21,586 bases of DNA, from positions 1 to 21,586 of IMG/VR virus record IMGVR_UViG_3300008055_000329. One strand, 5' to 3'. The translations under genes and the position numbers were made by a program. Shown here piece after piece: positions 1-21,586 of the stretch. How positions within the stretch are numbered: position 1 is the stretch's first letter; the number at the start of each line of letters is the position of its first letter. This DNA comes from a virus. The notes below the pieces were generated by a model, which saw only the letters and a program-made list of their open reading frames with translations, was not told the origin of the DNA and did not search any database.

Positions 1-283
1 CCCCTCACTATGTCGATAGGGTATGTTACACAAATTTTCCCTAGGTTTTACAGATTAACTAGATGAGATATCGTATCATTCTCTACAGACTATTTTTAAA
101 CTTGAGTGAAAACGACTGATAATATCAAGATGGTATGTCTTAACAGAAGCAAACCTTACCTACTGACGCCCTTTATAAATATATAGATTAAGTACAAACC
201 AAACACAAAAGTATCTAATATCTTATAGGTAATATATATAATCATAGGATGGAGTTCGTGCGACAATAAACCTAACCCGATAA

Positions 284-299
284 TAAACAGTATTGTTTA
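284..299. repeat. Short inverted repeat, possible operator
   Basis: Two perfect 6-base arms (TAAACA and TGTTTA) flank a GTAT centre. It could be a binding site for a dimeric regulator or a weak RNA hairpin. The window encodes a ribbon-helix-helix protein at 1313-1489, but nothing links the two directly, and short palindromes are expected by chance in AT-rich DNA. Confidence 0.3.
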
Positions 300-346
300 A
301 AATCGTACTAACCAAATATGGTTGTAGCTTCTCGTTTATCTAGTTT

Positions 347-371
347 GGATGTAATGCACTACGCTACATCC
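347..371 (+). other. Stem-loop, 7-bp perfect stem
   Basis: GGATGTA (347-353) pairs with TACATCC (365-371) around an 11-base loop. There is no T-tract after it, so it is not an intrinsic terminator. Together with the hairpin at 400-419 it suggests that this part of the non-coding region may be transcribed and folded. Confidence 0.4.
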
Positions 372-399
372 CCAGTGGTCTGATCCCCGATACTGTTAC

Positions 400-419
400 T
401 TGTTCTCATCCGAGAGCAA
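400..419 (+). other. Stem-loop, 8-bp stem with 4-base loop
   Basis: TTGTTCTC (400-407) pairs with GAGAGCAA (412-419), with one T-G wobble, closing an ATCC tetraloop. No T-tract follows. It is followed by a purine-rich AAGGAGA at 426-432 that has no start codon at a usable distance, so a role in translation is not supported. Confidence 0.4.
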
Positions 420-551
420 CTAATTAAGGAGAATCCACCGATTCAACACGTTTATCCCTATCTGTCAGCTACTACATTTAGGAGGGCTGGGTAATGGCCC
501 CGTATGAGTAATATAAGTTATATTTATTTTTAAGGCAAGGTAAGGATGCTA

Positions 552-580
552 TTGACATAGATATCTTTGTTATATATATT
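552..580 (+). promoter_or_regulatory. Sigma70-type promoter
   Basis: A perfect -35 box TTGACA (552-557) is separated by exactly 17 bases from a TATATT -10 box (575-580), which matches five of six consensus positions. Transcription would begin near 587-588, that is, at or next to the ATG of the first gene. It is the clearest host-polymerase promoter in the window and would drive the rightward small-gene and packaging operon. The predicted start leaves no room for a ribosome-binding site. Confidence 0.75.
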
Positions 581-587
581 ACTTGAC

Positions 588-758
588 ATGAGCAAAGGAT
601 CTAAACCAAGACCATTTACCAACAAAGAAATCTTTGATGATCACTTTGATCGTATCTTTCGTAAGAAGAAATTATTTCCTAAAGAAACTCCTAAAGAATA
701 TGAATTCGTATTACATCCTTCTACAGGCGAGGTTGAAAAGAAATTTAATGACGCTTAA
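588..758 (+). CDS. Small conserved phage protein, MSKGS type
   Basis: This 56-aa basic protein begins MSKGSKPRPF and continues with a FDDHFDRIF segment and a KKK run. That pattern recurs in short uncharacterised proteins of many tailed phages, recalled from general familiarity rather than searched. The function is unknown. An in-frame TTG at 567 would add seven residues, but the conserved MSKGS start favours the ATG at 588. No Shine-Dalgarno sequence precedes 588, and the sigma70 promoter at 552-580 places the transcript start at about this ATG, so the gene may be translated leaderlessly. It overlaps the next start by 11 bases. Confidence 0.75.
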   Translation: MSKGSKPRPFTNKEIFDDHFDRIFRKKKLFPKETPKEYEFVLHPSTGEVEKKFNDA

Positions 759-1002
759 AGAATGGATGTATTCCATGCGAAAACAGTTTGGTGATTATGA
801 GTTTAAGGTAACTTACCATAATGAAAAAGGTAAGGCCACGTTAGTGAGTCCAAAATGGCGCGATGATCCGCCAGGGTTAAAAGAAATAAAAGCATCAGAT
901 ATAGTTTTGCCTGATTTTTTAAGAGAGAAATCTAAACAGGCTAATGCTAAGAATCACAAAAAGTTAGTGAAGTCCATTACAAAATATAAGGAGACAGAAT
1001 GA
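748..1002 (+). CDS. Hypothetical protein, 84 aa
   Basis: Not recognised. The protein is lysine-rich with a predicted mixed fold. A Trp/Tyr-containing N-terminal part (MTLKEWMYSMRKQF, then a YEFKVTYHNEKGKATLV strand pair) is followed by a charged helical C-terminus. The frame stays open upstream to 634, but the ATG at 748 is preferred because it gives the usual short overlap with the preceding stop at 758; ATGs at 766 and 775 are alternatives. Its end overlaps the next start by four bases (ATGA), so it is part of the same operon. It has no signal peptide or membrane segment. Confidence 0.65.
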   Translation: MTLKEWMYSMRKQFGDYEFKVTYHNEKGKATLVSPKWRDDPPGLKEIKASDIVLPDFLREKSKQANAKNHKKLVKSITKYKETE

Positions 1003-1316
1003 TTCCCAAAAGAATTGCAATAGATGTTGATTCAGAAGCTATGAATGAAATTATACGTGAGTCATTAATTGAAACGTGTATAGATGAAGCAGAATCTTTA
1101 CTTGGAGATGATGATCTTTATTGCTATCTTATGACATTAAGTCATTACTCTACAACAGATGTAGTAAAAAGAGCATTAAAAGAGATTAATGATAGGATTA
1201 TGAGCGAAGAATTTAAGAATGATTTTGAAGATATTAAATATTGGAAAGATCATGTAGCTAGTCTGCAAGTAGTTACAAATAGATTTTTAATAGAATATTA
1301 TGGGAGCATAGAATGA
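999..1316 (+). CDS. Hypothetical acidic protein, 105 aa
   Basis: Not recognised. The protein is acidic and largely helical. It starts MIPKRIAIDVD and ends with a tyrosine-rich segment (FLIEYYGSIE). It contains an acidic GDDD stretch near residues 36-39 but no catalytic motif that I can assign. A good ribosome-binding site (AAGGAGA, about 988-994) sits at normal distance from the ATG at 999. It is joined to its neighbours by ATGA overlaps on both sides. The location among small accessory genes would fit a host-takeover or DNA-metabolism accessory role, but this is only context. Confidence 0.7.
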   Translation: MIPKRIAIDVDSEAMNEIIRESLIETCIDEAESLLGDDDLYCYLMTLSHYSTTDVVKRALKEINDRIMSEEFKNDFEDIKYWKDHVASLQVVTNRFLIEYYGSIE

Positions 1317-1489
1317 GTACAGAATTAAAACCATTTCTAGTTAGACTAACACCAGCAAGTGTTGATCTATTAGATAAAGCGCACAAAGAAACAAAGAAAG
1401 CTAAAGCTCTTATTATTAACGAAGCTATTGGAACACATCTTTCTAAAGAAGCTGACATCAATGCTCGTTTAAATAAGATTAGTCAATGA
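1313..1489 (+). CDS. Ribbon-helix-helix DNA-binding protein, 58 aa
   Basis: The protein reads as a minimal ribbon-helix-helix (CopG/Arc-like) domain. It has a short beta strand with alternating residues (PFLVRLTPAS, 7-16), a first helix (VDLLDKAHKETKK), a turn, and a second helix ending in the family-typical ALIINEAIGTHL (32-43). Such proteins bind DNA as dimers through the paired strands and often act as repressors. At 58 aa it is DNA-binding domain only. It overlaps the gene before it by ATGA and the rusA start by four bases, so it is co-transcribed with them. The assignment rests on the pattern of hydrophobic and polar residues. The target site is unknown. Confidence 0.65.
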   Translation: MSTELKPFLVRLTPASVDLLDKAHKETKKAKALIINEAIGTHLSKEADINARLNKISQ

Positions 1490-1839
1490 TATTAGAGTTG
1501 CCATACCCACCATCAGTTAATACTTACTGGAGAGCAAATGGAAAAAGAAGATTTATCTCAAAAGAAGGCGTGTTATTTAAGACAGCAGTTCAAGGCATCT
1601 GCTTTAGAGACAAAGTGGGATCTTTTGGCAATGCTCGCCTTTACGTTAATATTTATATCCATCCTCGTAGTCGGAGAGTATTTGATCTCGATAATTGCTT
1701 AAAGGCAATATTAGATGCGTTAATGGCAGCTGGTGTATATGATGACGATTCTCAAATAGATATGTTATCAATTGCTCGTAGTACGCCAAGACCAGGTGGG
1801 GCAGCGGTGGTAACGATTAGTGAATATAGTGGACAATAG
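1486..1839 (+). CDS. rusA: RusA-family Holliday junction resolvase
   Basis: This endonuclease cuts four-way DNA junctions to remove branches from replicating or recombining DNA. The 117-aa length matches RusA (about 120 aa). The N-terminal PPSVNTYWR (8-16) is the family signature. The active-site block RRVFDLDNCLKAILDAL (63-79) supplies Asp67, Asp69 and Lys73, and YDDD (85-88) supplies the further metal-binding acidic residues. It plays the part that T7 gives to endonuclease I, clearing branched concatemers before packaging, which fits its position a short distance upstream of the terminase genes. It starts inside the stop of the ribbon-helix-helix gene and its end is overlapped by the four-cysteine gene. 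Confidence 0.93.
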   Translation: MILELPYPPSVNTYWRANGKRRFISKEGVLFKTAVQGICFRDKVGSFGNARLYVNIYIHPRSRRVFDLDNCLKAILDALMAAGVYDDDSQIDMLSIARSTPRPGGAAVVTISEYSGQ

Positions 1840-2014
1840 TGCAATATATGAGGATGCTTTACCAAGTCCTCTTGGAAATAGATTTTGTTCTACATGCTAT
1901 CAGTATAAAAGTAGCATTGGAGGAAAATGGAAGATAGCATTACATGGCAAGAATCGCAGATGGATTTGCGAGGAATGCATAAGTAAAAGAGTTAAACCAA
2001 CAAAAATAGATTAA
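1820..2014 (+). CDS. Four-cysteine, probably zinc-binding protein
   Basis: This 64-aa protein has CSTC at 23-26 and CEEC at 50-53. The pairs are separated by 23 residues rich in aromatic and basic positions (GGKWKIALHGKNRRWI), which is the layout of a zinc-ribbon or treble-clef-like knuckle. Metal binding is inferred from the cysteines. Nucleic-acid or protein binding is possible but unproven. The start is uncertain: GTG at 1820 or GTG at 1829, both inside the end of rusA, with no clear Shine-Dalgarno. No ATG is available in this frame upstream of the first cysteine pair. The core from about residue 20 is secure. Confidence 0.65.
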   Translation: MNIVDNSAIYEDALPSPLGNRFCSTCYQYKSSIGGKWKIALHGKNRRWICEECISKRVKPTKID

Positions 2015-2024
2015 GGAGAAAGAA

Positions 2025-2309
2025 ATGGCTGAGCAAAAAGAACGTAAACCTGGAACGGGTGTTGCATTTATTAACCAAAATAAAAAAGAGGACTGGCATG
2101 CGGACTTTACTGGAGAATTTGCTGATCTTAATGGTAATCTTTATTATCTTAATGTTAGCAAAAAAATTAGTGGGCATTCTGCTATTGAATATATTTCCGT
2201 ATCTTTAGGAAAACCAAAGGTAGCTAAAGGTTCTGCACCAGCACCTATGCCATCAGCTCAAACATCAGATGTAAATTTTGATGATCTTCCAGATGACTTA
2301 CCATTCTAA
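2025..2309 (+). CDS. Small SSB-like protein with acidic C-terminal tip
   Basis: A strong ribosome-binding site (AAGGAGA) precedes this 94-aa gene. Residues 9-65 are beta-rich and aromatic (GTGVAFINQNKKEDWHADFTG, then LYYLNVSKK and EYISVSLGK). This is a pattern I associate with a family of small phage proteins having a compact, possibly OB-like fold. A Pro/Ala/Ser linker (66-82) leads to the last residues, FDDLPDDLPF. These closely resemble the DDDIPF tip with which bacterial SSB recruits its partner enzymes. Binding of single-stranded DNA is inference. The domain is far shorter than a standard SSB OB fold. It lies between rusA and the terminase genes. Confidence 0.65.
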   Translation: MAEQKERKPGTGVAFINQNKKEDWHADFTGEFADLNGNLYYLNVSKKISGHSAIEYISVSLGKPKVAKGSAPAPMPSAQTSDVNFDDLPDDLPF

Positions 2310-2789
2310 ATGGCTGAAGAAGTCAAAAAGAAAAACCCCATCCCGTCTCTTGCTGGCTATGGTGGTGTCCGTAGCCTTCAAAAGAAACTTGAGCGCTCGA
2401 CTACGCTTCAACAGAATCGTGAAGCTGTTAGCTATACTCTTTTATGTATGGCGAATACAAAACTTACTGATATTATGGAATGGGACGAGCAAGGCAATAT
2501 CAAAGTTAAACCGAGTAATCAGATACCAGACCACGCCTTACAAGCTATTAAGAGTATTAAATCGAATACTAAAGTTGATAAGGAAGGAAATAGCTATACG
2601 ACTTTGGACATTGAGTTGTGGGATAAGGTAGGTGTATTAAGATTGCTTGCTAAGGCTTCTGGTTTGTTAGATAATCCAGAGGAATCCGATAAACCAAGCG
2701 TACTAGGTATTAACATACGCGCACCAGAGATTATAGACAATGACGAAGTCACACAAGAATCAGGATCAGATCAGCCAGCTGCTGAGTGA
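2310..2789 (+). CDS. terS: Terminase small subunit (probable)
   Basis: The small terminase recognises phage DNA and loads the large-subunit motor. The 159-aa protein sits a short distance upstream of the large terminase, the usual place. Its C-terminal half (LDIELWDKVGVLRLLAKASGLLDN, about 99-122) matches the closing region of Terminase_2-like small subunits, followed by an acidic disordered tail. The N-terminus is basic (AEEVKKKNPIPSL). The helix-turn-helix usually present is not obvious by eye, so the assignment rests on the C-terminal motif and synteny. The ATG directly abuts the stop of the SSB-like gene with no clear Shine-Dalgarno, suggesting translational coupling. Confidence 0.75.
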   Translation: MAEEVKKKNPIPSLAGYGGVRSLQKKLERSTTLQQNREAVSYTLLCMANTKLTDIMEWDEQGNIKVKPSNQIPDHALQAIKSIKSNTKVDKEGNSYTTLDIELWDKVGVLRLLAKASGLLDNPEESDKPSVLGINIRAPEIIDNDEVTQESGSDQPAAE

Positions 2790-3039
2790 AAGACAAATTA
2801 CTCATGGTAGCTATATGGCAAAAGCTGCTTTTATTCAAGATATAAAATCTTATATAAGAGATCTTCAAGAATGGAAGCAACTAGATCCAGATATGCAAGA
2901 GTCTTTAGATATGATTGTAACTAAAATGGCAAGAATACTTGTTGGTGATTCACATCATCATGATAGTTGGATTGACATTGCTGGTTATGCAATGTTAGTA
3001 GCAAATCGTTTACAACCAAAGGAGAAAGATAATGAGTGA
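2740..3039 (+). CDS. DUF6378-like protein
   Basis: This 99-aa all-helical protein shows LLSERQITHGSY (14-25), MQESLDMIVTKMARIL (52-67), and a GDSHHHDSWIDIAGYA block (69-84). This His/Asp/Glu-rich pattern matches the phage-borne DUF6378 family. The function is undetermined. The conserved acidic and histidine residues on helices recall MazG-like nucleotide pyrophosphohydrolases, but that is inference. The start at 2740 overlaps the end of terS by 50 bases. It is kept because a start at the internal ATG (2815) would remove the conserved THG motif. Confidence 0.75.
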   Translation: MTKSHKNQDQISQLLSERQITHGSYMAKAAFIQDIKSYIRDLQEWKQLDPDMQESLDMIVTKMARILVGDSHHHDSWIDIAGYAMLVANRLQPKEKDNE

Positions 3040-3190
3040 TTTAGATCAGCGCATTCAGAAGTTGCGAGATGCATATGCATTAAACAACATTTATCAAGCA
3101 GAGGCCTTACAAATTATTGATGCATTACAAGCACAGATCAATGTGCTTAATCAGTTATTGATGCTTGAGATTAAAGATATAGATGGCTAA
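3032..3190 (+). CDS. Small helical protein, 52 aa
   Basis: This short gene fills the gap before the large terminase. AAGGAGA at 3019-3025 lies at a good distance from the ATG at 3032, and the frame stays open for 52 codons to the stop at 3190. It overlaps the DUF6378-like gene by eight bases and the terminase start by eight bases (ATGGCTAA). The protein (MSDLDQRIQKL, then heptad-like ALQIIDALQAQINVLNQLL) is predicted to be one amphipathic helical hairpin or coiled coil. No function is assigned. Its place suggests a packaging accessory or translational coupling to terL. Confidence 0.7.
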   Translation: MSDLDQRIQKLRDAYALNNIYQAEALQIIDALQAQINVLNQLLMLEIKDIDG

Positions 3191-4736
3191 AATAAAAGAA
3201 GCATCTCAGAAAGCCATTCATGGCCCTGGGATTGATTTAGACTTTAGCACCGCACCAACAACATGGAACTTTCTACAGTCAGATGCATTCGTGCGCGGAC
3301 TGATGGGACCTGTTGGCTCTGGTAAATCCTATGCATGTGCCGCAGAGATTATGATGCGAGCAGTCAGACAAAAGCCATCGCCATTAGATGGGATTCGTTA
3401 TACACGATTTGTCATTGTTCGTAACTCATATCCTGAATTAAAGACAACAACAATTAAAACATGGCAAGATTTATTTCCAGAGAATACTTTTGGACCAATG
3501 TTATACACTCCCCCTATTACTCATCATATCCGTTTGCCATCTCGTGGTGAAGCAGCGGGTATTGATTGCGAAGTTATCTTTTTAGCACTAGATCAACCTA
3601 AAGACGTACGTAAATTACTATCACTTGAATTGACAGGAGCGTGGGTAAATGAAGCTCGTGAACTTCCTAAAGCAGTTATTGATGGACTTACACATCGTGT
3701 CGGTCGCTATCCTACACAACGTGATGGTGGACCTACCTGGCATGGTGTTTGGATGGATACTAATCCAATGGATGATGACCACTGGTGGTTTAAACTAGCG
3801 GAAAAAACAAAACTTACTGGCAAGTATGCTTGGGATTTTTTTAAACAACCTGGTGGTGTCATAGAAGTATCTCCTGGTGATTTGCCTGAGAACCCAGAAG
3901 CTAATGATCATATATTTTCTGGTGGCCGTTGGTGGAAGATAAATAACAAAGCTGAAAACGTAAGCAATCTACCAGCTGGTTATTACATGCAGATGCTTGG
4001 TGGTAAGAATCTTGATTGGATTAAATGTTATGCCGAAGGTAAATACACTTATGTTCAAGAAGGCAGACCCGTATGGCCAGAGTATGACGATCATGCTATG
4101 TCAGGCGAAGTAGATTATGATCCAGAGTTGCCATTACAGATTGGTCTTGACTTTGGTTTAACACCAGCAGCAGTTGTTGGTCAGCGTTTAAACAATGGAC
4201 GATGGATTATATTAGATGAGATTGTAACATTTGACATGGGACTTGAAAGATTTGGTCAGCAATTATTAGCTGAAGTAAATGCTCGTTATCCTAAAGCACA
4301 GATTATGTTATGGGGTGATCCAGCTGGTATGCAACGAGATGCTATTTATGAAGTCACTGCGTTTGATTATCTTAGAACATTAGGCCTACGCGCACAACCA
4401 ACACCATCTAATGACTTTAAAGTAAGACGTGAAGCAGCAGCTGCGCCTATGCAAAGACTTATTATGGGTAAACCAGGACTTATGATATCAACTAAATGCA
4501 AAATGATTCGTAAATCATTAGCTGGTGGGTATCATTTTAAGCGTGTTGCTGTAGGTGCTGGTCAAGAACGATTTAAAGATGCACCTAATAAAAACGAACA
4601 CTCTCACGTTGGCGATGCCTTTGGTTATCTATTGCTTGGTGGTGGTGAACACAAGCGTTTAACTAAAAGCCCATTGCAAGCGTCTACCCTTATAGCCCAA
4701 ACTATAGCGACAGGCGACTTTGACGTATTCAATTAA
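3183..4736 (+). CDS. terL: Terminase large subunit
   Basis: This is the ATP-driven DNA packaging motor with its headful/cutting nuclease. The 517-aa protein has all expected parts. The ATPase carries Walker A GPVGSGKS (42-49), a Walker B-like TGAWVNEAREL (151-161) with catalytic Glu157, and a coupling segment MDTNPMD (191-197). The RNase H-like nuclease carries Asp323 in IGLDFG, Asp379 in WGDPAG and Asp478 in HVGDAFGY. The length is typical of podoviral terminases. The use of Asn-Glu in place of Asp-Glu in Walker B is common in this branch. It overlaps the preceding small gene by eight bases and its end runs 17 bases into the acetyltransferase-like gene. Confidence 0.96.
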   Translation: MAKIKEASQKAIHGPGIDLDFSTAPTTWNFLQSDAFVRGLMGPVGSGKSYACAAEIMMRAVRQKPSPLDGIRYTRFVIVRNSYPELKTTTIKTWQDLFPENTFGPMLYTPPITHHIRLPSRGEAAGIDCEVIFLALDQPKDVRKLLSLELTGAWVNEARELPKAVIDGLTHRVGRYPTQRDGGPTWHGVWMDTNPMDDDHWWFKLAEKTKLTGKYAWDFFKQPGGVIEVSPGDLPENPEANDHIFSGGRWWKINNKAENVSNLPAGYYMQMLGGKNLDWIKCYAEGKYTYVQEGRPVWPEYDDHAMSGEVDYDPELPLQIGLDFGLTPAAVVGQRLNNGRWIILDEIVTFDMGLERFGQQLLAEVNARYPKAQIMLWGDPAGMQRDAIYEVTAFDYLRTLGLRAQPTPSNDFKVRREAAAAPMQRLIMGKPGLMISTKCKMIRKSLAGGYHFKRVAVGAGQERFKDAPNKNEHSHVGDAFGYLLLGGGEHKRLTKSPLQASTLIAQTIATGDFDVFN

Positions 4737-5214
4737 TCCAAAAGTATTAATGGAACTATTGCCACATGTACCTGGTGGCTACTTTCTTCCATTTCATTTA
4801 AGCCATCTTAACAATATGGAAGGCTTAGAGTCATATCGTAACTCAGCTATGGGTAACGAAGCCTTTGAAAAACAATTATTAGTTCAATCTATGAGTGGCC
4901 CAGCAGTTACTGCATTCCTTTATGGTAAACCAGTAGCTGTATTTGGATGCATGCTTATGTGGAAAGGTGTAGGCGAGGCATGGTCTATACTATCCGATAG
5001 CTCTAAGAGATATCCAATCGCGCTAATTCGTGGCGCTAGAGCATTTTTAGATAGCTGCACATCATCATATCACTTGCATAGATTACAAATAACTGTTAAA
5101 ACGTCTGATGCAGTAGCTATAAAGTTTGCCCATGCATTAAAGTTTATTCCTGAATGCAATATGGAAAAGTATAGCGCTGATCAAGAAGATTACACATTAT
5201 TTAGGAGAATATAA
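4720..5214 (+). CDS. Acetyltransferase-like protein, T7 gp13-like
   Basis: The 164-aa protein resembles the GNAT-like small internal virion protein of T7 (gp13). Shared features are a central beta segment ending in FLYGKPVAVFG (66-76), a region rich in short strands (HLHRLQITVKT, 118-128), and the closing AIKFAHALKFIPE...DYTLFRRI (133-164). That closing part parallels the 'RFLKTIGAVFHEEY...FQLF' region of gp13. Whether it acetylates anything is unknown, and the acetyl-CoA loop is not obvious. T7 gp13 sits next to the internal virion genes, whereas here the gene follows terL. The start is TTG 4720 (used here) or ATG 4750; neither has a strong ribosome-binding site. Confidence 0.7.
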   Translation: MTYSINPKVLMELLPHVPGGYFLPFHLSHLNNMEGLESYRNSAMGNEAFEKQLLVQSMSGPAVTAFLYGKPVAVFGCMLMWKGVGEAWSILSDSSKRYPIALIRGARAFLDSCTSSYHLHRLQITVKTSDAVAIKFAHALKFIPECNMEKYSADQEDYTLFRRI

Positions 5215-5215
5215 C

Positions 5216-5455
5216 ATGGGTGGATTAGTAGGCGGTGGTAGTAAACCAGATACATCAGCATTAGATGCACAAGTTAGAGAAAATGCAAGATTAAAAGCAC
5301 AACAAGAAACAGAGCAACGTAGATTAGCAGAAGAAGCTTCTGGCAAACGTAGAGCATTACGTGGTTCTAGTGGCAGATCATTGTTATCAGATGCTCGTTT
5401 AAATCCAGAAGCTGGCGTTGAAGATAAACTAGGCAGCGGCTCAACATTAGGTTAG
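5216..5455 (+). CDS. Small charged phage protein, Gly/Arg-rich
   Basis: This 79-aa protein starts MGGLVGGGSKP. It has a charged helical middle (ENARLKAQQETEQRRLAEEA, about 22-41), an Arg/Ser segment (KRRALRGSSGRSLL), and ends with a Gly-rich KLGSGSTLG. Proteins of this build (glycine start, KRR..GR..L middle, LG end) are frequent between terminase and portal genes of podoviruses, and no function is established. A good ribosome-binding site (AGGAGA) lies just upstream. The gene follows the previous stop by one base. Confidence 0.75.
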   Translation: MGGLVGGGSKPDTSALDAQVRENARLKAQQETEQRRLAEEASGKRRALRGSSGRSLLSDARLNPEAGVEDKLGSGSTLG

Positions 5456-5464
5456 GAATATAAA

Positions 5465-5632
5465 ATGAAACAAGACAAAATGCAAGCTAAGGTTAAAAAA
5501 GTTATGCGTGGGTATAAGTCTAAAGCTTCTGGCCCTAGCAAAGGCGGTAAGGTAAGCCCTGAGTTTGTTAAAGAAATGGAAAAGGCATACCCAAAAGGCG
5601 CTACAGTAACTCCAATGAAAAAAGGATATTAA
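5465..5632 (+). CDS. Small lysine-rich protein, 55 aa
   Basis: The ATG at 5465 follows TTAGGA at suitable spacing and opens a 55-aa frame ending at 5632. The protein is strongly basic (MKQDKMQAKVKKVMRGYKSK) with a C-terminal segment SPEFVKEMEKAYPKGATV. It is not recognised beyond a general resemblance to small basic proteins preceding phage portal genes. The charge suggests contact with DNA or an acidic partner, but this is inference. The next gene starts after one base. Confidence 0.7.
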   Translation: MKQDKMQAKVKKVMRGYKSKASGPSKGGKVSPEFVKEMEKAYPKGATVTPMKKGY

Positions 5633-5633
5633 T

Positions 5634-5789
5634 ATGAAAGCTGGACTTTATGCCAATATTCATAAAAAAAGAGAACGTATATCTGAAGGCTCTAAAGAAA
5701 AGATGCGCAAGCCTGGTTCTCCTGGCGCTCCTACAGATGCTGCATTTATTAAAGCTGCTAAAACAGCAATGAAGCCTAAGAAAAAATAA
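5634..5789 (+). CDS. Small basic phage protein, MKAGLYANI type
   Basis: This 51-aa protein begins MKAGLYANIHKKRERI and contains KMRKPGSPGAPTDAAFIKAAKTA. I associate this conserved pattern with very short proteins near the portal gene in many marine and freshwater podoviruses; no database was consulted. The function is unknown. AAAGGAT provides a ribosome-binding site at proper spacing. The last base of its stop codon is the first base of the next start. It is strongly basic with a lysine-rich end. Confidence 0.75.
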   Translation: MKAGLYANIHKKRERISEGSKEKMRKPGSPGAPTDAAFIKAAKTAMKPKKK

Positions 5790-6061
5790 TGACATTAAAG
5801 AAACATCAAAATCCTAAAGGCGGATTAAATGAAGCTGGAAGAAAGCACTTTGAAAGTAAAGAAGGTGGCAACTTACAATCTCCAGTCAAGACTGGTACAA
5901 ATCCTAGGCGCGTGTCTTTTGCTGCTCGTTTTGGTGGAATGTCTGGCCCATTAACTGATGAAAAGGGTAGGCCAACAAGATTAAAGTTGGCATTAAAAGC
6001 ATGGGGATTTGGCAGTAAAGAAGCAGCAAGAAATTTTGCAAATAAAAATAAGAAAGATTAA
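5789..6061 (+). CDS. DUF6321-like small basic protein
   Basis: The 90-aa protein has the ordered motifs NPKGGLNEAGRKHF (8-21), GGNLQSPVKTG (26-36), RRVSFAARFGGMSGPLTDEKG (40-60), RPTRLKLALKAWGF (61-74) and an Ala/Lys end. This order matches the phage family I know as DUF6321, which is small, basic and found with packaging and capsid genes. No biochemical role is established. A DNA- or portal-associated function would fit its charge and position. The start overlaps the previous stop by one base and only a weak Shine-Dalgarno is seen, implying coupled translation. Confidence 0.75.
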   Translation: MTLKKHQNPKGGLNEAGRKHFESKEGGNLQSPVKTGTNPRRVSFAARFGGMSGPLTDEKGRPTRLKLALKAWGFGSKEAARNFANKNKKD

Positions 6062-6063
6062 TT

Positions 6064-7644
6064 ATGGCAGAGATGATGAAACTATCCGTAGAGGATATTT
6101 TAAAACGACACGACAAAGCGCTAACTAAAAAGGAAGATTTTAGAGCTTTATACGAAGATGCATATGAATTTGCTTTGCCACAACGTAATCTTTATGATGG
6201 TTATTATGAAGGTGGGGTAGGTGGCCAGAAAAAAATGAATCGCGTATTTGATTCAACTGCTATTAATTCTGCACAACGATTTGCTAACCGATTACAATCT
6301 GGCGTATTTCCACCACAAAAGAAATGGTGTCGCTTAGAACCAGGAGCAGACATTCCAGACGAACGCAAAGCAGAAGCTCAATCTGCATTAGATATTTACT
6401 CAGAAAAAATGTTTGCAACACTTAAACAATCTAACTTTGATATTGCTACTGGTGAATTTTTACTTGATCTATGCGTAGGTACTGGCGCTATGATGATACA
6501 ACCAGGTGATGATATTAGTCCAATTAACTTTATTCCTGTGCCACAGTTTCTTATTGCATTTGAAGAAGGCGCTAATGGTCAAGTAGACAATGTATATAGA
6601 CGTATGCGAATCAAAGGCGAAGCTTTATCACGCCAATGGAAAGACGCAAAAATTTCAGAAGAATTACAAAAAAAAATTAAGGATAAGCCTACTGATGAGT
6701 TAGAGCTTGTTGAAGCTGTAGTATTTGATCAGGATCGTGGTGATTATTGTTACCATGTCATTCACAAAGCATCAAAAGAAGAAATTGTTTATCGTAGAAT
6801 GAATGAAAGCCCATGGGTAGTTGCTCGTTATTCTAAGGTAGCTGGTGAGATCTATGGTCGTGGCCCGTTACTAACAGCATTGCCTGATATTAAAACGCTT
6901 AATAAAGTAAAAGAGTTGCTACTTAAAAATGCATCACTTGCTATTGCTGGTGTTTACACGGCTGCTGATGATGGCGTATTGAATCCTAATACAGTTAAGA
7001 TTATTCCTGGTGCTATTATTCCTGTTGCGCGCAATGGCGGTCCACAAGGAGAATCATTAAAGCCACTTCCGCGTGCTGGTGATTTCAATGTATCGCAAAT
7101 TATAATTAATGATCTTGTACAAAGCATTAAACGCATTCTACTAGACGAATCATTGCCACCAGATAACATGTCTGCACGTTCTGCTACAGAAGTTGTAGAG
7201 CGTATGAAAGAATTATCACAAAACTTAGGCTCTGCATTTGGTCGATTGATTAATGAAACAATGATTCCTATTGTTACTAAGACATTAAAGATTATGGATG
7301 ATCGTGGCCTTATTGATCTTCCGCTTAAAGTCAATGGTCTTGAAGTTAAAGTGTCTGCTGTTGCTCCACTAGCTATGGCACAGTCAATGGATGACGTACA
7401 AAACATTATGCAGTTTGCACAAATTGTTCAAGGTGCTGGTCCAATGGCTCAAAACACATTAAAGGTAGATGCAATGATGGATCTTATTGCAGAGAAGTTA
7501 GGTATTCCACAAAAGATACGTAACTCACCAGAAGAACGCCAGATTGCTCAACAAGAATCTATGCAAATGGCTCAACAAATGGCTCAACAAAATCCTGAGT
7601 TAGCTCAAAATGTAGCAACTCAAGCCATTAAACAAGGAGTATAG
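6064..7644 (+). CDS. Portal (head-tail connector) protein
   Basis: This 526-aa protein matches the podoviral head-to-tail connector family (T7 gp8 type), which forms the dodecameric ring through which DNA is packaged and ejected. It has the characteristic N-terminal region YEFALPQRN (34-42), then RVFDSTAINSAQRFANRLQ (60-78) and SGVFPPQKKW (79-88). The central part includes ARYSKVAGEIYGRGPLLTALPDI, and near the tunnel region RSATEVVERMKEL is present. The last about 30 residues are rich in Gln, Met and Ala, as is common for connector C-termini. Length and gene order (before scaffold and capsid) agree with the family. Confidence 0.95.
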   Translation: MAEMMKLSVEDILKRHDKALTKKEDFRALYEDAYEFALPQRNLYDGYYEGGVGGQKKMNRVFDSTAINSAQRFANRLQSGVFPPQKKWCRLEPGADIPDERKAEAQSALDIYSEKMFATLKQSNFDIATGEFLLDLCVGTGAMMIQPGDDISPINFIPVPQFLIAFEEGANGQVDNVYRRMRIKGEALSRQWKDAKISEELQKKIKDKPTDELELVEAVVFDQDRGDYCYHVIHKASKEEIVYRRMNESPWVVARYSKVAGEIYGRGPLLTALPDIKTLNKVKELLLKNASLAIAGVYTAADDGVLNPNTVKIIPGAIIPVARNGGPQGESLKPLPRAGDFNVSQIIINDLVQSIKRILLDESLPPDNMSARSATEVVERMKELSQNLGSAFGRLINETMIPIVTKTLKIMDDRGLIDLPLKVNGLEVKVSAVAPLAMAQSMDDVQNIMQFAQIVQGAGPMAQNTLKVDAMMDLIAEKLGIPQKIRNSPEERQIAQQESMQMAQQMAQQNPELAQNVATQAIKQGV

Positions 7645-7645
7645 T

Positions 7646-7906
7646 ATGGCTGGATGGGATGATTTAGAAGCATTACCATTAGATGTAAGAGACGTAAACC
7701 AATCAAGAGAAGATTTAGATAGATTAACATTACGTGTATTAGGTAATGAAGATGGACAGAAACTAATGGCTTGGTTACGCCAAGCTGTATTAGAGCAACC
7801 AGTTGCCTTGCCTGGTAGCGATTCAAGCTATGCTTATTATCGTGAAGGTCAAAATAGCATGGTAAGAGATTTAGAAGCAAGGCTAATTAGAGCAAGGAAA
7901 ATGTAA
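7646..7906 (+). CDS. Bbp19-like small phage protein
   Basis: The 86-aa protein shows a pattern like the Bbp19 family of phage structural-cluster proteins: a segment VLGNEDGQKLMAWLRQAVLEQP (31-52), then an aromatic stretch SSYAYYREGQNSMVRDLEARL (60-80). The 'F/Y-x-E-G-x-R/N' centre is typical. The role is not established; it lies between portal and scaffold as its relatives do. AAGGAG in the end of the portal gene serves as ribosome-binding site, and the stop overlaps the scaffold start (TAATG). Confidence 0.65.
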   Translation: MAGWDDLEALPLDVRDVNQSREDLDRLTLRVLGNEDGQKLMAWLRQAVLEQPVALPGSDSSYAYYREGQNSMVRDLEARLIRARKM

Positions 7907-8700
7907 TGGACAACGTAAACGAGCCTAGTGTAAATGAGAATGATTCTCAAGAAGCTGGCCTACTCGATAGTGCAATAAATGAAGTAGCAGAAGATACATC
8001 AGCAGAACTAGTAAACAAAGAAATTAGTCATTTAGAAGCTGATCCAACAGCAGAAGATAATGATCCACTAGAGCGACCAGATTGGTGGCCAGAAAACTTC
8101 TGGAAAAAAGATGATTCAGAGCCAGACTTAGAGGCTATTGCAAAATCATGGACAGACCTACGCAAGCAAATTAGCCAAGGCAAACATAAAGCTCCAGTAG
8201 ATGGTAAATACGATACTGCTGCCTTTAAAGACATTCCAACAGAAGATCCCGTACGTAATCACGTACTATCTTGGGCTAAAGAATATAACGTAAGCCAAGG
8301 AGCTTTAGACGCATTAGTAAGCCAAGTAGTTGAAATGGGCGGTATTCAGCAAGAAACCCATAAGATGAATCTTGAGCAAGAGAAGAAAGCACTAGGACCT
8401 AATGCCGATGCTACAATCAAAGGCATGGTTACATGGGCTACAGGCCTTGTTCAAAAAGGCGTATGGGGACAAGATGACTTTGAAGAATTTAAAGTTATGG
8501 GTGGCACTGCTAATGGTATTAAAGCTCTTATGAAATTACGTTCTGCATATGAAGGTCGTATTCCAACAGAAAGCGCACCAGTTGAAGGCGCGCCATCTAA
8601 AGAAGAACTCTATGCAATGGTAGGAGACCCAAAATATCAGACAGATGCTGGGTATCGTGCTAAAGTAGAAAGAATGTTCCAAGCGTCATTTGGTTCATAG
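7906..8700 (+). CDS. Capsid assembly scaffold protein
   Basis: This 264-aa protein is acidic at the N-terminus and highly charged throughout, as expected for a scaffold that guides procapsid assembly and then leaves. Conserved features are DWWPENFWKKDD (59-70), where relatives also carry a 'PE-K/N-FW' block. A helical middle follows (LEAIAKSWTDLRKQI, about 75-89). The C-terminal SKEELYAMVGDPKYQTDAGYRAKVERMF is typical of podoviral scaffolds and probably contacts the coat protein. It lies directly before the terminator and the coat gene, the standard order. Confidence 0.88.
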   Translation: MDNVNEPSVNENDSQEAGLLDSAINEVAEDTSAELVNKEISHLEADPTAEDNDPLERPDWWPENFWKKDDSEPDLEAIAKSWTDLRKQISQGKHKAPVDGKYDTAAFKDIPTEDPVRNHVLSWAKEYNVSQGALDALVSQVVEMGGIQQETHKMNLEQEKKALGPNADATIKGMVTWATGLVQKGVWGQDDFEEFKVMGGTANGIKALMKLRSAYEGRIPTESAPVEGAPSKEELYAMVGDPKYQTDAGYRAKVERMFQASFGS

Positions 8701-8720
8701 TAAGACTCCATAGTTGTTTT

Positions 8721-8748
8721 AGGCCCACTTCGGTGGGTCTTTTTTTTG
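8721..8748 (+). terminator. Rho-independent terminator with UUCG loop
   Basis: An eight-base-pair stem (8721-8728 with 8733-8740, one G-T wobble) is capped by the stable TTCG tetraloop and followed by a run of eight T residues. It begins 20 bases after the scaffold stop. It should end much of the transcription from the upstream packaging/portal operon before the major capsid gene, which implies either readthrough or a separate promoter for the coat protein. Confidence 0.92.
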
Positions 8749-8842
8749 TCTTAAACGCAAAATAGCTTGCATTATATTGCGTAATATGCTAAAAATTGTC
8801 CAAGGCTCATTGCATTCGCAACCCTTCACGCAAGTCGTCTTG

Positions 8843-8901
8843 TCGTTTGGCTATCGTAAATAGCAAGCACTGGCCCAGGTTTTTCTGGCTAACCAAAGCG
8901 A
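8843..8901 (+). other. Possible structured leader RNA (three-way junction)
   Basis: The closing stem pairs TCGTTTGG (8843-8850) with CCAAAgCGA (8893-8901, one bulged G). Inside it, CTAT (8851-8854) pairs with ATAG (8860-8863), and CCAG (8875-8878) pairs with CTGG (8885-8888). The result is a plausible three-way junction in the untranslated leader of the major capsid gene, about 25 bases before its ribosome-binding site. It could be an RNA-processing or stability element. It was folded by eye only. No convincing sigma70 promoter was found between it and the terminator. Confidence 0.4.
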
Positions 8902-8935
8902 TAAACTTTATTTTTATCAATTCTAGGAGAATAAC

Positions 8936-9778
8936 ATGGCTATTGGATTATCAAGCGCTTTTGTAACGCTCTTTGATGCCGAAGTTAAACAGGCTTACCA
9001 AGGTAAGGCAAAATTAGTTGGTGCTGTTAGACAAAGACGCGGTGTTGAAGGCTCAGTAGTAAAATTTCCTAAAGTAGGCAAAGGCGTTGCTACTTTAAGA
9101 ATCCCACAAACAGATGTATCACCATTGAATGCTGGCTGGAGTCAAGTAACTGCTACTTTAGCAGACTGGAATGCAGCAGAATATTCTGACATCTTTATGC
9201 AACAAAAAGTAAACTTTGACGAAAGACAAGAGTTAGTACAATTAGTATCTAACGCTATCGGTCGTAGACAAGATCAAATGATTATTGATGCGCTTGTAAA
9301 CTCATCAACATCATTAACAGTGTCTAACGATATCGGTGGTTCAGACACTAACTTAAGCGTAGCAAAACTACGTGAAGCTAAACGTCTATTAGACAAAAAC
9401 AACGTACCACCAGAAGGTCGTCACATTGTTCTTCATGGTAACAGTTTGGCTTCATTACTTTCAGAAACAGCAGTAACTTCTTCTGACTTTAATACAGTTA
9501 AAGCTCTCGTAGCTGGTGAATTAAATACTTTCTTAGGCTTTACATTCCATTTATTGGGTGATCGCTCAGAAGGTGGTTTACCAATTGATGGTTCTTTAGA
9601 TCGCAAAGTTTTTGCATTCCATAAAGACTCTGTTGGCTACGCAGAAGGTATAGCTCCTCGCACAGAAATCAATTACATTCCAGAAAAAACTTCATTCCTT
9701 GTGAATGCTGTATTCTCTGCGACTGCAACTGCTATCGATGCTGAGGGTATTGTTCAACTCACATGCCGTGAATCTTAA
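8936..9778 (+). CDS. Major capsid protein
   Basis: This 280-aa protein is the shell-forming coat subunit, expected to have the HK97 fold. Conserved segments include LFDAEVKQAYQGKAKLVGAV (12-31), VVKFPKVGKG (41-50), IPQTDVSPLN (56-65), ATLADWNAAEYSDIF (73-87) and NAIGRRQDQMIIDAL (106-120), the pattern of podoviral coat proteins. It is shorter than T7 gp10A (about 345 aa). It has the best-formed ribosome-binding site around (AGGAG, 8925-8929, five bases from the spacer to ATG) and its own leader, consistent with high expression. The upstream terminator separates it from the scaffold gene. Confidence 0.9.
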   Translation: MAIGLSSAFVTLFDAEVKQAYQGKAKLVGAVRQRRGVEGSVVKFPKVGKGVATLRIPQTDVSPLNAGWSQVTATLADWNAAEYSDIFMQQKVNFDERQELVQLVSNAIGRRQDQMIIDALVNSSTSLTVSNDIGGSDTNLSVAKLREAKRLLDKNNVPPEGRHIVLHGNSLASLLSETAVTSSDFNTVKALVAGELNTFLGFTFHLLGDRSEGGLPIDGSLDRKVFAFHKDSVGYAEGIAPRTEINYIPEKTSFLVNAVFSATATAIDAEGIVQLTCRES

Positions 9779-9794
9779 TTTAAGGAGATACTAA

Positions 9795-10073
9795 ATGGCT
9801 TATTCATCAACTGGTTTAAACGCTGCTGGCGGTCAATCAAAAGCTGGTAATGCTCCGCAAATTTGGACATATACTAGTGCTGATTCAATCGCTACAGTAA
9901 ATACAACTTCTTACTTTGATAGTGCTTCTTCACTTTTAAAAGTGGGCGACATTATTTTTGTTTACGATTCAGCAACTCCTACAATGAGCATTGTATATGT
10001 ATTATCAAATACATCTGCTGGCGTTGTAGACGTATCTGATGGCTTAACAGTAACAGCAACAGATACAGATTAA
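9795..10073 (+). CDS. Small capsid-associated protein (candidate)
   Basis: The 92-aa protein follows the coat gene after 16 bases with a strong TAAGGAGA ribosome-binding site. It starts MAYSSTGLNAAGGQSKAGN and continues with a beta-rich domain (QIWTYTSADSI, VGDIIFVYDS, MSIVYVLSNTSAGVVDVS). Similar small proteins sit after coat genes in many podoviruses, and a head-decoration or minor capsid role is the usual guess. I infer this from position and fold type only. No signal peptide or cysteine is present. Confidence 0.7.
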   Translation: MAYSSTGLNAAGGQSKAGNAPQIWTYTSADSIATVNTTSYFDSASSLLKVGDIIFVYDSATPTMSIVYVLSNTSAGVVDVSDGLTVTATDTD

Positions 10074-10101
10074 TAGTCTGTATTGTAGTAAGTAACTTGG
10101 G

Positions 10102-10128
10102 TAGGGCGGGTGTTTTGCACTCGCCTTA
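10102..10128 (+). terminator. Hairpin after capsid genes, weak terminator candidate
   Basis: An 11-base-pair stem (10102-10112 with 10118-10128, two G-T wobbles, core GGCGGGTG with CACTCGCC) closes a TTTTG loop. Downstream comes TTCTTACATTT rather than an uninterrupted T-run, so termination would be partial. The location after the coat genes parallels the T7 terminator that follows gene 10 and could reduce tail-gene expression relative to coat. Confidence 0.5.
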
Positions 10129-10150
10129 TTCTTACATTTGGAGATAGAGT

Positions 10151-10765
10151 ATGGCTTCTGGAGATTCAGCATTATCAATTTGTTCTGATGCATTATTAAT
10201 GCTAGGTGCAAAACCTATTGCTTCATTTACAGAAGGTACAGATGAAGCTAGTATTGCTGATCGTTTATATCACGATATAAGAGATCAAGCATTAACTGTA
10301 TATCCATGGTCATTTTCCATGAAAAAATCTCAATTAGCTCAATTAATAGATGCTCCTGTCAATGAGTATAAATATGCATACCAATTACCATCGGATCGCT
10401 TAGGATCTCCACATGCAGTCACAAACTCAGTCGCATACAATGCGCCAATCATTAATGATTACCAAATTATGGGTGATCAATTAATAACAAATCAAGAAAT
10501 TATTTACGCCGATTATCAATACGCAGTACCAGAATCTGTTATGCCTAAGTATTTTGTTCAACTTATGAAATATATGATGGCATGGCATTTTGCATTACCA
10601 ATTACAGACCAAACAGAAAAAGCTCAATATTGGCAAAGTGTAGCAGTAGGAACTCCAGGTGAAAATGGCCGTGGAGGTTACATGAGACAAGCTATGAATA
10701 TTGACGGACAAGGACAGCCAGTAAACGCTATTAATGACTTCTCATTAATTAATGTGAGGTACTAA
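10151..10765 (+). CDS. Tail tubular protein A (gp11-like adaptor)
   Basis: This is the adaptor ring joining portal and tail nozzle in T7-like phages. The 204-aa length matches T7 gp11 (about 196 aa). Recognisable segments are ALSICSDALLMLGAKPI (7-23), RDQALTVYPWSFSMKK (44-59), the KYAYQLPSDRL strand, and MPKYFVQLMKYMMAWHFALPIT near the C-terminus, which is the helical bundle that docks to the portal. A TTGGAGA ribosome-binding site precedes it. Its stop overlaps the tail tube B start (TAATG). Confidence 0.92.
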   Translation: MASGDSALSICSDALLMLGAKPIASFTEGTDEASIADRLYHDIRDQALTVYPWSFSMKKSQLAQLIDAPVNEYKYAYQLPSDRLGSPHAVTNSVAYNAPIINDYQIMGDQLITNQEIIYADYQYAVPESVMPKYFVQLMKYMMAWHFALPITDQTEKAQYWQSVAVGTPGENGRGGYMRQAMNIDGQGQPVNAINDFSLINVRY

Positions 10766-12990
10766 TGGCTCGCTTTGTTACAGTACAAACAAACTTTACT
10801 ACGGGTGAAATTGATCCTTTATTAAGAGCGCGTGTTGATTTAAAAGCATATGACAATGCTTTGTCAGAAGCTACAAATGTTATATGTCAGCCACAGGGTG
10901 GCATCACAAGACGTAAAGGCTTGCGTTATATTAATTCTTTACCTTCAATATCTGACACATTTGCAACAGGAACAGCACAAACTGGTGCAGCAAGCACAAT
11001 TACATTAGCAGCAGCAGCAAGCGCATCTAATAGTTTTTATAGTTACATGTATATCACAATAACTAGCGGCACTGGTTCTGGACAAACAAGACAAATTACA
11101 TCATATGTTGGCGCTACTAAAGTAGCTACTGTATCAACTGCATGGACAACAACTCCAAATAACACATCTGTCTATAGAATATATAACTCAGCAGACCTTG
11201 GCGTTAGACTTGTTCCTTTTGAATTTTCAACATCTGATAGTTATATGTTGTGCTTTATGAACAACCAAATGTATATTTATAAAGGTGGATCGTTAATTAC
11301 AAACATTAATGGAAGTGGCAATTCTTACCTAGATACATCTGGAGTTAGTTTAACTGGAACCATTGTATCTAAAATGTGCTGGACTCAATCAGCAGACACA
11401 TTAATTCTTGTACAAGAAGATTTGCCTCCAGTTAAAATTGTTCGTGGGGCTAATGATTCTTCATGGACAGCAACAGCAATTACATTTGATAGCTCTCCTA
11501 AATATCCATTTACTATTGCGTATAGCAATCCAGCTGGAACTATTACCCCATCTGCTATTTCAGGAAAAATTACTATTACCGCATCTTCTGCCGTATTTTC
11601 TTCTGGAAGTGTTGGTCAGTATATTAATGTATCTCCGCAAGGTAGAGCTAAGATTGTTAGATATACTAGCACTACAGTAGTAGATGCTATTACAGACTTT
11701 CCTTTTTTTAACACAAACGCAGTTAATTCTGGTGATTGGGAATATGAATCTGGATATGAAACTGTATGGTCAAGTACACGTGGATATCCAAGAACAGCAA
11801 CATTCCACGAAGGACGCTTATATCTTGGTGGATCTAGGGCTAGACCATCAACAATATGGGGTTCTAAAGTAGGAATATTCTTAGACTTTGAAGGAACAGA
11901 AGGTTTAGATGATGACTCTGTAGAAGCAACATTAGATACTAATACATTTAATGCTATTACAGACATGATCTCTGGACGAGATCTACAAATATTTACTACT
12001 GGTGGTGAGTTTTTTGTACAACAATCAACTACAGAACCTATTACGCCAACTAATTTCTTTGTTAAAACTGTAAGCCGACATGGTAGTAAAGCTGGTGTAC
12101 GTATTCAGCCATTAGAATCAGGAACATTATTTATTCAAAGACAAGGCAAAGCACTTAATGAATTTGCTTTTTCTGATACACAACTCACTTACTTAACTAA
12201 TAAAATATCTCTATTATCAGGACATTTATTAAACAATCCTAAAACAATGGCATTGCGTAAATCAGTTAATACTGATGAAAATGATTTGCTTATGGTAGTT
12301 AATTCTGATGATGGCACTATAGCAGCATATTCGCTATTGAGGTCTGAAAACATTATTGCAGCATCTAAATGGACAACTGTTGGATCTTTTGTAGACATTG
12401 GGGTAGATATCCAAACAATTTATAGTGTTGTTAAGCGTACGATTAGTGGTGTAGACCAATACTATGTAGAGCGGCTTGATGATAATTTATTGACTGATAG
12501 TGCTGTTACTGGCGGAGCGGCTAATACAGTGTCAATACCTCATTTAGTTGGAAAATCTGTTAATATATTGCTTGACGATATTGTGCAAGCTAACCAAACA
12601 GTTCCAGGGGGTGGTACTGTAACATTTAGCAGAGCATCTGCTACCGACTATGAAGTAGGATTGCCTATTAGCATTAGCGTTAAAACCATGCCAGCTGACA
12701 TTAAAATTCAAACTGGTACTAGATTAGGATTTAAGAAACGGATTGTTGAAGTAAATGCTTTAGTATTGAAAACACAAAATTTAGTAATTAATGGTATTGA
12801 AATTCCATTTAGATCATTTGATACAATAGGAACTTTAGATACAGCTATACCAGAATTTACTGGTACAAAAGTGCTTCATGGTATACTTGGTTATAGTTCT
12901 GATGCTAAATTAACTATTACACAAAGTGCGCCATTAAAGTTTACTTTGCTAGGTATGGAATATAAATTATCAGTACATCAGGGGACATAG
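10765..12990 (+). CDS. Tail tubular protein B (gp12-like nozzle)
   Basis: This 741-aa protein forms the tail nozzle, the DNA exit channel and fibre attachment platform. The N-terminus is diagnostic: TNFTTGEIDPLLRARVDLKAYDNALSEATN, followed by GGITRRKGLRYI (45-56). Later family segments include ATFHEGRLYLGGSRARPSTIWGSK and GGEFFVQQSTTEPITPTNF. An extra module lies near residues 97-139 (TITSGTGSGQTRQITSYVG, then AWTTTPNNTSVYRI). It is a small beta domain recurring in unrelated phage tail proteins and is inserted here between the first strands and the main fold. The length is close to T7 gp12 (794 aa). Confidence 0.93.
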   Translation: MARFVTVQTNFTTGEIDPLLRARVDLKAYDNALSEATNVICQPQGGITRRKGLRYINSLPSISDTFATGTAQTGAASTITLAAAASASNSFYSYMYITITSGTGSGQTRQITSYVGATKVATVSTAWTTTPNNTSVYRIYNSADLGVRLVPFEFSTSDSYMLCFMNNQMYIYKGGSLITNINGSGNSYLDTSGVSLTGTIVSKMCWTQSADTLILVQEDLPPVKIVRGANDSSWTATAITFDSSPKYPFTIAYSNPAGTITPSAISGKITITASSAVFSSGSVGQYINVSPQGRAKIVRYTSTTVVDAITDFPFFNTNAVNSGDWEYESGYETVWSSTRGYPRTATFHEGRLYLGGSRARPSTIWGSKVGIFLDFEGTEGLDDDSVEATLDTNTFNAITDMISGRDLQIFTTGGEFFVQQSTTEPITPTNFFVKTVSRHGSKAGVRIQPLESGTLFIQRQGKALNEFAFSDTQLTYLTNKISLLSGHLLNNPKTMALRKSVNTDENDLLMVVNSDDGTIAAYSLLRSENIIAASKWTTVGSFVDIGVDIQTIYSVVKRTISGVDQYYVERLDDNLLTDSAVTGGAANTVSIPHLVGKSVNILLDDIVQANQTVPGGGTVTFSRASATDYEVGLPISISVKTMPADIKIQTGTRLGFKKRIVEVNALVLKTQNLVINGIEIPFRSFDTIGTLDTAIPEFTGTKVLHGILGYSSDAKLTITQSAPLKFTLLGMEYKLSVHQGT

Positions 12991-12991
12991 T

Positions 12992-13462
12992 ATGCAATAC
13001 GTAATGATCGCATCAAGCATATTTTCTGGCTTATCGCAAATTCAACAAGCGTCTGCTCAGAAATCTGCCTATCAATATCAAGCTAAAGTAGCTGAGGCTA
13101 GTGCATCACGCGAAGCATTAAATTATGAAATCCGCGCTACTGAAACATTAAAGAAACTTAGAGCTGCTAATTCAGCTAATGTTGCAAGAGGTTTTGCTGG
13201 TGGTGTATTAGGTACAGAAGGATCATCTCTTGCTATCAGAGATGTGAATGATCGTGTTGCTGGCGTTGATTATATGCGTGATATTGACAATGCTGCATTA
13301 TCATTAACTATGGGACAAGCTCAAGCTAAACAACTTACTTCTGCTGGAGACATTGCATTTTCAAGTGGTGTCATGGGTGGTCTTGGTACAATTGGTACAG
13401 GAATTTATAAATACAGTACACTTGGAAGCGAACCAGCAAAGAAAGAAACTAAAACAACATAA
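12992..13462 (+). CDS. Internal virion protein, gp14-like
   Basis: This 156-aa protein takes the place of T7 gp14, the smallest ejection protein, which forms a pore in the outer membrane during DNA entry. It has the usual composition. The N-terminus is Ala/Ser/Gln-rich (ASSIFSGLSQIQQASAQKSAYQYQ). A helical middle holds LRAANSANVARGFAGGVLGTEGSS. A weakly hydrophobic Gly-rich C-terminal segment (SSGVMGGLGTIGTGIYKY, about 129-146) may interact with membrane. Identification is by synteny after tail tube B and by sequence style. A GGGGA ribosome-binding site lies in the preceding stop region. Confidence 0.8.
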   Translation: MQYVMIASSIFSGLSQIQQASAQKSAYQYQAKVAEASASREALNYEIRATETLKKLRAANSANVARGFAGGVLGTEGSSLAIRDVNDRVAGVDYMRDIDNAALSLTMGQAQAKQLTSAGDIAFSSGVMGGLGTIGTGIYKYSTLGSEPAKKETKTT

Positions 13463-15195
13463 TGGCTACTAATCCAGTATATCAATCATCAGGAATTTTA
13501 TTTTCGGACATGCCGAAGGTTCAGCCATATGCGCTACAAGAATCTATTAAATCATCTCAATCATTACAAAATTCCTTGGATCGTATTTCAGAGTTTGCAT
13601 TTAAAGGCGCTGAAAAAGAAGCTCAAAGAAAAGGCTTGCAATGGGGTATTGATAACCCAGTAACAACAGAGCAAATAGCAGAAGCTGTTAAGATGGGTAT
13701 TAACCCTGGTACATTATTGCCAGAAGCTGGAACATCATTTAATGATGCAGCTCGTAAAGTATTAGCAAAGAACTCACGTGCAGACTTAGAATTAAAAGCA
13801 AGAAGCGAAATTACAAACATTAAGCTATTATCTGAGATTGGGTCAGATATAGATATGGATACTGCTGATGCTAAATTACGAGGCATTATTGATGGTTACT
13901 CTAAAGTTATTGGTAATCTTGATCCAGAAGAAGGTGCTAGTGCAAGAGCCTCTATATCGTCATATGCTGTAGATACTAGAAAACAAATTGGTGAGCAACT
14001 TGTTAAGTTGAACCAAGTAGAAAATAAAATGATAGTCGATGAAGCACTATCTACATACTCTGATGACGCATTGACTAAATTAGAGTTAATGGATATTAAA
14101 GATCCTCAAAAATTTAGTGAAGAATTACAGCCAACTAAATTGGCTATTATCAATAAAGCTCGTCAAACTGGCCCAGAAAACTATAACAAAACAATTGAGC
14201 TAATTAGAGAAAAAGATAAGAAAGTTATTAATACAGCCATTGCAAATCATATAGCTAAACAGCCAAACTTTGGCCAAGCTATTCTTGACTTAGACAAAGG
14301 CATTGCGGGTGATTTTACAGCATTCTTAAAGATGGAAGATAAAGATACTATTGTTAAGATGGCTACTGATGCTGCATCTAGTAAGTTTACTGCTATGGAA
14401 AAACAAGATCAATTGCAAAATAGAGTTAAAGAAGATAAATACAGAAGCATACAAAATGATTTTGGCAGTGGCAAGATTAATGGTCCTGAAGCATACAATC
14501 AAATGAAAGCTAATGGCATTCATATTTCTAACGATGAATACAAATCCCTTATTTATGGCCAAGATGAAACACCAGCTAACTTATCTAAATTTAATGAAAT
14601 GTCTAACATGGTTGAAGTTGATGGTTTAAGTGTTGGTGCAATTCAGTCAGCTGCTAAAAACAGATTGATTACTTATAAACAAGCGGCTCAATTAAATCAA
14701 AGATACTTTGCTAGAACAGATGATGATAGAAAAGCATCAAAGATTATTCTTACCAACTTAAATATTGCAAGTGAGAATATGATACCAAGAGATAAGATAA
14801 TTATTGCTGCCACTGCATATAGAAAATATGATGCAGCTAAAATGTATGCAAGAAGCAAGGGATTACCATTTAGCGTATCAGAAGCTGCAACTCAAGCAAC
14901 TGCAACATCTGTAGGCGAATCTGAAACCCCAGAGTATAAAGAGGCTTTAGATACCATTAAAAATCTGCAAAATAAATATGGTGGATTTGTATATAGTGAA
15001 GAAGGTGGTTTTACTTCAGGAAATGTAGATAAGCAATTTAGAAAATTATGGAGATCTAAAGTAGAGCCAGACATAGCTGACTATGATCTTGGTCAATTTA
15101 AGAAATCATTAAACAATATTAAGAAGCATAAAGATAATTTATCTTCCCAAGCTGGAATTTTAGAAACACCGACACCAATACTAGAGGCCAAGTAA
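13462..15195 (+). CDS. Internal virion protein, gp15-like
   Basis: The 577-aa protein is long, charged and almost wholly helical, with no membrane segment or signal peptide. In position it corresponds to T7 gp15 (747 aa), a periplasmic tunnel component ejected with the DNA. The N-terminus (NPVYQSSGILFSDMPKVQPYALQESI) and EFAFKGAEKEAQRKGLQWGI, which suggests a helical start of the ring domain, are typical of this family. No enzyme motif is visible; a lytic transglycosylase is absent here and in the following two genes. The start overlaps the stop of the gp14-like gene (TAATG). Confidence 0.8.
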   Translation: MATNPVYQSSGILFSDMPKVQPYALQESIKSSQSLQNSLDRISEFAFKGAEKEAQRKGLQWGIDNPVTTEQIAEAVKMGINPGTLLPEAGTSFNDAARKVLAKNSRADLELKARSEITNIKLLSEIGSDIDMDTADAKLRGIIDGYSKVIGNLDPEEGASARASISSYAVDTRKQIGEQLVKLNQVENKMIVDEALSTYSDDALTKLELMDIKDPQKFSEELQPTKLAIINKARQTGPENYNKTIELIREKDKKVINTAIANHIAKQPNFGQAILDLDKGIAGDFTAFLKMEDKDTIVKMATDAASSKFTAMEKQDQLQNRVKEDKYRSIQNDFGSGKINGPEAYNQMKANGIHISNDEYKSLIYGQDETPANLSKFNEMSNMVEVDGLSVGAIQSAAKNRLITYKQAAQLNQRYFARTDDDRKASKIILTNLNIASENMIPRDKIIIAATAYRKYDAAKMYARSKGLPFSVSEAATQATATSVGESETPEYKEALDTIKNLQNKYGGFVYSEEGGFTSGNVDKQFRKLWRSKVEPDIADYDLGQFKKSLNNIKKHKDNLSSQAGILETPTPILEAK

Positions 15196-15196
15196 T

Positions 15197-15712
15197 ATGG
15201 ATTTGGATGAAAGATTTAGACAGTACAAATTGAATGCGTATATCACAGATTATAATCCTGATCAAACTGCAAAAGAAATGCTTGCGCCTAAACAAGAGGT
15301 GTTAAAGCCCGTTCCTCAAACTACATATGAGCAAGGTCTTGAGAGTGCTGGCATTAAAGTAGAACAATTTGCTAAATTTTTAGAAAGTGTTGGATCAGTT
15401 AATATTGGTGGCATGGAGTTTACGTTAAGAGATTTATTGCCTGTAGACAGAGGTACGTCTGCTACGCTTAAAGACTTGGGTAGCGGTATGCCTTTAACAA
15501 GTGGTCAAGGCATGACAACAAGTTTAGCTCCAGAGTTCCAAAAAAATGCCCTTAGTGGAGCAGTAGAGTTATCATTAGCTGGTAAAGCTGGTGAGCTTAT
15601 ATCTAAACCTATTGGTAAGATAGCTAAGAAACTAAAAGAAAATAAAGCCGCAGTTGCTGGTGGTGTTGCTGCAATCACTGCAACGCAATCACAAAAACAA
15701 GAAAGTAAATAA
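15197..15712 (+). CDS. Putative virion protein between core genes
   Basis: This 171-aa protein is not recognised as a distinct family. The N-terminus is polar and helical (MDLDERFRQYKLNAYI); the middle is Gly/Ser/Thr-rich (ATLKDLGSGMPLTSGQGM). The C-terminus has a Lys-rich helix followed by a short Ala-rich, weakly hydrophobic stretch (AAVAGGVAAITAT, about 150-162). Lying between two internal virion genes and overlapping the large one by one base, it is most likely a virion or ejection component, perhaps derived from a split of the large core protein. Confidence 0.65.
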   Translation: MDLDERFRQYKLNAYITDYNPDQTAKEMLAPKQEVLKPVPQTTYEQGLESAGIKVEQFAKFLESVGSVNIGGMEFTLRDLLPVDRGTSATLKDLGSGMPLTSGQGMTTSLAPEFQKNALSGAVELSLAGKAGELISKPIGKIAKKLKENKAAVAGGVAAITATQSQKQESK

Positions 15713-18700
15713 TGACAATTGACAATAGACCACTAGATAAAAGGTTAGACGCACTTGACTCTACAAGCCAAGAAGTGGATATGGCTTCTAAAGCTATAGA
15801 TCCTACGGCTATGCCATCTGTTGATGTTGAAAGTCATATTCCCTATACCACTGGAGCTGATCAAGAACAAGATCCACAATCTCCAATTATACTAGAATCT
15901 AAAGATTCAGTATTTACTGGAGAAAGTACTGATGTTGCTGGATTAAAAGACATTGGCGGAAAAATCATTAAAAAGATAGTTGGTGGAACTGTTAAAGATG
16001 TAGAAGAAAAGACGGGAATGATTGATAGCCTTAATAAGCCTATTGTATCTCCTGGAAAAGAAGTGGAGAATTTAAAAACATTTACTGTTGTTCCAGAAGC
16101 TCCAGCTTCAAAAGTAGAGAAGGTGCTTAAAGATGCTGAAAAGATTTATAACCCTGATGAGCCAAAGAATATAGCATCTAAAATCATTGGGGATATTACT
16201 GACGAAACTCAGTTATTAAAATACAAAGAGTCTGTATCCTCTGCTTATGACATTGGCAAGTATAAAAAGATGTCATATAACGATGCTGTAGTAAGCCTTA
16301 ATGAGCCAAAAATATTTGTTAAGAAAGATAGCTTAACTGTCAAAGAGTTTAAGACTCAAGAACAAGCTGATGCATGGCTTAGTAAACAAAAAGATCAAGA
16401 AGGATTTACCACTGTTACAGAGCCAGTATACGATGAAAATTTCCTTGCTAAGCTTATGGACAGGAAGATTGTTACAGAAGCTAATCCAGATGATTTAGCT
16501 AAGTTACCATATCTAATGAGAGACGTTAGTGAGCGTAATGAAAGTATACTAAAAAAATATATGGCAGCTAAGGAAAAAGATCCTGGTGGTGTTGAAACCA
16601 TGGATCTTCTTGTTCAATTTAAAATTGGCTTGGCATTAGAAGGTAACTTAAATAAAGCTGCTACTGCACGTGCTAGGGATGTTGCTCGTTCTTTAGGTAT
16701 ATTAAATGTTGCTTATAAGAATGCAAAGACAAGCCCTAATCGAGCTAAGTTATTACAAGACATTATTGACCAAGCTGGTGGTGTAGAAAATATTGATGAT
16801 ATTGGAACTCATTACCTAGCATTAAATCGTGGTGAAAGAGCTAACCTTGCTGAGAAAACAATTGGCGGAAGTCTTAAAGATATTTGGTATGCTACATGGG
16901 TAAATGGATTATTATCTGCTCCACTTACACATGCTAAGAATATTCTTGGCAATACATCATTTACTGTAATTCAGCCTCTTGAAAGAGCTACAGCATCTGG
17001 TATTGGGTTTGTAAGAACATCATTAGGCATTGGGTCTAAAGATTACATAGGAATGAGTGAAGTTGCTGCACAAACCAGAGGTATGGTTGCTGGCCTTACA
17101 GATTCATTTAGGCTTGCTGGCCGAGCATGGAAAACTAATATGCCAACAGACCAAGCAACAAAGTTGGAATATGGCCGCATTGGTAAAGATGATTTTGATG
17201 TTAATCTTGGGGAAAGTTTGCTTGCTAGATCATTGTCTAATAGCATTAAATATTACGGACAAGTTGTAACATTGCCTGGACGTGCATTGATGACAGAAGA
17301 TGAATTTTTTAAAGCATGGGGCTATAGAATGGAACTTCCAGCCCTTGTTGATAGAGCTGGCAACAATAAAAGACGTGAGCTAATTGCTAAAGGAATGGAT
17401 AAATATTTAGTAGAGCAAGAAGTCCTTAATTTTAAAGCAGATTTATATACAAATCCAACTGATGAGATACATCAAGCAGCATTAACATTTGGTAAAACAA
17501 TTACTTTTACTAAAGAGCTGGATGGAATGGCTGCTAAGTTTAACGAGATAGTTAATACTGAAACAAGTTTAATGGGAATGGTCCCTGAGTTTGCTTACGG
17601 AAAACTATTCTTTCCTTTTGTAAGAACGCCATCAAATATTATTAATGAAACATTGGATAGAACTGTATTTAAACTTCCGTCAGCTTTATCAGAAACACTT
17701 AAAAATGGTGGTATTGAATCTGACATAGCGTTAGCAAAAATTACTTTAGCTGGCGCTGCAATGGTTACACTCTACCAATACACACTAGCCGACAAACAGT
17801 TTATAACTGGAGCTGGTCCAATTAAGTATAAAGATTTAGACACATTAAAAGCTACTGGATGGCAACCATTCTCATGGATATTTGAAAGAAAAAATATTAG
17901 TCCTGAGATGTTAAAGCAATTCCAAGACATTACTAAAGTGTCAATTGGCCCAGATAAAGTTTATGTCTCATATGAATCATTAGGCCCTTTAGCATCGCTT
18001 ATAGGTATGTCAGCATCTGCTGCTGAATATTCAATGACAAATCCAGACAATGAAGGATTGATGGCGTTAGCTGCTAATGGTTCTGTAGGGTTATATTCAT
18101 ACATGAAAGATCTTGATATGTTACAAGGTCTATCAGATATCCATGATGCATTTGCTGGTAAACCTGGAGAAGTTGAAAGTAAGTTATACCAAGTATTAAA
18201 GAACGTATCTAAAAAAGGTACTGAATTTGCTATAGGTGGATCTCCAGCTGGAGCATATTCAAGTCTTAGCGCTTCATGGGAACGATATAGTAATCCAGAC
18301 AAATCAAATACTATGTCTGACACTATGATTACTAAAGCTAAAATTGCATCAAGTACAATAGCAGAAAATATCTGGGATGAAGGCTCAGCTATCCATGATG
18401 GATTCTTTGAGGCACTAGGTAAATATAGATCACGCAATCCTTTAACTAGCGATGACTTACCCCCAGCATTAGACCCTCTTACTGGAAACATTCAAACGGC
18501 TGGCAAAGGTGTTTTAAGAGAAATTTGGAATCCAATGACAAAGTCTACTGGTAAGTTTGCAGAAGGATATGCCACACTTATTGAGTATAACATTCCAAGA
18601 TATGTTCCTCCAAAGAACAAAGATGGGGTTACATTGTCTGCTGGTCAATATAATAGATGGATAGAATTAGCAACGGATGGTGGTAATTTAGAGGAAAGAG

Positions 18701-18885
18701 TAGTAAAATTGGGCGATATGTATAAGAAGGTTAAGGGCATAGATACTGAGTCTGCTCAAGCTGCAATTAAAAAAGAAATGTCAGACGCGTATGGTCAAGC
18801 ATGGCTTCAACTTAAACAAGAAGATAGCGAGTTGGATAATGCTACAAGCGAATATTTAGAAAACAGAAAACAACAAGGTAGATAA
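15712..18885 (+). CDS. Large internal virion protein, 1057 aa
   Basis: This is the largest gene in the window, at the place of T7 gp16, the protein ejected into the cell envelope that helps pull DNA in. The first 200 residues are polar and probably flexible. A central conserved region has TWVNGLLSAPLTHAKNILGN (395-414), FGKTITFTKELDGMA (593-607), FFPFVRTPSNIINETLDR (633-650) and a hydrophobic segment IALAKITLAGAAMVTLYQYTLA (672-693) that could span or insert into membrane. These motifs recur in large phage-borne proteins sometimes grouped as 'large polyvalent protein' domains. No transglycosylase domain (present at the N-terminus of T7 gp16) is seen. Confidence 0.85.
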   Translation: MTIDNRPLDKRLDALDSTSQEVDMASKAIDPTAMPSVDVESHIPYTTGADQEQDPQSPIILESKDSVFTGESTDVAGLKDIGGKIIKKIVGGTVKDVEEKTGMIDSLNKPIVSPGKEVENLKTFTVVPEAPASKVEKVLKDAEKIYNPDEPKNIASKIIGDITDETQLLKYKESVSSAYDIGKYKKMSYNDAVVSLNEPKIFVKKDSLTVKEFKTQEQADAWLSKQKDQEGFTTVTEPVYDENFLAKLMDRKIVTEANPDDLAKLPYLMRDVSERNESILKKYMAAKEKDPGGVETMDLLVQFKIGLALEGNLNKAATARARDVARSLGILNVAYKNAKTSPNRAKLLQDIIDQAGGVENIDDIGTHYLALNRGERANLAEKTIGGSLKDIWYATWVNGLLSAPLTHAKNILGNTSFTVIQPLERATASGIGFVRTSLGIGSKDYIGMSEVAAQTRGMVAGLTDSFRLAGRAWKTNMPTDQATKLEYGRIGKDDFDVNLGESLLARSLSNSIKYYGQVVTLPGRALMTEDEFFKAWGYRMELPALVDRAGNNKRRELIAKGMDKYLVEQEVLNFKADLYTNPTDEIHQAALTFGKTITFTKELDGMAAKFNEIVNTETSLMGMVPEFAYGKLFFPFVRTPSNIINETLDRTVFKLPSALSETLKNGGIESDIALAKITLAGAAMVTLYQYTLADKQFITGAGPIKYKDLDTLKATGWQPFSWIFERKNISPEMLKQFQDITKVSIGPDKVYVSYESLGPLASLIGMSASAAEYSMTNPDNEGLMALAANGSVGLYSYMKDLDMLQGLSDIHDAFAGKPGEVESKLYQVLKNVSKKGTEFAIGGSPAGAYSSLSASWERYSNPDKSNTMSDTMITKAKIASSTIAENIWDEGSAIHDGFFEALGKYRSRNPLTSDDLPPALDPLTGNIQTAGKGVLREIWNPMTKSTGKFAEGYATLIEYNIPRYVPPKNKDGVTLSAGQYNRWIELATDGGNLEERVVKLGDMYKKVKGIDTESAQAAIKKEMSDAYGQAWLQLKQEDSELDNATSEYLENRKQQGR

Positions 18886-18897
18886 TAGGGAATAACT

Positions 18898-21273
18898 ATG
18901 GCTGATTATGCAATAACAAACGTAGCAAGACGAGTCGTATACACAGGATCTGCTGGTGTAGGGCCTTACTCATTTACATTCCCTGTCTTAGTAAATACAG
19001 ATATTGCAGTATACAAGAATACCACACTTCTTACTTTAACGACAGACTACACTGTAACCATTAGCGGAACTACTGGTCAAGGATCAGTCACATTAGTATC
19101 AGCTGCTACAGGCGCTGATCGTATTACTATTGTAGGTGCTAGATCTATTGAGCGTTCAACAGACTTTGTAACTGGTGGCGACTTCTTTGCTAACACACTT
19201 AATACAGAGTTAGATTCAGAAACAATCTTTATTCAGCAAATTGCTGAAACAGCAGAGCGATCATTAAAAGCTCCTGTTACAGATCCTACATCTATTGACA
19301 TGACGTTACCAGTTAATACAACACGTGCTAATAAGTTCTTGTCATTTAACTCTACTGGTAATCCACAGGCATTAGATGCTATTGGAACATACAAAGGTAA
19401 TTGGGCTGCAAGCGTAGCTTATGTATTACAAGACATTGTTAAAGATACATCTAATAGCAATATCTATATTTGTATCACTGCACATACATCTAGTGGATCA
19501 CAACCTATTTCAAGTAATGCAGATGTCGCTAAATGGTCTTTAGTTGTAGACGCTGCGGCTGCGGCAACATCAGCTACCAATGCTGCTACTAGTGCTAGTG
19601 CTGCTTCAACAAGCGCAACTGCGGCTGCTGCTTCAGCTTCTACCGCAACCACTCAAGCAACCAATGCTTCTACTAGCGCATCGACTGCATCTACTCAAGC
19701 ATCAAACGCATCTACAAGTGCAAGCAATGCATCAACAAGTGCAACTGCTGCAAGTGGATCAGCAACAACAGCTTCAACACAAGCAAGTAACGCAAGCACA
19801 TCAGCTACAGCTGCTGCTGCCTCTGCATCTGCTGCGTCATCTAGTGCAACTGCTGCCTCTGGATCTGCTTCTACTGCTACAACACAGGCTTCTAATGCAT
19901 CTACTTCTGCTACGAATGCAGCTTCTTCTGCGACCGCAGCTTCTGGTTCTGCATCGACTGCAAGCACACAAGCTACTAATGCGGCAGCGTCTGCAAGTGC
20001 AGCTTCAACGTCAGCATCTAATGCTTCTACATCTGCAAGCAATGCATCAACGAGTGCTTCAAATGCAGCCACGTCTGCAACTAATGCGGCTGCTAGTTAT
20101 GATTCTTTTGATGACAGATATCTTGGTGCTAAATCATCTGCACCTAGCGTAGATAATGATGGCAATGCTTTATTAACTGGTGCTATTTATTGGGACACAA
20201 CAGCAACGCAATTATATATATGGACTGGATCTGCATGGAATGCAGCAGCGTTTAGCACATCTGGAACTGTAGTATCATTTAACACACGACAAGGCGCTAT
20301 TACATTAACATCTGGTGATGTTACTGGTGCATTAACATATACACCATTAGCTCCAGCAGCTATTGGTACAACAGTACAAGCTTATGATGCTGAATTAGCT
20401 GCTCTTGCTGGATTAACTTCTGCTGCTGATAAAGGTATTCAATTTACTGGATCTGGCACTGCTGCAACATATGACTTAACAACTGCGGGTAAAGCATTGT
20501 TAGATGATGTTGATGCTTCTGCACAAAGAACAACATTAGGTCTTGGTACTATTGCTACAGTAGCTGCTCCTTCTGGCACAGTAGTTGGAACAACTGACAC
20601 TCAAACGCTTACTAATAAAACTTTAACATCACCAACGCTTACAACTCCAGCATTAGGAACTCCAGCATCTGGCGTATTAACTAACACTACTGGCTTGCCT
20701 TTAACAACTGGGGTAACAGGAACACTTCCAGTAGCTAATGGCGGAACAGGATTAGCAACATTAACAGCTAACAATGTATTACTAGGTAATGGTACATCAG
20801 CCCCTAGCTTTGTAGCTCCAGGCACAGCTGGTAACGTATTAAGTTCTAATGGTACTACATGGACATCAGCAGCCGCAGCTGCATTTGATGCTGGCACACG
20901 TTTAGCTTTTCAACAAACAGCAGCTCCTACAGGATGGACTAAAGATACTACAGCAGCAATCAATGACTCTATGTTACGTTTAGTTACTGGTTCAGCATCA
21001 TCTGGAGGTTCAACAGCATTTAGTACGTGGAGTGCTGCAACAACTACAGGAGGATTTACATTAACTACAAATGAAATTCCAAGCCATACTCATAGCGGTG
21101 TTATAACATCAAGTACAACTAGTGGTCAGCAAGGCGCTGGAGTAACTGGAGCTGGTAAAGCTAATGTATATTTACCAGGATCAACTGGAGCAACAGGAAG
21201 TGGTGCGTCTCATAGTCACTCATTGAGTAGATCTCTTAAATATTATGATTTTATTATTGCAAGTAAAAACTAA
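18898..21273 (+). CDS. Tail fibre protein, T7 gp17-like N-terminus
   Basis: The 791-aa modular host-recognition fibre has these parts. Residues 1-155 form the T7 tail-fibre N-terminal attachment domain (ending in [23 protein letters not shown], 101-123), which docks to the nozzle. Residues 164-217 are a small carbohydrate-binding-like module ([17 protein letters not shown]). Residues 223-397 are 25 Ala/Ser/Thr heptads. Residues 565-617 are the widespread phage module [19 protein letters not shown] through PVANGGTG. Residues 663-791 are a tail-collar-like tip with [10 protein letters not shown] and SHSHSL. His730/732 and His772/774 form His-X-His motifs like those that bind metal in T4 gp37. 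It probably forms a trimer, and the tip determines receptor choice. Confidence 0.93.
19564..20088 (+). repeat. 25 tandem heptad codons in tail fibre
   Basis: Twenty-five consecutive seven-codon units without insertion or deletion encode residues 223-397. Every unit has Ala at positions 4 and 7 and Ser (or Gln) at position 3, for example [21 protein letters not shown]. The Gln-bearing units recur every few heptads (units 5, 7, 11, 16, 20), showing a longer period that suggests growth by block duplication. The DNA copies use varied synonymous codons, so the repeat is maintained at protein level. An all-alanine core would make a thin, closely packed coiled shaft. Confidence 0.9.
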
Positions 21274-21282
21274 GGATTAAAT

Positions 21283-21586
21283 ATGAAATTAACTATAGTA
21301 AAACCAGATAATGTTGTAGGGATAAATGAAGAATTTTATTCTGTAGATATTAAAACAAACCCATTGTTAGATGGCATTAGAGTTATTCAATGGGATAAAA
21401 CTTCTGGCCATATTGAATATGAAAATATTACAAATGAATTATTGGATGATGAAAATGTAAAGAAATTTGATCCAATTATTGAGCTATGGAATAATGCAAA
21501 GAGCGTTGTAATTAAACAAAAAAATAAAGATGATACAACGGAGCTTGATAAGGTTCTTAGTGTATACCCAATAGTAAATATTAAAG
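21283..21586 (+). CDS. Tail-fibre-associated protein, partial (5' end)
   Basis: The frame opens at ATG 21283, nine bases after the fibre stop, with AAGGAT as ribosome-binding site, and runs off the window after 101 codons without a stop. The protein begins MKLTIVKPDNVVGINEEFYS and contains a GIRVIQWDKTSGHIEYEN segment and an acidic, helical remainder (ELWNNAKSVVIKQKNKDD). The 'LQWD..G.IEY' pattern is common in small proteins found after phage tail-fibre genes, often labelled fibre assembly proteins. This is by resemblance and position only. Confidence 0.7.
   Translation, partial: MKLTIVKPDNVVGINEEFYSVDIKTNPLLDGIRVIQWDKTSGHIEYENITNELLDDENVKKFDPIIELWNNAKSVVIKQKNKDDTTELDKVLSVYPIVNIK

Follow-up and report, generated by a model that had tools for sequence, protein, structure and literature searches.

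A short gene next to the terminase genes of a MEP301-like phage probably encodes a small single-stranded DNA-binding protein whose acidic tip recruits a phage annealase

The stretch of viral DNA analysed here, called the window below, is 21,586 bases long and is evidently incomplete, as the related records have lengths of 28-37 kb. On its plus strand an ATG opens a reading frame (2025-2309) that encodes 94 residues plus stop and whose product ends in ...VNFDDLPDDLPF. A ribosome-binding site read from the sequence, AAGGAG (2013-2018, +), lies 6 bases 5' of this ATG, and the stop codon TAA directly abuts, with zero gap, the ATG at 2310 of the terminase small subunit gene (2310-2789, +; PF03592 E 1.2e-5 and 26.3 bits, the cut-off being 26.1). 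Two genes upstream a RusA-type Holliday-junction resolvase is encoded (1486-1839, +; PF05866 E 3.7e-12; phrog_34 E 1.3e-35). The gene between rusA and the short frame (1820-2014, +) encodes 64 residues with two CxxC pairs in the sequence; the product appears zinc-ribbon-like by eye, had no PHROG match and only a sub-threshold match in Pfam, and a similar gene adjoins the homologous gene in two related loci, L004 and L046. A 99-residue DUF6378 protein (2740-3039; PF19905 E 2.3e-6) is also encoded adjoining the terminase genes. The terminase large subunit (3183-4736, +) is 84.7% identical to that of phage MEP301, the second-closest isolate among the matches listed reaching 43.1%, and because of this identity we assign the window to a MEP301-like phage, whose host is probably a methylotroph of the order Methylophilales. 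A prophage search of genome contigs for the host gave one relative in 28 candidate stretches, on a 5.9-kb contig of a Chloroflexi bin, which is uninformative on the host. Three observations rule out that 2025-2309 is a chance ORF or a reading-frame artefact: it has a ribosome-binding site, the next gene abuts it, and its protein is conserved while the synonymous codings are many.

The protein can be divided into three parts. Residues 8-66 (2046-2222, +) form a conserved body, delimited from the AlphaFold model, from conservation and from a profile match of the body only; the model places four beta strands in it, at residues 12-16, 28-33, 39-48 and 55-66. Residues 67-85 (2223-2279, +) are a variable linker containing Ala, Pro and Ser, with low pLDDT and high column entropy. 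Residues 86-94 (2280-2306, +) are the acidic tip DDLPDDLPF, of the type found in bacterial SSB and recognised from its sequence and conservation. The original prediction had started from this SSB-like tip, and the tip is real: DDLPDDLPF was confirmed as the end of the 94-residue ORF, the only one to end in F among the 94 closed ORFs of at least 40 residues in the window.

A tip that varied among homologues had been named as evidence against the prediction, and the opposite was found. In all scans together, the tip, defined by a pattern in which LF is also allowed, closes 147 of 151 distinct relatives; the 151 proteins come from 228 loci after same-contig duplicates had been collapsed by sequence and the open-ended L222 left uncounted. 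Because some later scans behind this count relied on peptides close to the tip, a cleaner estimate comes from a set of 85 loci drawn almost wholly by the body, in which 60 of 61 distinct proteins have the tip at their end: 80 of these loci were found with body-only patterns (the best 80 of 397 relatives), and five were added. The 61st protein of that set has one extra residue after the tip. The four exceptions among the 151 are L072 (one residue after the F), L120 (an early stop), L133 (DAPF) and L166 (EPPF). The L072 protein (3808-4104) ends in DLPFQ, so that the terminal F is no longer a free C-terminus, and it is either a natural tip mutant or a sequencing error.

As a control, the pattern [DE][DENS]?[LIM][PL]F was searched at the ends of 4368 ORFs of at least 40 residues, taken from both strands of the gathered loci, mostly non-genes and distinct in their last 40 residues. 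It ended 77 of them; 76 are listed members of the family, many of them near-identical, and the 77th (L046, 1372-1632, minus strand) is a member by sequence. Mean column entropy is 0.61 bits over the last five residues, 1.29 over the body and 2.34 over the linker, so that the part just before the tip is the least conserved of all. At the DNA level the last five codons take 91 different forms, of which 89 end in F and 86 have P ahead of it; it is therefore the protein that is conserved and not the DNA. These patterns of conservation indicate that the tip is under selection and not a product of chance.

Searched against PHROGs, the window protein matched phrog_18154 at E 0.0015 and phrog_7364 at E 0.0071, values that are weak for a single sequence. 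The label of phrog_18154 is 'single strand DNA binding protein', and 8 of 11 aligned members of the family matched it at E <= 0.01, the best being an Acinetobacter member at 2.3e-33. A comparison of profiles linked the window's clade more firmly to the rest of the family. With hhalign, the clade (19 sequences) aligned to a profile of 11 more distant members (A3), six of them annotated as SSB, at 99.5% probability and E 1.9e-22, with none of 100 column shuffles coming near. With linker and tip removed, the bodies still matched at 99.1% and E 6e-19, and none of 100 column shuffles scored as high; the family link is therefore independent of the tip. Two of the other alignments were restricted: A2 left out L049, L061, L072, L120 and the phage-collection sequences, and A5 left out L014, L015, L134, L135, L072, L120, L049, L061 and near-duplicates, with the window replacing the identical L001.

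General family libraries returned little. The window protein matched no Pfam family at E <= 1, PF00436 included, and had no match in NCBIfam, and with the 11 members of alignment A1 the Pfam matches did not rise above chance level (best E 0.13). Neither the window protein nor its clade matched a solved structure by sequence. With the wider A3 profile, two bacterial SSBs were matched in their tails, at E 0.033 and 0.082; we rejected these matches as evidence on the body, as they cover tails only and myosin chains follow at E 0.34. Taken together, the sequence relationships identify 2025-2309 as a real conserved gene and a new member of an already labelled phage SSB family, a label that comes from annotation in the family members. 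A 'minimal ssDNA binder', one of the two roles originally proposed, fits this result, as the body is by its sequence that of a phage family whose annotation is ssDNA binding.

Among the annotated homologues the closest is gp50 (ORF50) of MEP301, labelled 'ssDNA binding protein', with 37.5% identity over 94 of 94 residues. The two proteins share homology over their full length, the gene order rusA - ssb - terS and the class of tip (DDLPF in MEP301). They differ in that the extra CxxC gene is found only in the window and in that the SSB is far more diverged than the terminase: the identity of the SSBs is only 37.5%, against 84.7% for the terminase large subunit. By this comparison, the SSB of the window would either evolve fast or have been exchanged. 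The MEP301 paper (PMC8024684, in excerpt) names gp50 an SSB on the basis of annotation and compares it with the Acinetobacter phages SH-Ab and DMU1. Our literature searches (phage SSBs with a tip or an OB fold, their structures, Enc34, and small, minimal or short SSBs) found the small family in that paper alone. The short SSBs of phrog_18154 and phrog_7364, from Acinetobacter phage SH-Ab 15497, C72C1 and Escherichia phage phiEcoM-GJ1, have a homologous body, a variable linker and the same tip, but some have a longer linker (phiEcoM-GJ1, 126 residues in total) or polymerase neighbours. In locus L046 (IMGVR_UViG_3300020044_002077) the module CxxC gene - ssb - terS occurs twice in divergent orientation, at 643-1835 (-) and 2644-5873 (+). 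The bodies of its two SSBs are very different and their tips are of the same class; the record is either a chimeric assembly or holds two alleles of one module.

The fold of the body was modelled with AlphaFold for the window protein (80 sequences) and for a family representative (L167). Both models show four strands and both are of moderate confidence, with mean pLDDT values of 68.8 and 72.1, respectively; in the window protein pLDDT falls below 50 at residues 67-82. With neither model did Foldseek find a PDB match at E <= 0.001, OB folds included. The first match of the window model was Borrelia Pur-alpha at E 0.64; for the family model, SH2 domains came on top and PC4 or MoSub1 chains made up 7 of the best 50 rows. 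The ssDNA-binding proteins PUR, PC4/Sub1 and Whirly belong to one fold class. With VIA-align, entries of the PUR/PC4/Whirly type were 9 of the 50 listed for the family model (Z 2.5-3.6), and for the window model 2 of the 50 listed were of PUR/PC4 type, both from Borrelia (Z 3.7 and 3.0). These scores are low and unrelated proteins equal them, ELMO1 reaching Z 4.2 with both models. No bacterial SSB was noticed by name among the best 50 of 443 and the best 50 of 413 Foldseek rows for the two models; a single chain of the Enc34 SSB stood at rank 50 (E 2.3), and this protein is a T7-type SSB of another family (PMC5686142, in excerpt). A library of viral structures gave 12 matches at E <= 0.001, all of them uncharacterised or unnamed phage proteins; an SSB of a Vibrio phage ranked 20th (E 0.12). 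From the models, the body may not be an OB fold. Should the weak resemblance to PC4 and PUR be true, the docking tail of SSB would occur in phages on two unrelated folds.

The bacterial SSB of the E. coli type (PF00436) has the same class of tip, ending in I/L-P-F after acidic residues. It differs from the window protein in its length, about 178 residues (1eqq_A) against 94, and in its domain, the window protein having no PF00436 match.

The genes that accompany the family were counted in two sets of related records. The first set of 20 comprises MEP301 and 19 of 22 IMG/VR records with a length of 28 kb or more, SH-Ab 15497 being added for the PF00436 search (21 records); the second set of 15 comprises the remaining three of the 22 (L099, L132 and L133) and, without L181 and L225, 12 of 14 other records longer than 32 kb. 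These records are akin to each other, fall into few clades and include many fragments, so that the counts are not independent and absences are weak. ERF was found in 11 of 20 and 12 of 15 records of the two sets, RecT in 9 of 20 (three of the nine below the Pfam cut-off) and 1 of 15. Exactly one of these annealases is present in 33 of the 35 records and both in none; neither was matched in the remaining two (G026 and G033). A YqaJ exonuclease and RusA, both counted over the first set, are each present in 19 of 20 records. Whole ORFs read in three records confirmed RecT in G013, RecT and YqaJ in G010, and ERF and YqaJ in G001.

Canonical SSB (PF00436) was matched in none of the 21 and none of the 15 records, that is, in 0 of 36 in all, many of them fragments; the same search was positive in 10 of 14 control genomes. 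This result bears on the other role originally proposed, a decoy. In the form considered here, a decoy would be a stand-alone carrier of the tip that titrates host SSB partners, for example RecQ, RecO and ExoI, from or onto phage DNA without coating ssDNA. A short body with an excellent tip is what such a decoy would look like. Nevertheless, a decoy needs no conserved body (1.29 bits, against 2.34 in the linker) with homology to annotated phage SSBs, and no canonical SSB was matched elsewhere in the related records; for both reasons we consider the decoy extremely unlikely. The conserved body, the 0 of 36 records with canonical SSB and the link to an annealase in 33 of 35 argue instead for a working SSB.

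The place of the gene with respect to the annealase gene depends on the group. In all 12 ERF records of the second set the ssb lies on the strand of the ERF match and starts 35-857 bases past its end. It likewise follows a Sak-like annealing protein gene in C72C1 and erf in the podovirus ctfne034, and in Microcystis phage Mae-JY35 the homologue, annotated as hypothetical, comes after an 'essential recombination function protein'. ERF does not adjoin ssb in the window's own clade; kilobases separate the two, and in the L025 record their matches are about 7 kb from each other on opposite strands. Members of this clade have ssb between rusA and the gene for the terminase small subunit, stop and start abutting in the window, and RusA is present in nearly every record counted. 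From this position one could propose an accessory of packaging or junction processing, which would act with RusA and terminase and shield the ssDNA of branched substrates before packaging. We regard such a role as very unlikely, as the position is not general: other members adjoin ERF/Sak or polymerase genes and not terminase. In phages of Acinetobacter, Klebsiella, Burkholderia and Stenotrophomonas the homologue is near DNA polymerase genes, and an annealase is therefore not its sole context. The gene neighbourhoods describe a general ssDNA protein that is most often recorded here together with an annealase.

Two further observations concern the annealases. In G001-G019 and MEP301, tips end in LPF or LLF in 8 of 11 ERF records and in IPF in 9 of 9 RecT records, so that position -3 of the tip is L in 8/11 against 0/9 (Fisher p 0.0014); we gave this link between tip letter and annealase no weight, since the records are essentially two clades. 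In MEP301 (the L014 record) the ERF match near 2654-3055 crosses one stop codon; its open frame has 146 residues, as compared to 218-250 in the other ten ERF records of the first set. The MEP301 annealase may be shortened or broken, or the record may be in error.

An SSB of this kind could also have the host as its main partner. A protein that coats ssDNA might use the tip mainly to bring host enzymes of replication and repair, SSB-interacting proteins such as PriA, RecO, RecQ and ExoI, to the phage DNA because the phage has no polymerase of its own. In agreement with this, family A DNA polymerase (PF00476) was matched in none of the 20 and none of the 15 records, 0 of 35 in all, a search that covers family A only and a set that does not include SH-Ab 15497, in which a polymerase is annotated. 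The MEP301 authors likewise found no DNA polymerase, according to the excerpts of their paper (PMC8024684), and the tip is very similar to DDDIPF, with which E. coli SSB ends (quoted in PMC5928155). The adjoining polymerase genes of some homologues are also compatible with host recruitment. A host is expected to own an SSB with this kind of tip. Recruitment alone would thus leave a second SSB unexplained, as the host SSB should already carry such a tip; moreover, the co-occurrence with one annealase (33/35) is specific, and the absence of a polymerase holds for family A. On these grounds we consider recruitment of host enzymes as the main task of the tip to be unlikely.

We favour a model in which the gene makes the phage's own small SSB, with a tip that recruits the phage annealase (ERF or RecT) and probably host partners too, and we consider this model probable. 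The likeliest partner of the tip is the phage annealase. The body, of about 60 residues in beta strands, would bind ssDNA, and a short variable linker would join it to the DDLPDDLPF tip. During infection a YqaJ-family exonuclease would resect the ends of the phage DNA and the small SSB would cover the exposed strand; the tip would then bring in the annealase, ERF in the window's group and RecT in the sister group, which would serve annealing, concatemer formation and repair, while RusA would resolve junctions. The tip probably engages host SSB partners as well, because it is close to the bacterial SSB tip. The window is a 21.6-kb fragment in which neither ERF nor YqaJ is apparent, and its own phage would be expected to carry both. 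We infer the binding of ssDNA and the contacts of the tip with annealase and host enzymes, and the mechanism is modelled by analogy on the SSB-Sak4 pair of phage HK620.

In HK620 the SSB gene adjoins the annealase gene sak4 and the SSB stimulates Sak4; the last six residues of the SSB, NDYPPF, are needed for Sak4 to bind SSB-covered ssDNA and for the stimulation (PMC5928155, in excerpt). An acidic tip that recruits and stimulates the cognate annealase is the working mode proposed for the window protein. The HK620 SSB (DUF669) differs in being a protein of 21.3 kDa as a monomer, probably a tetramer, and of another Pfam family, unlike the window protein, which is without a Pfam match at E <= 1; its partner is Sak4, whereas the partner proposed here is ERF or RecT. 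Similarly, SSB and Sak or Sak4 cooperate in staphylococcal phages, where both are required for replication, and phage phi11 produces less concatemeric DNA when sak4 or ssb is mutated (excerpts of PMC5499656).

If this interpretation is correct, a suspicious short ORF becomes a predicted phage SSB with a named likely partner, the phage annealase. Annealases depend on the SSB tip that they encounter (PMC10711431 and PMC5928155, both in excerpt), and for this reason matched SSB-annealase pairs are potentially useful: pairs of SSB and ERF or RecT from uncultured phages could serve recombineering in bacteria where the existing annealases fail. The points most likely to surprise a specialist are the proposed pairing with an annealase, the possible non-OB fold and a putative link to DUF736 (PF05284).

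DUF736 was not matched by the window protein in Pfam. Five divergent family members (L133, L135, L164, L165 and L166) and two plasmid proteins (L249 and L250) scored 13 to 16 bits, below the cut-off of 22.1, and the other family members scanned gave no PF05284 match. A plasmid search with the C72C1 protein gave 51 records, DUF736 genes among them. When seven DUF736 proteins (A6) were aligned by hhalign to the A3 body, the match was of 94.1% and E 1.3e-7 over about 48 columns, and none of 100 column shuffles scored as high; the window's clade alone reached 24.3%, yet this was above all 100 shuffles. The relation would be a distant one of the body; the tip is absent from all seven aligned DUF736 proteins, unlike the window protein. 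No solved structure matched DUF736 by sequence. Used as a query, DUF736 matched 1070 plasmid records, 744 of them typed conjugative, and DUF736 genes are reported to be present on every studied Mesorhizobium ICE or plasmid that has one kind of conjugation cluster (PMC8627217, in excerpt).

As a lead from these profile matches, DUF736 of conjugative plasmids and ICEs may be distantly related to the body of the phage SSBs. If this link is true, a conserved gene of conjugative plasmids and ICEs would have a first function that can be tested. A wider picture can be drawn, in which widespread phage SSBs combine a non-OB, PC4/PUR-like body of four strands with an independently acquired tip of the bacterial SSB type and are tied to ERF or RecT, and in which DUF736 is their tip-less cousin and hence an ssDNA-binding protein of conjugation; we find this picture, as a whole, doubtful. 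Five plasmids of Paraburkholderia and Caballeronia (281-447 kb) encode a protein of 165-166 residues whose C-terminal half is the body of the phage SSB family. The two that were read, L249 3770-4267 and L250 3770-4270, have the tips DEDIPF and DDEIPF. These two proteins, from Caballeronia and Paraburkholderia plasmids, are labelled DUF736 or hypothetical, and by eye their N-terminal half appears to be a diverged second copy.
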